From: Flagellimonas nanhaiensis
GTDB taxonomy: Bacteria; Bacteroidota; Bacteroidia; Flavobacteriales; Flavobacteriaceae
Assembly (NCBI RefSeq): GCF_003382275.1
Contig: NZ_QTJX01000002.1
Span: 1 to 64,000 of the forward strand
DNA length: 64,000 nt
Direction: 5' to 3'
The translations under genes and the position numbers were made by a program. Position 1 is the first letter of the stretch, and each line of letters starts with the position of its first letter. Positions 1-64,000 of this stretch are shown piece by piece. A model generated the notes under the pieces. It searched no databases, had not been told where the DNA came from, and saw only the letters and a list, made by a program, of their open reading frames with translations.

Positions 1-69
1 AAAAAAAATTGGCCCAAATCGACCAAATTTAACCTCTGTCCAAACCCAGCCTTATCAGCTAAGCGGGTG

Positions 70-101
70 CAAATATAATCAGGTTATTTTTTCTCCGCAA
101 A
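70..101 (-). promoter_or_regulatory. Bacteroidetes-type promoter reading out of the left edge
   Basis: On the minus strand a perfect -7 box TATATTTG (70-77) lies 20 bp downstream of a TTTG -33 box (98-101), the spacing expected for the main sigma factor of Bacteroidetes. It should start transcription near position 63 and drive a gene to the left of the window that cannot be seen. Confidence 0.6.
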
Positions 102-137
102 TAGTTTTGAACTATTTTTTTGCTTTAAAATTGAATA

Positions 138-170
138 AAGTTGCAAAATGCTGTTTTTCAGATGCAACTT
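138..170 (-). terminator. Inverted repeat after the porin gene, possible terminator
   Basis: AAGTTGCA (138-145) and TGCAACTT (163-170) form a perfect 8-bp inverted repeat with a nested CTG/CAG stem in the loop. It lies 20 bp beyond the stop of the leftward porin gene. The T-rich tail is weak, so this is a modest terminator call. Confidence 0.4.
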
Positions 171-191
171 GCAAAATAATTCTTGTCTTTT

Positions 192-2255
192 TTATGAAAA
201 GAAATTCCAGACCAAACCAAATCGGATAACAAAGTCCCTGTAGGGATAATTGGGGGCAGAATAATAATTGGGTTCGGAAAAGATAGAATTTAAGTGTTCT
301 GCCTTTAGGTATATCCTTGTCTGCCTCACTTTTGCATTAATAAAGACATCCATTAAAGGGTATCCGCCAAATTCTTCATTGTTTTGAATATAAAACTCTC
401 CCAACAAAGGGTTGTAAGCATTCATATTATATGAAGTAAAATATTTAAAGGTGACCCCTGTTTGCAAGAACATGGCCTTTTTGAAAACATCACTGGAAAA
501 ATAAATTGTATTCCGGGTTACCACTTGGGGAAGGTTGAGTACTTGCTGGTCCTGGGTAACGTCTTGATATAGCACAGTATTGGCCAAGGACCATTTTCTC
601 CACTTGAACTCCTTAAAGTATTTTACGCGCAAATGATTTATTGTGGCGGTTTCTTGAACAGGTCTAATAAAAGCGGTTTCCTGCCCCGCATCAATCTGGT
701 CCTGCGTAGCGGTTGAGGCAAAGTAGGTGTAATTGTCCAGAGCACTATATTCGGCTTCAATTTTTCCAATCAATTTTGAATTCAACCCAAATTTGATGGT
801 CTGTGTTTGTTGCTTCTCAAAAGTATCCGTATTCTGCCAATTATAATTTCGATAATCGCTTTGATAAAGTAAGTAGTTGAAATCCGGCATACGTGAGGAT
901 ATGTGAATCCCCCCAATGACCGAAATGTTATCGTTGACCTTATAGTCGGCTATGGCATTCAGACTATTCCCGGTAAGCTCTCCGGACAAGGTGTAGTTTA
1001 GACCTCCTTCCAACATCAACCGTCCAAATCTTTTGATATACTTACCCCCTAAAACAATCTCTTCTCCCTCCAATTTATTTTGGATCGTATTTCCTTCTTC
1101 TGTAACCAATATACTATTAAAGAAGTAATTGTAATTATATAGTCCCAAACTACCCGAAAGTTTCCCAAGAGTCCTGTTGGAAAACTCTAAAGTTCCTTTA
1201 TTGAACATGGTCTTTAATCGAGCCCTATCTTCTATTGGAGTTAAAAAAGGGTCTGAACCAAAGGCGTTATTTTGAGAGGTCTGCACAAAATCATAAAATT
1301 TGGTCTCGTAATTGAATTGGTGCCCTAAAGTAAGTGTGGTAGGTTCCTTATCTTCGGAATTTCTTTTAGAATTGACCAATCTATATTGTTGGTCCAGATA
1401 ATAGCGTTTTCCCAATATTCTGGTATTGGCATCTGTATACCTAACATCCAATCTAAATCTATCATCAAAATCACCTAATGGGTCATCTTCAAATTGAGCA
1501 CGATTTGATATTCCTCCATTTTCTTCAGCTTCAAGATCTTGAGCTGCTATATGGCCTCTTAACAAATACCTTTCATTTTCGGTACTATAATTAAATGTAG
1601 TGCGAAAGTTACCTGCTTGTGTCTGTTCAAACCGATATTTTCCCAAAGACCGGAATCCTGTATAGGCAATTGAAGCATTAAATCTTTTGGAAATATTGAA
1701 TGCCAACACAGCATCCAACATCTGGCCCTGCTCCATTGTGGTCTTGAACATCAATTCTGTCATAGGTGTGGGGACATTATAATAGTCAATGTCCTCAACC
1801 TCAAAATAGTTGGAGTGTTTTGCCGTAGCCCCAATACGAGGGTAATATGGTCGGTTTGAAAAAGTCCTTCCCAAGACATTGTACTGCTGCCCCATATTGG
1901 CGAAGGGCATCAGCTCAAAATCATCTTCCCGTATATAGTTGTACTTATATTCTTTGTGAATGGTAAGGGTAGTGTCCAAAAACACGGTATCCCGTTGAAA
2001 AGAAATAATCTTATAGTCCCTTATACTAACAGAATCCTGTTTTTTCTTTTTCTCTTTCTTTTGCCCAAACTTTTTAGGCTTTAGGGAATCTTTGGCTACA
2101 GAAACAGGTCTCAGGGAATCCTTTTTTACCGTATTGACAGAATCAATGCTCGAAAGTTTTAATGAATCCACTTCTTTTTGGGGTGGGAGCGAATCCTGTT
2201 GTGCTATGATGGATTGACCCAATAAAAAGAGTAGGGCAAAAATTGATAACCTCAT
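192..2255 (-). CDS. Putative outer-membrane porin (Porin_10-like beta-barrel)
   Basis: Predicted outer-membrane beta-barrel of 687 residues. The start is the ATG at 2255, which gives a clean signal peptide (about residues 1-18, ending IIAQQ). An in-frame TTG at 2276 overlaps a TACCTTTG -7 box and is unlikely to be used. After a Ser/Lys-rich linker (about 20-75) the protein is full of alternating, aromatic-rich strands and ends in an aromatic strand (VWNFFS), as expected for insertion by the BAM complex. Length and style fit the 'putative porin' family of Flavobacteriia. Substrate unknown. It is divergent from rnhB. Confidence 0.75.
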   Translation of the reverse strand: MRLSIFALLFLLGQSIIAQQDSLPPQKEVDSLKLSSIDSVNTVKKDSLRPVSVAKDSLKPKKFGQKKEKKKKQDSVSIRDYKIISFQRDTVFLDTTLTIHKEYKYNYIREDDFELMPFANMGQQYNVLGRTFSNRPYYPRIGATAKHSNYFEVEDIDYYNVPTPMTELMFKTTMEQGQMLDAVLAFNISKRFNASIAYTGFRSLGKYRFEQTQAGNFRTTFNYSTENERYLLRGHIAAQDLEAEENGGISNRAQFEDDPLGDFDDRFRLDVRYTDANTRILGKRYYLDQQYRLVNSKRNSEDKEPTTLTLGHQFNYETKFYDFVQTSQNNAFGSDPFLTPIEDRARLKTMFNKGTLEFSNRTLGKLSGSLGLYNYNYFFNSILVTEEGNTIQNKLEGEEIVLGGKYIKRFGRLMLEGGLNYTLSGELTGNSLNAIADYKVNDNISVIGGIHISSRMPDFNYLLYQSDYRNYNWQNTDTFEKQQTQTIKFGLNSKLIGKIEAEYSALDNYTYFASTATQDQIDAGQETAFIRPVQETATINHLRVKYFKEFKWRKWSLANTVLYQDVTQDQQVLNLPQVVTRNTIYFSSDVFKKAMFLQTGVTFKYFTSYNMNAYNPLLGEFYIQNNEEFGGYPLMDVFINAKVRQTRIYLKAEHLNSIFSEPNYYSAPNYPYRDFVIRFGLVWNFFS

Positions 2256-2273
2256 TCCATGGTATTGGTCTGG

Positions 2274-2281
2274 CAAAGGTA
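2274..2281 (-). promoter_or_regulatory. -7 box upstream of the porin gene
   Basis: The minus strand reads TACCTTTG, matching TAnnTTTG. Transcription would start near 2268, 13 bases before the ATG at 2255. No clear -33 TTG lies at the usual distance. Confidence 0.4.
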
Positions 2282-2353
2282 TAAGTTTTGTTTCTAAAGA
2301 AATGTGAAAAATTAAGGTCGGAGAAATACAAGCAATATTCTTGATAGGTTTTA

Positions 2354-2361
2354 TAAATTTG
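2354..2361 (+). promoter_or_regulatory. -7 box upstream of rnhB
   Basis: TAAATTTG matches TAnnTTTG and lies 32 bp before the rnhB ATG. A -33 TTG at the usual distance is not visible. Confidence 0.4.
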
Positions 2362-2393
2362 ATTCACACGTACAATTGTCGTTCTGAAGCAAT

Positions 2394-2990
2394 ATGCTCA
2401 AAGATTTCTATAAATTTTCCGACGAAGCCGGGACCGATGAAGCCGGACGAGGATGTTTGGCCGGGCCGGTTACAGCCGGGGCCATTATTTTACCAGAAGG
2501 ATTCAGCAATAGCATCTTGAACGACTCCAAACAATTATCCGAATCAAAACGAGAATTGCTTCGCCCTATTCTAGAACAGGAGGCAGTTACCTATGCGGTA
2601 TGTCATGTTTTTGAGGATGAAATTGATAAAATCAACATCCTCAATGCTTCCTTTTTGGCCATGCACAGGGCTCTGGACAATCTATCGAAAAATCCAAAAT
2701 TTATTCTTGTTGATGGCAATCGATTTAAACCTTACCCTTCAATTCCGCATGAATGTATAATAAAGGGAGATGGGAAATACATGAGTATAGCCGCAGCCTC
2801 AATTCTGGCCAAGACCTATAGAGATGAATATATGGCCAAGATCCATGAGGAATTCCCCATGTACAATTGGAAAAAGAACAAAGGATACCCCACCAAAGAG
2901 CATCGGGAGGCCATTAAAAAGCATGGATTGACAAAATACCACCGAAAAAGCTTTAGGCAGCTTCCAGAACAGTTGTCATTGGATATCTAA
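2394..2990 (+). CDS. rnhB: Ribonuclease HII
   Basis: Cytoplasmic endonuclease that cuts the RNA strand of RNA/DNA hybrids and starts removal of misincorporated ribonucleotides. It has 198 residues, the normal length. The DEAGRG motif places catalytic Asp15 and Glu16; VDGN gives Asp107 and the KGDG loop gives Asp126, so all four metal ligands of the family are present. The [11 protein letters not shown] segment that follows is typical of type 2 RNase H. The next gene, a lipoprotein, starts 29 bp later on the same strand and may be cotranscribed. Confidence 0.95.
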
Positions 2991-3019
2991 AACCTCTAAA
3001 TTTGTGTCAAACTTCAACC

Positions 3020-5473
3020 ATGAGAATTAAGGCACTGATCTTTCTGTCCGCTTTTTTGATTTTTTCTTGTAAACCTGAGACCAAGACCCAGGATTCTTTA
3101 TTGGAACACCTTCCTCCAAATCCATCCTTGGTCATTAAAATCAACAATCTTGCAAACTTTAAAAGTGAGCTGAAGAACAATGACTTTTTGCAGAAGACCA
3201 GGGCCTTTCCGGTAAACACCGATTTTGTGGAAAAGCTTAAGGGATTGGACCATGTAAAATCCGACTCCCCATTGATCCTCGGTTTTTATGAGATTGGCAA
3301 GGACGATTTGGACTTTGTTTTGATTTCTTCAGACCCTTCGGATTTTATGGACGTTGAGGGAGTTTCCAACAAAACCCTGGAAACCATAACGTACCAAAAT
3401 CAAAATATAACCAAACATAGCCTAGAGGACCTTGAGGTATTCAGCACACCAATCAAAGGAAGTATGGTGCTAAGTTCTTCCCAAATGCTGATGGAAAATA
3501 TGGTAAGGGCAAAAGCTAACAATCCTGTAGCTCCATCATTAAAAAAATTGTACGAGACCATTTCTTCAGATAAATCGGCAACTCTTTTCTTGAACATGCG
3601 TGAAAATCCCTATCTGCTTTCACCAAATGGTTCAAGTGAAAATGAAAAACCACTTTCGGAATGGGCTTCCCTGGATTTTTCAGCAAATTCTGATGCGGTC
3701 TCTTTGAATGGTGTTGCCATGACTTCGGATTCCACTAAAAATTTCATCAACCTTTTTAAAGGAACGGCCCCTCTGGCTCACAAGACACCAAAGTTTGCCC
3801 CTTTGAATGCCCAGGCCATTGTATCATATACTTTTGATGACTATCAGGTTTTTGCCCAAAACCAAAACACCTATCTGGACAGAACAAAACCCATTGATTC
3901 ACTTTTTAATACGATAGAGGAAGTCGGGGTCATTTTTTTGAACAATCAAAAAGCTGTACTTCTCAACTCTTACGGCACCGATGGTCTCTCCACTTTCCTT
4001 GAAAACAATAAAACCACTTCGCAGACCTATCAAGGTAGCGAAATCATACAATTACAGAACAAGCATTTGCTTACCGAAGGGTTCAATCCTTTAATCAAGG
4101 ATTTTGAAGCAAATTTCTGTGCGGTTCTTCAGAACAGCTTCATTTTTTCAGAAAACAGGGAAACACTTCAAACCATCATCAACAATTATCGCAGTTCTTC
4201 TGTTTTTGAAAATTCAGAGGTGTTCAGCACCGCTAAATTGGCTATGGCCAATGAGTCCAACGTTTTGTTTGTATCCAATGCCTCGGGAATCAATCTTTTT
4301 TCTGAACAAAACCGAACTCCAAAGTTTTTGGCACCTGCAAAACAAAGTGATCTAAAGGATTATTCCTTTGCTTCCCAAATTGTATCGGATAAAGATTTTG
4401 CCCACTTTAACTTAATGGCCTCCAAAATTGGCAAAGTGGCCAAGAGCAATACGGTCACACCTCTTTTTACCCTGGAATTGGAAACCGACCTGGCCATATC
4501 CCCTCAGTTTATTAAGAACCATAGGACCAACAAACAAGAGATTGTGGTACAGGACCAAAACAACATTTTGTACCTGATTTCAACGGAAGGAAAAGTCCTT
4601 TGGACAAAGCAGCTTGATGGCAGAATACAGCCTCCCATCCAACAGGTTGACATCTATAAAAATGGAAGATTACAACTTGCTTTTTGTACCAATAACCAAT
4701 TTATGATCATTGATCGTAACGGCGACGATGTACCCCCCTTCAAAATTGATTTTGAGGGAGGCAATCTCAATCCTTTGGCCATCTTCGATTACGAAGAAAA
4801 AAAAGATTATCGTTTTGTTATTACCCAGGGCAGAAAAATATTTATGTACAACAACAGGGCGCAAATTGTTTCTGGATTCACCTTTACCGAAGCTCCTAGT
4901 GCCATAATTTCTGCTCCTAGTCATTTTAGGGTAGCCAATCGGGATTATTTGGTATTCCAATTGGAGGACAATTCTGTAAAAATCCTGCACCGGGTAGGTA
5001 AGGAACGTATCAAAGTTGCCGAAAAAATAGATTTCTCCGACAATGGTGTATTCCTGTACAAAAACAAGATATCAATGACCAATAAGAAAGGAGTCCTCCA
5101 TCAAATTGGAACCAATGGAAAATTGACCGCTACCAACTTCAATCTTAGTAAAGATCATGGCATGTACGCTACCAGCAAAACATTGGTCTTTATGGATGAC
5201 AACATTTTGAACATCAAAGGAAAAAAGGTTGAGTTGGACCTTGGGGTATATTCCAAACCAAAGATTTTCTACATCTACGATAAAATCTATGTAAGCGTTA
5301 CGGACATTCAAAGTCAAAAAATTTACTTGTTCGACAGTCAGGCAAAACCCATCCCAAACTTCCCGGTATTTGGAAATTCTCTTATTGACATGACCGACAT
5401 GGACAACGATAAAAAATTGGAATTGGTCGCCAAGGACCAGGATAATTCCCTGATTGTTTATAAAATGAATTGA
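3020..5473 (+). CDS. Large lipoprotein with C-terminal propeller-like repeats
   Basis: Unknown-function envelope lipoprotein of 817 residues. The ATG at 3020 gives a short signal peptide with lipobox LIFSC (Cys17); the TTG 18 bp upstream would spoil it. Residues about 25-440 resemble DUF3352-type proteins (an early PNPSLVIKINN segment). The region from about 495 to the end has repeated strands such as LYLISTEGKVLWTKQ and MIIDRNGDDV, suggesting a PQQ/WD40-like beta-propeller. It follows rnhB closely. The family assignment is by pattern only. Confidence 0.7.
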   Translation: MRIKALIFLSAFLIFSCKPETKTQDSLLEHLPPNPSLVIKINNLANFKSELKNNDFLQKTRAFPVNTDFVEKLKGLDHVKSDSPLILGFYEIGKDDLDFVLISSDPSDFMDVEGVSNKTLETITYQNQNITKHSLEDLEVFSTPIKGSMVLSSSQMLMENMVRAKANNPVAPSLKKLYETISSDKSATLFLNMRENPYLLSPNGSSENEKPLSEWASLDFSANSDAVSLNGVAMTSDSTKNFINLFKGTAPLAHKTPKFAPLNAQAIVSYTFDDYQVFAQNQNTYLDRTKPIDSLFNTIEEVGVIFLNNQKAVLLNSYGTDGLSTFLENNKTTSQTYQGSEIIQLQNKHLLTEGFNPLIKDFEANFCAVLQNSFIFSENRETLQTIINNYRSSSVFENSEVFSTAKLAMANESNVLFVSNASGINLFSEQNRTPKFLAPAKQSDLKDYSFASQIVSDKDFAHFNLMASKIGKVAKSNTVTPLFTLELETDLAISPQFIKNHRTNKQEIVVQDQNNILYLISTEGKVLWTKQLDGRIQPPIQQVDIYKNGRLQLAFCTNNQFMIIDRNGDDVPPFKIDFEGGNLNPLAIFDYEEKKDYRFVITQGRKIFMYNNRAQIVSGFTFTEAPSAIISAPSHFRVANRDYLVFQLEDNSVKILHRVGKERIKVAEKIDFSDNGVFLYKNKISMTNKKGVLHQIGTNGKLTATNFNLSKDHGMYATSKTLVFMDDNILNIKGKKVELDLGVYSKPKIFYIYDKIYVSVTDIQSQKIYLFDSQAKPIPNFPVFGNSLIDMTDMDNDKKLELVAKDQDNSLIVYKMN

Positions 5474-5603
5474 CCATCCCATAAAGGCAACTTATACAAT
5501 GGTTTGGGCTAACTATACATCTTGCCCAAATCTGAAAGGTTCTTTTTGTAGATTTAATTGCTTGTCCTTAACTTAACAAGCACACTATCAAAACACTACA
5601 AAA

Positions 5604-6935
5604 ATGAAAACCTCATCTATAAGCAAGATTGTACTTGCAATTTTGTTTACCCTCGGATTTGGCCTATCAGGCAACGCCCAATTCTTCAAAAAACTGGCCA
5701 AAAAAGCAGAAAAAGCTGCAGAACGAACGGTAGAACGCCGTGTTGAGCAAGAAACCTCAAAAAAGACGGACCAAGCTTTGGACAGCATTTTGGAGCCTGG
5801 GTCGGGGGGAAACAAACAAACTCCCAAGACTCCTCAGCCGACAGGTGGAGAACCCAATACTCAAGGTGGACAGTCCGGAAGTCCGCAGAATACGGGTGCA
5901 CCAGATTCCCAAGGAACCAAATCGATTCAGGTGTACAGTAAGTTTGATTATGTTCCCGGCGATAAGCAGTTGTTTTTTGATGATTTTGGAAACGAATTTG
6001 TTGGCGATTTCCCCTCAAAATGGAACACCAATGCCGGTGGGGAAGTGGTTACTTTAGGTGATTCTCCTCAAAAATGGTTGGGACTAAAATCAGGGTACAA
6101 TATTTACTATATACCCGATGTACCCACATTACCCGAGGAATATACCGTTGAATTTGATATTGCAGCTGTTGGTTTGGATAGGCAAACTTCTTCTACCGCC
6201 CAACTTGCGGTTTACCTGAGCAACGATGACAAGTTTGAACAAGGGTCCAATTTTGCCTTTGCGGAAATCCCCTTTTGTCAATATGCTGCCATAGGCGTAA
6301 CCGTAGAAAACAGAATAGCCAACAAACGTGAAATACGCAGTACAGTAAAAGCTGATTTAAGAGATGAGATTTTAGACTATCCCCATGTATCCATTGCGGT
6401 CAACAAGCAACGGTTCAGACTATGGATAAATGAGGTGAAGTATATCGATGTTCCAAGACTGATTGCGCCGGGAGCCGTATTGAATACGGTAAAATTTCAC
6501 GCCAACGGTTTCAAGGATGGAAAAGAGCAGATATTCATCGCCAATCTAAAGGTGGCCGAGGGCGGCGTTGATTTAAGGAGAACGTTGATTTCCGAAGGAA
6601 AAATCTCCACCAACGGCATCCTTTTCGATTCCGGTTCGGCCAATATCCAGCCCCAATCCATGGGCATCATACGACAAATCTCCCAGGTATTGTTGCAAGA
6701 AAAAACAATGAAACTAAATATTATTGGACATACTGATGCCGATGGTTCTGAAGAAAGCAATATGAAATTGTCCAAAAGTCGTGCAGAAGCCGTCAAAAAT
6801 GCCTTGGTCTCTGTCTACGGAATCGATTCCAGTAGATTAACAAGTGAAGGCAAGGGTGAATCTGAACCTGTGGGCGACAATGGAACTCCAGATGGAAAAG
6901 CACAAAACAGAAGGGTTGAATTCATAAAGCAATAA
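5604..6935 (+). CDS. OmpA-family peptidoglycan-binding protein
   Basis: Secreted 443-residue protein likely linking the outer membrane to the cell wall. Signal peptide about 1-25 (ends GNAQ), then a basic segment rich in Lys, Glu and Arg (about 27-60), a Gly/Pro/Gln-rich linker (about 65-105), a beta-rich middle domain with lectin/glucanase-like strands, and a C-terminal OmpA domain (about 335-443). The OmpA domain carries HTDADG and the SKSRAEAVKNAL helix, which hold the Asp and Arg that bind diaminopimelate. The next gene starts 2 bp after its stop, so the two form an operon. Confidence 0.85.
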   Translation: MKTSSISKIVLAILFTLGFGLSGNAQFFKKLAKKAEKAAERTVERRVEQETSKKTDQALDSILEPGSGGNKQTPKTPQPTGGEPNTQGGQSGSPQNTGAPDSQGTKSIQVYSKFDYVPGDKQLFFDDFGNEFVGDFPSKWNTNAGGEVVTLGDSPQKWLGLKSGYNIYYIPDVPTLPEEYTVEFDIAAVGLDRQTSSTAQLAVYLSNDDKFEQGSNFAFAEIPFCQYAAIGVTVENRIANKREIRSTVKADLRDEILDYPHVSIAVNKQRFRLWINEVKYIDVPRLIAPGAVLNTVKFHANGFKDGKEQIFIANLKVAEGGVDLRRTLISEGKISTNGILFDSGSANIQPQSMGIIRQISQVLLQEKTMKLNIIGHTDADGSEESNMKLSKSRAEAVKNALVSVYGIDSSRLTSEGKGESEPVGDNGTPDGKAQNRRVEFIKQ

Positions 6936-6936
6936 C

Positions 6937-7620
6937 ATGAAAAAAATAATATATGCCCTTCTTATCAGCGGGCTCATTTTTGGTCAAAGTGCCATTGCAC
7001 AAACGGATTGCAGCAAGTACTATCCAATTTCTGATGGTGCCAGATTTGAAATTACGTTGTACGGAAACAGAATGAAAAAGGAGGGTAAAGTGGTATATGC
7101 CGTTAAAAATGATGGTGGGGACAAGGTTCTTTATTCCATGGAAATGTATGATAAAAAAGATGTACTCCTTACTGATTCCACCTACGGAATGCAATGCGAG
7201 GCTGATGGTGTTTCCATCGATTTCAAATCTATGATGAGCTCTGGTTTTACGAGTAGGTTCAACGATATGGAAGTGGACATCACCGGAAACAATATTTACC
7301 TCCCCAATAATCTGAACGTTGGTGACGTACTCCCAGATGCAGAAATGGAAATTACTGTGACCGGGGCACCCATTGGCATGACATCCACCATGAGAATGAT
7401 CAACAGAACAGTTATAGGCGAAGAAAACATTACCACTCCCGCCGGTGAGTTCTCCTGTTTGATCCTGAGTTATAATACCGAGATGAAAATGGGCATTAAA
7501 AGTATGGGCTACACCAAACAGTGGCTTGCAGAAAACGTGGGCATGGTCAAGACTGAAGATTATAATAAGGAAGGCGGAAAATTAAGAAGTATCAGCTTGC
7601 TTACATCTTATCAGCAATAG
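6937..7620 (+). CDS. Secreted protein, DUF3108/TapB-like
   Basis: A 227-residue exported protein with signal peptide about 1-21 (ends AIAQ) and a mature start TDCSKYYPISDGARFEITLY. Such starts occur in TapB/DUF3108-like proteins of Bacteroidetes, which have a beta-barrel-like fold and no established function. The C-terminal half has the usual ETPAGEF-like stretch (TTPAGEFSCLIL). It starts 2 bp after the OmpA gene and is presumably cotranslated with it. No catalytic motif is visible. Confidence 0.65.
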   Translation: MKKIIYALLISGLIFGQSAIAQTDCSKYYPISDGARFEITLYGNRMKKEGKVVYAVKNDGGDKVLYSMEMYDKKDVLLTDSTYGMQCEADGVSIDFKSMMSSGFTSRFNDMEVDITGNNIYLPNNLNVGDVLPDAEMEITVTGAPIGMTSTMRMINRTVIGEENITTPAGEFSCLILSYNTEMKMGIKSMGYTKQWLAENVGMVKTEDYNKEGGKLRSISLLTSYQQ

Positions 7621-7699
7621 CCATAAAACCCAGGAAAATCCTTTTTAAATTCCCTGGATTAGAAGTTTAGATGATTACCTTGAAATCTTAATTTTCAAC

Positions 7700-8650
7700 T
7701 TATTTTTTGGTAAGTCTTAGCTCACCATCTCCGTCGCGATTGATTAGAAAAATATCTCCCTTATCTTTTTTGCCAAACCTATAAGATGAAAATGCGATTC
7801 TACTTCCGTCAGGGGACCAACTTGGTAATACATCACGGTCATTATTAAATGTAATTTGACTCTGATTAGTACCATCCGAATTCACGGTGAACAGTTCGTA
7901 GTCTCCATCCCTATTTGAAACGAATACAATCTCATCATTTACAGACCAATCTCCATGTATATCATCAAATTCATTATCCGTCAATTGTGTTAATTTCTTG
8001 GTTGCCAAATCCAATACGTACAATTCGAAATTGCCAGTCCGATTACTTTGAAATAAAACTTTTTTGCCTTCTGGCGACCAAACTCCGTATCTATCAGCAG
8101 AAGGATGATTAGTAAGGTTTACAGGATTGGTTCCATCCGTTTGGATCAACATTATTTCACTATTTACATCTTTGCCCAGACAGTTGGCACAATACAATAA
8201 ACTCTTCCCATCTGAGGAAACCCTTGGAGATATGTTAAAAGAAGTTGAATCCGAGTCATAGGTAATTCTTGCAAAACTTCCATCTGTCTTAAGTGCAAAA
8301 ATTTCGGACCCTCCAAAACGTTCTGATTTTCCATAATCTGAGCTTACATAAATGGTTTCATCAATGGAAGAAAAGTCACTCCACCATTCATTATGATAGG
8401 TCTCAGTCAATCTGGTGAGATTGGCCGCATCTGGAGAAATAGAATAGAGTTCCGCGCCCTCAGGGTCATGCCTATAGGTATAAAATAAAATCTTGTTACC
8501 GGTTTTCATCCACCTTGGAGCAGTGTCATATACTAAAGTGTCCGAGGATACCTCATTTACCAATTCTGCGCCTTTCGAGGTCTTCTCTTTGCACCCAAAC
8601 AGTACAAAATGTGCAAGGACAATCGGTAAAATTTGTTTAATTAATTTCAT
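7700..8650 (-). CDS. TolB-like WD40/PD40 beta-propeller lipoprotein
   Basis: Lipoprotein of 316 residues with lipobox LFGC (Cys20). The mature part is a series of PD40 repeats: WSPEGKKVLFQSNRTGNFELY, then NDEIVFVSNRDGDYELF, then WSPDGSRIAFSSYRFG. Each has the SPDG...I.F.S.R.G..E.Y pattern of TolB-type propellers. About six blades are visible. No enzymatic domain is attached, so it is probably a binding or scaffold protein in the periplasm or on the outer membrane. It is the last gene leftward before a convergent gap. Confidence 0.8.
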   Translation of the reverse strand: MKLIKQILPIVLAHFVLFGCKEKTSKGAELVNEVSSDTLVYDTAPRWMKTGNKILFYTYRHDPEGAELYSISPDAANLTRLTETYHNEWWSDFSSIDETIYVSSDYGKSERFGGSEIFALKTDGSFARITYDSDSTSFNISPRVSSDGKSLLYCANCLGKDVNSEIMLIQTDGTNPVNLTNHPSADRYGVWSPEGKKVLFQSNRTGNFELYVLDLATKKLTQLTDNEFDDIHGDWSVNDEIVFVSNRDGDYELFTVNSDGTNQSQITFNNDRDVLPSWSPDGSRIAFSSYRFGKKDKGDIFLINRDGDGELRLTKK

Positions 8651-8754
8651 ATGGTATATGTAATTTTTAAGACAAGGTCTTCTTTAATAGGACAAATCCA
8701 ACAGGAATTGAAGTTATACAATTCCATCATAAATTTTTGATAAAACTAGGCCGG

Positions 8755-8902
8755 TAGTTTGGATGTTCACTTATCGTTCTAGTATGACAGTCAGTTGCGG
8801 GTTTATATATATTAATATTCGGTTAAGCACTGACTTTAGCAATTCCCAGTGAATTCGGACGTAGTCGAATCTGTCGTAATTGCGGTTATACATTGTTGTA
8901 CG
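8755..8902. repeat. Structured non-coding segment downstream of the cassette-like gene
   Basis: This segment has two similar direct motifs, TTGCGGGTTTATA (near 8793) and TTGCGGTTATA (near 8880), and a hairpin ATTCG...CGAAT (8853-8870). It ends in GTTGTACG (8895-8902). It contains no ORF. The layout resembles a recombination-site or dispersed-repeat region. From memory, similar blocks recur in flavobacterial genomes, but I cannot check that here. Confidence 0.45.
8895..8902. repeat. Inverted box GTTGTACG, 3' side of cassette-like gene
   Basis: GTTGTACG on the plus strand, 8 bp beyond the stop of the leftward gene. Its exact inverse CGTACAAC is at 9750-9757, just before the start codon. Confidence 0.5.
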
Positions 8903-8910
8903 TAGTGATT

Positions 8911-9747
8911 TCATTCAATTGTATCTTTTACATAAATTATTTTCTCAAAATATACTTTCGCAGTCATACTATCAATTTCGTTTTCCTTAAATGGTCCATG
9001 AGAATATTCTTCCATATATCCTCTCAAAAGTTTTTTTCCCGGATTTTTAAACCAAGCTCCAAAGATTGCTACGTGTCCATATCTTTCAGGGTTAATATCA
9101 GTAAACCATTTTTGATTAATTGTGTCAGTTTTTAAGTTTTCAAAATGGTCTGTTCTAATGATACTGTCATTTGGAAAAGGTGAATTGAAATTTTCACTTT
9201 CGCTGTGTAAAAAGACTCTGATTTGAGAATCATAATCTCTTATTCGACGAGAATTACAAAATACAACTCCACGAATTGGTTCATTTAAGTAGATAGTGTC
9301 TTTGTTAAAATCGAAAACATTGTAGTCAGTTGCACGTGTTCCTATAGTGTCATTTACAAATTCTTTTTGTTTAAAAATGGAATCTTGGTCTCTCCAAGCT
9401 AGCGTATCTCCTTTTTTATTGAGAAACCAAGCTCTATTAATTCTTGAATGTCCGTCTATCACAAACCATTCTCTAATTTCCCTTAACTTTCCATCATTGG
9501 AATATAAGTTCCAAATTCCGGATGGTTTTCCGTTTTTTTGGATTTTACCTTTTTTAAAAATTTGTCCGTTTCTGTAGAAGTAAAAAAGGCTATCAGTGTT
9601 TTCAAGGATGACTCTTTTTTTGAAAGTCAAATTTTTATTGTCAGGATAGAATTCAAGCTTTTCATTCAGTTTATTTTCCGACTGATTTTCTTTACAAGCT
9701 ATAAAGATTAATGGTAGGATAAATATGATAAGTAGGTTTTTCTTCAT
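8911..9747 (-). CDS. Lipoprotein with MORN/YwqK-like segment, in a cassette-like unit
   Basis: Unrecognised lipoprotein of 278 residues. The ATG at 9747 gives lipobox IFIAC (Cys18); a TTG upstream at 9756 lies inside the flanking CGTACAAC box and is not a likely start. Residues about 45-85 carry MORN-like phrases (FYRNGQIFKKGKI and GIWNLYSNDGKL) as in YwqK-type proteins. The remainder is hydrophilic with no known motif. The gene is visibly more AT-rich than lipB next door and is bracketed within 10 bp at each end by inverted GTTGTACG boxes, suggesting a mobile single-gene cassette. Confidence 0.65.
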   Translation of the reverse strand: MKKNLLIIFILPLIFIACKENQSENKLNEKLEFYPDNKNLTFKKRVILENTDSLFYFYRNGQIFKKGKIQKNGKPSGIWNLYSNDGKLREIREWFVIDGHSRINRAWFLNKKGDTLAWRDQDSIFKQKEFVNDTIGTRATDYNVFDFNKDTIYLNEPIRGVVFCNSRRIRDYDSQIRVFLHSESENFNSPFPNDSIIRTDHFENLKTDTINQKWFTDINPERYGHVAIFGAWFKNPGKKLLRGYMEEYSHGPFKENEIDSMTAKVYFEKIIYVKDTIE

Positions 9748-9749
9748 TG

Positions 9750-9757
9750 CGTACAAC
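9750..9757. repeat. Inverted box CGTACAAC, 5' side of cassette-like gene
   Basis: Exact inverse of the 8895-8902 box, 2 bp upstream of the ATG. Beyond it, to 9880, are CGTTGTAA, ATCCAACG and CGTTGGGA motifs that form a further imperfect inverted repeat (about 9790-9827). Confidence 0.5.
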
Positions 9758-9926
9758 TATAAAGATATGAATCGTTGTAATGATTTATATCCAACGATAC
9801 TGAAACAAGTCCGCCCGTGCCGTTGGGACGGGTTCAGCACAGATAAGTGAAGTTACAGGTTTTTGGTTTAAAAATCTAACCTAAATTGACAAGGAGTTCC
9901 CACACATTGATGGATTAAACTAAGAA

Positions 9927-10643
9927 CTACACCTCGCTCTTTTGAGAAGTCAATTCCGCTTCAAAAAGCACTTGAAAATGTTTTAGCAGTTTTTGTTTCA
10001 CTTCCTCCATATCTACCTCCTGTTTTCCCAACTCCACATTTAAAGAAGTAACTGCCTTGTCTTTTATCCCGCAGGGAATCATGAGGTCAAAATAGCCCAA
10101 ATCCGTGTTTATATTTAGGGCAAAGCCATGCATGGTGACCCAACGGCTGGCCCGCACACCCATGGCGCATATTTTTCGGGCAAAGGGAGTTCCAACATCC
10201 AACCAAACCCCAGTTTCTCCATCGGAGCGTTGGCCTTTGAGGCCATACTCCGCCAAGGTTAAAATGACCATTTCTTCCAAAAAACGCAGGTATTTGTGGA
10301 TATCCGTGAAAAAATTGTCCAAATCCAAAATGGGGTAGCCCACAATCTGCCCAGGACCATGATAAGTTATATCCCCTCCTCTATTGATCTTGTAAAAAGT
10401 AGCCTCTTTTGCTTTAAGTTGCGCCTCGTTCACCAAGAGGTTATTAATATCTCCACTTTTCCCCAACGTGTACACATGGGGGTGCTCAACAAAAAGAAAA
10501 TGATTGGGAGTCTCCAGATTCGCCGCTTCTCTCCTATTCTTGATCTTTGCATCAACAATCTCCCGGAACAACTGCTCCTGATAATCCCAGGTTTCCTTGT
10601 AATCCCGTTGACCTAAATCTTGAAAAGCAACTTTTTTGTTCAT
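9927..10643 (-). CDS. lipB: Octanoyl-[ACP]:protein N-octanoyltransferase
   Basis: Transfers octanoate from acyl carrier protein to lipoyl domains of the 2-oxoacid dehydrogenases and glycine cleavage H protein, the first step of lipoate synthesis. It has 238 residues, normal for the family. Diagnostic motifs are RGGDITYHGPGQ, the segment KICAMGVRASRWVTMHGFALN with the catalytic Lys, and PCGI with the catalytic Cys. A -7 box ends only 5 bp before the ATG. The lipoprotein gene just upstream on the same strand stops 32 bp before it, so readthrough is also likely. Confidence 0.95.
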   Translation of the reverse strand: MNKKVAFQDLGQRDYKETWDYQEQLFREIVDAKIKNRREAANLETPNHFLFVEHPHVYTLGKSGDINNLLVNEAQLKAKEATFYKINRGGDITYHGPGQIVGYPILDLDNFFTDIHKYLRFLEEMVILTLAEYGLKGQRSDGETGVWLDVGTPFARKICAMGVRASRWVTMHGFALNINTDLGYFDLMIPCGIKDKAVTSLNVELGKQEVDMEEVKQKLLKHFQVLFEAELTSQKSEV

Positions 10644-10647
10644 CCTG

Positions 10648-10655
10648 CAAAGATA
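10648..10655 (-). promoter_or_regulatory. -7 box abutting the lipB start codon
   Basis: The minus strand reads TATCTTTG. With usual Bacteroidetes spacing, transcription would begin at or next to the lipB ATG, giving a leaderless mRNA. No good -33 box is visible. Confidence 0.4.
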
Positions 10656-10675
10656 CGAAGACCTCTGCCCCTAAA

Positions 10676-11416
10676 CTAGTCTTCCAGTTCTACCTCGAGA
10701 TCCAGAATGGCAGGGTTTTTCATGAGATCCATAAAACCAACCTCATAAAACAAAGTTTTACCATCAGCACTGAAGGTGGCCCCTTCTGCATTGGTAGACT
10801 TTACCCTTCTTGGAAAATGGTACTTTAACTTGTACGTGGATCCGGAAAGAAACATTTCTGCTCCTTGCATACTGTCCAGGCTCTGCTGAAACTGTTCCTC
10901 GTCCAAAATTTTTGAAGTTCTGGTGAACGTATTTTTCTTGAAGGAATAGGTCACCTCAGAAGTAGGTTCTTCCGAGGCCATAGGTGCAGGCTGTTCCTGA
11001 TCGTTGTTTGGACCAAATGAACTGGCTCCCTGAAACGCATTAAATGCATCATTTACCTCACTAATGTCCTTGAACTCGCCAAAAAGGTCAAATTTCATCA
11101 ACTTTTCCTCGGGGTTCATGACCATATGCATTTTATACGGCTTTAGACGTTTCAACTTGGCTTGTTCTTCAGGAGATAACTGTGCAATACTGTCCTTTTT
11201 CTCTTCAAGTAGGTCTTTGAATGAAATTAGGGAGTCTACGGCTTTCTCGTCGGTTTTCATCATTTCTTCCCCCGCCATTTCCATGAGCTCAGAACCATCA
11301 AAATTGATGGAAAGTTTACCTGAACCATCTTCCTCCAAAAAAATTTCTTCGGTAAAATTGCATGACGAAGTTAGGGCAACGGCCAAGGCCACTACCAAGA
11401 TTTGGATTTTTCCCAT
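10676..11416 (-). CDS. Lipoprotein of unknown function
   Basis: A 246-residue lipoprotein with lipobox LTSSC (Cys19). The mature N-terminus (EEIFLEEDGSGKLSINFDGSELM) reads as a short beta-hairpin followed by long charged helices. The middle contains an acidic and Gln/Pro-rich linker. I recognise no named domain; similar proteins are common in Flavobacteriia as hypothetical lipoproteins. It lies between the yqaE-like gene, whose stop is 10 bp upstream, and lipB, all leftward, so it is probably in one operon. Confidence 0.7.
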   Translation of the reverse strand: MGKIQILVVALAVALTSSCNFTEEIFLEEDGSGKLSINFDGSELMEMAGEEMMKTDEKAVDSLISFKDLLEEKKDSIAQLSPEEQAKLKRLKPYKMHMVMNPEEKLMKFDLFGEFKDISEVNDAFNAFQGASSFGPNNDQEQPAPMASEEPTSEVTYSFKKNTFTRTSKILDEEQFQQSLDSMQGAEMFLSGSTYKLKYHFPRRVKSTNAEGATFSADGKTLFYEVGFMDLMKNPAILDLEVELED

Positions 11417-11426
11417 GTGGTTGTTT

Positions 11427-11582
11427 TTAGTTAGTGTTATTTAAAATGACAAGTGCTCCTATTACACCGGGCACCCATCCACAAAGGGTTAAAAGTAACA
11501 CAATAACAAAAGAACCACAACCTTTTCCGATGACTGACAAGGGTGGGAAAATTATAGCCAATAAAACTCTCCAGAAACTCAT
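11427..11582 (-). CDS. YqaE/Pmp3-family small membrane protein
   Basis: A 51-residue peptide starting at the ATG at 11582 (MSFWRVLLAIIFPPLSVI). It has two hydrophobic segments separated by GKGCG, then LTLCGWVPGVIGALVIL, the hallmark of the YqaE/Pmp3 stress-related membrane peptides. The longer in-frame reading upstream is an artefact that runs into the divergent gene. It is probably first in an operon with the following lipoprotein and lipB. Confidence 0.85.
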   Translation of the reverse strand: MSFWRVLLAIIFPPLSVIGKGCGSFVIVLLLTLCGWVPGVIGALVILNNTN

Positions 11583-11673
11583 GGTTTGATTTTGATCGAT
11601 GATACTTATATGTCCCAAAATTGATGGATTTGTTACATAAAAAACACTTATTTTAGTTTGAATATCATCCGTT

Positions 11674-12723
11674 ATGAGGATTTGTTTCTTTTTGGTCCTA
11701 GCTTTTGCCCCCGTTCCAATTTTTGGGCAGTACAGTTTCTCTGGAGAAGTGTCCCAAAGCAATTCTGGGAATGCCATTTACCTTTCTTTGGTTGAGGACT
11801 ACCGAAAATCTTCACGAATTTATTTGGATCAGATTGTTAGCAAGTCGAAAGTGGATTCACTGGTTTTTTTTCAGTTTGAAGGGGACAATCTATCTCAAGA
11901 TAACCGAATCTACCGTATCCATCTGGATGGTTGTGCAGAGGATTTTGAGGCCGGACACTTTTTGGGCCAATGCGACCACAGTAAAAGCGTACTTTTTATA
12001 GCCAACAATAACGATACTGTCCAATTCCCTACTTCTTTTGAAGAACAGTCCCTGTGCACCATCAATTCCACTAACACAAAATCTTCCTTGTTGTTGGAAG
12101 TGGAACTGCTAAAAGAGGAAATGGTGTTCGATTTTATGGATTTTCCCAGCGAAACCAATAAAAAACTCAACCTGGAAAAATGGTTTTCTACCCTTCATGA
12201 TTTTGGCAAAGCCTCCAATGAGCCTTTGGTTGAACTTTATATTTATGATTTTCTATCGGACAAGCACAATGAAACCTATGGTTTCTACCTAAAAGATGTA
12301 TCCACCAATACATACTATCAAGATTTGTTGGGTCGACTTCAAACTACTTACCCCAACACAGAGTTTACTACACAATTTGAAGCAGAAATAAGCACAGACC
12401 GACAACTGGCTTCTTTTAATGGGTCCAAAACTTGGGATTGGAGATGGATTTTGGCAACACTTTTGATTTTGTCGCTTGCAGGGAATATTTATTTTTTGGT
12501 CACTAGAAATGCAAAAACAAAGACCAAAACAAACGCACTGCTCCAAAAACTTACCCCTCAGGAGCAAAAAATAGTGCAACAGATTCTTCAGGATAAGAGC
12601 AATAAAGAAATTGCAGCAGATTTATTTGTGAGCCACAGCACCGTAAAGACCCACATCAACAATCTCTATAAAAAATTGGAGGTTTCTTCCCGGGAAGAAA
12701 TTGTCTCCATTTTCAAAAAATAA
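11674..12723 (+). CDS. Membrane-tethered LuxR-type transcription factor
   Basis: A 349-residue one-component sensor. Residues 1-18 form a signal peptide (ends IFGQ), about 19-255 an extracytoplasmic domain with no recognised family, about 258-277 a transmembrane helix, and about 285-349 a cytoplasmic LuxR/GerE helix-turn-helix (LTPQEQKIVQQILQ, NKEIAADLFVSHSTVKTHINNLYKKL). Unlike many flavobacterial relatives, no TPR repeats are visible in the sensor part. It presumably reads an envelope signal and binds DNA without a kinase. It is divergent from the yqaE-like gene. Confidence 0.8.
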   Translation: MRICFFLVLAFAPVPIFGQYSFSGEVSQSNSGNAIYLSLVEDYRKSSRIYLDQIVSKSKVDSLVFFQFEGDNLSQDNRIYRIHLDGCAEDFEAGHFLGQCDHSKSVLFIANNNDTVQFPTSFEEQSLCTINSTNTKSSLLLEVELLKEEMVFDFMDFPSETNKKLNLEKWFSTLHDFGKASNEPLVELYIYDFLSDKHNETYGFYLKDVSTNTYYQDLLGRLQTTYPNTEFTTQFEAEISTDRQLASFNGSKTWDWRWILATLLILSLAGNIYFLVTRNAKTKTKTNALLQKLTPQEQKIVQQILQDKSNKEIAADLFVSHSTVKTHINNLYKKLEVSSREEIVSIFKK

Positions 12724-12751
12724 AGAAATACAATCTTTTTTAAAATTTGCT

Positions 12752-12831
12752 TGTCATTCCGAATGAGGCACGAAGAGGAATCCCAAAATTTTAGATTCAC
12801 AATAAGATTTCTCACTTTGTTCGAAATGACA
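12752..12831. repeat. Dispersed palindromic repeat, copy 1
   Basis: Starts TGTCATTCCG and ends CGAAATGACA, so the ends can pair as a long imperfect hairpin. Internal text GAGGCACGAAGAGGAATC is nearly the same as at 61109-61191. It lies in a 270-bp gap (12724-12993) that otherwise shows no gene. Confidence 0.75.
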
Positions 12832-12993
12832 TTATCGTGCTAGACTAAACCAATTTCAATGAAACTACAGGGTTTTAATCCATAGCTTGATAACAAAAAT
12901 CAACCCCGGGTCTAGTCCCTATTTCCATCCTCCCAAAACCTCATTCAGCCTTATTTTGGACCATTTTCGGTTTAAACTTTTAAACTGAAAACC

Positions 12994-13536
12994 ATGAAAT
13001 CTATTTTAATCACATTCATTTTTTTACTTGTTTCAATATGCCACGGACAAAACTTCAACCAAGAAATCCAACTGGAAAATGGCAAGCAATTTCTATTGGG
13101 CAAAATCAATCTAGAAGGACTGCAGAGTGACCCTTATAATGCTTGGTTCCAATCAGGATTTGAATCTTATGTAGTGGACAAAGGAATGGTTTCGCTCTTT
13201 GAAAAGCCCCTAAAAGACCATTACATCAAATTGTTTTTGGGCACTTGGTGCGGAGACAGCAAACGAGAGGTGCCACGGTTTCTCAAAATCCTGGAAGCAG
13301 CTGGTTTTCCTTCAGAAAACATTGAAATTGTAGCCCTGGATAGAAGAGAGGGCAAAGTTAAGACCAGTCCAACCTTTGAAGAAAAAGGATTGAACATCCT
13401 TAGGGTACCCACTATGCTCTTTTATAAAAATGGCAAAGAGGTCAACCGCATTGTAGAAAGTCCCATTGAATCTTTGGAGGAAGACATCCTTCAAATTGTG
13501 CACAACAGGCCCTATACGCCCAATTATATGCAATAA
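12994..13536 (+). CDS. Secreted thioredoxin-fold protein with single-Cys WCGDS site
   Basis: Exported thioredoxin-like protein of 180 residues with signal peptide about 1-18 (ends CHGQ). The active-site region is GTWCGDSKREVPRFL: Cys86 is present, but the second Cys of CxxC is replaced (C-G-D-S), so it cannot be a classical dithiol oxidoreductase. The cis-Pro loop RVPTMLFYKNGKEV is intact. Similar single-Cys proteins in Bacteroidetes are annotated thioredoxin family; a disulfide relay or thiol-binding role is inferred. It has its own gap upstream and lysS follows 64 bp later. Confidence 0.85.
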   Translation: MKSILITFIFLLVSICHGQNFNQEIQLENGKQFLLGKINLEGLQSDPYNAWFQSGFESYVVDKGMVSLFEKPLKDHYIKLFLGTWCGDSKREVPRFLKILEAAGFPSENIEIVALDRREGKVKTSPTFEEKGLNILRVPTMLFYKNGKEVNRIVESPIESLEEDILQIVHNRPYTPNYMQ

Positions 13537-13571
13537 GGCCGTCCAGGACAAGGAATTAAAGCGTAAAAGTG

Positions 13572-13579
13572 TAATTTTG
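13572..13579 (+). promoter_or_regulatory. -7 box of lysS
   Basis: TAATTTTG matches TAnnTTTG and lies 21 bp before the ATG. It sits in the loop of an inverted repeat AAAGCG (13558-13563) / CGCTTT (13580-13585). Confidence 0.5.
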
Positions 13580-13600
13580 CGCTTTAATTTTTTATAGACT

Positions 13601-15292
13601 ATGCAACTATCGGAACAGGAAATCGTTCGAAGGGAAAAATTGGCCAAACTCAGGGAAATGGGAATCAACCCCTATCCCGCTCCATTATATCCAGTTGATG
13701 CTACTTCCAAGAGTATCAAGGATAATTTTGAGGAGGGCAAGAAGGTAGTGGTTTCCGGTAGGTTGATGTCCAGAAGAATTCAAGGCAAGGCCTCTTTTGC
13801 AGAATTGCAGGACAGTGAAGGTCGTATTCAGGTCTATTTTAACCGGGATGAAATCTGTCCAGGAGAAGATAAGACCCAATACAACGAAGTCTACAAAAAA
13901 TTGCTGGACATCGGAGATTTTATTGGGGTTGAAGGAGAGCTATTTACCACTCAAGTAGGTGAAAAAACCGTCATGGTAAAAGATTTCACCTTGCTGAGCA
14001 AGGCGTTGCGTCCTTTACCACTACCAAAGGTAGATGCCGAAGGCAAAACCTACGATGAGTTCAATGACCCTGAGTTACGATACCGCCAACGTTATGTGGA
14101 TTTAGTGGTCAACCCTTCTGTGAAGGATACGTTCATCAAAAGGACCAAAATCACCAATAGCATTCGTGAATTTTATAATGAAAGAGGTTATTTGGAGGTC
14201 GAAACTCCAATTCTACAGCCCATACCTGGTGGAGCTGCGGCGCGTCCTTTCTTGACTCATCACAATGCACTTAATATTCCACTATACTTGCGAATTGCCA
14301 ATGAGCTTTATCTAAAAAGACTGATTGTAGGTGGATTTGATGGCGTGTATGAATTTTCCAAAGATTTTCGGAACGAAGGCATGGACCGTACGCATAATCC
14401 AGAGTTTACGGTAATGGAGCTCTACGTAGCTTACAAAGATTACCACTGGATGATGGATACCACCGAGGCACTTTTGGAAAAAGTAGCTGTGGATGCCACT
14501 GGAAGCACCAAGGTTCAAGTAGGTGATCATGAAATCGAGTTTAAAGCGCCCTATCCAAGAGTACCCATTTTGGAAGCCATTAAGACCCATACAGGAATTG
14601 ACGTGGCTGGTCTGGATGAAAACCAACTACGTGAAGTTGCCAAAAAACTGGAAATTGAGGTAGATGAAACTATGGGTGTGGGCAAGCTAATTGACGAAAT
14701 TTTTGGTGAAAAATGCGAGCATCATTATGTCCAGCCGACATTCATTATAGATTACCCAAAAGAAATGAGTCCGCTCACCAAAGAGCATCGAAGCAATCCT
14801 GCCCTTACCGAGCGTTTTGAACTCATGGTCAACGGAAAAGAATTGGCCAATGCCTATTCTGAGCTCAACGACCCAATAGATCAGCGTGAGCGTTTTGAAG
14901 ATCAGTTGAGACTTTCTGAGAAAGGCGATGACGAAGCCATGTTCATTGACCAGGATTTTCTACGCGCATTGGAATATGGAATGCCTCCAACCTCCGGGAT
15001 TGGGATTGGCATAGACCGTTTGGTCATGTTGTTGACCAACAATTCTTCCATTCAAGAAGTGTTGTTCTTCCCACAAATGAGACCTGAGAAAAAGCAGGTG
15101 GAGCTCACCGAAGAGGAAAAAATCATCATGGACATTCTTAAACCTATTGGTGAAATGCCGTTGGCCGACCTTAAGGCAAAAGCTGGTCTGAGTGGCAAAA
15201 AATGGGATAAGAGCACCAAAAATTTGGCTAAACTAGGGCTGTTCAAAGTTGAAAAAACAGAGGACAATCTTATCGCACAACTGAAACAATAA
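13601..15292 (+). CDS. lysS: Lysine--tRNA ligase (class II)
   Basis: Charges tRNA-Lys with lysine in the cytoplasm. N-terminal OB-fold anticodon-binding domain (about 50-150), then the class II catalytic core with motif 2 ([14 protein letters not shown], followed by TVMELY) and motif 3 ([13 protein letters not shown]). The 563-residue length is about 60 longer than E. coli LysS because of a C-terminal tail (about 500-563), seen in other Bacteroidetes. An isolated housekeeping gene followed by a transporter 47 bp later. Confidence 0.96.
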
Positions 15293-15339
15293 GCAACAGA
15301 TTTTCAAAATTTAATAAAAAAGTCTAGCTTAGAACCCCA

Positions 15340-16770
15340 ATGGAACTAAGCAAAAAACTGGGGTTGGCCTTAGGGCCTTTGGCTTTCTTTATTATTATCA
15401 ACCTACCTGTAGTACTTGTCTCTGAAAAAGGAGACCTAGTAATCGCCGTTGCGGTCTGGATGCTCTTCTGGTGGATCACGGAGGCTGTTTCTATTTCGGT
15501 CACTGCACTCTTGCCACTACTGTTGTTTCCAATATTGAAAATATTGCCCATAGCTGATGTTGGGGCCAATTATGGGAGTCCCATCGTATTCCTGTTCTTT
15601 GGTGGATTTGTAATGGCGCTGGCATTGGAAAAAGTGAATTTGCACAGGCGAATAGCGCTGAATATCATTAAACTCACAGGAACTACACCCAACAAGGTAG
15701 TTCTAGGTTTTATGATCGCCACGGCTTCTTTGAGTATGTGGATAAGCAATACGGCCAGCACCGTAGTAATGCTTCCTATTGCCTTGTCAGTAATCGATTT
15801 ATTGATCAATGACGAGGACGGTTTTACCAAAGAAGACCGGAATTTTGCTCTAAGTGTAATGCTAGGTATTGCCTTTTCAGCAAATGCTGGAGGAATAGCC
15901 ACTGTTATTGGTACACCTCCCAACTCGATTTTGATAGGTTTGTTGGAGAATGAATACAATACGGAGATTTCCTTTCTTAAATGGATGACCATGGGGCTTC
16001 CCTTCTCCATCATTCTTATTGGAATAAGTTATCTGGTATTGGTGAAATGGATGTTTCCCAATAGAGATTTGCAATTCAATGCTTCCAAAGAGGTTATTCA
16101 AACCGAATTGAAAAAGTTGGGACCTACTTCAGGGAAAGAGAAAATGGTTTTGGTGATTTTTGGCATTACGGTATTCCTTTGGATCTTTAGAACCTTGATC
16201 AACGGGATTTTCCCCACCCTGGGCCTTTCAGACACCATGATCAGTATTTTTGCCGCTATTGCTTTGTTTGCGGTTCCCTACAACATAAGAAAAGGAGATT
16301 TCATCATTAGATGGGGAGATACATCAAACCTTGCATGGGGTATTTTAATTTTATTTGGTGGAGGTCTGGCACTGGCCAAGGGGATGTCCTCCAGCGGTAT
16401 TGTGGACCTGGTTGCCAATGCCATAGCCAATAGTGACATTAGCGTTCTTTTTACGGCGTCTCTTCTTATCTTATTGATGCTCTTTATGACCGAATTAATG
16501 AGCAATGTGGCCCTTGTGGCCGTGCTGGCACCTGTAGTGGCCGGTATTGCAATAGGACTGGATGTGCCGATTCTTTATTTGTTGATTCCCGTGACCATTG
16601 CCAGTAGTTGTGCCTTTATGCTACCCATGGCCACTCCTCCCAATGCCATTGTCTTTGCCAGTGGGCACGTAAAGGTTTCACAAATGGCCAGGGTTGGGAT
16701 TGTGCTGAACCTTATTTCAGTGGCCCTTTTGATTTTGGTATTTCAATTTGTACTGCCGCTGCTTTTCTAA
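15340..16770 (+). CDS. SLC13/DASS-family sodium:anion symporter
   Basis: Inner-membrane secondary transporter of 476 residues with about 11-12 hydrophobic segments. It carries the two family signatures SNTASTVVMLPIA (about 130-142) and PMATPPNAIVFASG (about 428-441), plus IGTPPNSI in the first half, which form the Na+ and carboxylate sites in this family. Substrate is likely a dicarboxylate, sulfate or a related anion; the exact one cannot be read from sequence. A bidirectional terminator follows directly. Confidence 0.9.
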   Translation: MELSKKLGLALGPLAFFIIINLPVVLVSEKGDLVIAVAVWMLFWWITEAVSISVTALLPLLLFPILKILPIADVGANYGSPIVFLFFGGFVMALALEKVNLHRRIALNIIKLTGTTPNKVVLGFMIATASLSMWISNTASTVVMLPIALSVIDLLINDEDGFTKEDRNFALSVMLGIAFSANAGGIATVIGTPPNSILIGLLENEYNTEISFLKWMTMGLPFSIILIGISYLVLVKWMFPNRDLQFNASKEVIQTELKKLGPTSGKEKMVLVIFGITVFLWIFRTLINGIFPTLGLSDTMISIFAAIALFAVPYNIRKGDFIIRWGDTSNLAWGILILFGGGLALAKGMSSSGIVDLVANAIANSDISVLFTASLLILLMLFMTELMSNVALVAVLAPVVAGIAIGLDVPILYLLIPVTIASSCAFMLPMATPPNAIVFASGHVKVSQMARVGIVLNLISVALLILVFQFVLPLLF

Positions 16771-16776
16771 AAGACA

Positions 16777-16808
16777 AAAGGCCCCAACTTTAAAAAGCTG
16801 GGGCCTTT
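16777..16808. terminator. Bidirectional rho-independent terminator
   Basis: AAAGGCCCCA (16777-16786) pairs with TGGGGCCTTT (16799-16808), with an inner CTT/AAG. T tracts on both strands serve the symporter gene and the convergent repeat-protein gene. Confidence 0.85.
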
Positions 16809-16851
16809 GACAAACTAACTAACTCAAAAAAAAGTAAGAAACTAACTTAAC

Positions 16852-17154
16852 TCAACTTGTATATGGGTCAAAATCCATTGGAAGAAACTCCATGGTCTCA
16901 AACCCTAATTCAATATCATCACACTCATCAATATAATTGATGGAAGACAATGAAAATCCATCACTGTAAGGATCAAAATTTTCAGGCAGGTACATTGCGG
17001 TATCAAATCCCAGTTCAAAGGATTGGTCCTCCTCAATGAACTCTACTTTGTCTATGTCCAGGTCCTCATGCGACCTGTTTGCTATTTTGGCATTGGCCAA
17101 GGAAACCATCATGGTTCCGACCAGTGCTGTCATTATTAAATTCCTTGGTTTCAT
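16852..17154 (-). CDS. Short secreted protein with two LGFDT/YLP repeats
   Basis: A 100-residue exported protein of unknown function. The ATG at 17154 gives signal peptide MKPRNLIMTALVGTMM... ending near LANA; the TTG at 17178 would remove it. The mature part is two copies of an about 34-residue repeat: VEFIEEDQSFELGFDTAMYLP then INYIDECDDIELGFETMEFLP, each followed by .[ND]FDPY. It is strongly acidic and has no transmembrane segment. It is a paralogue of the five-repeat protein upstream on the same strand. Promoter -7 box at 17181. Confidence 0.75.
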   Translation of the reverse strand: MKPRNLIMTALVGTMMVSLANAKIANRSHEDLDIDKVEFIEEDQSFELGFDTAMYLPENFDPYSDGFSLSSINYIDECDDIELGFETMEFLPMDFDPYTS

Positions 17155-17180
17155 GATTGTTGTATTTTTTGATTTCAATA

Positions 17181-17188
17181 CAAAGATA
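17181..17188 (-). promoter_or_regulatory. -7 box of the two-repeat protein gene
   Basis: The minus strand reads TATCTTTG, 26 bp upstream of the ATG at 17154. The nearest TTG upstream (17214-17216) is 25 bp away, a little far for a -33 box. Confidence 0.5.
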
Positions 17189-17438
17189 TAACCCCATTTT
17201 CCTAAGATTATTACAATTAGTTTTTTGTTAACGCTCCTTCTAAAAATGGTCTAAAAACACATTTTCAAAGACCATGCTGTTCTGTTGTCAAACTAATGTT
17301 TTAGAATCCCAAATTTTGTCAGATTGATAGTGTTAAAATCGTTTTTTTAACATTTACGTTTTTCGAGTTTCAATGTTATTTTTTTGTTAAGCTGAAATTG
17401 ATGGTGGGCATTTATAAAAAAGTTGGGGCAAACAATAA

Positions 17439-17463
17439 AAAAAGCCCTCGATGAGGGCTTTTT
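17439..17463. terminator. Terminator of the five-repeat protein gene
   Basis: AAAAAGCCCTC, loop GAT, GAGGGCTTTTT: a perfect 11-bp stem with T tracts on either strand, 42 bp beyond the stop of the leftward gene. Confidence 0.88.
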
Positions 17464-17504
17464 CTAACTAACTCAAAAATTTGTAAAATGAAAACTAAAA
17501 CATC

Positions 17505-18233
17505 CTACTTAGTTGATCCAAGGTAGGGATCAAAATCTTCTGGGAGATACTGTGAAGTATCAAAACCCAAATCTATTTCTTCACTTTCCATGTAATTGAA
17601 GGAAGCAACCTCCAAAACATCTGAATAGGCATCAAATCCTTTGGGCAACATATAGCTGCTATCAAGACCAAGCTCTAGGTCCACACCCTCTTCAATATAA
17701 GGAATTGCTTTTAAATCTACAAAAGGTTCGTATGGAGAAAATCCCTCTGGAAGGTAATCCATTGTATTGAAACCCAAATCCATATCCTCGTCTTCCACAA
17801 AATTGAAGGCCCTCACATCCAATACTTCGGTATAGGCATCAAAATCATTCGGCAAGTGCCAAGTGGTATCGAAACCTGGGTCAAGTTCAACTTCATTTTC
17901 AACGTATATAATGGAATTCAAATCAAAGTATGTTTCATGGGGATTAAATCCCTCGGGAAGATAATCGGAGGTATCAAAACCTAGATCCAATTCAGAATCT
18001 TCCTCTATGAACACTATTTCGTTCAAATTCAATTCGTACAACCCTTCGTTCGTAACCTTGAAAGGGTCAGAGGTTTCCTCCGCATTTATGGTCAATGCGG
18101 TAATCTCATTCTCAAACGTACTTGTGTTTTCCAGCGCGGTCTGTTTGACCGGGTCCACCGTACTTTGTTGCTCGCTAGCTACGGCGGGACTACATAAGAG
18201 TACACAACCGTAAATCATTAATAACTTGTTCAT
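17505..18233 (-). CDS. Secreted acidic protein with five LGFDT/YLP repeats
   Basis: A 242-residue exported protein I cannot assign to a named family. Signal peptide 1-19 (ends PAVA), a low-complexity segment to about 69, then five consecutive repeats: 70-104, 105-139, 140-173, 174-208 and 209-242. The consensus is E.ELDLGFDTS.YLPEGFDPY. Repeats 1, 3 and 5 resemble each other (YLPE.F.P[YH]), as do 2 and 4 (FDAY.[ED]VL[DE]V), so the array grew from a two-repeat unit. The protein is strongly acidic and lacks a sorting domain or lipobox. The neighbouring 100-residue gene encodes two copies of the same repeat. Confidence 0.75.
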   Translation of the reverse strand: MNKLLMIYGCVLLCSPAVASEQQSTVDPVKQTALENTSTFENEITALTINAEETSDPFKVTNEGLYELNLNEIVFIEEDSELDLGFDTSDYLPEGFNPHETYFDLNSIIYVENEVELDPGFDTTWHLPNDFDAYTEVLDVRAFNFVEDEDMDLGFNTMDYLPEGFSPYEPFVDLKAIPYIEEGVDLELGLDSSYMLPKGFDAYSDVLEVASFNYMESEEIDLGFDTSQYLPEDFDPYLGSTK

Positions 18234-18501
18234 TTTTGATTGAATTTTTTGATTGATATTGTATGCTTATAAGACTGGCCAAATTCTTTTTTGTTACACT
18301 CTTTTGGTTTTTTTCACAAAAATTGAATGCTCCCTGAGCCCAGCTATAGGTAGCGTTTCAACGGGAAGTGTCAGTAAAATTTAGGACTCCCACAGATTGA
18401 GGCATCTTGCAAAAAATTTGAGTGTTAATAATTATTTAACAGTCTGTTTTCATGATTTTTAAGTTCTTTGGTTCCGCCGAAATACGCAAACCGACTAAAA
18501 A

Positions 18502-21000
18502 ATGATTCAAAAAAATCTATTTAGACTCATCATATTATTTCTAGTGATGGGTTCCTTCCAAACTACTGAGGCCCAACTTTTCAAAAAGAAAAAGAAAGAT
18601 ACCGAGCAAAAAAAGGAATCGAAACCCAAGAAAGGGGATATTCAGCCCTATAGCAAGGTCATTACAAAGGAGGCCAAAACAGATGTCGGTCTTTTTAGTG
18701 TACACCAAGTTGATGACAAACATTACTACGAAATTCCAGATTCCCTTTTCAATAGGGAAATGCTCATGGTGAGCAGAATTTCCAAAACTGCCACCGGAAT
18801 TGGTTTTGGGGGAGGAAAAATCAATACCCAAGTGTTACGTTGGGAGAAAAAATCCAAAAAGGTTCTGGTCCGTGTAGTTTCCTACGGAAATGTGGCCGCA
18901 GATTCACTTCCAGTACATGAAGCTGTGGTAAACTCCAATTTTGAACCTGTCCTTTTCGCATTTGATATTAAAGCATTCAACAAGAAAGATTCGCTTAACC
19001 CTGCAACAGTAATTGAGGTTGACCCTTTGTTCACCAAGGATGTAAATGCATTGGGGATGCCGGACAGCTATAGAAAACGGTATAAGGTAAGCCGCCTAGA
19101 TGGTGAACGTAGTTATATTGAGTCCATAAAAAGTTATCCCCTCAACATAGAGGCACGTCATGTAAAAACCTATGCTGCCAAAGAACCTCCCAGCAATGCC
19201 ACCTTGGGGTCCATTTCAATTGAAATCAACAACTCCATGATCTTATTGCCCAAGGAGCCCATGAAACGTCGTTATTTTGACGAACGAGTGGGGTGGTTTG
19301 CCAGAGGGCAGGTGGATTATGGCCTTGATGCACAAGAAAGTAGAACAGTACGATATTTGGACAGATGGCGTTTGGAGGTCAAAGACGAGGACATTGAAAA
19401 GTTCAAGGCAGGTGAATTAGTTGAGCCAAAAAAACCGATTATCTATTATATAGATCGTGCAACTCCAAAAAAATGGATTCCTTATATAAAGCAAGGTATA
19501 GAAGATTGGCAGATAGCCTTTGAGGAAGCTGGATTTAAAAATGCAATCCTTGCCAAAGACCCTCCTACCCAAGATGAAGATCCGGAATGGTCCCCTGAGG
19601 ATGTAAGATATTCCGTGGTCCGCTATTTGGCTTCACCCATCCCAAATGCAAACGGTCCACACGTGAGCGACCCAAGAAGTGGTGAAATTTTGGAATCTGA
19701 CATTAATTGGTACCACAATGTTATGACCTTGCTTCGAAACTGGTATTTTGTACAAACTGCTGCCATTAACCCAGAAGCGCGTGGAGTGGAGTTCAAGGAT
19801 GAAATCATGGGCAGGCTAATCAGATTTGTATCTGCACACGAAGTAGGTCATACGTTGGGACTTCCCCACAATATGGGAAGCAGTGTTGCTTATCCGGTAG
19901 ATTCTCTTCGCTCTGCAAGTTTTACCCAAAAAAATGGTACGGCTCCTTCTATTATGGATTATGCTAGGTTCAACTATGTTGCCCAACCTGGTGACGAAGG
20001 TGTGGCCCTCATGCCAAATATTGGAGTGTACGACAAATATGCCATAAAATGGGGCTATAGACCTTTGTTGGACAAAACAGCCGAAGATGAAAAACCCATT
20101 TTGAACGGTTGGATCAAAGCTCACGAAAATGACCCAATGTACAGATTTGGGCATCAACAAGTTGGAGATATCCACGACCCCACTTCGCAAACAGAAGATT
20201 TGGGAGACGATGCAATAAAGGCAAGCCTCTATGGCATTGAAAATCTTAAGCGCATCGTACCTAACCTGATGCAATGGACTACTGAGGATGGTAAAAATTA
20301 CGATGACCTGGAAACCCTATATGGACAGGTAATAGGTCAGTTTAGAAGATATATGGGGCACGTATCCAATAATATAGGTGGGGTTTACGAATACCACAAG
20401 ACAGCTGATCAAGAAGGAGCTGTTTACTCCCATGTGAGCAAGGAGCATCAAAAAAACTGCATGTCCTTTATGTTGGAACAACTTTTTGAAACCCCTGAAT
20501 GGTTGATTGACCAGAATATCTTCAACAAGATTCAATACTCGGGTTCCGTTGAACGGATTAGGGCGATGCAAGTCCGCTATTTGAACAACATTCTTCACTT
20601 GGGAAAAATGGCACGTATCATTGAGAATGAAACCATTAATGGCAACAATGCCTATGGACTTTTGGAAATGACCCGTGATCTTCGAAGAGGTTTATGGTCC
20701 GAGCTTCGCACTGGCAAGACCATAGATACTTATCGAAGGAACTTGCAAAAAGCCCATATAGACCGTCTCGAGTATTTGATGACCGCTGAGAACCAGAAAA
20801 AACTGTCCGACTTTGGAGGCTATAGAAAATCCACTGTGGTCAATACAAGTCAATCAGATATTCGTTCTGTAGCCAGAGCTGAGCTGAACAATCTAAAAAG
20901 GGACATTAGAAATGGATTGGGGCGTATCTCGGATTCCATGAGCCGATATCATCTTCAAGATGCCCTGGAACGCATAGACCGTATTTTAGACCCCAAGTAA
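18502..21000 (+). CDS. Zinc-dependent metalloprotease (DUF5118/DUF5117 type)
   Basis: Exported 832-residue protease. Signal peptide about 1-24 (ends TEAQ), a Lys-rich stretch (27-46), a DUF5118-like segment (about 48-95), DUF5117 (about 100-290), then a metzincin-type catalytic domain. The zinc motif is HEVGHTLGLPHN with His446, Glu447, His450 and His456, and a downstream SIMDYARFNY that supplies the Met-turn-like MDY. Full length, no broken motif. Natural substrate unknown; it acts in the periplasm or outside. Single gene with a 268-bp gap upstream (18234-18501) in which I see no clear promoter. Confidence 0.9.
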   Translation: MIQKNLFRLIILFLVMGSFQTTEAQLFKKKKKDTEQKKESKPKKGDIQPYSKVITKEAKTDVGLFSVHQVDDKHYYEIPDSLFNREMLMVSRISKTATGIGFGGGKINTQVLRWEKKSKKVLVRVVSYGNVAADSLPVHEAVVNSNFEPVLFAFDIKAFNKKDSLNPATVIEVDPLFTKDVNALGMPDSYRKRYKVSRLDGERSYIESIKSYPLNIEARHVKTYAAKEPPSNATLGSISIEINNSMILLPKEPMKRRYFDERVGWFARGQVDYGLDAQESRTVRYLDRWRLEVKDEDIEKFKAGELVEPKKPIIYYIDRATPKKWIPYIKQGIEDWQIAFEEAGFKNAILAKDPPTQDEDPEWSPEDVRYSVVRYLASPIPNANGPHVSDPRSGEILESDINWYHNVMTLLRNWYFVQTAAINPEARGVEFKDEIMGRLIRFVSAHEVGHTLGLPHNMGSSVAYPVDSLRSASFTQKNGTAPSIMDYARFNYVAQPGDEGVALMPNIGVYDKYAIKWGYRPLLDKTAEDEKPILNGWIKAHENDPMYRFGHQQVGDIHDPTSQTEDLGDDAIKASLYGIENLKRIVPNLMQWTTEDGKNYDDLETLYGQVIGQFRRYMGHVSNNIGGVYEYHKTADQEGAVYSHVSKEHQKNCMSFMLEQLFETPEWLIDQNIFNKIQYSGSVERIRAMQVRYLNNILHLGKMARIIENETINGNNAYGLLEMTRDLRRGLWSELRTGKTIDTYRRNLQKAHIDRLEYLMTAENQKKLSDFGGYRKSTVVNTSQSDIRSVARAELNNLKRDIRNGLGRISDSMSRYHLQDALERIDRILDPK

Positions 21001-21175
21001 TACCCGGAGATAAGTAAGGTCAGGTCCTAAATAGGAGTATTTTTCGGCAAACCATGTATTTTGTCGATTATACCATACATTTCATCCTGTTCACATCTAA
21101 AACTTGCGGTTTCGCAACATATGATGTGGATTGAAAAATGGTTTCCCTAACTTAGTAATCCCAAATCTCAAAATC

Positions 21176-21367
21176 ATGACCTACAAAATCAAAAGTCTCA
21201 TCTATTTTTCTTGCTTTTTGATTGCCTGTGTTGTCTATTACGGCATTGAGCAAGAAAATCAACTCACAGATCAAATAAATTCTGCTACACTGGTTGAAAC
21301 CGAGTTTGACGATGTGGACGAACCTTTGGATGAACTCAGAAGTGATTTTGAGGCCGCAAAGCAATAA
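21176..21367 (+). CDS. Small single-span membrane protein
   Basis: A 63-residue hypothetical protein. The ATG at 21176 is preferred to a TTG at 21131. Residues 6-22 (SLIYFSCFLIACVVYYG) form one hydrophobic helix, followed by an acidic tail (ETEFDDVDEPLDEL). It is too short to classify; it is either an anchored peptide or a secreted one. It lies between the metalloprotease and a Spy-like gene. Confidence 0.5.
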   Translation: MTYKIKSLIYFSCFLIACVVYYGIEQENQLTDQINSATLVETEFDDVDEPLDELRSDFEAAKQ

Positions 21368-21470
21368 CCCCTTTTTTCTTTACTGTTAAAAGCGTCATAA
21401 ACGTTGATATGATGGTTAAACCATTGGTCTTATGTTATGTCCAATAATCAAATCATTAAAATTTAAACAT

Positions 21471-21917
21471 ATGAAACGATTAGCAGTAGCATTGATGCTT
21501 TTGACCACTTTTGGGGTCATGGCACAAAGACATGAAGGCCAGAAAATGAGGAAAGGCCAAAAAATGGACTTGACCACTGAACAAATGGCCACCCTTCAAA
21601 CCAAAAAACTGACCTTGGCCCTTGATTTAAGTGAAAAACAACAAAACCAGATAATGCAGATCAGTCTGGAGCAAGCAGAATTCCGAAAATCAAAGTGGGA
21701 GGAAATCAATGTAAAAAAAGAAAGTGGTGAATGGAAAAAGCCAACGTCTGATGAAAGATTTGAAATGGAAAACGCTCGTTTAGACCGGCAAATCGCCCAT
21801 CAACAAAAAATGAAGGAGGTATTATCCGATGAGCAATACCAAACTTGGAAAAAAATAAAACAAAGAAGAACTATGCACGGCAAAAAGAAAATGCGGGAGA
21901 AGGGAAGAAGAGGATAG
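21471..21917 (+). CDS. Spy/CpxP-like periplasmic protein
   Basis: A 148-residue exported helical protein. The ATG at 21471 begins a signal peptide (about 1-19, ends VMAQ). The mature part is charged and helical, with LDLSEKQQNQIMQISLEQAEFRK and a second element LSDEQYQTWKKIKQ, the pattern of two LTxxQ-like hairpins in Spy/CpxP-type envelope-stress chaperones and DUF4890 proteins. The very basic C-terminus (KKKMREKGRRG) is unusual. A strong terminator follows. Confidence 0.7.
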   Translation: MKRLAVALMLLTTFGVMAQRHEGQKMRKGQKMDLTTEQMATLQTKKLTLALDLSEKQQNQIMQISLEQAEFRKSKWEEINVKKESGEWKKPTSDERFEMENARLDRQIAHQQKMKEVLSDEQYQTWKKIKQRRTMHGKKKMREKGRRG

Positions 21918-21934
21918 TGTTTTTTGTTGATTTT

Positions 21935-21970
21935 AGAAGCCGCGCCAGCCATGTTCGCGGCTTCTTTTTT
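21935..21970 (+). terminator. Rho-independent terminator
   Basis: AGAAGCCGCG (21935-21944) pairs with CGCGGCTTCT (21956-21965) and is followed by a T run. It ends the Spy-like gene and insulates the SatD-like operon promoter. Confidence 0.88.
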
Positions 21971-21980
21971 GCTTTATATT

Positions 21981-22011
21981 TTGATTATCTGCAAATAAAC
22001 AGATATATTTG
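21981..22011 (+). promoter_or_regulatory. Promoter of the SatD-like/DUF3307 operon
   Basis: TTG (21981-21983), 20 bp, then TATATTTG (22004-22011): a full match to the Bacteroidetes -33/-7 consensus. Expected start near 22017. One palindromic operator fills the spacer and a second covers the start site. Confidence 0.75.
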
Positions 22012-22061
22012 ATTATCTGTAAATAAACAGATATTATAAATTATCCGTAATTTAGCAGATA
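21986..22061. promoter_or_regulatory. Three evenly spaced palindromic operators
   Basis: Three 20-bp sites with half-sites TATCTG and CAGATA separated by 8 bp: 21986-22005, 22014-22033, and a degenerate one at 22042-22061 (TATCCG...CAGATA). The centre-to-centre distance is exactly 28 bp in both steps. They cover the promoter and leader of the gene that follows, which has a C-terminal helix-turn-helix-like segment, so autorepression is the simplest reading. Confidence 0.75.
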
Positions 22062-22075
22062 TTCAAAGAAAACAT

Positions 22076-22675
22076 ATGGTAGCTATTCTAACCGGAGATA
22101 TCATAAATTCTACAGAACACAATGCATCCAAATGGCTGCCTGTTCTAAAAGAAGCACTTGGCCAATACGGGAATGAACCCCTTACCTGGGAAATTTACAG
22201 AGGGGACAGTTTTCAATTGGAAACAACACCGGAACAGGCCTTAGAGGCCAGCATCTACCTTAAAGCCTGTATTAAACAGCTTCGCAGCCTGGACGTAAGG
22301 ATAGCCATTGGGTTAGGGGAAAAAACATATTCTTCTGAAAAAATAACAGAATCCAATGGAGGGGCCTTCGTAAATTCAGGAAAGTGCTTTGAAGCTCTCA
22401 AAAAACAAAATCTAGGCATAAAATCACCCGACCAGACCTTTGATGGACATATGAACCTATTGCTGGAACTGGCCTTACTAACCATGGACCATTGGACACC
22501 AGCAATTTCAAAAACGGTAAAAACCGCCATTGAAAACCCAAAAATGAACCAAAGACAATTGGCATCGGTCTTGAACAAATCCCAGGGGAACATCAGTGAG
22601 GAACTAAATAGGGCCGGATTTGACGAAATCCAAAAAATGGTCCTATTTTACAGAACCCAACTTGTACAACTATGA
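22076..22675 (+). CDS. SatD-like protein with C-terminal HTH-like segment
   Basis: A 199-residue cytoplasmic protein. The start MVAILTGDIINST resembles SatD-family proteins (MYAVITGDI.NS). The N-terminal two thirds are alpha/beta with a nucleotide-cyclase-like flavour (RGDSFQLE, VRIAIGLGE). The C-terminus MNQRQLASVLNKSQGNISEELNRAG reads as a helix-turn-helix. The 3' end overlaps the start of the DUF3307 gene by 4 bp (ATGA), so the two are translationally coupled; this pairing is common in bacteria. Three palindromes upstream suggest that it controls itself. Confidence 0.75.
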   Translation: MVAILTGDIINSTEHNASKWLPVLKEALGQYGNEPLTWEIYRGDSFQLETTPEQALEASIYLKACIKQLRSLDVRIAIGLGEKTYSSEKITESNGGAFVNSGKCFEALKKQNLGIKSPDQTFDGHMNLLLELALLTMDHWTPAISKTVKTAIENPKMNQRQLASVLNKSQGNISEELNRAGFDEIQKMVLFYRTQLVQL

Positions 22676-23397
22676 TCACACTTGCCCTTAAACTTGTTTT
22701 GGCCCATTTTATAGGAGATTTTGTATTCCAACCTACACATTGGGTAGAGGACAAGCTTGAAAAAAAGTGGAAATCCAAATATCTATATTGGCACATGGGT
22801 GTCCATCTCCTGGTTCTTCTAATTGTATTGCAGTTGCATCATTTGGGAATTGTGGCCATCATTATCGTCAGTCATTACCTAATAGACTTGGGCAAACTGG
22901 CATTTACCAATGAAAAAAACTACAGATGGCTCTTTGCCCTAGATCAGGTACTTCATTTGTTGGTGTTGGCAGCAATACTTTATTGGAACACACCTTTTGA
23001 AATTGATTTTCAGGCTTTGTTCAATGAAAAAAACCTCATGTTGCTCACTTTTTTGGTATTTGTAACCTATGTATGTGGTATTTTGATGAGAATGCTATTG
23101 GCCCCATATATTGATGAAATAATCAAAGATGACGATCCAAATGAAGGTGGCTCCCTGAAAAACGCCGGAAAGTACATTGGTATGTTGGAGCGATTGTTTG
23201 TCTTTGGATTTATCCTAATGCAACAATGGGCAGCCATTGGACTTTTAATCGCTGCCAAATCCGTATTCAGGTTTGGTGACCTTAATAAGGGTAAAAACAG
23301 AAAACTTACGGAGTACGTACTCATTGGCACCCTGTTGAGTTTTGGCCTCGCCATATTATCAGGAATGTTGTACAAACATTTACTGGAACTACTATAA
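22672..23397 (+). CDS. DUF3307 membrane protein
   Basis: Integral membrane protein of 241 residues with about six hydrophobic segments. The N-terminal LVLAHFIGDFVFQP.HW motif followed by HMGVHLLVLL and SHYLIDLGKLAF is the DUF3307 signature: conserved His and Asp residues within the membrane domain. Its biochemical role is not established. It is coupled to the SatD-like gene by a 4-bp overlap and is followed immediately by a terminator. Confidence 0.88.
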   Translation: MITLALKLVLAHFIGDFVFQPTHWVEDKLEKKWKSKYLYWHMGVHLLVLLIVLQLHHLGIVAIIIVSHYLIDLGKLAFTNEKNYRWLFALDQVLHLLVLAAILYWNTPFEIDFQALFNEKNLMLLTFLVFVTYVCGILMRMLLAPYIDEIIKDDDPNEGGSLKNAGKYIGMLERLFVFGFILMQQWAAIGLLIAAKSVFRFGDLNKGKNRKLTEYVLIGTLLSFGLAILSGMLYKHLLELL

Positions 23398-23424
23398 AAA
23401 AGGCAGACCTATGGTCTGCCTTTT
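23396..23424. terminator. Rho-independent terminator
   Basis: AAAAGGCAGACC, loop TAT, GGTCTGCCTTTT. Symmetrical, so it can serve both the DUF3307 gene and the convergent oxidoreductase gene. Confidence 0.88.
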
Positions 23425-23442
23425 CATATAACTTTGGTTGGG

Positions 23443-24279
23443 TTATGCCTCAACCTTCGGATTCCAAACCCCGGTCATCACAGTTTTTTTCACGTAATCT
23501 GAAAAGTCGATCGGTTTTCTCCCCAATACCTTTTCAATATCATGCTTTACAAAATGGTTATCCGGGTTGGTCAATACCTCAGAGAATAGGTAGTTGATCA
23601 ACCAAACGTAGTCTGCGGGCACCCCCTGCTCTTCCATAATCTTTATATAAGCAGGTAGGGATATAGGTGTAAAAGCAATTTCCCTTCCAGAAGCTTCTGC
23701 AATCTCACTTACAATTTCCTTGAAGGTCAATAACCTCGGACCAGTAAGTTCATAAATGGCACCGTTATGGTCATCGTCCAGCAAAACCTTTACAGCTACA
23801 TCCGCAATGTCATCGGCATCCACATAAGGAACCTGAACATCTGCATGGGGAAGAGCTACAAAACCGTGAAGAATCGGTTCTAGAAAAAAGCTTTCGCTAA
23901 AATTTTGATTGAACCAACTCGCTCTCACAATAGTATGGTCCAACCCAGAGTTGATGACCACCTGCTCACAGAGTTCGGCTTCTCGTTCGCCCTTTCCTGA
24001 AAGAAGCACTGCTTTTCGCACTCCCTGCCTTTTAGCTTCTTTTACCAAGCCCTCAATGGCTTCCAAAGCTCCGGGTACTGCCAAATCAGGCTGAAAAGTG
24101 ATGTAAACCTTGTCCATGCCCTCCAGGGCTGCCGACCAAGTCTCAGGTTTGTCCCAATCGAAGGAAGGATCAGCTCCTCGGGAACCAATACGTACATTGT
24201 GCCCCAATGATGTTAATCTTTCTACTATTCTGCGGCCCGTTTTTCCGGTACCGCCCAAAACTAAAATGTTGTTTCTCAT
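23443..24279 (-). CDS. NmrA-like NAD(P)-binding oxidoreductase
   Basis: A 278-residue atypical short-chain dehydrogenase. The N-terminal ILVLGGTGKTGRRIVERL is the GxxGxxG Rossmann motif. The segment VRASWFNQNFSESFFL and the DADDIADVAVKVL region are typical of the NmrA/quinone-reductase-2 group, in which the catalytic Tyr is often absent. Substrate unknown. Single leftward gene. Confidence 0.85.
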   Translation of the reverse strand: MRNNILVLGGTGKTGRRIVERLTSLGHNVRIGSRGADPSFDWDKPETWSAALEGMDKVYITFQPDLAVPGALEAIEGLVKEAKRQGVRKAVLLSGKGEREAELCEQVVINSGLDHTIVRASWFNQNFSESFFLEPILHGFVALPHADVQVPYVDADDIADVAVKVLLDDDHNGAIYELTGPRLLTFKEIVSEIAEASGREIAFTPISLPAYIKIMEEQGVPADYVWLINYLFSEVLTNPDNHFVKHDIEKVLGRKPIDFSDYVKKTVMTGVWNPKVEA

Positions 24280-24350
24280 GATATTCTAATTTTTGTTTAC
24301 TATTTATTTCAATCTATAAGTGGATGTTTAAACTGAATTCAATTGTAGTC

Positions 24351-24758
24351 CTATGATCTATTCAATGACTTTTCCTGATGTGTGCGCACATTTAAGTGCC
24401 AGTACAACACTGTTATCAGAACAAACTCAAAGGCAATCAGCCAGAAATCCAAAGAGCCGAAAAAACTGGCATAACTTCCGCCATATGGCATAATTAGAAC
24501 TGGGACAGTAATCAAAGCATCCAAGGAGGCGCTGGCCAAAAGCATTAAGACTCCTAGTTTTAAGCCGTGCATAGATTTTATCTTTTTATAGTATATCCAA
24601 GCACCCATCCATACTAAAGGGGGAACAATCAATGCCAAACCAATATTGGCCTGCAAATAACGATCTTCCATTAACGACAATTCATATATGGCCGTGAAGG
24701 CAGACACTCCAAGAACCCAAACCACGATTCCTATTATAAGCGCTCTAACTGTTTTCAT
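24351..24758 (-). CDS. Four-helix membrane protein (DUF5367-like)
   Basis: A 135-residue polytopic protein with four hydrophobic stretches (about 5-27, 38-56, 68-88 and 100-122). The N-terminus MKTVRALIIGIVVWVLGVSAF is like DUF5367 proteins. No catalytic motif. It is divergent from the nucleotide cyclase gene; 71 bp separate its stop from the oxidoreductase start, so the two may be cotranscribed. Confidence 0.6.
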   Translation of the reverse strand: MKTVRALIIGIVVWVLGVSAFTAIYELSLMEDRYLQANIGLALIVPPLVWMGAWIYYKKIKSMHGLKLGVLMLLASASLDALITVPVLIMPYGGSYASFFGSLDFWLIAFEFVLITVLYWHLNVRTHQEKSLNRS

Positions 24759-24811
24759 TCTTTCCTATTTTTTTGATTACAGGTCAAAACTACTTTGCAG
24801 ACCGCGGGAGC

Positions 24812-24848
24812 ATTTGTTCAAAACGGAGAAAGATTTGTTCGAAAAGGA
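24812..24848. repeat. 21-bp-period direct repeat upstream of the cyclase
   Basis: ATTTGTTCAAAACGGA (24812-24827) and ATTTGTTCGAAAAGGA (24833-24848) differ at 2 of 16 positions. The period of 21 bp puts both on the same helix face. The second copy directly abuts the -7 box. Confidence 0.55.
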
Positions 24849-24856
24849 TAACTTTG
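24849..24856 (+). promoter_or_regulatory. -7 box of the cyclase gene
   Basis: TAACTTTG matches TAnnTTTG and ends 6 bp before the ATG at 24863, implying a leaderless or near-leaderless transcript. Confidence 0.45.
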
Positions 24857-24862
24857 ATAATC

Positions 24863-25927
24863 ATGAAAATATCAATCATCAACAAGCGTAGGTGGCGCAT
24901 TTTAAGATTCTACATTGTCGGTTGGACCTTGGCATGTATTTTTTTAAGTATAGTAAGAGGGGTCGGAACTGAAGAATTGGGCAATCTGCAGTTCGAACTT
25001 AGAACCAGCATGGTCATATCCATTACCCTTGGTCCCGTTTTGGGTTTGATTTCTGGTCTGGCCCAAATACTTGCCGAAGAGCGTATTTATAAATTCATCT
25101 CCATTCACAAGCTTTTGATGATTCGGTTTGTGTACCTCATTGTTTTTTTGATCCTAATGGTTCTTTCTGCCTATGGTATCTATGAATTGTTTTTCGGTAC
25201 AAATGTGAGTATTGTAGATTTTGCTTTTGATGAAGGAAGCGGAGCGGTATACTTTTATATGCTTTCGGTAGATTTCTTTCTGACTATTGCACGACAAATA
25301 AACCTTATGCTTGGAGAAGGTAATCTACGGAAGTTGTTGATAGGAAGATTCTATACCCCAAGGGAAGAGGAACGAATTTTTATGTTTTTGGACCTAAAAT
25401 CCTCTACCCCTCTTGCTGAAAGATTAGGGCATGTGGAATACAGCAAATTGATACAAGATTGCTTCAATGATTTGGGCATTGCCATTACCAATGATGCTGA
25501 AATCTATCAATACGTAGGTGATGAAGCCGTCTTGACCTGGAAAATGGAAGACGGACTAAGAAACCAAAACTGTCTGACCACCTTTTACCAATTCAAAAAA
25601 CATTTGGAGGACAAAAAAAGCTACTACGAAAACAAATACGGTTGTCAACCAACCTTTAAGGCCGGTATTCATGCGGGTATTGTAACCGTTACCGAAGTGG
25701 GAAAGTATAAAAAGGAAATTGCCTATCATGGGGACACCATCAACACAGCTGCACGAATTCAAGGGCAATGTAATACCCTCGAGAGCGAGCTGTTGCTGTC
25801 TGAATTTCTTAAGGCTAAGATGGAGACCGATAAATTCAAGTTCACTACCAAGGGCAGTGTTCCCTTAAAGGGAAAAAAAGGAAAAGTTAGTATCTGTGCC
25901 GTACACCAGGATGATATCAGCTCCTAA
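24863..25927 (+). CDS. Membrane-anchored class III adenylate/guanylate cyclase
   Basis: A 354-residue inner-membrane nucleotide cyclase, starting at the ATG at 24863. Four hydrophobic helices (about 12-32, 45-65, 80-105 and 118-150) precede a cytoplasmic catalytic domain (about 165-345). Metal-binding Asp177 (FLDLKSST) and Asp220 (YVGDEAVLTW) are present, as are Asp291, Asn294 and Arg298 in HGDTINTAARI. The Asp at the purine-binding position favours ATP as substrate. It overlaps the end of the convergent AraC gene by 11 bp. Confidence 0.88.
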   Translation: MKISIINKRRWRILRFYIVGWTLACIFLSIVRGVGTEELGNLQFELRTSMVISITLGPVLGLISGLAQILAEERIYKFISIHKLLMIRFVYLIVFLILMVLSAYGIYELFFGTNVSIVDFAFDEGSGAVYFYMLSVDFFLTIARQINLMLGEGNLRKLLIGRFYTPREEERIFMFLDLKSSTPLAERLGHVEYSKLIQDCFNDLGIAITNDAEIYQYVGDEAVLTWKMEDGLRNQNCLTTFYQFKKHLEDKKSYYENKYGCQPTFKAGIHAGIVTVTEVGKYKKEIAYHGDTINTAARIQGQCNTLESELLLSEFLKAKMETDKFKFTTKGSVPLKGKKGKVSICAVHQDDISS

Positions 25928-26774
25928 TCTCGCTAGGTCTGAAGCCATATTTTTTTGCAAAGGCGTTGGAGAAAGAACTAAGGCTGTCGTAGCCAACATG
26001 CCATGCCGCTTCTTGTACCGTGGCTTCTTTATTTCGAAGTAACTCATGAGCTCTTATCATTCGCTCATTCTGAAGATATTTGAATACCGGGACCCCGAAA
26101 AGCTCCTTAAAGTTCTTTTTAAGCTTAAAACTATTTAGCCCTATTTGTTTGGAAAGCTCTGAAAGCGATGGTGGATCCTCCAAGTTGTTGGACAAGATTT
26201 CCTTGGCCTGGAACAGCTTTTCCCGTTCTGATTGTTTAACTGGCTGTTTTTCCGCAGCGGCCAGCTGACCAAAAAAATGGGAAAGCAATGCGGTAATCTG
26301 ACTTCTAAAGAACATCATCTTGGTCTTTCCTTCGTAGGTGTTGTGAAAGATTTGTTTAACGATGGACTGCATTTCCGGAGTCATGTAAAATTTTGGCCCC
26401 TGTACATAATGATCAGATGGATTGACCAGTTGGTCCAACATCTGCGAAAACAGCTCGCCCTCCTCATTGGGCATTTTAATGAGATTTGAAGGAGAAGTCG
26501 CAATCAAAATACACTCCAATGGCTTATCGGCAGAAACAGTATGCACAAATTCCACCTCGCCATCTGCGTAAAAGGATAGCGCCAAACCTTTGCTGTGCTC
26601 ATAACTTTTCTGTTGATCCTTATACTTCACAGTTAAATCTACATTACCGGAACCGTAGAATGCCACCGCTATCACCGGTTCTTCAAAAGCACAAGTGTCA
26701 ATGGTTATCTTATCAGAACTGGCTTCTTCCACCAGAACTATAAAATCATTAATATCCAACAGTTCCCGAATCAT
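25917..26774 (-). CDS. AraC-family regulator (PchR-like)
   Basis: A 285-residue DNA-binding protein. The N-terminal part (1-180) is a ligand domain without a known family; the C-terminal two-HTH AraC domain (about 190-285) contains SLSELSKQIGLNSFKLKKNFKELFGVPVFKYLQ and ends AAWHVGYDSLSSFSNAFAKKYGFRPSEIR. The KLKKNFKELFG form is usual in PchR-type regulators of siderophore and iron uptake. Its position next to a TonB receptor/HmuY locus fits iron control, an inference. The 3' end overlaps the cyclase gene by 11 bp. Confidence 0.85.
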   Translation of the reverse strand: MIRELLDINDFIVLVEEASSDKITIDTCAFEEPVIAVAFYGSGNVDLTVKYKDQQKSYEHSKGLALSFYADGEVEFVHTVSADKPLECILIATSPSNLIKMPNEEGELFSQMLDQLVNPSDHYVQGPKFYMTPEMQSIVKQIFHNTYEGKTKMMFFRSQITALLSHFFGQLAAAEKQPVKQSEREKLFQAKEILSNNLEDPPSLSELSKQIGLNSFKLKKNFKELFGVPVFKYLQNERMIRAHELLRNKEATVQEAAWHVGYDSLSSFSNAFAKKYGFRPSEIRS

Positions 26775-26917
26775 TCAACTTATGATTACACAATTAAAAA
26801 TACATATTTTGAAAAGATTCCTTCATCGATTCTTTTGACCTCTAGGTTCCTCCTTAAGTTTATTCCTTAAAGAATACTATTTTACTGTCGGAAGGGCCCT
26901 TCATTAAAATTGAAAAC

Positions 26918-26946
26918 AAAAAACCACCCATTAATGGTGGTTTTTT
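26918..26946. terminator. Terminator of the DUF6607 gene
   Basis: AAAAAACCACC (26918-26928), loop CATTAAT, GGTGGTTTTTT (26936-26946). It lies 18 bp beyond the stop of the leftward DUF6607 gene. Confidence 0.85.
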
Positions 26947-26963
26947 ATATTCTAAAATCATGT

Positions 26964-27872
26964 TTATTTTGAAATGAAGCTTTCAATAACCCGATCAATG
27001 TTCGCTTCATTTTTTTCAAAATCCTTGTCGAACAAATGCGTATAAAGGGGTTTGTCATCCACTTTGGCATTCAGCTTTAAATCTTGTTTGCGCATAAATA
27101 CCCTGTCCCACTTGGCTCTGACTTTGGCCCAATCCGCACCGTTGGAACTCCACCAATCTTGAGCAGCTTTACATCGCTCATTGGCCACTCGTTTATAGTT
27201 ATTTAAGCCCTTTTCCTCAGCTAGAACAACATCTTCTTGACCTATTTTGCGAACAACTTTTTTGTTGTCCTGATCATGAATCCAACCGTCTTGAGTGATA
27301 GCGTGTCTGTTGTTCCTCATTGTCACATTGTAATCGCTTCGTTTGGTGTATTCCCTTCTTGGCAAAGGCGCAGAAGTATTATTTTCCCAAAAGCTTCTGC
27401 CGTCTACATGTACCCAAGTAGCAGAACCTTCGTAACGGGGACTATCATCCACTTGAAACACTTTTTGGGTCCATTGTCCCCGTACATGACTCTTTGGAAG
27501 AGATATATAGCTCCATTCATTGTCGGCCTTATACGTATAAAGCTCCGTATTTTCATAAAGCCAGTCTTGCCTCCAATGTTTTATTACATGTGGGGCATCC
27601 GGTTTTCCAACAATCAATAAATGTTGTAAAACCAGTTTGTTTTGGTCATCGGTTACCAATTGAACCCATTCGAGTCCCTTGTCGTGTTTGACTTTTGATG
27701 GAGTATAGGTTTCGTCATCTGAGTACTCAAAGGTCTCCGCAAAATTAAACTCAACTTCATAACAGCCACACATCTGTTTAATGGCCTCCCTATCCTGTTC
27801 CATTTTGTTTTGGGCGCTTACAAATAGGGTAAACATGATACTTAAAGAAGAAAAAAATGCAAGTCTTTTCAT
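26964..27872 (-). CDS. DUF6607-family secreted protein
   Basis: A 302-residue exported protein with signal peptide about 1-20 (ends VSAQ). The start of the mature protein, REAIKQMCGCYEVEFNFAETF, and the Trp-rich middle (HWRQDWLYEN, WSYISLPKSHVRGQWTQKVF) match the DUF6607 proteins of Bacteroidetes, often found beside TonB receptors. Function unknown. It is divergent from the TonB receptor with a shared AT-rich 93-bp control region. Confidence 0.8.
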   Translation of the reverse strand: MKRLAFFSSLSIMFTLFVSAQNKMEQDREAIKQMCGCYEVEFNFAETFEYSDDETYTPSKVKHDKGLEWVQLVTDDQNKLVLQHLLIVGKPDAPHVIKHWRQDWLYENTELYTYKADNEWSYISLPKSHVRGQWTQKVFQVDDSPRYEGSATWVHVDGRSFWENNTSAPLPRREYTKRSDYNVTMRNNRHAITQDGWIHDQDNKKVVRKIGQEDVVLAEEKGLNNYKRVANERCKAAQDWWSSNGADWAKVRAKWDRVFMRKQDLKLNAKVDDKPLYTHLFDKDFEKNEANIDRVIESFISK

Positions 27873-27918
27873 TGTAAAGTTTTAAGGTTAAAGTGAAAAA
27901 AATAATTATTATTCTTAT

Positions 27919-27975
27919 TTAGATTGAATTAAAATAAATATATATTTGCTGCAAATCTAATTAGAATGAGTCTAA
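27919..27975. promoter_or_regulatory. Control region with -7 box and TTAGA/TCTAA half-sites
   Basis: A TATATTTG -7 box (27941-27948) precedes the TonB receptor ATG (27966) by 18 bp. Four half-sites surround it: TTAGA (27919-27923), TCTAA-TTAGA as a 10-bp palindrome (27956-27965), and TCTAA (27971-27975) just inside the coding region. They could bind a metal-responsive repressor. Confidence 0.5.
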
Positions 27976-30071
27976 ATAAAAATAACTTTCTTGTTTATTT
28001 TTCACTTCTTTCTTGCACTGCATTTTGGTCCCAGGAAGGCTCAAAATTGAAAAAGGACTCCATTCTTACTGAGAATCTTGATGAAGTGGTCGTCACCGCT
28101 ACACGAACTATAAGACAGCTTTCTTCCCTCCCCCTACCGGTTACATTGATTCCAAAAAAACAGCTTCAAGAAAGCGGCGTGACCCGTTTGAATGAAATCT
28201 TGAACGAGCAAACAGGTATCATCATGACCCCAGATGCCACGATAGGTGGTGGTGAAGGTGTTCAAATTCAAGGTATAGCCTCAGATTATGTATTGGTATT
28301 GATCGATGGCGTTCCTGTGGTAGGGCGCAGCTCTGGAAACCTTGACCTAAGTCGTTTTGCCATAGGCAACATTCAACAAATAGAGGTGGTGAAGGGTCCT
28401 TCATCAAGTCTTTTTGGTTCAGAAGCCTTGGGTGGAGTCATCAATATAATTACGGAAAAACCTAAATCCGAACAGGTTCATGGGCAGATTTCGCATAGAG
28501 TTGCAAGTTTCAATAATCAAAACACTGCCTTTAGTCTAAATCAAAAAAAGAAGAAAATTGGATATTCCCTTTTCGCCGATCGATTGAGCACAGATGGCTA
28601 CGATTTGGCGCCGGACCTAGCGGGCCAAACTATAAATCCATCATTCAACTACACCTTTAATGGACGTTTGTTTTACGAAGTAGCCCCAAAACTCAACATC
28701 TTTGGTTCTGGCCGATATTTTCTTCAAGAATTTGATGTTTCCCCTAACGTCAGCGAAGAAAATGACCTTAACCTACAGGTAAGAATCGACCACAATCCAA
28801 CAGAAAAAACCAATCTGCATTATGAACTCTATTTTACCAAATACACTACAACCGAACAGTCTCTGGATCCAATAACCAATGAATCCCTATTTGAAAACGA
28901 CTTTGATCAAACCTTGTTGAGGCCAGAAATTCGGTTTAATCACGCATTTACCACAAGCAGTACGCTGACCCTGGGTGCGGGGTATAATTTTGAACATTTG
29001 GAACGGTCGCTGTTCGCAGGAGAGGTTTCCTTTGAATCCCAATATGCCTTTGCCCAGTACGATTTCAAACCTATTGAAGCACTCAATATTATTGCCGGAG
29101 GTCGGTTTGATCATCACAGCGAATACAATTCGCAGTTCAGTCCCAAAATCTCAGCACGATATCAATTGTCAAAAAACCTGGCATTGAAAGGTTCAGTGGG
29201 TACCGGGTTCAAAGCTCCCGACTTTAGGCAACTCTATCTTGATTTTACAAACGTTTCCGGCGGAGGTTATTCCGTATTCGGGAAGGAAGTTGAGTCTGCA
29301 GGAATCCAACGTCTTTTAGAAAATGGTGAAATCGCAAATCTCCAGGTCGACGTAGCAGATTTGGGAGCAAATCTAAAGGCCGAAAGTTCGATTGGATACA
29401 ATGTAGGGGCTACATTCAACAAAGGAAAACTATCCTCTGAAATCAATTTGTTCCGAAATGACTTTAAAAACCTGATAGACACGCGAATTCTTGCTTCCAA
29501 AACCAACGGGCAAAACGTTTTTGGTTATCTCAATAGAGAAAAAGTATATACCCAGGGACTTGAATTGGAAGTTAGGTACAAAGCTGTCGAAAACCTTAAG
29601 CTCTCTACAGGGTATCAATTACTATATGCTTTCGATAAAAACCGGAAAAATGCCATAGCGAACGGTGAGGTGTTTGCTAGAAATCCCCAAACTTTGGAGA
29701 CCGTTAGGTTGACCAATTCGGATTACTTCGGACTGGAAAATCGCTCTCGACATACATTCAACTTTAAAGCTTTCTATGAGATTCCAGAATGGAATGCCAA
29801 TGCAAATATCAGGGTCACCTACCGTAGTCGTTTTGGACTTACGGACCGCAATGGCAATGACGTTTTGGATGAGTTTGATGACTCCTTTGTAAAAGGCTAC
29901 GCCTTGGTCAATCTTGCTTTTGGTAAAACTTTCTTTGAACATTACCGCCTTCAGGCGGGCGCCAACAATCTTCTGAATTTTAAAGGAAGTAACCCCCTGG
30001 CCACACAGGATAGTGAGCTGCTCATCAACCCAGGAATACAATTATTTATGCGTTTAAACTTTCAATTTTAA
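27966..30071 (+). CDS. TonB-dependent receptor, probably for heme or siderophore
   Basis: Outer-membrane active transporter of 701 residues. Signal peptide about 1-22, a TonB-box-like segment LDEVVVTATR (about 38-47), plug domain (about 50-165) with IQGIASDYVLVLIDGVPVVGR and the VVKGPSSSLFGSEALGGVINIIT signature, then a 22-strand-type barrel ending in aromatic residues (MRLNFQF). Plug motifs are as in BtuB/heme receptors. The following gene is HmuY-like, which favours heme or an iron complex as cargo. No SusD partner. Probable operon with the next two genes. Confidence 0.9.
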   Translation: MSLNKNNFLVYFSLLSCTAFWSQEGSKLKKDSILTENLDEVVVTATRTIRQLSSLPLPVTLIPKKQLQESGVTRLNEILNEQTGIIMTPDATIGGGEGVQIQGIASDYVLVLIDGVPVVGRSSGNLDLSRFAIGNIQQIEVVKGPSSSLFGSEALGGVINIITEKPKSEQVHGQISHRVASFNNQNTAFSLNQKKKKIGYSLFADRLSTDGYDLAPDLAGQTINPSFNYTFNGRLFYEVAPKLNIFGSGRYFLQEFDVSPNVSEENDLNLQVRIDHNPTEKTNLHYELYFTKYTTTEQSLDPITNESLFENDFDQTLLRPEIRFNHAFTTSSTLTLGAGYNFEHLERSLFAGEVSFESQYAFAQYDFKPIEALNIIAGGRFDHHSEYNSQFSPKISARYQLSKNLALKGSVGTGFKAPDFRQLYLDFTNVSGGGYSVFGKEVESAGIQRLLENGEIANLQVDVADLGANLKAESSIGYNVGATFNKGKLSSEINLFRNDFKNLIDTRILASKTNGQNVFGYLNREKVYTQGLELEVRYKAVENLKLSTGYQLLYAFDKNRKNAIANGEVFARNPQTLETVRLTNSDYFGLENRSRHTFNFKAFYEIPEWNANANIRVTYRSRFGLTDRNGNDVLDEFDDSFVKGYALVNLAFGKTFFEHYRLQAGANNLLNFKGSNPLATQDSELLINPGIQLFMRLNFQF

Positions 30072-30083
30072 TTTTTACATCAA

Positions 30084-30722
30084 ATGAAAACCACTTTAAA
30101 ACTTTCAACTTTATTACTACTTTTTACAATTCTGTCCAGTTGCAGCGATGATGATTCGGATGCGCCCCAACCCGACCCGGTACAAAGCAATACGGCTACC
30201 AATGTTCCCGCGCCACAAACAGGGGGACAGGGTGAGCCTGTTGGGGGGCCTTTTACCAAATTTAGCTTCGCCACGGGTACTGTCACAGATAGCGAGACCG
30301 ATTGGGATATAGCCTTTAGGGGGACCACCATTGCCCTTAACGGAGGAACAGCTACGGGAACTGCTGACGAACCCTCCCGAAACGGCAATGCAGCGGCCTA
30401 TATTCAGAATGGCACCTTTTCCGATGTGACCTCTGCCGATGGGTTGACGTTTACCCAAGATGCCGATGCAGCTTTTGCCATTCCAACAGGGAGTGACAGT
30501 GGTTGGTACAATTATAATCCCGCCACCTTTACCGTAACCCCAATTCCTGGAAGAATTCTGGTGTTCCGCACCCACGATGGAAAATATGCCAAAATGGAAA
30601 TTCTGAGTTATTATAGGGATGCTCCAGCCGAACCCGACCCATTTATGGACGAGTCGCGGGTGTATACCTTCAAATACTTGTACAATCCCAACCAAGGGGA
30701 CACCAATCTATCCGAACTATGA
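30084..30722 (+). CDS. HmuY-family heme-binding lipoprotein
   Basis: A 212-residue lipoprotein with lipobox LSSC (Cys20). After an acidic, Pro-rich linker the mature part carries the HmuY pattern: KFSFATG, TDWDIAFRGTTIALNGG, GWYNYNP, ITPIPGR-like PIPGRILVFRTHDGKYAKMEILSYY, and a C-terminal YTFKYLYNPNQG. HmuY proteins pick up heme and pass it to their TonB receptor, here the gene 12 bp upstream. The 3' end overlaps the DoxX gene by 4 bp. Confidence 0.88.
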   Translation: MKTTLKLSTLLLLFTILSSCSDDDSDAPQPDPVQSNTATNVPAPQTGGQGEPVGGPFTKFSFATGTVTDSETDWDIAFRGTTIALNGGTATGTADEPSRNGNAAAYIQNGTFSDVTSADGLTFTQDADAAFAIPTGSDSGWYNYNPATFTVTPIPGRILVFRTHDGKYAKMEILSYYRDAPAEPDPFMDESRVYTFKYLYNPNQGDTNLSEL

Positions 30723-31168
30723 AACCAACGAACATTATACTCATCATTATTCGGCTGATTCTCGGCGGAATGATGGTCTACGGAGGCATTCAGAAATTCC
30801 AAAAACCCATTCCAACCCCGGTTGAAGTGGTGGAAAAGGCTGAAAAATTTACATCGCCTGAAAAAGAAAGTACCCTTCAAAAGATATTGTACATCAGTGG
30901 CGCCAAGCAAACCGGGTATTTTTGGCAGTTGCTGGGTATCTGTGAACTGTTGTTTGGTCTGTTGGTATTGCCACAAGGAACCAGTTTTATTGGTGCGGTG
31001 TTCTTACTGCCCATTACCTTGCATATCTTTTTGTTCCATTTGTTTTTGGAAAGCGATGAACTAGGTGAGTTGCTTCAGACCTTTGGTCTTTTTATCATCA
31101 ATATTGTGCTGATACTAAAGGAAAAAAGTAAATGGCAGCACCTGCTATGGATTAACCCTTCTCATTAG
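30719..31168 (+). CDS. DoxX-like membrane protein
   Basis: A 149-residue protein with four hydrophobic helices and the DoxX-type start IIRLILGGMMVYGGIQKF. Its start overlaps the HmuY stop (ATGA). DoxX proteins are often linked to redox or respiratory functions; the role in a heme locus is unknown. A terminator follows. Confidence 0.8.
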   Translation: MKPTNIILIIIRLILGGMMVYGGIQKFQKPIPTPVEVVEKAEKFTSPEKESTLQKILYISGAKQTGYFWQLLGICELLFGLLVLPQGTSFIGAVFLLPITLHIFLFHLFLESDELGELLQTFGLFIINIVLILKEKSKWQHLLWINPSH

Positions 31169-31190
31169 GGTATGTTTAGTTTTGAATGGA

Positions 31191-31213
31191 AAACGGGGCA
31201 AATTGCCCCGTTT
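31191..31213. terminator. Bidirectional terminator
   Basis: AAACGGGGCA pairs with TGCCCCGTTT around a very short AT loop, between the DoxX gene and the convergent hydrolase gene. Confidence 0.8.
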
Positions 31214-31242
31214 CCTTTTCAACAAACATCAATCACACATCA

Positions 31243-32205
31243 TTATTGGATGTTGTTCTTTTTTAGAAATTTGGAAATATAATCTGCAATCTCATCTCCT
31301 TTTTCCTCCAGGGCGAAGTGACCTGTATTCAACAAATGCATCTCTACATTCTTAAGGTCCCTTTTATAAGGGTGCGCTCCTGAAGGAGGAAAAATATAGT
31401 CGTTCTTACCCCATACGATCAAGGTGGGCACTTGGTATTCCCTGAAGAGTTTTTGCCATCCCGGATAGTGGTCCACATTGGTTCGGTAATCGTAGAACAG
31501 TGCTAGTTGAATCTCATTGTTTTCAGGACGCGTTAAGTGTTGCAGGTCATGGTTCCAATTGTCTGGACTCACCTTGGTACTATCCTGGACACCATGGAGA
31601 TATTGCCATTTAAGGCCGCCAATCTGGTGAAAACCTTCCAAGGGTTTCCTGTTCGCTTCCGAATTATCGGCCCAAAGTTTACGCAAAGGATTCCAGAAAT
31701 CTGTCAATCCCTCCGTATAGGCATTCCCGTTCTGCACAATAAAAGCTTCTACTCTTTCCGGGTGTTTTTCAAAGATGCGATAGCCCACAGGAGCACCATA
31801 GTCCATCAAATAGAGGCTGTAGCGGTCCACCTTGAGCTGCACCAATAATTGCTCAATGATTTCGCCAAAATTGTCGAAGCTATATTCAAATTCAGCCATA
31901 GGGGGTTGAGAACTGCGCCCATATCCAGGATAGTCAGGAGCAATCAAATGGTAGTCCTGGGATAAATCCTGCATCAGGTTTCGGAACATATGCGAAGAAG
32001 TGGGATAACCGTGCAACAGCAACAGGGTTGGAGCGTCTTTGGGTCCCGCTTCGCGGTAAAAAATGTCAAGACCGTCCACCTTTACGGTATGAAAGGTAGT
32101 GGGATAATCTTTCTGGGCTACGGAACGTTTGTTTTGTCCGTTTAAGGTCGCGACGCCTACAAGCGCCAAGGCAAAAAGTGTTACAATTGTTTTTCTAGTT
32201 TTCAT
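31243..32205 (-). CDS. Exported alpha/beta hydrolase with Asp nucleophile
   Basis: A 320-residue hydrolase with signal peptide about 1-23. HGYPTSSHMFR supplies the HGxP oxyanion site. The nucleophile elbow reads LMDYGAPVG, placing Asp135 where lipases have Ser; the acid is Asp269 (GKNDYIFP) and the base His296 (NTGHFALEE). An Asp nucleophile is the mark of haloalkane dehalogenases and epoxide hydrolases, so an esterase role is unlikely. The actual substrate is unknown. It is downstream of a TetR gene, with a perfect palindromic operator between them, so it is probably induced by a small ligand. Confidence 0.85.
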   Translation of the reverse strand: MKTRKTIVTLFALALVGVATLNGQNKRSVAQKDYPTTFHTVKVDGLDIFYREAGPKDAPTLLLLHGYPTSSHMFRNLMQDLSQDYHLIAPDYPGYGRSSQPPMAEFEYSFDNFGEIIEQLLVQLKVDRYSLYLMDYGAPVGYRIFEKHPERVEAFIVQNGNAYTEGLTDFWNPLRKLWADNSEANRKPLEGFHQIGGLKWQYLHGVQDSTKVSPDNWNHDLQHLTRPENNEIQLALFYDYRTNVDHYPGWQKLFREYQVPTLIVWGKNDYIFPPSGAHPYKRDLKNVEMHLLNTGHFALEEKGDEIADYISKFLKKNNIQ

Positions 32206-32241
32206 TGTTTCTGATTTAAAAGGTTTTTGTTTAATTTATAA

Positions 32242-32259
32242 TTACCGAACGTTCGGTAA
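32242..32259. promoter_or_regulatory. TetR operator in front of the hydrolase gene
   Basis: TTACCGAACGTTCGGTAA is a perfect 18-bp palindrome, between the tetR stop and the hydrolase start. The same sequence with one change lies upstream of tetR. Confidence 0.85.
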
Positions 32260-32278
32260 ATTTATGGCTTAAAATTTT

Positions 32279-32842
32279 TTAGGTGTTAATATATCGTTCT
32301 TTAATAGTTTTTAAGGTGTTCTTAAAAGGTTCCGTGGTATCCATAGCCTTGGACAGCACCAAGCTTCCCTGTACTTCAATAAAGGCTTGTTTGGCCAAAG
32401 CCTCCGCTTTTGCGTCGTCAAATTTCTGGGCTTTGCCCAGGGCTACAAAGGCAGCTAGCCATTGGTTGATTCCCTGTTCTATTTTCTCCCCAAACAGTGC
32501 CATTCCGGTGTCCATGGATAATGAACGGTACAGGCAAACTTCTTTGCCCCCATTGTACACCGCACTTAAATTGTTCAAGGCCTCATCCAAGCGTTGCGCG
32601 GGATGTTTCCCTGTATCTGTGAGTACTGCATAGATCTGACCATGAACCCAACCTTCCATATAGTCCAGCACTGCATCCGTCATTTCTTTTTTCCCTCCTG
32701 GAAAGCGATGGTAGAGACTCGCCTTTTTCAGACCCGTAGCTTCGGCCAATTCGTTTAGGCTGGCCCCATCATATCCTTTGGCACGAAACACGGACATCAA
32801 TCCGTTCAACATTTCCTGATCTGATACTTTTGCGATTCTCAT
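32279..32842 (-). CDS. TetR-family repressor
   Basis: A 187-residue helical regulator. The N-terminal HTH is clear (LNELAEATGLKKASLYHRFPGGKKEMTDAVL, about 25-55); the C-terminal ligand domain is of the YxaF/AcrR-C type (LAKQAFIEVQGSLVLSKAM). It is flanked by two near-identical operators (32242-32259 and 32870-32887) and should repress itself and the hydrolase gene downstream. Inducer unknown. Confidence 0.9.
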   Translation of the reverse strand: MRIAKVSDQEMLNGLMSVFRAKGYDGASLNELAEATGLKKASLYHRFPGGKKEMTDAVLDYMEGWVHGQIYAVLTDTGKHPAQRLDEALNNLSAVYNGGKEVCLYRSLSMDTGMALFGEKIEQGINQWLAAFVALGKAQKFDDAKAEALAKQAFIEVQGSLVLSKAMDTTEPFKNTLKTIKERYINT

Positions 32843-32846
32843 GAGG

Positions 32847-32877
32847 CAAATGTAGTAACAAATTTTATTTTACCAAA
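32847..32877 (-). promoter_or_regulatory. tetR promoter
   Basis: On the minus strand: TTTG -33 box (32874-32877), 19 bp, TACATTTG -7 box (32847-32854), very close to the ATG at 32842. The -33 box lies within the operator. Confidence 0.6.
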
Positions 32878-32887
32878 CGTTCGGTAA
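32870..32887. promoter_or_regulatory. TetR operator overlapping the tetR promoter
   Basis: TTACCAAACGTTCGGTAA differs from the perfect palindrome at 32242-32259 by one base; that base turns TTCG into TTTG on the minus strand and so creates the -33 box. Confidence 0.8.
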
Positions 32888-33023
32888 AAATTTAACATGC
32901 TTTAACAGCTGTCATTTAAAACCTCCCTAAGGGAGTATGACAAATCTTTGTAAACTCCATATCATCATTTCGTACTAACCATATGGAGGCGAGCAATCCC
33001 ACTATTTTAGATTCCCCGGTACT

Positions 33024-33042
33024 GTCGCTCCCTCGAAATGAC
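33024..33042. repeat. 19-bp direct repeat, copy before the MFS gene
   Basis: GTCGCTCCCTCGAAATGAC, identical to 34256-34274. It resembles one end of the dispersed palindromic repeats at 12752 and 61109. Confidence 0.75.
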
Positions 33043-33066
33043 TATTTTTCAATTTCAAAAAAGTTG

Positions 33067-34236
33067 ATGAAACCACCCAAACATATTCTTTTAACCATTG
33101 TTATCGCACAATTTTTCTGTACATCACTTTGGTTTGCCGGAAACGGCGTGCTTGCCAGCCTAGTTGAAGACCTCAACATAAATCAAAGCTTGGGAAATAT
33201 CACCGCAGCAGTTCAATTTGGGTTTATCATAGGCACCTTGCTCTTTGCCATGTTGACTATAACCGACCGTTTTTCACCTTCGAAAGTGTTTTTATGGTGT
33301 GCCCTTTTGGGAGCCCTTTGTAACTTTGTCCTTGTATGGCAAACGGTTGGATGGACCATCCTCGCATCCCGTTTTGCAACGGGATTCTTTTTAGCAGGAA
33401 TTTATCCTGTCGGCATGAAAATAGCTTCTGATTATTTTGATAAAGGTTTGGGGAAGTCTTTAGGTTATTTGGTTGGGGCGTTAGTGGTGGGTACGGCCTT
33501 GCCCCATTTTTTAAAATGGCTTACAGCGCTATTTCCATGGCAATATGTTATCTACACTACTTCAGCTCTTGCCTCCATAGGAGGCTTCTTGATGGTTATG
33601 ATGGTACCAGATGGACCCTTTCGAAAGTCAACCCAACACTTGGATCTTACAGCCTGTTTTTCCATTTTTAAGAAGAAGGATTTTAGGGCAGCTGCTTTTG
33701 GATATTTTGGGCATATGTGGGAATTGTACACCTTTTGGGCCTTTGTTCCTGTATTACTCAGCATTTATATGGAATGGCATGGAATCGCCTTATTTCGAAT
33801 TTCATTTTGGTCATTTTGGATTATTGCAATAGGAGGTTTAGCCTGTGTATTGGGCGGGTACATTTCGCAACGCTATGGCGTAAAATATACCGCTGCCACT
33901 GCCCTGACCTTATCGGGGATTTGTTGCCTGCTATCTCCACTTGCACTGTTATTTGCATCGCCCGCCATTTTTTTGCTATTCCTCTTATTTTGGGGCATGG
34001 TTGTTATTGCCGACTCCCCTCTATTTTCAACCTTAGTGGCCCAAAGTGCTCCCCCGGATGTAAAAGGTACCGCCCTAACGATTGTTAACTGCATTGGCTT
34101 TGCCATAACCATAGTCAGTCTTCAGGTGATATCTGCTTTGCAAGACCTTATTGCGCCGCACTTATTGTTTTTGATATTGGCTTTGGGGCCTCTTTTTGGG
34201 TTGTTGGGACTTTTTAGAAATCGTATGAAGTTATAA
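33067..34236 (+). CDS. MFS transporter
   Basis: Inner-membrane transporter of 389 residues and about 12 helices. I start it at the ATG at 33067 (MKPPKHILLTIVIAQFF). An upstream in-frame ATG at 32983 would add 28 residues translated from the 19-bp dispersed repeat, so that start is unlikely. Cytoplasmic loop 2-3 has the weak MFS pattern TDRFSPSKVFLWCALLGA, and helix 5 has LGYLVGALVVGTALPH. The cargo cannot be told; CynX/NimT-like or drug-efflux systems are possible. The gene lies between two exact 19-bp direct repeats. Confidence 0.82.
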   Translation: MKPPKHILLTIVIAQFFCTSLWFAGNGVLASLVEDLNINQSLGNITAAVQFGFIIGTLLFAMLTITDRFSPSKVFLWCALLGALCNFVLVWQTVGWTILASRFATGFFLAGIYPVGMKIASDYFDKGLGKSLGYLVGALVVGTALPHFLKWLTALFPWQYVIYTTSALASIGGFLMVMMVPDGPFRKSTQHLDLTACFSIFKKKDFRAAAFGYFGHMWELYTFWAFVPVLLSIYMEWHGIALFRISFWSFWIIAIGGLACVLGGYISQRYGVKYTAATALTLSGICCLLSPLALLFASPAIFLLFLLFWGMVVIADSPLFSTLVAQSAPPDVKGTALTIVNCIGFAITIVSLQVISALQDLIAPHLLFLILALGPLFGLLGLFRNRMKL

Positions 34237-34255
34237 TATCAGATTTCTCGGCTGC

Positions 34256-34274
34256 GTCGCTCCCTCGAAATGAC
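34256..34274. repeat. 19-bp direct repeat, copy after the MFS gene
   Basis: Identical to 33024-33042, preceded by AGATTTCTCGGCTGC, the usual text of the flavobacterial palindromic repeat family seen also near 61150. Confidence 0.75.
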
Positions 34275-34295
34275 AAAAACAACCAAAATTGCGGA

Positions 34296-34321
34296 AAAAC
34301 CCTAGTTTTTTTGAGGGTTTT
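34296..34321 (+). terminator. Terminator after the MFS gene
   Basis: AAAACCCT (34296-34303) and AGGGTTTT (34314-34321) form a stem with a T-rich loop. Its 3' part TTTTTTGAGGGTTTT recurs exactly at 35834-35848. Confidence 0.65.
34307..34321. repeat. 15-bp direct repeat, left end of the AT-rich unit
   Basis: TTTTTTGAGGGTTTT, exact copy at 35834-35848. The two copies bracket the two-gene unit of unknown function. Confidence 0.6.
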
Positions 34322-34438
34322 GTGTAATGACAGGTTTCTAGATTATGGTAATTTTCAAGAGCATTTCCCTCATCTTATTAATAATCAATTGTTCACATCA
34401 CTTTTGACGATGTCCCAACCGTAATTTATTTAAACCAC

Positions 34439-35290
34439 ATGGATAAAATATTAACATTTCACATTTTCAGATACCATTTAAACCCTATAACCAATAAATC
34501 ACAGCAAATAGAACTTTTCCCCAAAGTGATTAAAAGCCCTGAAGAAATCAAGGAAAAGAAAAATGAGTTTTTTGGTGAAGTCTTAGAAGACTTGAATTAC
34601 TATAAAGACGACCGAAACCCGTTGAAACTAGAACATTTTGAAAACAACTTCTATCTTATAAAACTTGCCCAAAGAAAATCAGCTAGAATCGTTCAAGATT
34701 TTGAGGATTTTAATGTAACCAACGAACCTTTTGTTTACATAATCATTAACAATAATCCCTCAGTTCAGAAAATTGCAATCAGTGATAACACAGAAGCATT
34801 TACTAAACCAAAAGTAGTAAAGAACATCTTGTTTAAACTTCTTAACTATAACTTATTGAATTATGGTCTTGAAGTTAGTATCGAAGAATTATTTAAAAAA
34901 GAAACTTTCTGGAATTTTGTGCAGGAGCATAGGCATAATATAAAATTAATCGATTTCAAGTATATTAGACCAAATCTTGCAAATATCTCTAAATCTCTTC
35001 CAGAAGACTTTAGAAACTTTACTGATAATGTGAATAGTAAGGAAAGTCATATTGTAGTCAAAGCTCCTCAAAATGGAGTTCTTGAAAATATCGATAAATC
35101 AAATCCTGCAATAAATGGACTTGTCGAATATACCTCTGAAGGGGCTGGTGATATTAAACTTCAAGTAAAAGGCATTAAAAAAAGATATTCTACAAAAGAA
35201 AATCCGGTGACGGTTAAAATTAGCGAAGCTAAAATAGAAGGGCCAGCAGAACAAGTAATAAAAGTATATCAATCACTAATTTCTGAATGA
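34439..35290 (+). CDS. Unknown soluble protein, first gene of an AT-rich two-gene unit
   Basis: A 283-residue protein without a signal peptide or membrane segment; I recognise no family. It begins MDKILTFHIFRYHLNP and has alternating short strands and helices in the first half (NNFYLIKLAQRKSARIVQDF, EPFVYIIINNNPSVQKIAI) and a charged, strand-rich C-terminus. The gene is clearly more AT-rich than its neighbours. It overlaps the next gene, a small membrane protein, by 4 bp (ATGA). A soluble component coupled to a membrane component is a layout seen in some phage-defence pairs, but no defence-family motif is visible. Confidence 0.65.
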   Translation: MDKILTFHIFRYHLNPITNKSQQIELFPKVIKSPEEIKEKKNEFFGEVLEDLNYYKDDRNPLKLEHFENNFYLIKLAQRKSARIVQDFEDFNVTNEPFVYIIINNNPSVQKIAISDNTEAFTKPKVVKNILFKLLNYNLLNYGLEVSIEELFKKETFWNFVQEHRHNIKLIDFKYIRPNLANISKSLPEDFRNFTDNVNSKESHIVVKAPQNGVLENIDKSNPAINGLVEYTSEGAGDIKLQVKGIKKRYSTKENPVTVKISEAKIEGPAEQVIKVYQSLISE

Positions 35291-35733
35291 GGTTAGCAAA
35301 AAACATATCGTTTTATATCATTTTGGCTTTTGTTGTATGCCTGATATCTAGATATCTGGAATCTGATTTTCTCTTTGAATACTTGATTGAAAATATCATT
35401 GGTCTTCTATTGACTTTGTTGGCAATAAATACGGCTACTTTGGGATTAATAGCTTCCAAAATTCAAGATGTTCTAGAAAAGCATCCAACAATGAGTTTCA
35501 AAAATACCATTAGCGAAATGAAATTCTCCTTAACGGAGCAAGTTGTTCTGATAACTGTTAGTGTTGTATCTCTAGTATTGTCCGACAGTGAGATAATAAA
35601 TTTTGAGCATAAGCAATTTGCGTTAAACACTGTTTTAGTAAGCGTACTAATTTATTCAGTCAGTATATTATGGGATACAGGAAAAGCAGTATTCGTAATT
35701 CTTGATTTGATTGAAAAGCAAAACAAAAAATAA
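35287..35733 (+). CDS. Unknown small membrane protein, second gene of the AT-rich unit
   Basis: A 148-residue protein with about four hydrophobic helices (about 7-22, 33-58, 84-100 and 113-135). The stretch TLLAINTATLGLIASKIQDVLEKHP between helices two and three is amphipathic. It starts inside the stop of the preceding gene, so both are made together. The short gap after it holds a copy of the 15-bp repeat and then hemL in the opposite orientation. No known family recognised. Confidence 0.65.
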   Translation: MRLAKNISFYIILAFVVCLISRYLESDFLFEYLIENIIGLLLTLLAINTATLGLIASKIQDVLEKHPTMSFKNTISEMKFSLTEQVVLITVSVVSLVLSDSEIINFEHKQFALNTVLVSVLIYSVSILWDTGKAVFVILDLIEKQNKK

Positions 35734-35822
35734 ATACAACTATTTTACTTATCTCAGATATGAAAGAGCTTATAGATGGCTATGGAGATTAAACTAGCCT
35801 ATTGAGTAGCTACCCTCATTCT

Positions 35823-35848
35823 ACCCTCCAGAATTTTTTGAGGGTTTT
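35823..35848. terminator. Terminator between the AT-rich unit and hemL
   Basis: ACCCTC (35823-35828) pairs with GAGGGT (35840-35845), loop T-rich, ending TTTT. It contains the second copy of TTTTTTGAGGGTTTT (35834-35848). Confidence 0.65.
35834..35848. repeat. 15-bp direct repeat, right end of the AT-rich unit
   Basis: Exact copy of 34307-34321; both are also preceded by CCCT within 11 bp. Confidence 0.6.
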
Positions 35849-35864
35849 AAAATGAAACTCTCTG

Positions 35865-37142
35865 CTAAAAAAAAGTTCTCACCGCCTCAACCGTCTTATC
35901 CAAATCTTCGTAGCTCAACGCATCATTTAAAAAGTAGCTTTCAAAAGCAGAAGGTGGCAAATACACCCCTTGCTCCAGCATGCCATGGAAATACCTTTTA
36001 AAGGTATCGTTATTGCCCTTGGCCGAAGAAGCAAAATCCACCACAGGCTCTTCCGTAAAATGAACAGAAATCATACTTCCGTAGCGGTTAATCTGGTGGG
36101 CCACACCTTTTTCGGTGAGTACTTCAGCAATGCCTTTATGCAAATGCTCCGTTTTTTGAGCCAAACTGGTAAACACTTCGGGTTTGTTGTTCAGTTCGGT
36201 GAGCATGGCCAATCCTGCGCTCATGGCCAGAGGGTTTCCACTTAGGGTTCCTGCTTGGTACACTGGCCCTTCAGGGGCCAAATGCGACATGATTTCGGCC
36301 TTGGCGGCAAATGCTCCTACCGGCAGTCCGCCCCCAATGACTTTTCCAAACATCACCATATCGGCATCCACACCCAAAGCTTCTTGTGCACCACCCTTGC
36401 CCAATCGGAAACCGGTCATCACCTCATCAAAAAGCAATAAAATACCTTCTTCCGTGCACAGTTTGCGTAGGCCATGAATAAATTCATCGGTGGGGATAAT
36501 GCAGCCCATGTTCCCCGCTACAGGTTCCAAAATAATAGCAGCAATTTCACCTTTGTTGGCTTCGGTAAGTGCTTTTACGCTTTCCAAATCGTTATAGGTG
36601 GCCAACAGGGTATCCTTGGCCGTGCCTTGGGTAACACCCGGACTGTTCGGACTTCCAAAAGTAACGGCCCCACTCCCCGCTTGTATCAAAAAAGCATCAG
36701 AATGACCATGGTAACAACCTGCAAACTTGATAATCTTGTCCTTTCCAGTATAACCACGCGCTAATCGGACCGCACTCATACAGGCTTCAGTACCACTGTT
36801 CACAAATCGAATCTTATCAATATTCGGCACCATGGAAACGGCTAATTGGGCCAATTCGGTCTCAATTTCGGTGGGCATTCCAAAGGAAGTACCCTTTTTG
36901 GCGCGCTCAATTACAGCATTGATCACGGGTTCATACGCATGACCCAAAATCAGCGGCCCCCATGAGGCAATGTAATCAATAAGCTGGTTGCCGTCCTCAT
37001 CATAGAGGTAAGCACCTTTGGCCTCTTTCACAAAAATTGGGTCGCCCCCTACTGCCTTGAATGCCCTAACCGGCGAGTTTACCCCTCCGGGAATGTACTT
37101 TTTGGCCTCCGCAAAGAGGGCGCTGCTTCGTTGGTAAATCAT
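35865..37142 (-). CDS. hemL: Glutamate-1-semialdehyde 2,1-aminomutase
   Basis: PLP enzyme that converts glutamate-1-semialdehyde to 5-aminolevulinate, the tetrapyrrole precursor. It has 425 residues, normal for the family. Visible motifs: N-terminal [47 protein letters not shown], and the PLP lysine in [18 protein letters not shown]. It is the last gene of a leftward operon; 24 bp separate it from the glucosaminidase gene. Confidence 0.96.
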
Positions 37143-37166
37143 TATGGATTTGGTGTTCTCTTGTTA

Positions 37167-38018
37167 TTATTTGGTTTTTTCTTTTCGGATATTGAGCACC
37201 TGCCCAATGGAAATGGTATTGCTGTTCAGGTTGTTCAGTCGCTTGAGTTCATCCACCGAAATGGTATACTTTTTTGATATGGCGTAAAGCGTATCGCCCT
37301 TTTCGACCACATGGGTGAATACTTCGTATTCTTTGGGTTGCCGTACCGTATCCAAACCACCACGCACCACCGCTTCGTCATATTGGTCCAGATCATAACG
37401 CTCAATCAAGGCAATAAGTTTTTGAGGGTATTTACGATCGGTGGCATAACCTGCCTGTCGAAGTCCATAGGCCCATTTTTTATAGTCGTCCCTTCGATAA
37501 TTGAACAAAAAACTATAGCGTGAACGGGTAGACAAGAAAATACTATGGTCCCGGAACGAATACATGGGGTGATTGTACTTTCTAAAACATTCTCCCTTGG
37601 CGTCATCATCATGAAAATCATATTCCCCGTCCCAGCCGGTATGGCATTTTATTCCGAAGTGATTGTTGGTCTTTCGGGTAAGCTCTCCCCTGCCCGAACC
37701 GCTTTCTAAAATTCCCTGTGCTAAGGTAATACTGGCCGGAATGCCAAAGGCACGCATTTCGTATTGGGCCATTTCGGCAAAGGTTTCAATATATTCCTGG
37801 GTATCGGCTATGGGAAATCGCACAAATCTCCCTGGGTTCTCTGGAAGGGGGTACAATTCCGATTCCTTGGGGCCATCTTTTGGTAAATTGGCGTTGGGAT
37901 TACGTGGAGTTCGGGATTCCACAACAGGTCTACGTTCTTTGCTAACCGTTCTTTTTTTGGACTTACAGCCCGTGACCAATAACACCACTAACATTACGTA
38001 TCCCAATCGTCTAATCAT
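37167..38018 (-). CDS. Glucosaminidase (GH73) lipoprotein with LysM
   Basis: Envelope murein hydrolase of 283 residues. Lipobox LVTGC (Cys18), a basic linker, a GH73 mannosyl-glycoprotein endo-beta-N-acetylglucosaminidase-like domain (about 78-215) with the catalytic Glu in QGILESGSGRGEL and the NNHFGIKCH motif, then one LysM module (about 233-278, VVEKGDTLYAISKKYTISVDEL). It likely cuts glycan strands during growth. Its start overlaps the deaminase stop by 4 bp. Confidence 0.92.
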   Translation of the reverse strand: MIRRLGYVMLVVLLVTGCKSKKRTVSKERRPVVESRTPRNPNANLPKDGPKESELYPLPENPGRFVRFPIADTQEYIETFAEMAQYEMRAFGIPASITLAQGILESGSGRGELTRKTNNHFGIKCHTGWDGEYDFHDDDAKGECFRKYNHPMYSFRDHSIFLSTRSRYSFLFNYRRDDYKKWAYGLRQAGYATDRKYPQKLIALIERYDLDQYDEAVVRGGLDTVRQPKEYEVFTHVVEKGDTLYAISKKYTISVDELKRLNNLNSNTISIGQVLNIRKEKTK

Positions 38019-38920
38019 ACCTCCAATAACGGTAAATTCTTCTTTTTCAGTACAAGGTTCATGCCTTTTATACCTTGCAGCCCTCCGGTATGGATGGTCA
38101 AGACTTGGATTCCTTGTTGAAAAACATTCCTCTTTATCAAATCAAAAATACCAAAAAGCATCTTTCCCGTGTATATGGGGTCCAAAGGAATTCCTGTATC
38201 TTTTTTAAAGGTATTTATGAAATCCACCAATTCTTGATTCACCTTCCCATATCCCCCAAAATGATAGTCCAATTGGAGTTCCCAACGGGTGTTTCGGGCA
38301 AATTTACGGATATCTTCATGGAGAAAATCACCCTTCAAGGCAGGAAATCCGTAAACTTTTTGATGAGACTTTGCAGAATTGATCAATCCGGCCAAAGTAC
38401 CTCCGGTGCCCACACAGCTGCAAATCAAATCGAAATCGGCATCCTCATCAGTTAAAATTTCTTCACAACCTTTTACGGCCAACGAATTGGTTCCCCCTTC
38501 GGGCAATAAGTAAAATTCTCCAAAGGTGTTTTGCAATTGTTGATGAAAGGATGGTGTTGCTTTATCGCGATAAGCGCTTCGGGACACAAAATGAAATTGC
38601 ATTCCATGTTGATGCGCTAATTGCAGCGTAGGGTTTTCATGCCAACGGTCTTCCAGTTCCTCTCCCCGAATCACCCCTATGGTCCTGAAGCCCTGCTCGT
38701 GTCCTGCACAGGCGACTGCGGCAATGTGGTTGGAAAAGGCACCACCAAAGGTGAGCAACGTATTATGACCTTGGTTTTTGGCTTCAATTAAATTGTATTT
38801 GAGCTTACGGTACTTGTTCCCGGAAATCAAAGGATGAATGGTATCTTCCCTTTTGATGTAAAGGGTCACCTCCTTTTCCCGAAGCACAGGAAGGTCCACT
38901 TTTTGGTTTGGAATGTCCAA
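38015..38920 (-). CDS. PLP-dependent deaminase (ACC deaminase / D-cysteine desulfhydrase family)
   Basis: A 301-residue fold-type II PLP enzyme. YIKREDTIHPLISGNKYRKLKYNL holds the PLP lysine (GNKYRK) and LTFGGAFSNHIAAVA is the phosphate/substrate loop, both standard for this family. The reaction (1-aminocyclopropane-1-carboxylate deamination or D-cysteine desulfhydration) cannot be decided from sequence; in Bacteroidetes the D-cysteine role is more usual. Operon with the glucosaminidase and hemL. Confidence 0.88.
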   Translation of the reverse strand: MDIPNQKVDLPVLREKEVTLYIKREDTIHPLISGNKYRKLKYNLIEAKNQGHNTLLTFGGAFSNHIAAVACAGHEQGFRTIGVIRGEELEDRWHENPTLQLAHQHGMQFHFVSRSAYRDKATPSFHQQLQNTFGEFYLLPEGGTNSLAVKGCEEILTDEDADFDLICSCVGTGGTLAGLINSAKSHQKVYGFPALKGDFLHEDIRKFARNTRWELQLDYHFGGYGKVNQELVDFINTFKKDTGIPLDPIYTGKMLFGIFDLIKRNVFQQGIQVLTIHTGGLQGIKGMNLVLKKKNLPLLEV

Positions 38921-38928
38921 AGTCTAAG

Positions 38929-39258
38929 TTATCGCGTCAAATAGTTGAAAAAAGCGAAGCTTTTACGCTTGGAAAGATACTCCATATCCTTTTCATTGGC
39001 ATAGGCCTCACGTTCAAAACTTATGTTTTGGTAAGCCCGGTAGCTATCCAAGTAAAGCACAGTGCGCAGCAACCATTCGGATATGTAGAGTATATAAAAG
39101 GGTAGAATCAGCAATTCCCGCTGCTGCTTTAAGTGGATGCGCTCATGGTTGATGAGTACCGTATCATCCTTAAGGGAATCTTCCTTTAAAATGATGAACG
39201 GCCATAGGGACAAGCCTACGTAATTGCGATAAAAAAAGTGTTTAAAAACTAAAATCAC
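38929..39258 (-). CDS. Tiny HExxH membrane-associated putative peptidase
   Basis: A 109-residue protein that keeps the core of a zinc peptidase: INHERIHLKQQ with His38, Glu39 and His42, then a helix, and SFEREAYANEKD with Glu82 or Glu84 as possible third ligand. Two hydrophobic stretches (about 13-24 and 49-70). This resembles the HExxH region of M56/BlaR1-type peptidases, reduced to a minimum. I know similar short proteins in Flavobacteriia but no proven activity. First gene of the leftward operon leading to hemL. Confidence 0.65.
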   Translation of the reverse strand: MILVFKHFFYRNYVGLSLWPFIILKEDSLKDDTVLINHERIHLKQQRELLILPFYILYISEWLLRTVLYLDSYRAYQNISFEREAYANEKDMEYLSKRKSFAFFNYLTR

Positions 39259-39282
39259 TTGAAATCTATCAAAGTATTCCTA

Positions 39283-39290
39283 CAAATATA
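39283..39290 (-). promoter_or_regulatory. -7 box of the leftward hemL operon
   Basis: The minus strand reads TATATTTG, 24 bp upstream of the HExxH gene start at 39258. No clear -33 box. Confidence 0.5.
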
Positions 39291-39409
39291 ACTTTTCAAG
39301 TTCCAGAAAATTGGATTGAATCGACCATGTTTTTAACAATTTCGTTGAACGGCCACTTTCGGAATCGAATCGCACACAAGTCATATTTATGGGAATAGTT
39401 TAATTTTAT

Positions 39410-39595
39410 ATGGCGAAAACAGTGATTATACGCATGAAGGAACGGATTCCTCTGGAGGAGGGTGATTTTTATCTTTCGGAAGAGGGATATCGGGTATTTA
39501 CCGAACAATACCTGTTGAAAAGGGGATATTGTTGCGAAAGCGGTTGCAGACATTGTCCTTATGGATATGACCCAAAAACCAATACACAAAACTGA
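39410..39595 (+). CDS. DUF5522 cysteine-rich small protein
   Basis: A 61-residue protein with the DUF5522 signature: VFTEQYLLKRGYCCESGCRHCPYGYD, four Cys and one His close together, probably a metal site. It occurs as a single small gene in most Bacteroidetes. No function is established. It sits just before the DUF4136 lipoprotein gene. Confidence 0.82.
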   Translation: MAKTVIIRMKERIPLEEGDFYLSEEGYRVFTEQYLLKRGYCCESGCRHCPYGYDPKTNTQN

Positions 39596-39655
39596 ATATT
39601 CGGCATAATATTTGTGATGGTTTTATGGTAATCTCAAAGAATTCAAAAAAGTACT

Positions 39656-40231
39656 ATGAAAAATTTAAAACTATTCACCCTGGCGGCTCTTGCAGTTACC
39701 TTTTTGGCCTCCTGCAGCTCTGTACGGGTAATTTCAGACTACGACAAACAAGCTGACTTCAACGCCTATAAAAGTTATGCCTTTTACAAAACAGGCATAG
39801 ATAAGGCGCAAATATCGGACTTGGATAAAAAACGAATTTTACGGGCTATTGATTCCGAATTAAGCTCCCGTGGTATGGTAAAATCTGAACAACCCGACGT
39901 GCTCATCAGCATTTTTACCAAGGAACGTGAACGCGTAGATGTGTACAACAACAACTTTGGTTGGGGCTGGGGTTATGGTGGTTTTTACAATCCCTGGGTC
40001 TGGGGTCCTGGTTGGGGCTGGGGCTGGGGAAGCAATGTTAGCACCCGCACCGAAGGCTCTCTTTATATTGATGTAATCGATGCCAAAAACAAGGAACTGG
40101 TATGGCAAGGGCGAGGTGTTGGAACTCTGAACAATACCAGCAACGTAGAGAAAAAAGAGGAGCGAATCCGGGAATTTGTGAATCAAATCTTGGAAAGATA
40201 TCCTCCAGGTCACGAGTTAGCCTCCAATTAA
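39656..40231 (+). CDS. DUF4136 lipoprotein
   Basis: A 191-residue lipoprotein with lipobox LASC (Cys20). The mature start VRVISDYDKQADFNAYKSYAFY is typical of DUF4136. A Gly/Trp-rich stretch (about 102-126, WGWGYGG...WGWGWGS) is inserted before the C-terminal LYIDVIDAKNKELVWQGRGVG. Probably outer-membrane linked; role unknown. A strong terminator follows. Confidence 0.85.
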   Translation: MKNLKLFTLAALAVTFLASCSSVRVISDYDKQADFNAYKSYAFYKTGIDKAQISDLDKKRILRAIDSELSSRGMVKSEQPDVLISIFTKERERVDVYNNNFGWGWGYGGFYNPWVWGPGWGWGWGSNVSTRTEGSLYIDVIDAKNKELVWQGRGVGTLNNTSNVEKKEERIREFVNQILERYPPGHELASN

Positions 40232-40238
40232 AATATTG

Positions 40239-40263
40239 AAAGCCGCCCTTTGGGCGGTTTTTT
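40239..40263. terminator. Bidirectional terminator
   Basis: CCGCCC, loop TTT, GGGCGG flanked by A and T runs, between the DUF4136 gene and the convergent Lrp gene, whose stop is 4 bp away. Confidence 0.88.
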
Positions 40264-40266
40264 ATT

Positions 40267-40734
40267 TTATAACAACGGAAATCCAATCTCATTTTTGACC
40301 TCCTTGAGCACAAAGGCACTTTTTACAGCACCAATGTTGGGCAGTGACGCTATCTTCTGCTTTGCAAAATCATAGTATGCATCCAGGTTTTTGACAATTA
40401 CTTTGAGTAGAAAATCAAATTCGCCCCCCACAACAAAACATTCCACCACTTCTGGAAATTCTTTTACCTGGGCCAAAAAATCATCCATCAGCTCCCCTTT
40501 TTGGGCTTCTAGGGATACAAAACCAAAAACCGTGATGCTCCGTTCTACCTGCTCCTTATTAATGACGGCGGCATAATGTTTAATGAATCCTTCTTGTTCT
40601 AAACGCCTGATTCGTTCATAGACAGGGGTCTTGGTCATGTTCAGTTGTTCTGCAATGGATTTGGCCACCGTTTTAGCATCCTTTTCTAATATTCTTAGAA
40701 TCTTTCGGTCAATTGCATCCAAACGTTCCTGCAT
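40267..40734 (-). CDS. Lrp/AsnC-family regulator
   Basis: A 155-residue transcription factor. The ATG at 40734 (MQERLDAIDRKILRILEKDAK) is the usual family start; the TTG at 40767 is unlikely. HTH at about 20-45 (SIAEQLNMTKTPVYERIRRLEQEG), then an RAM/ACT-like effector domain (about 62-150, VVGGEFDFLLKVIVKNLDAYYDF). It is divergent from the DUF3291/aromatic hydroxylase pair and may regulate it in response to an aromatic amino acid, an inference from position. Confidence 0.9.
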   Translation of the reverse strand: MQERLDAIDRKILRILEKDAKTVAKSIAEQLNMTKTPVYERIRRLEQEGFIKHYAAVINKEQVERSITVFGFVSLEAQKGELMDDFLAQVKEFPEVVECFVVGGEFDFLLKVIVKNLDAYYDFAKQKIASLPNIGAVKSAFVLKEVKNEIGFPLL

Positions 40735-40876
40735 GATTTCCTTTTTGTATAATGATTTATTCTTCAATTTAGCACTTATTCCTTTATAATATCAAAATAA
40801 TAGTATTTTTTCCTGATAATTCTCCAATAGTAGTCCATTTGAAATCATATTTCTAATTTTATGGAAATTTGTTTGA

Positions 40877-41341
40877 ATGAAATTTTATCTGGCACAGGCC
40901 AATATTGCACGTTTCAAAGCCAATTTGGACAATCCCATCATGAAGGAATTTGTGGATTTCCTAGAACCGGTCAATAAGTTGGCCGAAGAAAGTCCAGGCT
41001 TTGTATGGAGGCTTAAAGATGAACAGGGTAGATCGGCATCTTATATTGAATCTCCTTTTGGAGATGAAATGATGGCCGTGAACATTTCTGTTTGGGAAAA
41101 CCTGGAAGTATTGCAGGACTTCGTTTATGGTACGGTGCACAGTTATTTTCTCAGGAACAAAAAAAGGTGGTTCGACTTAAAAGGTCCTTCTCAGTTTGTA
41201 ATGTGGTGGATTCCGGAAGGTGAAATTCCCTCATTGGAAATGGCCAAGAAAAAATTGGAGCTATTGGAAACCAACGGGTCTTCGCCCGAAGCTTTTTCCA
41301 TAAAGGAAATGTACAATGAACAAGGGAACAAAATCGAATAA
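40877..41341 (+). CDS. DUF3291 protein
   Basis: A 154-residue cytoplasmic protein of the DUF3291 family, a dimeric alpha/beta barrel like antibiotic-biosynthesis monooxygenases. Diagnostic features: start FYLAQANIARFKA, NISVWENLEVLQDFVY and FVMWWIPEGEIPSLEMAKKKLELL. No catalytic role known. The hydroxylase gene begins 10 bp after its stop. Confidence 0.82.
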   Translation: MKFYLAQANIARFKANLDNPIMKEFVDFLEPVNKLAEESPGFVWRLKDEQGRSASYIESPFGDEMMAVNISVWENLEVLQDFVYGTVHSYFLRNKKRWFDLKGPSQFVMWWIPEGEIPSLEMAKKKLELLETNGSSPEAFSIKEMYNEQGNKIE

Positions 41342-41351
41342 ATCAAAGATC

Positions 41352-43121
41352 ATGGCAAAATCCAAATACGAAAGCAATCCTATTTTGGACAAGCTTCCAA
41401 AACATTTAAAACAATACATCAAACCTCAGAATTACGAGGAATATTCTGCTATTGATCAAGCTGTATGGCGGTACGTGATGCGAAAAAATGTAGATTATCT
41501 AAGTCAGGTGGCACACAAATCCTACGTAGACGGCCTCAAAAAAACCGGGATTTCCATAGATCATATTCCAAATATGTACGGTATGAACCGTATTCTAAAA
41601 GAAATAGGCTGGGCCGCCGTTGCAGTGGATGGTTTTATCCCTCCTTCGGCATTTATGGAGTTTCAGGCCTATAATGTTCTTGTGATTGCTTCGGACATAC
41701 GACAACTTGAAAACATTGAATATACACCAGCACCAGATATCATCCATGAAGGGGCCGGGCACGCCCCGATTATCGCCAATCCAGAATATGCGGAGTATTT
41801 AAGACGATTTGGGGAAATTGGCAGCAAAGCCATTTCAAGTGCCAAGGATTATGAACTTTATGATGCGGTAAGACATCTCTCCATTATTAAAGAGGCACAT
41901 GGCACCCCTCAGGAGGAAATTGACGAAGCTGAAAAAAAGATTGAGGAACTACAGAACAATATGGGAAAGCCCAGTGAGATGGCCTTGATCAGAAACCTGC
42001 ACTGGTGGACGGTGGAATATGGTCTGATTGACACGGTGGAAAACCCAAAAATATACGGAGCTGGACTTCTTTCTTCTATTGGAGAAAGCACATGGTGTAT
42101 GACCGATGAAGTCAAAAAGATTCCATATTCCATTGAAGCGGCCCATACCGGATTTGATATTACCAAGCCACAACCACAGTTGTTCGTGACACCGGATTTT
42201 GCCTTTTTAAGTCAGGTATTGGAAGATTTTGCAAACACCATGGCCCTACGTACAGGCGGGCTTTCAGGTGTTAAGAAATTGATTGAATCCAAAGCATTGG
42301 GCACCATTGAATTGAGTACCGGAATCCAGATTTCAGGAAAATTTCGTGATGTTATTGAGCACAACGGACAACCCATCTATTTTAGAACAGATGGTCCAAC
42401 CGCACTGGCCTATCGGGAGAAAGAGTTGGTCGGCCATGGCACGCTATCCCATAAAGAAGGTTTTGGGACGCCCATTGGCAAACTCAAGGGCATCAATTTG
42501 GCCATTGAAGATATGGGACCACGCGATCTTAGGGCCTATAATATTTACGAGGGTGAACGAATAACGCTGGAATTTGAGGGCGGAGTAAAGGTTGAGGGTA
42601 AAATTGTGACCGGAACCCGGAACCTTATGGGAAAAATTATACTCATCACCTTCGAGGATTGTAGGGTCACGTATGATGGAACCATTCTATTTTTACCTGA
42701 ATGGGGGCATTATCATATGGCCGTAGGCCAAGAAGTAGTATCCGCTTATAATGGTCCGGCAGATTTGGACAGTTTCAATTTGATTTCGCACAAGCTTTCG
42801 GAAACAACCATTAAAAGAGCCGCAAACCCTGAAAGGGAGAAACTGGAGGAATACTATCAGAGAGTCCGTGATTACCGCGAAGGCATCAATACTTTTATAT
42901 CGCGAAGCAAACTTTTTGACGAGATAAAAAATGAATTTCCAGAGGATTGGTTATTGCCCGTGGAACTTTACGAATTGGCCGCAAAAGGTCAAAGGAAAGA
43001 ACTCGCGCAAGACATCAAGTCCCATCTAGAGGAAATCAAAAAATCAAGACCGGATATAGGACATCTTATTGATGATGGCTTGATGTTGGTTGATCAAAAC
43101 TACTCGGGAGTTCTTAAATAA
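41352..43121 (+). CDS. Biopterin-dependent aromatic amino acid hydroxylase with long C-terminal extension
   Basis: A 589-residue non-heme iron enzyme that hydroxylates an aromatic amino acid, probably phenylalanine to tyrosine, using tetrahydropterin. Start at the ATG at 41352. The catalytic domain (about 25-330) carries DIIHEGAGHAP with iron ligands His132 and His137, and the third ligand Glu in HWWTVEYGL, plus the following GAGLLSSIGES. Residues about 331-589 form an additional beta-rich region absent from ordinary bacterial enzymes of about 260-300 residues. It overlaps the response-regulator stop by 8 bp. Confidence 0.9.
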   Translation: MAKSKYESNPILDKLPKHLKQYIKPQNYEEYSAIDQAVWRYVMRKNVDYLSQVAHKSYVDGLKKTGISIDHIPNMYGMNRILKEIGWAAVAVDGFIPPSAFMEFQAYNVLVIASDIRQLENIEYTPAPDIIHEGAGHAPIIANPEYAEYLRRFGEIGSKAISSAKDYELYDAVRHLSIIKEAHGTPQEEIDEAEKKIEELQNNMGKPSEMALIRNLHWWTVEYGLIDTVENPKIYGAGLLSSIGESTWCMTDEVKKIPYSIEAAHTGFDITKPQPQLFVTPDFAFLSQVLEDFANTMALRTGGLSGVKKLIESKALGTIELSTGIQISGKFRDVIEHNGQPIYFRTDGPTALAYREKELVGHGTLSHKEGFGTPIGKLKGINLAIEDMGPRDLRAYNIYEGERITLEFEGGVKVEGKIVTGTRNLMGKIILITFEDCRVTYDGTILFLPEWGHYHMAVGQEVVSAYNGPADLDSFNLISHKLSETTIKRAANPEREKLEEYYQRVRDYREGINTFISRSKLFDEIKNEFPEDWLLPVELYELAAKGQRKELAQDIKSHLEEIKKSRPDIGHLIDDGLMLVDQNYSGVLK

Positions 43122-43761
43122 GCCTATCACGCTTAGCTTTTTGAACAGCTTCCAGTTTGTTGTGCACCTGAAGCTTTTTATAAATGTTCTCGATGTGTTT
43201 TCTCACCGTCGCAGGTGATATGAACAGATTTTCCGCGATTTGCACATAGCTTATTCCCGTTGCCAATTGCTCAAGGACCTGTACTTCACGTAAAGACAAT
43301 GTAACATCCGATTTTTCCTTTTTGAGTTCAACTTCTGGGTTCCGTAAAAGATTCAATGTTTTTTTGGCAATGGATGGATTCATGGCCGCTCCTCCACCAA
43401 AGGTCTCCAAAATACCATTATACAGGCGAGTGGGGTCAATTTCCTTTAGCAAATACCCGTCCGCACCTGCTTGAATGGCCTTAAATATGCTTTCATCATC
43501 ATCAAAAACGGTCAACATGATAATTTTTATGTGAGGGTATTTTTGTTTTACCTTCTCCGTGACTTCTATGCCATTCATATTGGGCATTTCAATATCCATT
43601 AGGATAAGATGTATGGCAGTGTCCTTTTTTAGTTTTTCCAAAAGTTCCTCTCCACTATTGGCCGAATATTTTATTTGAATGCTTGGAAAAAAGGACAATT
43701 TTTCCTGAATTGTGCGAATCAAGAAAACATTATCATCCACTAAAACCACATTGATTTTCAT
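43114..43761 (-). CDS. NarL/FixJ-type response regulator
   Basis: A 215-residue two-component regulator. Receiver domain 1-120 with acidic pocket (VVLVDDN), phospho-acceptor Asp in LILMDIEMPNMNG and the KEIDP Lys; LuxR-type HTH at about 150-212 (LSLREVQVLEQLATGISYVQIAENLFISPATVRKHIENIYKKL). The kinase gene lies 11 bp upstream on the same strand. The targets are unknown. Confidence 0.93.
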   Translation of the reverse strand: MKINVVLVDDNVFLIRTIQEKLSFFPSIQIKYSANSGEELLEKLKKDTAIHLILMDIEMPNMNGIEVTEKVKQKYPHIKIIMLTVFDDDESIFKAIQAGADGYLLKEIDPTRLYNGILETFGGGAAMNPSIAKKTLNLLRNPEVELKKEKSDVTLSLREVQVLEQLATGISYVQIAENLFISPATVRKHIENIYKKLQVHNKLEAVQKAKRDRLI

Positions 43762-43772
43762 GCCTTGTTCTT

Positions 43773-45719
43773 TTATGATGCCAGGGGAACCTTAAGTTGG
43801 ATTACCGTACCTTTTTGTCTATCAGAATTTACTTGAAGCTCTCCCGCTATTTCCAGAGCTCTTTTTTTCATATTCATCAATCCATTGCCCTTGTCAACTT
43901 TGTTCATATCAAAGCCATTTCCATCATCCTCAACTGTAATGGACAATTTTTTCCCAACTCCACTAAAATTAACCTTTACATGATCAGCCCCAGAGTGCTT
44001 GATCGCATTGTTAAGTGCTTCCTGTATAACCCTATAAATACTGATTCCTTTGGAAGAAGAAAAAGTCAACGCCTCTGCATCCTCTGAAAAATCAAAATTA
44101 AATTCGGTTTTTAGTGTGGTCAGTTCAGCCTTTTCAATAAAATTGGCGATTCTGATCTTTAGATCGGCCAAATTGATGGAACCTTTGTTCATGGCCCAAA
44201 TGGTATCTCTCAACTCCACAATGGTATCCCTTGCAAAATCGCTTACTTCATTGAGTTTGTTATTTAAAACTCCTTCCTCGGAGGGCAGGGTCATCTTCAT
44301 ATTGTCCAAAGAAGAAATGATAAAGGTGAGTTGAGCCCCAATATTATCATGTAGCTCCCTAGAAATTCGAAGTCTTTCCTCTTGCAACCTATTCTTTGCA
44401 TTGATTTTTTCCATGGTCAACTTCAGCTCATTTTCCTTGGCCGCTTGCTGCTGTTTTAACCGTTGTCTGCTATAAATCAGATATCCTATACAAACCAGAA
44501 GAATCATGAAAATGGACAGCCCGGCCAACTGCCAGTTCCTGGTCTGAATCAAGAGTTGTTGCTCTGCAAGATTTGCCCTTTGCAACAGAATTTCCTTGTC
44601 TTTTTTCTCCGTTTCATATTTCACCTCAAGTTCTGAAAGTTGTTTGGAGGTTCTATTGGAAAAAACTGAATCTTTGACCTGGTTATATTTCTTAAGCTGA
44701 TTCCTGGCTTCGCTATTATTTCCCAGTCTGAAATAAGTTTCCGCCAAAAACAGGGGGAAATCTGAAATGGCCTTAGTATAATGGGGATAGATTTTTAAAA
44801 TTTCGTTGGCCTTGGTGGCATAAACCAAAGCTGTCTGCGGCTGATTGCTTTCATTGTAAAGGTCCACAAGATCCGTGTAGGTGATCAGTTGACCGCGTTG
44901 GTTGTTTTGCAGCTGTTGGGGCATATTTAAACGGCGTAAAAAAGTTTGGATGGCCAAATCAGTCTTTCCCTGAACTCGATACAAATCCCCCAAATTCCCC
45001 AAAATTTGATGGTATTCGTACATATTGCCGGATTGTTCCGCAGCTTCCAGACCTTTCTGAAAGGCTTTAAAAGCTTCATCCAATCGATTAAGTCTCATGG
45101 AACAAATACCCATGTTGTTCAACGAGGTGGCCTGATCTCTTTTGAGGTCAAACTCAAGTCTTAAAGCATAGGATTTCTCATGGAATTCCAATGCTTTTTT
45201 ATACTGTAGCAATTCTTGATAGATCAATCCGATGTTGTTCAACGGAACGGCCATGGACTTTCTATTCCCTAATTGTTCGTATCCTTTTTGGGCCTCAAAG
45301 AAATAATCCAGCGCAGTTTCAAATTCACCTTTGTTCCAGTGCACCATCCCCAATCCGTTTACCGCCCTGGCAGCAATCTCGTGATACCCATTAGCTTTTG
45401 AGATTTTATGTGCTTTTGAGAAATATTTTAGGGCCAAGTCTGATTGGCCGCCAACATCCATATAAATTGCCTTGGTATTGGTCAATACGGCAAGACCATA
45501 GCTATTTTTTAGAGAGTCCAATGATTCAAATGCCTCATCAAGTATGGAACCCGCTTTTTCCGAATCTCTAAAAATATACCCAAATGCTGCCCGATTATAC
45601 CAATCAATTTTTATGGAATCGTTGGAAGACTCACGGGCCTGAACCAACAAACTGTCCAAATCTTGCCCAAAGGACTTCGCCATGCTCAAAAGGACTATCA
45701 AAAGAAAATATCTGACCAT
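43773..45719 (-). CDS. TPR-containing sensor histidine kinase (HisKA_3)
   Basis: A 648-residue membrane kinase. Signal peptide about 1-18, periplasmic tetratricopeptide repeats (about 40-345, with NNIGLIYQELLQYKKALEFHEKSY and LNNMGICSMRLNRLDEAFKAFQKG), a coiled coil (about 360-395), one transmembrane helix (about 400-418), a second coiled coil, then HisKA_3 (ERLRISRELHDNIGAQLTFI with the phospho-His) and HATPase_c (VIQEALNNAIKHSGA, DDGNGFD, GNGLMNMKKRA). Partner of the NarL-type regulator immediately downstream. The signal it reads is unknown. Confidence 0.93.
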   Translation of the reverse strand: MVRYFLLIVLLSMAKSFGQDLDSLLVQARESSNDSIKIDWYNRAAFGYIFRDSEKAGSILDEAFESLDSLKNSYGLAVLTNTKAIYMDVGGQSDLALKYFSKAHKISKANGYHEIAARAVNGLGMVHWNKGEFETALDYFFEAQKGYEQLGNRKSMAVPLNNIGLIYQELLQYKKALEFHEKSYALRLEFDLKRDQATSLNNMGICSMRLNRLDEAFKAFQKGLEAAEQSGNMYEYHQILGNLGDLYRVQGKTDLAIQTFLRRLNMPQQLQNNQRGQLITYTDLVDLYNESNQPQTALVYATKANEILKIYPHYTKAISDFPLFLAETYFRLGNNSEARNQLKKYNQVKDSVFSNRTSKQLSELEVKYETEKKDKEILLQRANLAEQQLLIQTRNWQLAGLSIFMILLVCIGYLIYSRQRLKQQQAAKENELKLTMEKINAKNRLQEERLRISRELHDNIGAQLTFIISSLDNMKMTLPSEEGVLNNKLNEVSDFARDTIVELRDTIWAMNKGSINLADLKIRIANFIEKAELTTLKTEFNFDFSEDAEALTFSSSKGISIYRVIQEALNNAIKHSGADHVKVNFSGVGKKLSITVEDDGNGFDMNKVDKGNGLMNMKKRALEIAGELQVNSDRQKGTVIQLKVPLAS

Positions 45720-45772
45720 TCTGGATTATTTAAGTCCTTTAATGTACGAACATTAGCTTTTTCTTTGAATGC

Positions 45773-45799
45773 AAAGACCCAATCTAATGATTGGGCTTT
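45773..45799 (-). terminator. Terminator-like hairpin
   Basis: CCCAATC, loop TAAT, GATTGGG with AAAG and CTTT outside, beyond the stop of the leftward gene at 45826 and ahead of the kinase gene. Confidence 0.6.
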
Positions 45800-45825
45800 A
45801 CGCTGCTTACTTGAATATTTGTAGT

Positions 45826-46725
45826 CTACTTGTATTTGGCCATTTCGTTGATCAATTTGGTATTGACCTCTTTTAGTACGCTCATGGCATCGTTGTAATA
45901 TTTATCGGGATCAATGATAAGTTCCAACGTGGCATTGGAACGTCTTATCAAATTGGATTGGTCTTTGGTTACTAGTTCCCCCGCAGGACCCTCACGATAC
46001 ACATTGGTATTTATCTTTATTTCCCCAAAGGCACTCTTGGTTGACCAAACGTTGATCCCAGACCTCCAGAAAACCTGTACTCCCGGCAAAAAAGCCACCT
46101 TGGTCTTGTTATAGATCTTTCCAAAGAACTTGTCCTCTCTTTTTTTGGCATTGGCCTGCAAATACCCTGAATTAATCAAATAGTTGACTGTAATTGGATT
46201 CTCCTTATTTTGTTTTGCTGCATGCCCCACCATGTACTGATTTCCATATTTTACAAAAGGTTTGTTGCCAGCAGAAACGGTTATGGTTGAAATGTGGCTG
46301 AAAGGTTGGTAATAATCCACATCTTCCGCGTAGTTTTCCGTCCTTTTAAAATATGGAGCCATTGATTTAATCAATTTTTCTTCAGGCCTGTACTCGGTAA
46401 TGGTAAACCCATGGGCTTCCAGCTTCTCAACAAAATCTGCATAGGCCTCATCCGTAATTCGCTGCATTAGCTCATTGGTAAGCCCTGAGGTGATTACCCT
46501 TAGAGCGGACTTTGCTCCCATAAAATTATTTCTGGAAATGGTAGATGCTGATTTACCTTCGCTAGTGGTAAAACTAACCGTAAAATTGGCAAGCTTGACC
46601 TCTTGAAGATTTTTTAAATGTTTCTTTTTATCAACAAAAAGTTCTTGTGCATTGGCTACTCTTGTAAATGCAAACAAGGCTAAAATGTAGAGAACAAAAG
46701 AAATGACGGGTTTGGACAATTTCAT
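45826..46725 (-). CDS. Secreted protein of unknown function
   Basis: A 299-residue exported protein. The ATG at 46725 gives a signal peptide (MKLSKPVISFVLYILALFAFT..., ending NAQE near residue 27). The mature part starts LFVDKKKHLKNLQEVKLANFTVSF and has an even mix of helix and strand, with no recognised family. Similar proteins in Flavobacteriia are unnamed. 140 bp upstream lies the GSCFA gene end; nothing else is seen in that gap. Confidence 0.6.
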   Translation of the reverse strand: MKLSKPVISFVLYILALFAFTRVANAQELFVDKKKHLKNLQEVKLANFTVSFTTSEGKSASTISRNNFMGAKSALRVITSGLTNELMQRITDEAYADFVEKLEAHGFTITEYRPEEKLIKSMAPYFKRTENYAEDVDYYQPFSHISTITVSAGNKPFVKYGNQYMVGHAAKQNKENPITVNYLINSGYLQANAKKREDKFFGKIYNKTKVAFLPGVQVFWRSGINVWSTKSAFGEIKINTNVYREGPAGELVTKDQSNLIRRSNATLELIIDPDKYYNDAMSVLKEVNTKLINEMAKYK

Positions 46726-46865
46726 TTTTCGAAGTTTTGGTTTCTCCAAAATTCAAGGTTTATCCAATCCTATTCAATACGGCAATTGTCGTATTTTTTT
46801 TCAGAACCGAGACCAGAAGTAGGGTATTTCGTCAGTGTGGCAGATACAACCAGTCAATCAATGTC

Positions 46866-47813
46866 TTATTCAAATTTCATGAAAGGATACCTCTCTTGAA
46901 GACCAGCAATTTTTGCCTCGAGTGATTTTAGGAAACTCTGGTGTGCGTCGGTTTCTGGATTGAAAGGCCTGTGCTGTAACCCTTTTCGAACAGCTTCAAC
47001 ATCATCCATGGTAGATTTGGAATCCTCAGAAATCCAAACTGTTTTAAATTTTTCCCAGATATAGTCCACTGCCAGGTCATTTGGGTGCACCATGTCCTTT
47101 GCATAAAAACGATAATCCCTAAGTTCGTCCATCATAATCTCATAAGCTGGAAAGTAGGTAACTGTTGATTCATTTTCCATTTCATGAACCGCAAAAATAA
47201 GGTTTGCCTTGCTTCTTTGATTTTCTATGAATCCATCTCTTAAATGTCGCACTGGCGAGATCGTAGAGACAATTTGCAGCTTGGGATTAACTCTTTCTAT
47301 CATAGAAACAAGATTCTCAAGACTGTCTTTTATCGTTTTTACGGTCAACAATTCTTTTGAAAACTCCTTTTGGGGCACCTTATGGCAATTGGCCACCAAA
47401 TTTCCTGTTGATTTATGCCGATATGCCCACGCTGTTCCCAAAGTAATTATCAAATGGGTGGTCGTTTGTAAGTATTCCAGGGTTGTTTGCAATGCCTCAT
47501 TAAGTTCTTTGACCAATGCTTGCCTTTCTGATGAACGCAAATCGGAATGGACCTCAAAGCAATACCAAATCCCTTCTTGTTCAAAAACCTCATCTTCCTG
47601 AAAAGTTTTACCATACAAAGCGCGCTTCACCAAGTTTTCTATGGCAAGTGGGTGATATAAAATTCCAAACGGGTTTTGAAGGGATTGAAATTGAAAATAG
47701 TCCAGTTTTTCTCCAATGTTTTCAGCAAAACAAGATCCCAAAAGCAACAGTTTGCTTTTATAATCTATGGAATCCCCATCTTTCTGAAGCGGAACCGAGG
47801 TCTGTAGTCTCAT
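46866..47813 (-). CDS. GSCFA-domain protein
   Basis: A 315-residue protein that starts with the family signature LLLGSCFAENIGEKLDYF, followed by NPFGILYHP and later HPNDLAVDYIWEKF. GSCFA proteins are SGNH-hydrolase-like, with Ser in the first motif and Asp/His in the last; a carbohydrate esterase role is inferred. The DUF6090-like gene lies 15 bp upstream and alaS before that, all leftward, so the three probably form an operon. Confidence 0.9.
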   Translation of the reverse strand: MRLQTSVPLQKDGDSIDYKSKLLLLGSCFAENIGEKLDYFQFQSLQNPFGILYHPLAIENLVKRALYGKTFQEDEVFEQEGIWYCFEVHSDLRSSERQALVKELNEALQTTLEYLQTTTHLIITLGTAWAYRHKSTGNLVANCHKVPQKEFSKELLTVKTIKDSLENLVSMIERVNPKLQIVSTISPVRHLRDGFIENQRSKANLIFAVHEMENESTVTYFPAYEIMMDELRDYRFYAKDMVHPNDLAVDYIWEKFKTVWISEDSKSTMDDVEAVRKGLQHRPFNPETDAHQSFLKSLEAKIAGLQERYPFMKFE

Positions 47814-47828
47814 GAAAAAACAATTGAA

Positions 47829-48485
47829 TTACTTACAATCGCCAATACGCCCAAGCATATCGTTATACTGATCTTCCAGTTGATCCTCCAACTGCCCCAT
47901 GACTTTCAATGTCATGACCAAGTCATCAAAAGACTTGTTTCTTAAAGCATCAGTTGCATTCGCCAACTCATTCTTTACCAAGTGCTGTGTATTGTACATG
48001 GCCTGGAGCTGATATAGACAATCGTAACCAAATTCATGAAATATACCGGTTGATTTGGAAATATCCCAGGCTATGCTGCTCAAATCAGTAATTTCAAGAT
48101 TGATATAGGTGTCCAGATCATATTCAAAAAGTCCATCTTCAACCATGCTGGAATCTCTTTCCCTGATGAATTCCGGGTATTTCCGAATAAAGGTCTGAAT
48201 TGCATCTGGAGCAAGAATAAGATTCTTGTTTTCTCCCTTCAATCTGTTCAATTCATCAAAAAAGTCTGGCACTTTCTGATTCTGAGCGCTGTTTTCTTTT
48301 AATTGTTCCAAATTGGTGCGGATTTCGCCTTCAATTTTATCCAGTGCAATTTCCTTGTTCTTCTGAACTTCTTTAGAAGCATTCCAGTCATTAAACCAAA
48401 TGGCAAGGTTAATTCCGATAAACAACAGGAGAATTTCCCCTAAAATATATTTCCAATTGAAGTTTTTTGCTCTGAAGAATTTCAT
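47829..48485 (-). CDS. Single-span membrane protein (DUF6090-like)
   Basis: A 218-residue protein with one N-terminal helix (about 14-32) preceded by [25 protein letters not shown], the layout of DUF6090 proteins (GEI.L...GI.IA...N.W), then a long charged, coiled-coil-like domain. Function unknown. Its start overlaps the alaS stop by 4 bp, so it is coupled to alaS. Confidence 0.75.
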
Positions 48486-51112
48486 GTTATGGTTGTTGAC
48501 CTGACGATTTCTTTGGCCCCCGCCAAAGCATCATCAATACCAGCAGGATTTTTACCTCCGGCCGTGGCAAAGAAGGGTTGTCCTCCGCCCCCACCTTGGA
48601 TGTGCTTGCCCAACTCTCGGACAATGGTTCCCGCGTTCAATCCACTATTGGACGCCAATTCTTTGGAAATGTAACAAGATAACAGTGCTTTACCGTCTTT
48701 TTCGGCTCCTAAAAGCAAAAACAAATTGGAAACTTGCCCTCCTATTTCAAAGGAAAGGTCTTTGAGGCCTGCCGCATCCAAATCTACTTTTTTGGCCAGG
48801 AATTGAATACCGTTGATTTCTTCCATTTCTCCAACCAACTCGGTTTTGAGTCCTTTGGCCTTATCCTTCAACAATTGCTCAATCTGCTTTTTCAGAGTTG
48901 CATTTTCGTCTTGAAGACTTGATACAGCCTTTACCGGATCTTGGGCATTGTTCAATAGATCTTTGATTTCGAACAACATACGGTTGTTCTTAAAGTAGAA
49001 CTCTTTTACTGCATCTGAAGTAATGGCCTCAATCCTTCGGATTCCAGCAGCAACAGCACCTTCTGAAACGATCTTGAAATGCCAGATGTCCGCTGTATTT
49101 TTCACATGGGTACCTCCACAAAGTTCAACAGATTGTCCAAAACGGATGGTTCTTACGGTATCCCCATATTTTTCGCCAAAAAGGGCAATAGCTCCTTGCT
49201 CCATGGCATCCTTCATGGAAATATTCCGGTTTTCTTCTAAAGGTAACTGCCCTTCAATTCGGGCATTGACAAAATTCTCGACCTCCCGCAGCTCCTCTAC
49301 CGTCAACTTTGAAAAATGGGAAAAATCAAACCTTAAATATTTTGAATGTACCGCGGAACCTTTTTGTTCCACATGGTTCCCCAAAACCTCTCTAAGTGCT
49401 TGGTGCAATAAATGGGTAGCTGTATGGTTACTTGCCGTTCTCCAGCGTTGTTTTTTATCCACTACCACCTTAAAAGTGTCGGAAACATTTTTGGGTAGGT
49501 TCTCGGAAAAGTGGACTATCTCATTATTCTCCCTTTTGGTGTCCACAATATAAATGACATCACCATTTGGGGTTTCCAAATAGCCTTTATCTCCGACTTG
49601 TCCACCTCCTTCGGCATAGAAAGGAGTCAAATTGAATACCAATTGATATTGCTGCCCCCCTTTTTTACTGGTTACTTTTCTATACTTTACAATTTTGGCA
49701 CTGGCTTCAAGGCTATCGTAGCCAATAAATTCTTGCTCCGAATCCTCCATTAAGGTGGTCCAGTCTTCTTTGGATACTTCCGAAGCAGCTCTGGAGCGGT
49801 CTTTTTGAGCTTTTAGAGCCTTTTCAAAGCCTTTGGAGTCCAATTGGTATCCTTTTTCTTCCAGAATCAAGGAAGTAAGATCAATAGGAAAGCCAAATGT
49901 GTCATACAGTTCAAAAGCCTTTTCACCATCAATCGTCTTACTTTTTGAAGATTTGATGACTGATTCCAACAAGACCAACCCTTGTTCCAACGTGCTCAAA
50001 AAGGAACTTTCCTCCTCCTTGACTACATTCTCGATAAGTTGGTATTGTTCTCGAAGCTCTGGAAATGCCTTCCCCATGGTCTCTCCCAGGACCTTGACCA
50101 ATCTATAGATAAAAGGCTGTTTGGTATCTAAAAATGTAAATCCATACCGAATGGCACGGCGCAAAATTCTTCGAATGACATATCCGGCTCCGGTATTGCT
50201 TGGAAGCTGTCCATCTGCAATGGAAAAAGAAACCGCCCTGATATGATCCGCCACCACACGAATGGCTATGTCGGTTTGCTCGTCCTTACCATATTTATGC
50301 CCTGTTATGATCTCTATCTCACGTATTAACGGAGTGAAAACATCCGTATCGTAGTTGGACTTAACCCCTTGCAATACCATGCACAGGCGTTCAAAGCCCA
50401 TTCCGGTATCCACATGTTTTTCCGGAAGATTCTCTAAACTGCCATCGGCCTTTCTATTGTACTGGATAAAGACAAGGTTCCATATCTCCACAACTAGGGG
50501 ATGGTCTTGGTTCACCAAGGAAGCTCCCGGAGTTTTGGCCTTTTCTTCCTTTGACCTTAGGTCAACATGGATTTCCGAGCATGGTCCGCATGGACCTTGA
50601 TCTCCCATTTCCCAGAAATTGTCTTTTTTGTTACCCATGATAATCCTTTCCTTTGGAACAATGGCGTTCCATAAATCATAGGCTTCTTTGTCCATTTCAA
50701 GATTGTCGGCGTCATCGCTTCCCTCAAAAACGGATACATAAAGGCTTTCCTTGTCTATTTGGTAAATATCTGTCAACAGTTCCCAAGCCCATTGAATGGC
50801 CTCTTTTTTGAAATAGTCCCCAAAACTCCAATTCCCCAACATCTCAAACATGGTATGGTGGTAGGTGTCTTTCCCTACTTCCTCCAGGTCATTGTGTTTT
50901 CCACTGACCCGTAAACATTTTTGGGTGTCGGTCACCCTTTTGTTTTTGGGCACGGTGTTTCCCAAGAAAAATTCCTTGAACTGGTTCATACCGGCGTTGG
51001 TGAACATAAGTGTTGGGTCATCTTTCATGACCATTGGAGCCGATGGAACTATTTTATGGCCCTTTCCCTTGAAAAAATTTAAAAACTGGGTTCTGACTTC
51101 TTGGGATGTCAT
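48482..51112 (-). CDS. alaS: Alanine--tRNA ligase
   Basis: Charges tRNA-Ala and edits mischarged Ser/Gly. It has 876 residues, full length. N-terminal class II core ([30 protein letters not shown], later [10 protein letters not shown]), the editing domain with zinc-site motifs [12 protein letters not shown] and CGGTHV, and the Gly-rich C-terminal C-Ala domain ([15 protein letters not shown]). It is first in a leftward operon with two small genes. The start overlaps no other gene; the M23 gene diverges. Confidence 0.97.
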
Positions 51113-51162
51113 TGGAAATGCTAGGGTTTTATTAAATTTAACACTTTAAGCGAAACAATTTT

Positions 51163-51170
51163 TATATTTG
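51163..51170 (+). promoter_or_regulatory. -7 box of the M23/MerR operon
   Basis: TATATTTG, a perfect -7 box, 45 bp before the M23 ATG at 51216. No TTG at the ideal -33 distance. On the opposite strand TATTTTTG (51193-51200) could serve alaS. Confidence 0.55.
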
Positions 51171-51215
51171 CTTGTTTTGTTTAAAGAGTGAGCAAAAATA
51201 GGATAAAATCCCTTC

Positions 51216-52193
51216 ATGTCTAAAGTTAAATACTATTACGACCCGGATACTCTTTCCTATAGGAAAATAGAACCAAAGAAGTCCAGGAAATATAGAAATC
51301 TATTCTTATTTCTTGTGGGCTCTGCCCTTTTTGGTCTATTGGCCCTAATAATCCTGCTGAATACAAGTTGGTTGAACACTCCAAGAGAACTTTCCCTGGA
51401 GCGTGAAGTACAGAACTATGAGCTTCAATTTGAAATCCTGAACAAAAAGATGGATCAAATGGAGCAGGTATTGGGCAATATTGAGGATAGGGACAATAAC
51501 ATATATCGACTTTATTTTGAGGCCAACCCTATTCCTGAGGAACAACGACGGGCAGGATTCGGAGGAATCAATAGGTATAAATCCCTGGAAGGCTTCAACA
51601 ACTCTGAAATTATCATAGATGCTGCTCAGCGTCTTGACATCATACAAAAACAGATTGTAATCCAATCCAAATCATTGGATGAAATAGCCAAGTTAGCAGA
51701 GGAAAAGGAAAAATTATTGGCCTCCATACCGGCCATACAACCTGTACGCAACGAAGATCTTACCCGAATGGCTTCTGGGTATGGATGGCGTTCCGACCCT
51801 TTTACCAAGGCTCGAAAGTTTCATTGGGGAATGGATTTCACTGCGCCTAGAGGAGTTCCTATTTATGCTACCGGAGATGGCAAGGTGAAACGTGCTGATA
51901 ATAGATCCTCCGGATATGGTAAGCACATCAGAATAGAACATGGGTATGGTTACATGACCCTATATGCGCATTTGAGCAAATACAATGTTAGTGTTGGACA
52001 AAAGGTAAAAAGAGGAGACTTGATTGGTTTTGTGGGCAACACTGGACGTTCCGAAGCTCCCCACCTGCACTATGAGGTCTTTAAGGACGATGAGCGCATC
52101 AACCCCATTAACTTCTACTATGGAAGTTTGACGGCAGAAGAGTTTGAAAACATGCTCAAGTTTGCCAATCAAGAGAACCAATCCTTGGATTAA
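51216..52193 (+). CDS. M23-family metallopeptidase, membrane anchored
   Basis: A 325-residue peptidoglycan endopeptidase or LytM-type activator. A cytoplasmic N-terminal stretch and one transmembrane helix (about 31-49) precede a coiled coil (about 57-90) and a C-terminal LytM domain (about 190-300). Zinc site residues are visible in FHWGMDF and PHLHYEVF with YAHLS between them, so the domain should be active. The downstream MerR gene overlaps its stop by 1 bp (TAATG). Confidence 0.92.
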   Translation: MSKVKYYYDPDTLSYRKIEPKKSRKYRNLFLFLVGSALFGLLALIILLNTSWLNTPRELSLEREVQNYELQFEILNKKMDQMEQVLGNIEDRDNNIYRLYFEANPIPEEQRRAGFGGINRYKSLEGFNNSEIIIDAAQRLDIIQKQIVIQSKSLDEIAKLAEEKEKLLASIPAIQPVRNEDLTRMASGYGWRSDPFTKARKFHWGMDFTAPRGVPIYATGDGKVKRADNRSSGYGKHIRIEHGYGYMTLYAHLSKYNVSVGQKVKRGDLIGFVGNTGRSEAPHLHYEVFKDDERINPINFYYGSLTAEEFENMLKFANQENQSLD

Positions 52194-52522
52194 TGCACAT
52201 AGATCTTCCCGAAAAACGTTATTATGGCATTGGCGAAGTGGCCAAGGCCTTTGGGGTAAATACTTCCCTGATACGCTTTTGGGAAAAGGAGTTTGATGTG
52301 CTTCAACCTAAAAAAAATGCCAAGGGCAACCGCAAGTTCACTCCCCAGGACATCAAAAATCTACAGTTGATCTATCATTTGGTCAAGGAGCGTGGATTCA
52401 CGCTAGAGGGAGCAAAAATCCACTTGAAGGAAGAAAAGCAGAAAACACTTTCCAATTTTGACGTAATTCAAAAATTACAAAAAGTAAGGGCAGAACTCCT
52501 TAAAATAAAAGAACAGCTATAA
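52193..52522 (+). CDS. MerR-family regulator
   Basis: A 109-residue short MerR protein: HTH (KRYYGIGEVAKAFGVNTSLIRFWEKEFDVLQP) followed by RKFTPQDIKNLQLIYHLVKERGFTLEGAKIHL and a short coiled coil, with no sensor domain. Such MerR proteins after an M23 peptidase are conserved in Bacteroidetes. Coupled to the M23 gene by TAATG. LemA follows 16 bp later. Confidence 0.93.
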   Translation: MHIDLPEKRYYGIGEVAKAFGVNTSLIRFWEKEFDVLQPKKNAKGNRKFTPQDIKNLQLIYHLVKERGFTLEGAKIHLKEEKQKTLSNFDVIQKLQKVRAELLKIKEQL

Positions 52523-52538
52523 CACTAAACCATAGAAA

Positions 52539-53138
52539 ATGAAAAAAGGTATTCTTGCCTTAATTGTACTGATAGTACTGGCAGTAATCTTAGGAGGATG
52601 GTACATACGAACCAACAATACCCTAGTTGACATGAAAGGTCAGGCCACAAAGCAATGGGCCAACGTGGAAAGTTCCTATCAAAGGAGAAGCGACCTGATC
52701 GGAAACCTGGTGAAAACCGTGCAGGGTGCTGCAGATTTTGAACGTGAAACCTTGTCAGACGTCATTGAAGCTCGTGCAAAGGCCACTTCCACAACCATTG
52801 ATGCCAACAATATTACCCCTGAGCAATTGGCTATGTTTCAGGAAGCCCAAACCGGGTTGTCCTCTGCGCTCTCCAGACTTTTGGTGACCGTTGAACGCTA
52901 TCCTGACCTCAAGGCCAATCAAAACTTTTTGGAACTGCAGTCCCAACTGGAGGGCACTGAAAACAGAATCAATGTTGAGCGGAACCGATTTAACGATTTG
53001 GCAGGGGAGTATAATATTAAAATTGAAAAGATCCCCACCAATATCATAGCAAGTATTGCCAATTTTAAGCCTCTGGCTTTATTTAGTTCCGATTCAGGTG
53101 CAGAAGACGCCCCGGACGTCAATTTCGATTTTGATTAA
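52539..53138 (+). CDS. LemA-family protein
   Basis: A 199-residue protein with an N-terminal anchor (about 4-22) and the LemA helical domain: W.NVESSYQRRSDLIGNLVKTVQGAADFERE, then ITPEQLAMFQEAQ and LKANQNFLELQSQLEGTENRI with RNRFNDLAGEYN. Role not settled. It forms an operon with two TPM-domain genes, as in many bacteria; 2 bp separate it from the first of these. Confidence 0.93.
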   Translation: MKKGILALIVLIVLAVILGGWYIRTNNTLVDMKGQATKQWANVESSYQRRSDLIGNLVKTVQGAADFERETLSDVIEARAKATSTTIDANNITPEQLAMFQEAQTGLSSALSRLLVTVERYPDLKANQNFLELQSQLEGTENRINVERNRFNDLAGEYNIKIEKIPTNIIASIANFKPLALFSSDSGAEDAPDVNFDFD

Positions 53139-53140
53139 AC

Positions 53141-53578
53141 ATGTCGCACGTAGAGGAATTTTTAACTTCTGAGGAAGAACAGGAAATTGTCAGCGCCATT
53201 GTTGAGGCGGAAAAAAATACCTCAGGAGAAATTCGTGTACATATTGAAGCTACTTCCAAAATAGACCATTTTAGCAGGGCACAACAGATTTTCCATTTTC
53301 TTAAAATGGACAATACAAAAGATGGAAACGGCGTATTGATCTATGTGGCCGTAGAAGACAAGAAATTTGTAATCTATGGTGATGTTGGCATTGACAATGC
53401 CGTACCCAAAGGATTCTGGAACAGCACAAAAGATGTGATTGCTTCCAATTTTCAAGAAAGTAATTTTAAACAAGGAATTATTGAAGGTATTTTAAGAGCC
53501 GGAAAGGAATTGGAAGCCCATTTCCCGTGGGACCATAACGACACCAATGAATTGAACGATGCCATATCCAAAGGTTAA
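53141..53578 (+). CDS. TPM-domain protein (soluble)
   Basis: A 145-residue protein made of one TPM domain: TSGEIRVHIEATSK, then GVLIYVAVEDKKFVIYGDVGIDNAVPKGFW. It lacks a signal peptide and membrane anchor, unlike its longer paralogue next door. TPM proteins may act as phosphatases or in photosystem repair in plants; in this context they belong to the LemA unit. Its last 20 bases overlap the start of the next gene in another frame. Confidence 0.85.
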   Translation: MSHVEEFLTSEEEQEIVSAIVEAEKNTSGEIRVHIEATSKIDHFSRAQQIFHFLKMDNTKDGNGVLIYVAVEDKKFVIYGDVGIDNAVPKGFWNSTKDVIASNFQESNFKQGIIEGILRAGKELEAHFPWDHNDTNELNDAISKG

Positions 53579-54344
53579 CCTTCTTATTGCCTTTTTATGT
53601 GTTTCTCTATCCTGGGGGCAATTCACCATACCCGAAAAACCACAAAAACAGACCAGTGTCTACGACTACGTGGATTTATTGCCCGCTTCCCAGAGTAAAG
53701 CTTTGGAGCAAAAATTGATTCGCTATTCCGATAGCACTTCAACCCAAATCGTTGTGGCCATCATCAGTTCCACCGAAGGTGAAAACATTAATTTCTTAGG
53801 GGCTCAATGGGGGCAAAAATGGGGTATTGGACAGGCGGACAAAGACAATGGAATTCTTGTTCTCTTGGCCAAGGATGATAGAAGGATTGCCATCAATACC
53901 GGTTATGGCGTAGAGGGTTCACTTACTGATTTGATGTCGAAACGTATCATTGAATCTGTGATAATCCCAGAATTTAAGAAAGGTGACTACTACGCTGGTT
54001 TGGATAAAGGAGCCGATGCCATTTTTCAAGTATTGAATGGGGAATTTACCGAAGAACGGACTTTTGAGGATGACCAAGAATCACCTTTCAAATCCTTATT
54101 GCCCATTATTATTTTCTTCATCATTTTGATTATACTTTCCCGGAGAAACAGAAATAACAGAGGTGGTCGTGGAGGGAACCGCAAAGGGCTTGATATCTGG
54201 GATATGATCATCCTCAGCAACATGGGCCGTAGCTCAAGATCATCCGGTGGTTTTGGAGGCGGCGGTTTCGGGAGCAGCGGAGGATTTGGTGGCGGCTTTG
54301 GAGGTGGCGGTTTTGGAGGTGGTGGAGCCTCCGGAGGTTGGTAG
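53559..54344 (+). CDS. TPM-domain membrane protein with Gly-rich tail
   Basis: A 261-residue protein. Signal peptide about 1-20 (ends SWGQ), TPM domain (about 30-160, VYDYVDLLPASQSKALEQKL, GILVLLAKDDRRIAINTGYGVEG), one transmembrane helix (about 182-196), then a basic segment and a Gly/Ser/Phe-rich tail (about 223-261) ending GASGGW. The tail is a real coding repeat, usual for this family, not an artefact. Starts inside the previous gene. Confidence 0.9.
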   Translation: MPYPKVNLLIAFLCVSLSWGQFTIPEKPQKQTSVYDYVDLLPASQSKALEQKLIRYSDSTSTQIVVAIISSTEGENINFLGAQWGQKWGIGQADKDNGILVLLAKDDRRIAINTGYGVEGSLTDLMSKRIIESVIIPEFKKGDYYAGLDKGADAIFQVLNGEFTEERTFEDDQESPFKSLLPIIIFFIILIILSRRNRNNRGGRGGNRKGLDIWDMIILSNMGRSSRSSGGFGGGGFGSSGGFGGGFGGGGFGGGGASGGW

Positions 54345-54379
54345 CACCCCCGTATTAATCTAAGCCAAGCACCCCAATT

Positions 54380-54850
54380 TTAATCAATTGGGGAACTATG
54401 TGTGGCTATAGCTTTTATGTTACCATCCTTTTTTTGGTATACATCGGTAAACCTAAGTCGCAACACGGTGGTATCCTGTTTGGAACTATCAAGGATTGTC
54501 ATTCTTTCGCTACCTCGTACAACGGCGACATCTCCATATAAACGAACATCCAGATTTTCATAGGTGATTTCCCCAAAGGAATAATCCGCACTCCTAAACT
54601 CTTCAATGGTCGCTGTCTTACTCGAAGTAGAACCATCGGATGACCCTGAATATTCCCAGGTGTCATCCAATACATCATTCAACCTATCTGCATTTCCCTT
54701 CAAGTAAGCATCGGTCCAATCATGCAACAATTCCAATGCTTCTTCTTCTGTTATCTTTTCTTCAGTTTCAACTTCTTTTTTTGGTTTCTTTACTTGGATA
54801 CAACTACCAAGTGTAGCTAGGCAACAAAGGCCCAAAATGATTTTTCTCAT
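54380..54850 (-). CDS. NTF2-fold lipoprotein (DUF4440/SnoaL-like)
   Basis: A 156-residue lipoprotein with lipobox LGSC (Cys17), a short Lys/Glu-rich linker and one NTF2-like domain (about 37-154): LLHDWTDAYLKGNADRLNDVLDDTWEYSGSSDG, then VAVVRGSERMTI and LRLRFTDVYQKKDGNIKAIATHSSPI. Probably binds a small ligand; no catalytic pair identified. The paralogue-like gene at 54876 is on the same strand 25 bp upstream. Confidence 0.8.
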   Translation of the reverse strand: MRKIILGLCCLATLGSCIQVKKPKKEVETEEKITEEEALELLHDWTDAYLKGNADRLNDVLDDTWEYSGSSDGSTSSKTATIEEFRSADYSFGEITYENLDVRLYGDVAVVRGSERMTILDSSKQDTTVLRLRFTDVYQKKDGNIKAIATHSSPID

Positions 54851-54875
54851 TATCTAAATTTGATTGGTCTTAAGG

Positions 54876-55286
54876 TTAATCTACCCTTTTATAAAAAATC
54901 TTGTTCACTATTTTCCACTCCCCATCAATTTTGAGCAAATTCATGAAATCCACAAAAGTGAAGTCAGGATACTCTAATTCCAAACGGGCATTGGCTGCAT
55001 GACCAGAAATAGTAATTTCTGCAATCCTGTTTTTTCTATTTACCCTGGGACCAGGTTTCATTCCACTAAAAAATTCCAAAGCGTTCACCTCTTTATACCC
55101 CTCATCAGAAATATATTTCATGGTAGCGGTGGGATGAAAAGCCTTCTTCAAGGTGTTGAAATCTTTGTTGGAACCGCCCTCCATATAGTAATTCAAGGTT
55201 TGTTGCACCAATTGATAATCGGATTCTTGTGCGGTAACGGTGCCGAGACAGAGTGTCAAAATCAGCAAAAGCAAATTTTGTTTCAT
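54876..55286 (-). CDS. Secreted NTF2-fold protein (Lumazine_bd_2-like)
   Basis: A 136-residue exported protein with signal peptide about 1-19 (ends VTAQ). The pattern YQLVQQTLNYYMEGGSNKDFNTLKKAFHPTATMKYISD, ending WKIVNKIFYKRVD, matches the putative lumazine-binding type of NTF2 proteins. Ligand unknown. Pair with the following NTF2 lipoprotein. Confidence 0.82.
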   Translation of the reverse strand: MKQNLLLLILTLCLGTVTAQESDYQLVQQTLNYYMEGGSNKDFNTLKKAFHPTATMKYISDEGYKEVNALEFFSGMKPGPRVNRKNRIAEITISGHAANARLELEYPDFTFVDFMNLLKIDGEWKIVNKIFYKRVD

Positions 55287-55509
55287 GGTGTAGTAGTTTT
55301 TTTGATTGTTTTTTAATGATTTGAAGATATTGTTTTTAATATCGAAGTATACCGGACAAAATCATAAATATTTCATAAGATTTAATCCGTTTTATTGATG
55401 TTATTCGTAAATCCAAACAGACCATCCATAAAACTTCAAGCCCTCCTTCCCATTTTTAACTATCTTGGTTATGGTTAACATCATTGTATAACAAACACCC
55501 ATTTTTGCC

Positions 55510-58500
55510 ATGGCAAAATCTCTTAAAATTCTTCTGGTTTCTGTTCTGATTTTATTCGCTTCCTGTAAAAAAAAGTCAACCTCCAGTGAAACCGACAATC
55601 TGTTCAAATTCAAAGATTATATTAGTTATCACACCAAGGGCAACCAAAGTATTGCCTCGCCAATTGTAATTGCCTTAGCCCAACAATTGGAGCAGTTTGA
55701 ACTGACCCAGGAGCTTCCAGAGGAATACCTCAAGATTTCTCCAAAAGTTGATGGGAAATTGTCCATAGAAAATGGAAGAGAGCTCACTTTTCAACCTTCA
55801 GAGTATCTGCAGCCCGACACTGAATATGTAGTCTCCTTGGCTTTGGACAAGCTTTATGAGGATATTGACAGAGATTTTAAAAAATACACCTTCAGTTTTA
55901 AGACGATAACACCCGATTTCAAAATAAATCTGGGAAACCTGCAATCCTATAGTAAAGATTGGCAGTATTTGACTGGAACTTTGAATGCTTCAGACATTCT
56001 GGATGCATCCAAAATCAATACAGCTATCTCAGTACAACAAGGCAACAAATCAGTTCCTGTGAAATGGGACAATACGGAAGCAAATGCCCAGTATTTCAGT
56101 TTTAAGATTGACAGTATTTCCAGAAAAACCGAGGACAGTGAGCTTGTTGTTAAATGGAACGGAAAAGAATTTGGAGTGGATAATGAGGGTTCTGAAACCT
56201 ATCCCATTCCCGGGAAAAATAAGTTTGTGGTGGTTGATGCCAAAACCTTTTCAGCTCCCAATGCTGTGCTAGCGCTTAATTTTTCAGAACCGCTTCGACA
56301 AAATCAAAACTTAAATGGATTGGTGACCATAGAAAATGCCAGCAGTCTCCGCTATGAAATTGATGGCAATGTGCTTCGGGTGTACCCTTCTAACCGAATT
56401 TTGGGCGAAGTACGGGTAAATATCCATGAAGGCATCAAAAGTGAATATGGTTTTACCCTTAAGAACACGTTTTCAGATCTGGTCTCTTTTGAACAACTGA
56501 AACCCAATGTTCGATTGATTTCCAAAGGAACCATTCTCCCCAATGCAGCCTCTACACCTATTTATTTTGAAACGGTCAATCTATCCGCTGTGGAAGTCCG
56601 GGTCATCCAGGTTTTTGAAAACAACATGCTTCAATTCCTTCAGAACAACAATCTCACCCAGGAATATAATTCCGATTTGCGACCTGTTGGAAGAAGAGTG
56701 GCCTATAAAGTGATTTCGCTGGATGAAACCGGAGAAGAGAACTCCAGCTATTGGAAAGCACATGCTTTGGATTTATCAGAATTGATCAAAATACATCCCG
56801 GATCATTGTATCGGGTAGAATTCAGTTTTAAAAAGGAACATACCACCTACGATTGTGGCGATTCCGAAAACACCGAAGACACAACGGAGGAATATGCTTC
56901 GCAAAATTCGTTGGATGAGTCCATGGAAGAGCGCTATTGGGACAATGAAATCTATTATTGGCGCAATTACAGTTACAACTGGGAGGAACGCGACAATCCC
57001 TGTCATCAAGCCTATTATAATGACGATAGAATCGTGACCACCAACCTTTTGGGAAGTGATTTAGGGCTTATTGTGAAAAAAGGAAACAATAAAACCTATC
57101 ACTTTAGTGCTACAAATCTTCTCACCACAAAGCCAGAAGAAAACACCAAGGTCAAACTTTATAACTACCAGCAGCAACTGCTTGGAGAAATCACAACAGA
57201 TGCCTCCGGTTTCGGAATTTACGACGGAGAAAAATCAGTGGCTTTTGCCGTAGCGGAAAAAAACAACAATTTCGCCTACGCCAAGCTAGCCGATGGACAT
57301 GCGCTTTCAATGAGTAAATTTGATGTTTCTGGTGAACAGCTACAAAGTGGGCTACAGGGCTTCATTTACACAGAAAGAGGTGTGCACCGGCCAGGAGATA
57401 CTGTACACTTGACCTTTGTTTTGGATGATTCGGGCAATCCGCTACCGGCTGATCATCCCGTGAGTTTGGAAGTTACGGATGCTCGAGGCAAACTGGTACA
57501 GCGCAATGTTTTGAAAGAAGGTACCATTCCCGTTTCGGATGGTCTTTATGCCAAAAAAGAAGAAGCGTTTTACTACTTCCCTATTCCAACGGACCCAAAA
57601 GCGCCAACAGGAACCTGGAACGCCAAAATTGTTGTGGGAGGTGCTGAGTTCAATAAAAGTCTAAAAATTGCAACAGTTAAGCCCAACCGGTTAAAAATGG
57701 ATGTTTCCTTTGAAAAGGAAGTATTACAGGCCAACACCAATAACAGAGGAAAAGTCAACGTACAATGGTTGCATGGAGCACCAGCCCGTAACCTAAAAAT
57801 TGATATCAATGCAAAACTACAGCAGGCTTCAAATGCGTTCCCAAAATTTAAGGGTTATATCTTTCAGGATCCTGTCCGTTATTTTTCAGAAACTGAACTG
57901 CAATGGATTTCCTCCAAATTAGATAATGATGGAGTGCTTAACATCAACGAGAAAATAAACGCCAATACAAATGCTCCAGGTATGCTCCAAGCCACCTTTA
58001 CTACAAAAGTTTTTGAAGGTGGTGGTGACTTCTCTATTGATGTATTTTCCAAAAATTTGGCGCCTTTCTCCCACTTTGTGGGGCTTCGTTCCCCAAAAGC
58101 CAAACAATATGGTTCTTTTTTGACCGATGAAAACAACGAGTTTGATTTGGCTACGGTAGATGCACAGGGAAATCCATCCGGAAATCGAAACTTAAAGGTA
58201 CAGGTCTTTAAAATTGAATGGCGTTGGTGGTGGAACCGAGGTTATGATAATTTATCCCGATACGAAAATGCAACCGTACACCGTCCGTTCAAAGAAATGA
58301 ATGTTACCACGGATGCTGATGGAAAAACAAGTTTCAACCTCAACATCCCTGATGATGACGGAGGTCGTTTTCTCATTCGGGTTATTGACCAAGCTTCTGG
58401 CCATGCCACAGGTCGAACCGCTTATTTCTATCGCAATTGGTGGAGAAGACCCGCTTCCGGTGATACAGAAAGTTCCAAAATCCTGATTTTCTCCGCAGAC

Positions 58501-61068
58501 AAGGAAAAGTACCAAATGGGTGAAGAAGCTATTGTCACCTTCCCCTCCGACAGAGGAGGACGAGCTCTGCTCAGTATAGAAAACGGCACTGAAGTATTGT
58601 CGCAGCAATGGATAGAAACCTCAACCAAGGAGACCAAGGCCACCATTCCGATAACTGCTGAAATGGCACCCAACGTTTATATCAATATTTCATTATTGCA
58701 GCCTCACGGGCAGGTGAAAAACGATTTGCCTATCCGATTATATGGCGTAGTACCTTTGTTGGTTGAAAACCCATCAACCATTTTACAGCCTGAACTGCAA
58801 ATGCCTAAGGTTTTGGAACCTGAAAAATCGTTCAAAGTCACCGTTTCAGAAGCCAACAAAAAATCTATGACCTATTCTTTGGCCGTTGTTGATGAAGGTC
58901 TACTTGATTTGACCCGTTTCCGAACCCCAGATATCCACAGTTCCTTTTATTCCAGACAAGCCCTTGGTGTAAAAACCTTCGACATTTTTGATGATGTTAT
59001 GGGCGCCTACTCCATCAGTGTGGATAATATTTATGCCATTGGAGGGGGCGGGATTGGCCAAGGTGCCAAAAACAGAAAGGCGCAACGTTTTAAACCAGTT
59101 GTCACTTATTTAGGCCCATTTTCCCTAAAAGCGGGAGAAGAAGCGTCGCACACCATCAATATGCCCAACTATGTAGGCTCTGTTCGTACTATGGTTGTTG
59201 CCGGAAACCAGAACAGTGCCTATGGCAATACTGAAGCAACTACTCCCGTTCGCAAACCTTTAATGGTACTGACTTCTATTCCGAGAAAATTGTCACCAGG
59301 TGAGAAAGTGACCATCCCGGTTACGGTCTTCGCTATGGAAAAGAAAGTGAAAAATGTAAAGGTTTCTATTGATGCGGGCAATGCCCTTCAGCCTGTTGGG
59401 GAAACTTCAAAAAACATCACCTTCAATACTGTTGGGGAGCAAATTGTGAATTTCGACTTTCAAGTGAACCCCACAGCTTCCTTTCAAACCATAAAAGTAA
59501 CCGCATCTGGATCTGGGGAAAGAGCAAGTAGCGAAACGGAAATTGATGTGGAAAATCCCAATCCAATTACCACAAAAAGTGAGTTGTACACTGTGGAAGC
59601 CAATGGTTCACAAACCATCCCGTTTGAGACCTTCGGGACATCTGGGACCAATGAAGCATTTATTGAATTTTCCACACTTCCTCCTATGGATTTTTCCAAG
59701 CGTATGGACTATCTCCTTCGATATCCCCATGGATGTGTAGAACAAACTACTTCTGCGGCCTTTCCGCAATTGTTCTTGGCAGATATTCTTGATGTGACCT
59801 TTGAAAAGAAAAAGGAAATTGAGAAAAATGTAAAAGCAGCTATTAAAAGATTGGGGGATTTTCAAACCCCAAATGGCGGTCTTAGCTATTGGCCCGGTTA
59901 TGGGAGTGCCGATGATTGGGGAACCTCCTACGCAGGTCATTTTATGTTGGAAGCCAAGCAACAAGGCTATCAATTACCACTAACCTTCTTAAGTAACTGG
60001 CTACGCTATCAAAAGAACACAGCTCGCCAATGGAGCAATCAGAGTACAAGGTATAACGACGATATGGCCCAGGCTTACCGATTGTACACCTTGGCCTTGG
60101 CACAACAGCCGGAACTCGCAGCCATGAACCGTCTACGTGAAACCAACAATTTAAGCAATGAGGCCAAATGGCGGTTAGCAGCGGCCTATGCTCTGGTAGG
60201 AAAAAAAGAAGTGGCAAAAGAGATAGCGCAAAAAGCAAACATCAACTTTGTACCCAACAATTACAATTACAGAACCTATGGTTCTGTGTTCCGGAATAGA
60301 GCAATGGCCTTGGAAACCTTAGTAATCTTGGGCGACTCCCAACAACGGGATTTAGCAGTATCCTTGGCAAAGAATCTGTCCTCCCAGCGCTGGTACAGCA
60401 CACAAGAAACTGCCTACGCCCTATTATCCATGGCCAAAATGGTTACCAAAAATGGTGGTAGATCCATCGATTTGACATTTAATAACAATGGAAAGGAAAT
60501 TATAGTTAAAACAGATAAAGCTATTGCGCAACGAAACATTACCATTACATCCTTAAAGGATGAAACTATGGTCAAAAACAACCAAGGCAATACCATTTAT
60601 GCCACATTGACCCAATCTGGAAAGCTTCCAGTGGGACAAGAATTGGCCCAACAAAAAAACTTGAACCTATCCGTAAGATATTTGGATGCTACTGGAACTG
60701 CCATCAATGTTACCGAATTGCGACAAGGAACCGAGCTTCAAGCACAATTGACAGTCTATAACAGTTCCAATGATTATGTAGATAATTTAGCCCTGACCCA
60801 TATTGTACCAAGTGGTTGGGAAATTGTGGATACTTCCTATGCTGACGGAAGTAATTCCGACAGTACAAAAGCGGATTATGTGGATACCAGGGATGACCGA
60901 ACCCATCTCTATTTTGATTTGAGAGGTCGTAAGTCCAAAACCTTTACCATAAAATTAAACGCTTCCTTCCTTGGAGATTACTATTTGCCAGGAGCCCAGG
61001 TCGAAGCGATGTATGACAACAACTACCAGGCTCGCAACAAAGGAAAGTGGATTTCAGTGATACAGTAA
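55510..61068 (+). CDS. Alpha-2-macroglobulin-family lipoprotein
   Basis: A very large (1852-residue) periplasmic protease trap. Lipobox LFASC (Cys19), an N-terminal Ig-like MG array (about 45-1000), the A2M core (about 1100-1300, VVDEGLLDLTRFRTPD), and the thioester domain with YPHGCVEQTTSAAFPQ: Cys1409, Glu1411 and Gln1412 form the intact C-x-E-Q thioester. An acidic patch with many Tyr (about 455-500) is unusual. The gene is followed by pbpC, the classic partner of bacterial A2M; they probably guard the cell wall against proteases. Confidence 0.93.
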   Translation: MAKSLKILLVSVLILFASCKKKSTSSETDNLFKFKDYISYHTKGNQSIASPIVIALAQQLEQFELTQELPEEYLKISPKVDGKLSIENGRELTFQPSEYLQPDTEYVVSLALDKLYEDIDRDFKKYTFSFKTITPDFKINLGNLQSYSKDWQYLTGTLNASDILDASKINTAISVQQGNKSVPVKWDNTEANAQYFSFKIDSISRKTEDSELVVKWNGKEFGVDNEGSETYPIPGKNKFVVVDAKTFSAPNAVLALNFSEPLRQNQNLNGLVTIENASSLRYEIDGNVLRVYPSNRILGEVRVNIHEGIKSEYGFTLKNTFSDLVSFEQLKPNVRLISKGTILPNAASTPIYFETVNLSAVEVRVIQVFENNMLQFLQNNNLTQEYNSDLRPVGRRVAYKVISLDETGEENSSYWKAHALDLSELIKIHPGSLYRVEFSFKKEHTTYDCGDSENTEDTTEEYASQNSLDESMEERYWDNEIYYWRNYSYNWEERDNPCHQAYYNDDRIVTTNLLGSDLGLIVKKGNNKTYHFSATNLLTTKPEENTKVKLYNYQQQLLGEITTDASGFGIYDGEKSVAFAVAEKNNNFAYAKLADGHALSMSKFDVSGEQLQSGLQGFIYTERGVHRPGDTVHLTFVLDDSGNPLPADHPVSLEVTDARGKLVQRNVLKEGTIPVSDGLYAKKEEAFYYFPIPTDPKAPTGTWNAKIVVGGAEFNKSLKIATVKPNRLKMDVSFEKEVLQANTNNRGKVNVQWLHGAPARNLKIDINAKLQQASNAFPKFKGYIFQDPVRYFSETELQWISSKLDNDGVLNINEKINANTNAPGMLQATFTTKVFEGGGDFSIDVFSKNLAPFSHFVGLRSPKAKQYGSFLTDENNEFDLATVDAQGNPSGNRNLKVQVFKIEWRWWWNRGYDNLSRYENATVHRPFKEMNVTTDADGKTSFNLNIPDDDGGRFLIRVIDQASGHATGRTAYFYRNWWRRPASGDTESSKILIFSADKEKYQMGEEAIVTFPSDRGGRALLSIENGTEVLSQQWIETSTKETKATIPITAEMAPNVYINISLLQPHGQVKNDLPIRLYGVVPLLVENPSTILQPELQMPKVLEPEKSFKVTVSEANKKSMTYSLAVVDEGLLDLTRFRTPDIHSSFYSRQALGVKTFDIFDDVMGAYSISVDNIYAIGGGGIGQGAKNRKAQRFKPVVTYLGPFSLKAGEEASHTINMPNYVGSVRTMVVAGNQNSAYGNTEATTPVRKPLMVLTSIPRKLSPGEKVTIPVTVFAMEKKVKNVKVSIDAGNALQPVGETSKNITFNTVGEQIVNFDFQVNPTASFQTIKVTASGSGERASSETEIDVENPNPITTKSELYTVEANGSQTIPFETFGTSGTNEAFIEFSTLPPMDFSKRMDYLLRYPHGCVEQTTSAAFPQLFLADILDVTFEKKKEIEKNVKAAIKRLGDFQTPNGGLSYWPGYGSADDWGTSYAGHFMLEAKQQGYQLPLTFLSNWLRYQKNTARQWSNQSTRYNDDMAQAYRLYTLALAQQPELAAMNRLRETNNLSNEAKWRLAAAYALVGKKEVAKEIAQKANINFVPNNYNYRTYGSVFRNRAMALETLVILGDSQQRDLAVSLAKNLSSQRWYSTQETAYALLSMAKMVTKNGGRSIDLTFNNNGKEIIVKTDKAIAQRNITITSLKDETMVKNNQGNTIYATLTQSGKLPVGQELAQQKNLNLSVRYLDATGTAINVTELRQGTELQAQLTVYNSSNDYVDNLALTHIVPSGWEIVDTSYADGSNSDSTKADYVDTRDDRTHLYFDLRGRKSKTFTIKLNASFLGDYYLPGAQVEAMYDNNYQARNKGKWISVIQ

Positions 61069-61108
61069 TCATTTAAATAAAGAAATGAAATTCTCTTTTA
61101 GAATTGGA

Positions 61109-61191
61109 TGTCATTCCGAATGAGGAACGAAGAGGAATCTCAATAATAATAGGATTTCTCGTCACTCGTTCCTCGTTCTGTCGAAATGACA
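61109..61191. repeat. Dispersed palindromic repeat, copy 2
   Basis: Starts TGTCATTCCG and ends CGAAATGACA, as at 12752-12831, with the internal text GAGGAACGAAGAGGAATC and CGTTCCTCGTTC, which can fold back on itself. In the 189-bp gap before pbpC. Confidence 0.78.
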
Positions 61192-61257
61192 AAACGTTCT
61201 AAGAAAGAGGATTATAAAAACTAAATTAATTATAAGGTTTTAACCTGTAACTGGATA

Positions 61258-63630
61258 ATGGAATGGGCTCCGACATTTAAAAGAATCATATCGAAACATC
61301 GAATCAAACTCTCTGTTTTAGCACTATTCTTTTTGATTTGGCTGTTTTGCCTGCCCAAAAACCTGTTTGAAGACCCCACCTCAACCGTTGTCAATAGTTC
61401 CGATGGAGTTTTAATCGGTGCCCGAATAGCCGATGATGGACAATGGCGGTTTCCCCAGATGGATTCTGTCCCAGAGCGTTTCAAGCAAAGCATTTTATTG
61501 TTTGAAGATGAATATTTTTACCGCCACCCCGGGTTTAATCCTATTTCCATTGGTAAAGCCATTAAGCACAATCTTACCAAAGAGACCAGAAGAGGCGGAA
61601 GTACCATTACTCAACAACTTGTTCGTTTAAGTCGGAAGAACAAAAGCCGTACCTACTGGGAAAAATGTATCGAAATTTTTATGGCTACCCGTCTTGAATT
61701 TCGCTACTCTAAAGAAGAAATTCTAAAACTGTATGCAACCCACACCCCTTATGGCGGCAATGTAGTGGGGTTGGAAACAGCTGCATGGCGTTACTTTGGC
61801 ATTCCGGCCCATGAACTTAGCTGGGCACAATCTGCCACCCTAGCTGTTTTACCCAATGCCCCCTCGCTTATTTTTCCGGGTAGAAATGAGAGTGAACTAT
61901 TGAACAAACGCAATCGACTACTTCAAAAATTAAAGGATAAAGAAATCATTGACCAAACCACTTATGAACTAGCTCTGGAGGAACCTTTGCCTCAAAAACC
62001 CCTTCCCCTTCCCAATATTGCCCCACATCTTACGGAGCGTATTAGAAATGAATACTCTGGGAAACGAATCACGACTTCAATCTATAGGTCCTTGCAGTTG
62101 CAGTTGAATACCTTGGCCGAAAGACATTATCAGCAATTAAAGAGCAACGAAATCCATAATCTGGCCATCTTGGTACTGGATGTGGAAAACCGTAAGGTTT
62201 TGGGATATGTGGGCAATTCTCCATCCGGAAAAACACATGGAAGCTATGTGGATATCATCTCCAAAAAAAGAAGTACTGGAAGTACGTTAAAGCCTTTGCT
62301 TTTCGCTTCACTTTTGGACGAAGGGCACATACTCCCACATAGTCTGGTAAGGGATATTCCAACGGTAATCAATGGGTACAACCCCAAAAACTTTGATAGA
62401 AAACATACTGGGGCCGTTCCTGCAAGCAAAGCACTTTCGCGTTCCCTGAATGTCCCTGCCGTTCGTTTGCTGCGACAGTACGGGCTTCAAAAGTTCTACA
62501 ACAAACTTCATAAAATGAATTTGAAATCATTGGACAGACCGGCTTCGCATTACGGTCTTCCCTTGATCCTTGGAGGAGGCGAAAGCTCTTTGTGGGATGT
62601 GACCAAGACCTACGCATCTATGGCTTCAACACTGAACCATTTTGTATCCAGCTCAAGCGCCTATTTTGAACATGAGTTTGTAGACCCATCCTACTTGATG
62701 AATGAAGAAATCTCATTTGGAAAACAACAATTAGACCCCCAGATTGTTGGCGCAGGAGCCATTTATAGCACTTTTCAGGCCATGTATGAGGTCAATAGGC
62801 CCGAAGGAGATGAAAACTGGCACTTTTTTGATGCTGCACAGCCATTAGCTTGGAAAACTGGAACCAGCTTCGGGTTTAAGGACGCTTGGGCGGTGGGAGT
62901 GACCCCTAAATATGCCATTGGTGTATGGGTGGGCAATGCAGATGGCGAAGGCCGACCCGGTCTTACCGGAATAGCCACAGCAGCCCCATTACTCTTTGAT
63001 GTGTTGGATGCCCTTCCGCAGAGTGGTTGGTTTCAAGAACCTTTTGACGATTTAATTGAATTGGAGGTTTGCTCGCAAAGTGGATATCGAGCTTCGGTAT
63101 ATTGCGATGATGTTCAGAAAAAACTGGTCCCCACTTATGGAAAAAGAAGCAATCCATGCCCGTTTCATCAGCAAGTATTCTTAGATGCTTCGCAACGGTT
63201 TCGTGTGAATTCTGATTGTTATCCCCTGGAAGATATGGTAGCAAAAAATTGGTTTGCATTTCCTCCTGCCATCGAATATTACTATACTTCAACCAATCCC
63301 AATTACAAACCTCTTCCGCCCTTCTTGGAAAACTGTTCAGTGCTGGAGAGCCATCCTATGGAGTTTATCCATCCGAAAAAAAATGAAGAAATCTTGCTCC
63401 CGAAGGATTTGGGCGGGAACAATTCTACAGAGGTCATTTTCCAATTGGCCCATCAGCAAGCTAATAGCACGGTATATTGGTATTTGGATGAAACCTATAT
63501 TGGTTCCACAACCCAATTTCATGAATTGATCTATCAAATTGAGCCCGGTGAGTACATCCTTACCACGGTGGACGACCAAGGCAATCGTTTACAGCAAAAT
63601 ATTCAGGTTAGGCTCGCCTCTGAAAGCTAG
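61258..63630 (+). CDS. pbpC: Penicillin-binding protein 1C
   Basis: Bifunctional murein synthase of 790 residues. One N-terminal helix (about 18-38), glycosyltransferase domain (about 60-225: LFEDEYFYRHPGFNPISIGKAI, RRGGSTITQQLVRL), transpeptidase domain with SxxK (STLK in KRSTGSTLKPLLF), SxN (SLN in SRSLNVPAVRLL) and KTG (AWKTGTSFGFKD), and a C-terminal BiPBP_C domain (about 700-785). All catalytic motifs are intact. Follows the A2M gene, the usual pairing. Confidence 0.95.
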   Translation: MEWAPTFKRIISKHRIKLSVLALFFLIWLFCLPKNLFEDPTSTVVNSSDGVLIGARIADDGQWRFPQMDSVPERFKQSILLFEDEYFYRHPGFNPISIGKAIKHNLTKETRRGGSTITQQLVRLSRKNKSRTYWEKCIEIFMATRLEFRYSKEEILKLYATHTPYGGNVVGLETAAWRYFGIPAHELSWAQSATLAVLPNAPSLIFPGRNESELLNKRNRLLQKLKDKEIIDQTTYELALEEPLPQKPLPLPNIAPHLTERIRNEYSGKRITTSIYRSLQLQLNTLAERHYQQLKSNEIHNLAILVLDVENRKVLGYVGNSPSGKTHGSYVDIISKKRSTGSTLKPLLFASLLDEGHILPHSLVRDIPTVINGYNPKNFDRKHTGAVPASKALSRSLNVPAVRLLRQYGLQKFYNKLHKMNLKSLDRPASHYGLPLILGGGESSLWDVTKTYASMASTLNHFVSSSSAYFEHEFVDPSYLMNEEISFGKQQLDPQIVGAGAIYSTFQAMYEVNRPEGDENWHFFDAAQPLAWKTGTSFGFKDAWAVGVTPKYAIGVWVGNADGEGRPGLTGIATAAPLLFDVLDALPQSGWFQEPFDDLIELEVCSQSGYRASVYCDDVQKKLVPTYGKRSNPCPFHQQVFLDASQRFRVNSDCYPLEDMVAKNWFAFPPAIEYYYTSTNPNYKPLPPFLENCSVLESHPMEFIHPKKNEEILLPKDLGGNNSTEVIFQLAHQQANSTVYWYLDETYIGSTTQFHELIYQIEPGEYILTTVDDQGNRLQQNIQVRLASES

Positions 63631-63632
63631 CT

Positions 63633-64000
63633 TTATTTCTTCCGCATAAAAATGGTAATGGGAACTCCAGTAAAATCAAAGTTTTCCCTAAGCTTGTTCT
63701 CGAGAAAACGCTTGTACGGTTCCCTAATGTACTGTGGCAGATTACAGAAGAAAGCAAATTGCGGATAATTAGTGGGCAACTGTGTGCAGAACTTGATTTT
63801 TACGTATTTGCCTTTGTAAGCCGGGGGCGGTGTTTTTTCTATGATGGGCAACATCACATCGTTCAACTTTCTGGTCTGTATTTTCTTTGAGCGATTTTTG
63901 AACACGTCCACTGCCGTTTCAATAGCTTTGTAGATACGCTGTTTGGTCAATACCGATACGAACAGAATAGGTACATCCACAAAGGGCTCTATAACTTTTT
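63633..64000 (-). CDS. der: GTPase Der, C-terminal part (runs off the window)
   Basis: The leftward gene enters from the right edge; about 122 C-terminal residues are visible and the start lies beyond 64000. The sequence [25 protein letters not shown], then [44 protein letters not shown] and the end [16 protein letters not shown] are the KH-like domain of Der (EngA), a double GTPase for 50S ribosome assembly. Its stop is 2 bp from the pbpC stop. Confidence 0.93.

Follow-up and report, generated by a model that had tools for sequence, protein, structure and literature searches.

In the window, the 64,000-nucleotide stretch of the Flagellimonas nanhaiensis genome analysed here, a pair of genes lies between an MFS transporter gene and hemL (Table 1). 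The open reading frames of the pair overlap by ATGA, and its GC content is 0.307, compared with 0.407 over 464 kb of the same genome (the window plus 20 further stretches), a sample in which none of 2194 equal-length windows was as low in GC. The first-pass annotation had described two coupled, AT-rich genes enclosed by repeats, which these figures bear out, and the local contrast that it drew was also recovered, with 15 G/C in the 60 bases from 34861 and 28 in the 60 bases from 36481, where about 29 had been given. Besides the two genes, both on the plus strand, the unit has only short frames; none of its frames is a recombinase, and neither gene matched a transposase family in a family profile scan. 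To the left of the pair, the true start of the MFS reading frame is probably an internal ATG near 33067 (MKPPKHIL), in agreement with relatives. The stretch ahead of it in the listed frame (32983-33067) contains one copy of an exact 19-bp repeat, GTCGCTCCCTCGAAATGAC, whose copies at 33024-33042 and 34256-34274 flank most of the MFS gene; these are its only exact copies in the genome, with five looser ones elsewhere (3 mismatches), and the repeat resembles a REP-like motif beside hemL in relatives.

Table 1. Features of the MFS-hemL interval, with positions in the window.
Feature	Position	Strand	Description
MFS transporter gene	32983..34236	+	Left neighbour
MFS stop to hemL stop	34237..35864		1628 bases, nearly all extra relative to 8 same-genus loci in which the two genes are direct neighbours
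Left copy of TTTTTTGAGGGTTTT	34307..34321	+	3' arm of hairpin-like stretch downstream of MFS gene
Gene 1	34439..35290	+	283 aa; lacks a membrane segment; predicted fold resembles RexA; candidate sensor
Gene 2	35287..35733	+	148 aa; membrane protein with four helices by prediction; layout as in RexB; candidate channel
Right copy of TTTTTTGAGGGTTTT	35834..35848	+	3' arm of hairpin-like stretch downstream of gene 2
hemL (name from the first-pass annotation)	35865..37142	-	Right neighbour; 3' side variable across the genus

The 15-mer TTTTTTGAGGGTTTT was found on either side of the pair exactly where it had been reported, and these are its sole exact copies (34307 and 35834) in the whole genome of 4,033,789 bases, so it is not a common genome-wide terminator sequence. 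The hairpin-like pattern CCCT-N5..14-TTTTGAGGGTTT was confined to the same two places in a genome-wide pattern search. When up to two mismatches were allowed, the 15-mer had 116 matches in the genome vs 90 for the reversed pattern, and the near-matching class is thus just slightly enriched. The hairpin loops are long, about 10-11 nt by eye, RNAfold paired both stretches somewhat differently, and a simple terminator scan called neither the hairpin on the 34307 side nor that on the 35834 side. Exact direct repeats of at least 15 bp with a spacing of 500-3000 bp numbered 18 in 464 kb, 3 of them inside the window, and at this frequency of about one per 26 kb the 15-bp repeat alone is weak evidence for insertion. 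First-order Markov shuffles of both 250-bp flanks yielded a shared 15-bp repeat in none of 300 cases.

Comparison with relatives was more informative about the history of the site. We found hemL in 59 of 60 genomes of the genus, the source genome included, and compared its flanks in 39 of the 58 relatives, all of them other species represented by one genome each; four of the stretches end at a contig end and one (L037) is partly masked. Neither gene of the pair was present at the hemL locus in any of these 39 same-genus relatives. The MFS gene lay inside the compared hemL stretch in 14 of them and was the direct neighbour of hemL in 8, one of which (L054, genome G026) has a hydrolase, TetR, MFS and hemL in the order of the window. 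In seven of the eight neighbour loci the MFS-hemL gap is at most 64 bp or a small overlap, and in the eighth it is 228 bp. The two genes are thus extra DNA, and the comparison supports the part of the first-pass annotation that read them as an insertion between MFS and hemL. Its further proposals, that the repeats are a 15-bp target-site duplication and that the insertion split one shared ancestral terminator, were not upheld: the exact 15-mer occurred nowhere in the compared stretches of the 39 relatives, and no match with fewer than 3 mismatches lay within 300 bp of their hemL stops. Because the MFS-hemL gaps in the neighbour loci are short, both hairpins fall inside the 1628 extra bases, and the other species give no backing to a single ancestral terminator that was split and duplicated.

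The 3' side of hemL is variable throughout the genus. Across 39 loci (the window in, L037 out), the closest ORF of 100 aa or more on that side fell into 21 families; the opposite side carries one and the same gene, which we take to be of glucosaminidase type, in 38 of 39. The nearest 3' gene had a GC content of at most 0.36 in 14 of 38 relatives. Scans of flanking proteins picked by eye (ten from eight loci with PADLOC, ten from ten loci with Pfam) detected a CBASS-type cyclase with a 2TM effector (L059), AbiH (L057, Pfam only), a PD-Lambda-5_B methylase as the second gene from hemL (L056), a HEC-04-like ATPase (L066), the candidate families PDC-M48B (L041, second gene from hemL) and PDC-S31 with DUF2971 (L038), and a ResIII domain (L069); the flanks of L034 (an M48 peptidase), L072 and L060 received no defence name in these scans. 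From these hand-picked loci, we regard the hemL 3' side as a candidate genus-wide defence hotspot. In five loci (L040, L043, L046, L050 and L071), the gene nearest hemL on this side belongs to one small-gene family, identified by Pfam as DUF559 in L040. This small gene sits amid short repeated motifs containing CCTTCGGACA and may be a small mobile unit.

One database search for each gene returned 170 relatives of gene 1 and 213 of gene 2 at E <=0.001, and the named relatives among the matches listed (120 per gene) were Bacteroidota, including Tenacibaculum, Elizabethkingia, Bizionia, Formosa, Aquirufa, Draconibacterium and Taibaiella. The distribution of the pair is patchy: with the window included in each count, it was detected in 4 of 71 genomes of the genus (one of the four, G034, being weak and set aside), 5 of 397 of the family and 3 of 395 in a sample of the phylum, one of these being a partial match. 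In a tree of 24 rows, the window copy grouped with a copy on another contig (97/83), then with Tenacibaculum maritimum (100/99) and then with Elizabethkingia (100/98); the G003 copy fell with Pareuzebyella, Mangrovimonas and Bizionia (100/96), and the G071 copy stood far off on a long branch. Three separate tree positions within one genus point to transfer of the pair, which was likely acquired horizontally from other bacteria.

The two genes are conserved as partners. Among 18 distinct full-length copies, each counted once, a small membrane protein lay directly 3' of gene 1 in 17, and 16 of these 17 proteins were recognisable as relatives of gene 2. The downstream protein in L085 is 20% identical in alignment and was counted by layout; that in L122 has three of the four hydrophobic segments at the threshold used and matches gene 2 by sequence; and the 18th locus (L121) has a transposase-like gene in the partner's place. 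Gene 1 was also detected in three contigs of a viral collection. Neighbouring genes include portal, head and tail-completion genes for L090, integrase, holin and endolysin genes for L091, and head and virion genes for L084, which coincides with L092. Restriction-modification genes of type I or II were found near L077, L078 and L084, three of the six loci whose neighbours were scanned with PADLOC, a scan in which 4 of 10 proteins had no match. No phage genes were seen at the window's own locus. Next to the G071 copy lies an IS1595 transposase, and in Mangrovimonas yunxiaonensis (L080) apparently the same transposase genes lie on both sides of the pair (2038-3326 and 7802-8622), in a composite-transposon-like arrangement. 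In L081 (7469-7891) and L118 (453-875), both from one species, the pair is followed by another small ORF, also with four hydrophobic segments.

Gene 1 encodes a protein with no hydrophobic segment and a predicted two-domain fold. The top PDB matches of this predicted fold were mostly Iml3, Chl4/CENP-N and RdgC, with modest Z throughout; lambda RexA ranked ninth, also at modest Z, with an unrelated Roco row above it. The predicted elements agree in order, number and residue ranges with the published description of RexA, in which a split domain of seven strands is combined with a dimerisation domain of four strands and four helices. Gene 2 has four hydrophobic segments, as in RexB, and four predicted helices (mean pLDDT 89), and its residues D130 and T131 are invariant in a broad set of 13; its viral matches were at chance level.

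Profile searches gave no corresponding family assignment. Neither gene 1 nor gene 2 matched Pfam RexA (PF15969) or RexB (PF15968) above the curated cut-off, nor did six relatives scanned likewise, whereas the lambda proteins do match, and there was no RexA/RexB link among the best 25 of 36 weak families. Pfam DUF4747 matched neither gene 1 nor its relative P0095, which carries the DUF4747 name in UniRef. Pairwise profile comparisons of the pair against RexAB-type proteins fail: the best, gene 1 against CarolAnn/Sbash/Sejanus, reached E 0.024 at a probability of 2% and was collinear over 96 columns, which is suggestive at most, and gene 2 against RexB-like proteins gave E 0.68. Kiwa (KwaA/KwaB), for which PADLOC includes models, was considered and rejected, as gene 1 had no PADLOC family and gene 2 matched just a 2TM effector at E 0.34; scattered weak matches of the pair to other families were taken as chance. 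By anatomy, fold prediction and context, the pair is predicted to be RexAB-like, and it stands outside the RexA and RexB sequence families.

A recent paper puts the number of RexAB-like systems described so far at just five, those of lambda, CarolAnn, Sbash, Butters and P. putida, none of them from Bacteroidota (PMC12894663, 2026). In lambda, a soluble A protein (279 aa) is followed by a four-segment membrane B protein (144 aa), and the present pair has the same A-then-B order in a single operon, with gene 1 first, as well as the same predicted domain layout in gene 1 and the same number of hydrophobic segments in gene 2; it differs in having no detectable sequence similarity to the lambda proteins, no phage repressor gene beside it and a host among the Bacteroidota. 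CarolAnn gp44/gp43 and Sbash gp30/gp31 represent the DUF4747/CarolAnn prophage systems, 17 cases of which are mentioned among immune operons in another study (PMC13373217). The CarolAnn and Sbash systems, both phage-borne, likewise combine a soluble RexA-like protein with a four-pass membrane protein, and the gene 1 relative P0095 is called 'DUF4747 family protein' in UniRef, but their A component has 370-372 aa vs 283, their phages are actinobacterial and the sequence match is not significant. RexABpp of Pseudomonas putida prophage P1 (PP_5643/PP_5644), which we liken to the pair by description, is prophage-borne and defence-tested, whereas our pair is chromosomal and its function is predicted, and HHpred found RexA for PP_5643 with no such match for gene 1. 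Mycobacteriophage Butters gp30/gp31, also likened by description, shares the combination of a cytoplasmic and a four-pass membrane protein, but there gp30 gives defence by itself and is held in check by gp31.

Taken together, we think it probable that the pair is a horizontally acquired abortive-infection system of the RexA/RexB type, located at a variable site downstream of hemL. The gene 1 product would act in the cytoplasm as a sensor that forms dimers and binds DNA, and a phage-made trigger, either replication complexes or a phage protein, would switch it on. Once activated, it would open the four-helix membrane protein encoded by gene 2, which may then depolarise or damage the inner membrane so that growth stops before phage progeny are released. 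The Roco row above RexA and the chance-level viral matches of gene 2 slightly lower our confidence in this reading.

The pair may instead defend against phages by another mechanism, in which gene 1 is a soluble toxin that the membrane protein holds back, as a tether or an antitoxin, until infection releases it, as proposed for Butters gp30/gp31. That system has the same two-part layout, and gp30 alone is reported to block phages and gp31 to attenuate gp30 (PMC7542560; PMC12894663). The evidence from defence contexts fits such a mechanism equally well, but the strong conservation of gene 2, with its two invariant residues, and the retention of the partner in 17 of 18 loci suggest an active role for the membrane protein; this is not decisive, and we consider a toxin and tether unlikely. 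A broader proposal takes the RexA/RexB-type reading further, to a lineage of RexAB that is the Bacteroidota's own and beyond sequence recognition, and to a genus-wide dock on the hemL 3' side where immune cassettes would be swapped by recombination between repeated terminator hairpins, the twin 15-mers having been caught in the act; we see it as quite a long shot.

A further alternative, close to the reading of the first-pass annotation, is a transposon-like unit that entered a terminator shared by MFS and hemL and duplicated 15 bp of target site, with cargo of any function. The exact repeats at these two places only, the low GC and the absence of the pair from the site in all 39 relatives agree with it, but the unit contains no recombinase, the relatives lack the 15-mer, repeats of this length and spacing turn up about once per 26 kb, and the 250-bp flanks of 12 further copies of the pair have no repeat in common longer than 11 bp, so that we judge it very improbable. 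We give just as little credence to a reading that has nothing to do with phages, in which the two genes are an ordinary membrane or stress system passed among Bacteroidota. The pair has no named family, and the L076 and L083 copies lie among apparent housekeeping genes, as read from their ORFs; the phage and restriction-system neighbours of some copies, the RexA-type fold predicted for gene 1, the defence-type genes at the same hemL site in relatives and the patchy occurrence at about 1% (5/397 and 3/395 genomes) argue against it.

Searches of titles and abstract openings returned no report of RexAB or RexA with Bacteroidota or flavobacterial terms, and none of a hemL or flavobacterial defence hotspot. 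If the RexA/RexB-type reading is correct, it would extend a famous and rarely found defence to the phylum Bacteroidota. Activation of lambda RexAB is still described as unknown some 70 years after its discovery (PMC12894663), and a family that occurs across many Bacteroidota, moves by transfer and numbers 170 or more gene 1 proteins in a single database search would offer natural variation, new hosts and new phages for finding the RexAB trigger. The variable hemL flank, in turn, would be a practical place for seeking new defence genes in the genus.
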